Assembly: GCA_023621975.1 (NCBI GenBank)
Contig: JAMOAC010000303.1
Span: forward strand, 1-5,264
DNA length: 5,264 nt
Reading direction: 5' to 3'
From: Bacillota bacterium
GTDB taxonomy: Bacteria > Bacillota_A > Clostridia > Acetivibrionales > DUMB01
Positions 1 to 5,264 of this stretch are shown in pieces (the first letter of the stretch is position 1; every line of letters begins with the position of its first letter). Below the pieces are notes generated by a model. That model saw only the letters and a program-made list of their open reading frames with translations. It searched no databases and was not told the DNA's origin. The translations under genes were made by a program, and so were the position numbers.

Positions 1-1270
1 TAAACCCGACATTATATTTTACTTTCTTCCCGCTCTTTTGTATATCCCTCAGCAGCCACTTGCATGACAGCACTCTTCTGCCGTCGGCTTCTATCACTAT
101 TGCATCGTTAATTTCCTTTTCCTCGCCAAAACGGTTGTTATATTTAACAAATACAGGAACGTTGTCAACTATATAATTGAAGGTAAATTCAAAACTGCTT
201 CCCCCGCCTTTAACGGTTACATTGGAAAGATATATATTATTCCTGGGAATGAGGGACTTGGCCAAACGGCTTACAAATCCATAAGCGTTGGAAAAGGCCT
301 TGCCAATATCATCCCTGGTCGAATTCCCGACAGAAGAAATATATGTATATTCCAGCAAGCCATCGCTGGAGATCCTGTAAATGCTGTTCTGGTTTTTAAA
401 TATAACGGTGTCATCCATGCCGGTAGTACGGTCATAGCTGTACTTCTCGTTTGCCAGAATCAGTTGTGCCAGCACATTTTCGTCAATGTCCTCCATTTTT
501 TCGGGAATGGAATAGCTCACCGGGCCGTACTCCCTTTCGAGGGGCATCTCAACAACGCAGGGTATGTCCGGGCTGTATGAAAAGCTCAGTTTGCCCTTGG
601 GGTCAAATTCCTTGATCACCCAGTATTTCTTGCTGTCGTATTTGGGTTCATCCCTTAGTTCCATAAGATATTTTTCGAAAGCTTCCCTGTCCAAATCCCT
701 GCTGCCTACATTCACTATGCATTTATAAACAGTTTCCCCGCTTAGTATGTACACTATATCCAGGCTGGTGGTAATTCCGTCCCTCGGGATTATGAAAACC
801 TTCTGTATCCCCGCAAGCTCCTCACCGCCGCCTGATGAACCTGCCATATTCAGGAACCACTTCATCAGGTTCACATCCATATTTACCTTGAAATCCAGGA
901 AAATGCCCTTACGGATAACAAGGTCATCCCATTTTTCCATGGAAACCTGCGGTTTTGAACGAATTGCACTCTTTATGTACTCCTTTGCACCGTTCCAAAC
1001 TTTCTCGTACATGGCATCGCCACTGTCAATAATCCAATGTGCCAGGTCCCCATTGGACAAAACCAGCCTGTACGGTCGGAAAAACTCTTCCCTTGCCATC
1101 TGGTCAATTTCGGACTGGGACATCTCTGAAGAGTTAAAAATTGCCCGCAAAAAATTAGTAGGAAACCCGTGCTCCTGATAGCTCCACAGGATTCCTACCT
1201 GTATAAGACTTGTCAATATTAGAATAACAAGTATATACGTCTTTAGCCTCTCTATATTTATTCGATACAT
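1..1270 (-). CDS. yycH: YycH/WalH-family regulator of the WalK sensor kinase, membrane-anchored (3' end cut off by window)
   Basis: The reading frame is open from the ATG at 1270 to the left edge, giving 423 codons with no stop, so the C-terminus lies outside the window. Bacillus subtilis YycH is about 455 residues, so perhaps 30 or more are missing. Residues 11-29 form one hydrophobic N-terminal segment after a short basic tail (MYRINIERLK), giving an N-in membrane anchor with the rest outside the cell. The stretch around residues 64-93 (FRPYRLVLSNG, then AHWIID, then YEKVW) looks like the N-terminal domain of YycH proteins. The position downstream of walRK supports the call. In Bacillus, YycH and YycI contact WalK in the membrane and modulate its activity; in other species the effect can be activating. 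A GGAG sits 6 nt before the ATG and there is a 40-nt gap after the preceding gene, so the two are probably co-transcribed. The family call rests on motif resemblance plus synteny, since YycH sequences diverge quickly. Confidence 0.85.
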   Translation of the reverse strand, partial: MYRINIERLKTYILVILILTSLIQVGILWSYQEHGFPTNFLRAIFNSSEMSQSEIDQMAREEFFRPYRLVLSNGDLAHWIIDSGDAMYEKVWNGAKEYIKSAIRSKPQVSMEKWDDLVIRKGIFLDFKVNMDVNLMKWFLNMAGSSGGGEELAGIQKVFIIPRDGITTSLDIVYILSGETVYKCIVNVGSRDLDREAFEKYLMELRDEPKYDSKKYWVIKEFDPKGKLSFSYSPDIPCVVEMPLEREYGPVSYSIPEKMEDIDENVLAQLILANEKYSYDRTTGMDDTVIFKNQNSIYRISSDGLLEYTYISSVGNSTRDDIGKAFSNAYGFVSRLAKSLIPRNNIYLSNVTVKGGGSSFEFTFNYIVDNVPVFVKYNNRFGEEKEINDAIVIEADGRRVLSCKWLLRDIQKSGKKVKYNVGF

Positions 1271-1310
1271 TCCACTCTCCAAACCAGGATTATCAGATTA
1301 TTTACAAGCT

Positions 1311-1838
1311 TTAGTTACCAAAAAGGTTGCTAATTGCATCTTTTACCTTAATAAAAACACCCTGAATTATCCTGTCCTTTACGCTTTCCTTCAAAACCGT
1401 TACGGTGAAGTAAGTAACCTGGGCATTGACTCCCGGCTTTAAATTATTGATCTCCGATTTGGGGAATGCTACAATTTTTAGCCTGTTAGCACCCAGATGC
1501 AGGGGTATTTCCTTGCTAAAAATACCTGAAACTTCCCAAAAACTGTCGTCGGTAATGTATACATACTGTCCCAGGCTTGCGTTATACACCGCTACAGAAA
1601 TGCATATATCCTTCAAGTCCGAATATCCGCATACAACATAAGACCTCTTAAATGTAGTTTCATCGCCGACCGGTTTGGTAATTGTAGCCAGGAACTGATC
1701 AGTTTCCTTTATGTCCCTGCTCTTTATAAAATCGTCAAGCGTCATGCCGCCTTTTCCGTCGGAATTCGCAAAAGCAGTAACATTAAATGCTGCAAACATT
1801 AAAATAACTATCATCAGGGCAATCAATTTACGTGGCAT
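1311..1838 (-). CDS. Secreted protein of unknown function with Ig-like features, between walK and yycH
   Basis: This encodes 175 residues that I do not recognise as a named family. The N-terminus is a clear Sec signal peptide: MPRK, a hydrophobic core at about residues 5-20, and a likely signal peptidase I site after Ala24 (TAFA|NSD). There is no lipobox cysteine and no other membrane segment, so the mature protein of about 151 residues should be exported. Residues 63-149 read as alternating beta strands. They include a motif near 104-126 (SGIFSKEIPLHLGANRLKIV) typical of bacterial Ig-like or fibronectin-like beta sandwiches. Cys70 and Cys79 could pair. The C-terminus (151-175) looks like an amphipathic helix. 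GAGGAG lies 8 nt before the ATG. The gene starts 136 nt after walK and has its own WalR box and -10 element. From this context it may be an envelope protein made under WalR control that acts with WalK and YycH, but that role is inference only. Confidence 0.88.
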   Translation of the reverse strand: MPRKLIALMIVILMFAAFNVTAFANSDGKGGMTLDDFIKSRDIKETDQFLATITKPVGDETTFKRSYVVCGYSDLKDICISVAVYNASLGQYVYITDDSFWEVSGIFSKEIPLHLGANRLKIVAFPKSEINNLKPGVNAQVTYFTVTVLKESVKDRIIQGVFIKVKDAISNLFGN

Positions 1839-1846
1839 AATATTAT

Positions 1847-1852
1847 CTCCTC
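1847..1852 (-). promoter_or_regulatory. Ribosome binding site of the secreted-protein gene
   Basis: On the minus strand the sequence reads GAGGAG, 8 nt before the ATG at 1838. This is a strong, well-spaced site. It fixes the start at the codon that begins the signal peptide. Confidence 0.8.
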
Positions 1853-1935
1853 ACTATGCAAAATAAACTGAAAATAAAATTACTATTTACATTTTCTCAT
1901 TATATTTTCTCTGTTTCCACATTTTTTCTAGCATA

Positions 1936-1941
1936 ATTATA
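1936..1941 (-). promoter_or_regulatory. -10 element (TATAAT) of an internal promoter upstream of the secreted-protein gene
   Basis: The minus strand reads a perfect TATAAT here. At spacings of 16-18 bp no good TTGACA -35 is present (the 17-bp position reads ATGGAA). The region where a -35 would sit is instead occupied by the WalR box, whose near edge is 10 bp upstream. This matches activator-dependent promoters of the PhoB/OmpR class, where the operator substitutes for the -35. Transcription would start at about 1929, giving a leader of about 90 nt before the ATG at 1838. Confidence 0.6.
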
Positions 1942-1951
1942 TCTCTTATAT

Positions 1952-1968
1952 ATTACAATTCCATTACA
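1952..1968 (-). promoter_or_regulatory. WalR operator (WalR box, TGTAAT-N5-TGTAAT)
   Basis: The minus strand reads TGTAAT, then GGAAT, then TGTAAT. This matches the published WalR (YycF) consensus TGTWAH-N5-TGTWAH at every defined position. It begins 6 bp beyond the walK stop codon. It lies in the only sizeable gap of the operon, 10 bp upstream of a TATAAT. The binding site and its cognate regulator are therefore within the same operon, which argues for autoregulated expression of the downstream secreted protein and yycH. The site is seen directly; the activating sign is inferred from the geometry. Confidence 0.75.
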
Positions 1969-1974
1969 TCATAT

Positions 1975-3756
1975 TTAAGAATAAATTACAGGAAGTTTTA
2001 TCGTAACCTCGGTACCTTTGCCGTATTCGCTCTTTATGGTCAAAGTACCGGAATGGGCTTCAACAATTTCCTTGGCAATAGACAGCCCCAGGCCTGTTCC
2101 TCCCATTTCACGGGAACGCGCCTTGTCAACCCTGTAAAACCTTTCAAATATTCTTGGCAGGTCTTCTTCAGGAATCCCTATTCCGGTATCAACAATCTTT
2201 ATGTTTATGGCATCGTATATGCTGCTTACATATACCGTAATTTTACCGTTTTCAGGAGTATACTTTATTGCATTGCTCAGCAAATTCAGCATAACCTGTT
2301 CCATTCTGTCATAGTCTGCCCTGGTTTCAGGAATGTTGCCCATAACAAAGCATTCAAGCTGCTGATTCTTGTTTTTTGCCTCGATCTGCATCTTTTCAAC
2401 AGAGCTTTTAACCAGCTTATCAATCATAACAGGCTCCATTCGCCACTGCATCTGATTATTGTCAAGTTTTGAGAGCTGAAGAAGGTCCCTGACCAGCCTC
2501 GTCATCCTGTCTGCCTCCGAGTTTATAACCCCGAGGAATTTCTGCGCAACTTCAACATCTTCCAGCATTCCGTCCAGCAGTGTCTCGGTGTAGCTCTTTA
2601 TGGAAGTAAGAGGCGTCCTCAGCTCGTGGGAAACGTTGGCAACAAACTCCTTACGCATATTCTCAAGCTTCTGCTGTTCCGTTATATCGTGCAGGACGGC
2701 AATTATACCCTGAGGCTTTGAGGATTTGTCGGTAAATACGGCAAAGTAAACGCTTATGTCCCTTTCACCTACTTTTATGTTTGCCTCCTTGCTGCTCAAT
2801 ACCTCAAGGTAAAGCACTTCCTGAAGGTCAATATCAATATTGTAATCCCTGGTAAAAGATGCAAAATCCATGCTGGAGTCAATTTTGCCCAGGATTTTTT
2901 CAGCCGCAGGATTTGCGTGTATGATCTTTCCCTTCAGATCGAAAGCAATTACCCCGTCCGTCATGTAATTCAGGATTGTCTCGACCTTGTTTTTTTCGCT
3001 TGATATTCCGTCAAGGGTCTCCTTCAGGCTTGTTGCCATGTAGTTAAATGTCTTTGTCAACTGCCCTATCTCATCATTTGACTTTACTTCAAGGGTCTGG
3101 TCGAAATCCCCTGCGGCAATTGCCTGAGCCTTGTGCATTATGCGCACAATCGGCATTGTAACAGTTTTTGAAAGTATATATCCAAGCACAAAGGCTACAG
3201 TAAACGCAATCACAATGCTGGTTACCAGTGACCTGTTGAAGCTGTCAATAACTCCCTGCCATTCATCCTTGTAGCACCTGAAATATAGCACAAAGTCGCC
3301 TTCAGGCCTTGCATAGTCCAGGAATTCGCTGTCCCCGATGCTTATAAGTTTCCTTTCGTTGCCTATTTCGCCGTTAAGCGCGCGGATAAAGTTATCCGAC
3401 GCCAACAGCTGGTTCAGAAACGCTCCCTTGTCTTCCTCATCAAAATTCGGATCGGAGGATGCTATTTCATTGATATCACGCCTGTCAACAATCGTATAGC
3501 TTTTATTTTCCCCAATAATGGAAAACAGACCTGCAAAGTTGTTATCTCTGAGGTCGCTGAAAATTACTTCAACAGTCGGCTCATCAAATTTATCTATGCT
3601 CCAACCCTTGAAACCGTTATCAACATCACGTCTGAAATTTTTATAATATGAATCTTCAACCTTTTTGTTTAAATACAAGCCTATCGGTATTATCAGGCAA
3701 AATGCCATTAGGCAGAAAAAACTAACCAATCTCCACTGCAAACTTTTTGAAAACAT
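1975..3756 (-). CDS. walK: Sensor histidine kinase WalK (YycG)
   Basis: This 593-residue membrane kinase senses the cell-wall state and phosphorylates WalR. The domains in order are: TM1 at about 9-30; an extracytoplasmic sensor domain at about 31-175; TM2 at about 178-197; a HAMP linker at about 198-250 (MPIVRIM, then DEIGQL); a PAS domain at about 254-360; HisKA with the H-box FVANVSHELRTPL and phospho-acceptor His377; and HATPase_c with the N-box (N491, N495), the G1 box DTGIGIP (523-529), the F-box RIFERFYRVD (535-544) and the G2 box GGTGLG (552-557). All catalytic motifs are intact. The length is close to Bacillus WalK (about 611), and the order with both an extracytoplasmic domain and an internal PAS is the WalK type. 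AGAGGT lies 5 nt before the ATG. The gene starts 13 nt after walR stops, so the two are translated from one mRNA. PhoR is the main alternative, but YycH downstream favours WalK. Confidence 0.93.
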   Translation of the reverse strand: MFSKSLQWRLVSFFCLMAFCLIIPIGLYLNKKVEDSYYKNFRRDVDNGFKGWSIDKFDEPTVEVIFSDLRDNNFAGLFSIIGENKSYTIVDRRDINEIASSDPNFDEEDKGAFLNQLLASDNFIRALNGEIGNERKLISIGDSEFLDYARPEGDFVLYFRCYKDEWQGVIDSFNRSLVTSIVIAFTVAFVLGYILSKTVTMPIVRIMHKAQAIAAGDFDQTLEVKSNDEIGQLTKTFNYMATSLKETLDGISSEKNKVETILNYMTDGVIAFDLKGKIIHANPAAEKILGKIDSSMDFASFTRDYNIDIDLQEVLYLEVLSSKEANIKVGERDISVYFAVFTDKSSKPQGIIAVLHDITEQQKLENMRKEFVANVSHELRTPLTSIKSYTETLLDGMLEDVEVAQKFLGVINSEADRMTRLVRDLLQLSKLDNNQMQWRMEPVMIDKLVKSSVEKMQIEAKNKNQQLECFVMGNIPETRADYDRMEQVMLNLLSNAIKYTPENGKITVYVSSIYDAINIKIVDTGIGIPEEDLPRIFERFYRVDKARSREMGGTGLGLSIAKEIVEAHSGTLTIKSEYGKGTEVTIKLPVIYS

Positions 3757-3769
3757 ATATGACCTCTAC

Positions 3770-4468
3770 CTAGAATTTATTGAAATAATACCCAACTCCC
3801 CTTTTCGTCAACAGGAATTCATAGTTGCCGTTATTGGATTTTCTCTCTATTTTTTCCCTGACTCTCCTTACGGTAACATCTACGGTGCGCACATCACCGT
3901 AATACTCGTAGCCCCACACTTTTTCCAGCAGGGCTTCCCTTGAAAATACCTGTCCCTGGTGCTGGGCAAGGAATTTCACCAGTTCGAACTCTCTTAATGT
4001 CAGTTCAATTACTTCTCCGTCACGCCTTACTTCGTAGCTGTCCAGATCTATCTCAAGGCTTCCGCATTTAATAATATTCGAACTGCTTCCTGACGATCCA
4101 CCGGCAGCATGTCTTCTAAGGTTGGCCTTTACCCTTGCCATAAGTTCTCTTGTACTGAAGGGCTTGGTAATGTAATCATCCGCTCCAAGTTCAAGTCCAA
4201 GAACTTTATCCACTTCTTCCTCCTTGGCAGTCAGCATGAGTATAGGCACCGAGCTGGACTGCCTCACTTTGCGGCACACTTCAAACCCGTCCATTTTAGG
4301 AAGCATTACATCAAGAATGACAAGATCAGGGTTCTCATTAAGTGCCATTTCAAGCCCTTCTTCTCCATCATAAGCCTCTATGGTCTCAAAACCTTCTTTC
4401 CTGAGATTAAATTTCAAAATATCTACAATGTTTTTTTCATCGTCCACAATAAGTACTTTTTTACCCAC
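3770..4468 (-). CDS. walR: Response regulator WalR (YycF), OmpR/PhoB family
   Basis: This encodes 232 residues, close to the 235 of Bacillus WalR. The receiver domain (1-120) has the acidic pocket Asp9/Asp10, phospho-acceptor Asp53 (ILDVMLPKMDG), Thr80 and Lys102. A Gly/Ser-rich linker (121-130) leads to a winged-helix DNA-binding domain (about 133-231) with recognition helix RTVDVTVRRVREKIE (194-208) and the GVGYYF wing. The phosphorylated protein binds TGTWAH direct repeats and controls autolysin and cell-wall genes; one such box lies in this operon. I chose the GTG at 4468 because AGGGAG sits 8 nt upstream and the protein then begins MGKKVLIVDDE, as in the family. An in-frame TTG at 4486 would add six residues (LQGVCF) but would bury the ribosome binding site. 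Thr101 matches the residue that the Ser/Thr kinase PrkC phosphorylates in Bacillus WalR. Another PhoB-like regulator cannot be excluded by sequence alone, but the operon argues for WalR. Confidence 0.93.
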   Translation of the reverse strand: MGKKVLIVDDEKNIVDILKFNLRKEGFETIEAYDGEEGLEMALNENPDLVILDVMLPKMDGFEVCRKVRQSSSVPILMLTAKEEEVDKVLGLELGADDYITKPFSTRELMARVKANLRRHAAGGSSGSSSNIIKCGSLEIDLDSYEVRRDGEVIELTLREFELVKFLAQHQGQVFSREALLEKVWGYEYYGDVRTVDVTVRRVREKIERKSNNGNYEFLLTKRGVGYYFNKF

Positions 4469-4476
4469 AAAACACA

Positions 4477-4482
4477 CTCCCT
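4477..4482 (-). promoter_or_regulatory. Ribosome binding site deciding the GTG start of walR
   Basis: The minus strand reads AGGGAG, 8 nt upstream of the GTG at 4468. The spacing is ideal for that GTG, while the site lies inside the six-codon extension that a TTG start at 4486 would require. No comparable purine-rich site precedes the TTG. Confidence 0.7.
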
Positions 4483-4669
4483 GCAAATCATAATATAAGC
4501 GTGCAACTCAAAAATCAAAATTCATTCAGATTGTTCTTTGCGATTTGGATTATTTCAATCATGTTACGCAGCACTATAAAATGATACACACTTATAAACG
4601 ATATTTGCCCTTTTACACTACTTAGAAATATTGACGTTTTTTACAGAACACCTCGCATATTCACATTCT

Positions 4670-4675
4670 ATTATA
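4670..4675 (-). promoter_or_regulatory. Candidate extended -10 promoter of the walRK operon
   Basis: The minus strand reads TGCTATAAT, a perfect -10 (TATAAT) with the TGN extension that makes a good -35 less necessary. The -35 region is weak; the best match is TTGTTC at 4695-4700 with a long 19-bp spacer. Start of transcription would be near 4663, giving a leader of about 195 nt before the walR GTG. It is the best minus-strand promoter in the region. Confidence 0.5.
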
Positions 4676-4734
4676 GCATTATTTCCGAAAAAATGAACAA
4701 CCAATTTCAGATAAAGATTCCTCGTCGTTTCGCA

Positions 4735-4771
4735 ATATTTTCATAAAATTACTGATATTTTCATAAAATTA
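4735..4771. repeat. Two tandem 17-bp direct repeats resembling the CodY box
   Basis: The 17-mer ATATTTTCATAAAATTA occurs exactly twice, at 4735-4751 and 4755-4771, with a 20-bp period and a 3-nt gap. Each copy is a near-palindrome (ATTTT-cat-AAAAT). Against the CodY consensus AATTTTCWGAAAATT each copy (4736-4750 and 4756-4770) matches 13 of 15 positions, missing only the first base and the G. The pair lies between the two divergent promoters. The repeat is certain. The link to CodY, a GTP/branched-chain-amino-acid-responsive repressor, is inference, and I cannot tell whether this organism has CodY. Confidence 0.6.
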
Positions 4772-4783
4772 TTCAATAATTTT
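4765..4783. repeat. 19-bp perfect palindrome upstream of the spo0E-like promoter
   Basis: AAAATTATT, a central C, then AATAATTTT form a perfect inverted repeat with 9-bp arms. It overlaps the second 17-bp repeat and ends 10 bp before the -35 hexamer at 4794. All arm bases are A/T, so a chance origin is less unlikely than for a mixed sequence. The position is that of an operator. It is a poor terminator candidate because it has no GC stem and almost no loop. Confidence 0.5.
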
Positions 4784-4793
4784 CTTATTGTCA

Positions 4794-4821
4794 TTGATTT
4801 GTACACAAAATATGGTATACT
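4794..4821 (+). promoter_or_regulatory. Candidate sigma-A promoter of the spo0E-like gene
   Basis: A TTGATT (-35, 4794-4799) and TATACT (-10, 4816-4821) are separated by 16 bp. The -10 is preceded by TGG, giving the extended form TGGTATACT. Transcription would begin near 4828, leaving a leader of about 220 nt. A later TTGACA at 4855 has no acceptable -10 at normal spacing. Confidence 0.55.
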
Positions 4822-5040
4822 ATTTTGGGGAGTAAATATAATATTTGTTGAATTTTGACAATACCTATAAATAGAGATAGTTATGGGATTACAAAGGATA
4901 AAAGGCAGTATATTACATATATTGCATAAATATATATACACATAATATAAGTATTTTGGTACATTATTAAAAATGAATATACTGCTGTAAGATTTTATTT
5001 GAGTTGTATTTAGCTGTTGCTCAGTTAATATTTTTTGTGA

Positions 5041-5048
5041 GGGAGGAG
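5041..5048 (+). promoter_or_regulatory. Ribosome binding site of the spo0E-like gene
   Basis: GGGAGGAG is nearly ideal for pairing with 16S rRNA, but the gap to the ATG at 5051 is short. An in-frame GTG at 5057 would lie 8 nt from the site and is a possible alternative start that would remove only two residues (MD). Confidence 0.7.
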
Positions 5049-5050
5049 AA

Positions 5051-5239
5051 ATGGACGTGTCACAAAAGACAATTGGTGCTCTAATCGCTGAAATGCACGA
5101 TCAGCTCAATCAACTAATAGAAAGCAGCAATTATGATTTAATGAATGACAAAGTACAACAGTTCAGCCGGGAACTTGACAAATTGATTATAATGTACAGT
5201 CAGATACAAGATGAAAACAATAAGTCATCTTTAACTTAA
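5051..5239 (+). CDS. Spo0E-like aspartyl-phosphate phosphatase, sporulation regulator
   Basis: This encodes a 62-residue, probably cytoplasmic protein of two helices. Helix 1 covers about residues 6-25 (GALIAEMHDQLNQLIE) and helix 2 about 30-50. Helix 2 carries the Spo0E family signature at 38-46, FSRELDKLI, corresponding to the S-Q-E-L-D motif with Arg in place of Gln. Family members (Spo0E, YisI and YnzD in Bacillus) dephosphorylate the sporulation regulator Spo0A~P and so delay sporulation. The size is typical of the short members. The gene has its own promoter and a strong ribosome binding site and is divergent from walRK. No terminator is visible in the 25 bp left before the window ends. 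The family is clear from the signature, but the actual target in this organism is inferred. Confidence 0.87.
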   Translation: MDVSQKTIGALIAEMHDQLNQLIESSNYDLMNDKVQQFSRELDKLIIMYSQIQDENNKSSLT

Positions 5240-5264
5240 ATAAAAGAGAGTAAAAAAGTAAACT

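Follow-up and report, generated by a model that had tools for sequence, protein, structure and literature searches.

Recurrence of a WalR box before a secreted protein-yycH-yycI operon in Clostridia suggests feedback within the Wal system

Introduction

In a clostridial wal locus, a WalR consensus box followed by a TATAAT hexamer lies between walK and the gene for a secreted protein, and the two very probably act together as a WalR~P-activated, PhoB-like promoter of a unit comprising that gene, yycH, and yycI, through which WalR would feed back on WalK. The locus is contained in a contig of 5,264 nucleotides from a member of the Acetivibrionales (JAMOAC010000303.1), referred to below as the window. 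That the box recurs before this one operon in relatives suggests, on the strength of sequence comparison, that the Wal system includes a feedback loop.

WalRK is essential in most Firmicutes, and the role of YycH and YycI in the system is disputed. YycHI are reported to act as activators in S. aureus and as repressors in B. subtilis (PMC10746227), the latter being the species in which WalH and WalI inhibit WalK (PMC7299342). S. aureus walRKHI is described as a single operon that has promoters upstream of walR, is not autoregulated, and yielded no WalR site in that promoter region (PMC4801191), and S. aureus yycH and yycI are described as cotranscribed with walRK (PMC7355866). For C. difficile, the operon is walA-walR-walK-truA2, and no autoregulation of the wal operon is reported in this species or other Firmicutes (PMC9210968). 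Set against that published statement, a conserved WalR box before the YycHI operon makes the question of feedback directly testable. Neither a WalR box before yycHI nor the secreted-protein family appeared among the titles and abstracts listed in our literature search, with subscription papers lying mostly outside it.

Results

The wal genes of the window are read from the minus strand. walR (yycF; 3770 to 4486) is followed by a gene for a walK-type sensor kinase with HAMP, PAS, HisKA, and HATPase domains (1975 to 3756), a gene for a secreted protein of 175 amino acids (1311 to 1838) with a likely ribosome-binding site, GAGGAG, at 1847 to 1852, and a yycH-like gene (2 to 1282) that is cut by the window end. 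The last was assigned from its position and its A2 family; the cut protein scores 26.2 bits to PF07435, below the gathering score of 27. The box lies in the gap between the end of the walK open reading frame (ORF) at 1975 and the start of the next ORF at 1838.

On the minus strand the array reads TGTAAT-ttatt-CTTAAA-tatga-TGTAAT-ggaat-TGTAAT-atataagaga-TATAAT, with four half-sites in one 11-bp register. Half-site 1 (TGTAAT, 1985 to 1990) is inside the 3' end of walK and half-site 2 (CTTAAA, 1974 to 1979) overlaps the walK stop codon, both being recognized from a conserved register, while half-sites 3 and 4 (TGTAAT at 1963 to 1968 and at 1952 to 1957) are the two halves of the consensus box, recognized from sequence and conservation. 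From 1968 to 1952 the box, TGTAAT-GGAAT-TGTAAT, is an exact instance of TGTWAH-N5-TGTWAH, which serves as the WalR motif in PMC9210968. Ten base pairs (1951 to 1942) separate it from the -10 hexamer TATAAT at 1936 to 1941, and transcription would be expected to start near 1929. The motif has a chance expectation of 0.05 in the window and occurred at least once in 10 of 200 shuffles, so the match alone is modest evidence and the case is carried by conservation.

A plain sigma-70 promoter was considered and rejected. The promoter scan of the window returned no sigma-70 site using the TATAAT at 1936 to 1941, and across 88 strict operon promoters (see below) matches to TTGACA at 16 to 18 bp from the -10 were no better than random. 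A preliminary description of this DNA had claimed a full WalR consensus match after walK, a 10-bp distance to TATAAT, and no proper -35, and had likened the arrangement to PhoB-type promoters; the first three points are borne out at the window locus, and the PhoB-type geometry is supported by the 10- to 11-bp distance to a -10 that has no -35. The description was incomplete, there being four half-sites rather than two at this locus and yycI belonging to the transcription unit as well.

A regulator with a WalR-like recognition helix is encoded beside the box. It passes the NCBIfam model resp_reg_YycF (343.6 bits; cut-off, 340), and the best match of its DNA-binding domain is B. subtilis YycF (2d1v), at 115.8 bits compared to about 58 bits for PhoB. 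The helix segment RTVDVTVRRVREKIE, which we take to be the recognition helix, differs at one residue from RTVDVTVRRLREKIE in B. subtilis YycF. The kinase scores 484 bits with HK_WalK of NCBIfam, below the cut-off of 725, and 409.5 bits with the PnpS model, above the cut-off of 400; it is named WalK here because of gene order and WalR, and such scores indicate that automated naming of clostridial WalK may mislead. The PnpS score also favors assigning the box to another OmpR-family regulator, such as one of the PhoP/PhoB type, which likewise uses repeats spaced at 11 bp, and the architecture is that of pho boxes. We nevertheless consider such a regulator improbable. The DNA-binding domain is nearest to that of YycF, the motif is the published WalR consensus, the box accompanies WalK partner genes even when these are detached from walRK, and 6 of the 15 strict matches elsewhere lie at peptidoglycan hydrolase genes by Pfam, with pst/pho genes not seen beside the 15, as detailed below.

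Conservation was examined in relatives, and the genome-wide comparisons concern the relatives' genomes rather than the window's own. A WalK scan gave 37 loci, two of which (L032 and L037) were left out of the analysis. Twenty loci (L001 to L020) from 18 assemblies, with L003 and L007 sharing one assembly and L008 and L012 another, include Acetivibrio, Ruminiclostridium, Anaerobacterium, Sporosalibacterium, Thermohalobacter, and Caloranaerobacter. All 20 have profile matches to the secreted protein, yycH, and yycI downstream of walK, and all 20 keep the box and a -10 after walK, with 10 or 11 bp between the two. Nineteen boxes are exact, that of L009 having one change (CGTAAC), and 19 loci have TATAAT, with TATACT in L011. 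The preliminary description had held that absence of the box from close relatives with the same gene order would refute it; the box is present in all 20 loci of this order. Twelve of the 15 further WalK loci have neither the box nor yycH, yycI, or secreted-protein profile matches downstream and were treated as other kinases. In the remaining three (L028, L029, and L031) yycH overlaps the walK stop and is followed by yycI, with the secreted gene and the box absent, and in L203 yycH likewise overlaps walK, with neither secreted gene nor box there; lacking the secreted gene, these four do not keep the gene order. Boxes on the opposite strand upstream of walR in L009 and L011 look like chance, having no -10 and no clear gene.

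A census was then taken from the box itself, using the strict pattern TGTAAY-N5-TGTAAY-N(9-12)-TATAAT. In eight relatives with genomes of 3.8 to 6.4 Mb it occurs once per genome, each time beside walK. Among 391 Clostridia-class genomes there are 104 places in 101 genomes, 98 of which have exactly one, and the reversed pattern gave 2 places; the other 290 genomes have no strict match. Of these places, 102 were read, L038 and L039 being already known, and at 87 of them begins the operon secreted Ig-like protein-YycH-YycI. Both secreted-protein and yycH profiles match at 84; L102 and L150 match the secreted protein alone and have little downstream sequence, and L095 matches yycH alone. Where 2.9 kb or more of downstream sequence is available (61 operon places), yycI is present at 57. 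The operon count includes the profile-scan finds L058, L069, L096, L102, L103, L106, L128, and L137 and the yycH-only L095, and it excludes L115, a weak match that has no yycH and encodes an SLH protein.

Spacing and the upstream half-sites are conserved as well. Of the 88 strict operon promoters, 74 have 10 bp and 14 have 11 bp between the box and the -10, in a search that allowed 9 to 12. In positions relative to the start of the consensus box, TGTAA or TGTTA stands in the register of half-site 1 (-22) in 61 of 87 operon promoters (0.6% of shuffles) and TTAA in that of half-site 2 (-10 to -7) in 71 (1.3% of shuffles); both are present in 55, compared to 0.006% of shuffles. No other register of extra half-sites is prominent among the 88 promoters. 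As the upstream half-sites are outside the search pattern, their conservation is evidence that the search did not bring with it. The upstream pair is complete in 52 of 67 walK-adjacent promoters and in none of 13 promoters detached from walK, 6 of which carry a TGTAA or TGTTA half-site at -11 instead. The upstream pair is thus typical of the walK-attached form only, whereas the consensus pair is constant, and a full set of four half-sites is not a requirement.

The box travels with the operon. Seventy-nine operon places have at least 900 nt upstream (six with less were left unclassed); 65 of them have walK within 600 bp and 13 have no walK upstream, and the 13 detached places keep the box. In these 13 genomes the best YycF-model regulator is on a contig other than that of the operon. 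Its scores, taken over 14 genomes (the 13 and that of L150), are 306 to 340 bits, with one reaching the cut-off of 340. By eye, upstream neighbors at some detached places resemble parA, rlmB, uppP, or dnaE. Independence of the unit from walRK, also put forward in the preliminary description, gains support from these 13 places, where the operon is elsewhere and the box is kept. L150 was not counted as detached, since the regulator is on the same contig and one ORF lies between kinase and box; that ORF is long (about 920 amino acids), has a signal-peptide-like start, and separates the end of the walK-like kinase from the box-led operon.

The association was also approached from the secreted protein, with an A1 profile of 46 members run over the 391 genomes. 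It gave matches in 165 genomes at an E value of ≤0.001, the last ones weak, and 121 genes, counted by eye, at an E value of ≤8.9e-15. A strict box precedes 83 of the 121; upstream sequence is available for 37 of the other 38, and 33 of these score 16 or 17 of 18, compared to a maximum of 15 over 1,539 background windows. Thus, a box or near match precedes 116 of 120 strong homologues with upstream sequence, a proportion to be read with the profile's origin in box-linked genes, from which a box-free branch could have escaped. Boxes that depart from the strict pattern mostly have CGTAAY or a single altered base in the -10. Four places score at or under the background maximum, L182, L189, and L191 at 15 and L186 at 10, and these count against the proposed association. 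At L202 a divergent secreted protein is unmatched by the A1 profile, and its box scores 17 of 18. A functionless chance box in an AT-rich gap would be compatible with the expectation in the window alone, but conservation of position, spacing, and downstream genes across genera, the excess of 104 places over 2, and a background that never reaches 16 make this explanation vanishingly improbable.

The first product of the operon consists of a signal helix, one Ig-like beta-sandwich, and a C-terminal helix, and it belongs to the family of the A1 alignment. The folds matched are common Ig-like folds that give no functional clue, the Ig-like domain Pfam score of the window's protein is below cut-off, and database searches returned no functional name. 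Compared with Ig-like beta-sandwich domains such as domain B of glucodextranase, the protein is free-standing and secreted, with a C-terminal helix and no enzyme attached. Matches to PF07435 at an E value of ≤0.01 were obtained for 11 of 33 A2 members, and YycI (PF09648), the third gene in relatives and outside the window, was matched at the same threshold in 21 of 31 A3 members. No solved structure matched the YycH-like and YycI-like profiles at an E value of ≤0.001, and this comparison therefore does not confirm that they are homologous to the YycH and YycI proteins of solved structure.

Of the 15 strict places away from the operon, six are at peptidoglycan hydrolase genes by Pfam: the box precedes NlpC/P60 genes at L094, L116, L117, and L118 and an Amidase_3 gene at L143 and is divergent from Amidase_3 at L093. 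The protein at L142 is 54% identical to that at L143 over 112 amino acids, its contig stopping short of the amidase domain. These seven places are candidate direct WalR targets in Clostridia. The others are an ABC transporter (L113, and by eye L114), S-layer-domain proteins (L115, and L120 in the opposite orientation), P5C reductase (L151), a PTS gene encoded on the opposite strand (L152), and two proteins without a Pfam match (L077 and L145); some of the remaining places are likely chance. No pst/pho gene was seen at the 15 places, of which 14 were Pfam scanned, two of these being matchless, and L114 was inspected by eye.

Discussion

PhoB and B. subtilis PhoP, bound to their repeats, stand in for a -35 and recruit RNA polymerase. 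We propose that the wal locus has a second WalR-controlled transcription unit, encoding the secreted Ig-like protein, YycH, and YycI, that would be switched on in the same manner. Dimers of WalR~P would bind the direct repeats of 11-bp period, the consensus pair lying at about -39 to -23 and, at the window locus, the upstream pair extending to about -61. The bound regulator would take the place of the absent -35 and bring RNA polymerase to the TATAAT. The likeness to the E. coli PhoB pho-box and B. subtilis PhoP promoters lies in 11-bp direct repeats about 10 bp from a -10 with the -35 replaced; the half-site and the regulator differ, and the target belongs to the cell wall instead of phosphate. 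With WalR promoters of B. subtilis, S. aureus, and C. difficile it shares the TGTWAH-N5-TGTWAH box, a recognition helix that is near-identical in the B. subtilis comparison, and, in some Clostridia, the box and -10 at peptidoglycan hydrolase genes. It is unlike them in that the target is the sensor's own accessory operon.

Another possible outcome of binding is repression, with the box covering the region of RNA polymerase -35 contact. In S. aureus, the position of the WalR site is reported to set activation or repression, sites upstream of the -35 activating and sites between or downstream of the -35 and -10 repressing (PMC10746227). The box overlaps the -35 position, as repression would have it, and because it covers the -35 region, a rule framed for sites upstream of the -35 applies uncleanly. 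Repression nonetheless seems unlikely to us, as there is no -35 to block, with random-level matches in the 88 promoters, and as the fixed 10- to 11-bp spacing and the TATAAT suit an activator that replaces the -35. Moreover, the hydrolase class with the same arrangement is WalR activated in B. subtilis and S. aureus, according to two reports (PMC7299342 and PMC10746227).

If WalR~P activates the unit, as we favor, its output would alter the amount of WalK's own regulators, since YycH and YycI are WalK partners. The resulting loop may be homeostatic, that is, negative, a sign taken from the inhibition of WalK by YycHI in B. subtilis; were YycHI activators, as in S. aureus, the loop would be positive. 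The secreted protein would act on the outer face of a WalK-YycH-YycI complex. It is conceivable, and we offer it tentatively, that this protein is a third member of the WalK accessory complex, made under WalR~P, exported, and reporting with YycH and YycI the state of the wall to WalK. A secreted protein, cd630_07390, is the top WalR-induced one of C. difficile in Table 2 of PMC9210968. If the Ig-like protein is a third WalK partner, many Clostridia would possess an accessory Wal branch under autoregulation, one that is absent from the systems described in Bacilli and C. difficile. The Wal system gains a conserved secreted protein, and the box-led promoter, with its single strict match in nearly all matching genomes, would serve as a readout of WalR activity in many Clostridia.

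The order walR-walK-...-yycH-yycI is that of walRKHI(J) in Bacilli, from which the clostridial locus differs in that walK and yycH are separated by the gene for the secreted protein and by a WalR box. At L202, yycI is followed by genes that by eye resemble murA, walJ (metallo-beta-lactamase type), and rlmH, and from this locus, with its genes named by eye, the wal cluster reaches through murA in some Clostridia. At the other end of the window locus, the region upstream of walR contains TTTTCATAAAATTA twice within about 35 bp (4738 to 4775). Divergent from walR is a Spo0E-like ORF of 62 amino acids (5051 to 5239, plus strand; PF09388, 28.6 bits; cut-off, 23), a possible link of the wal locus to sporulation control.
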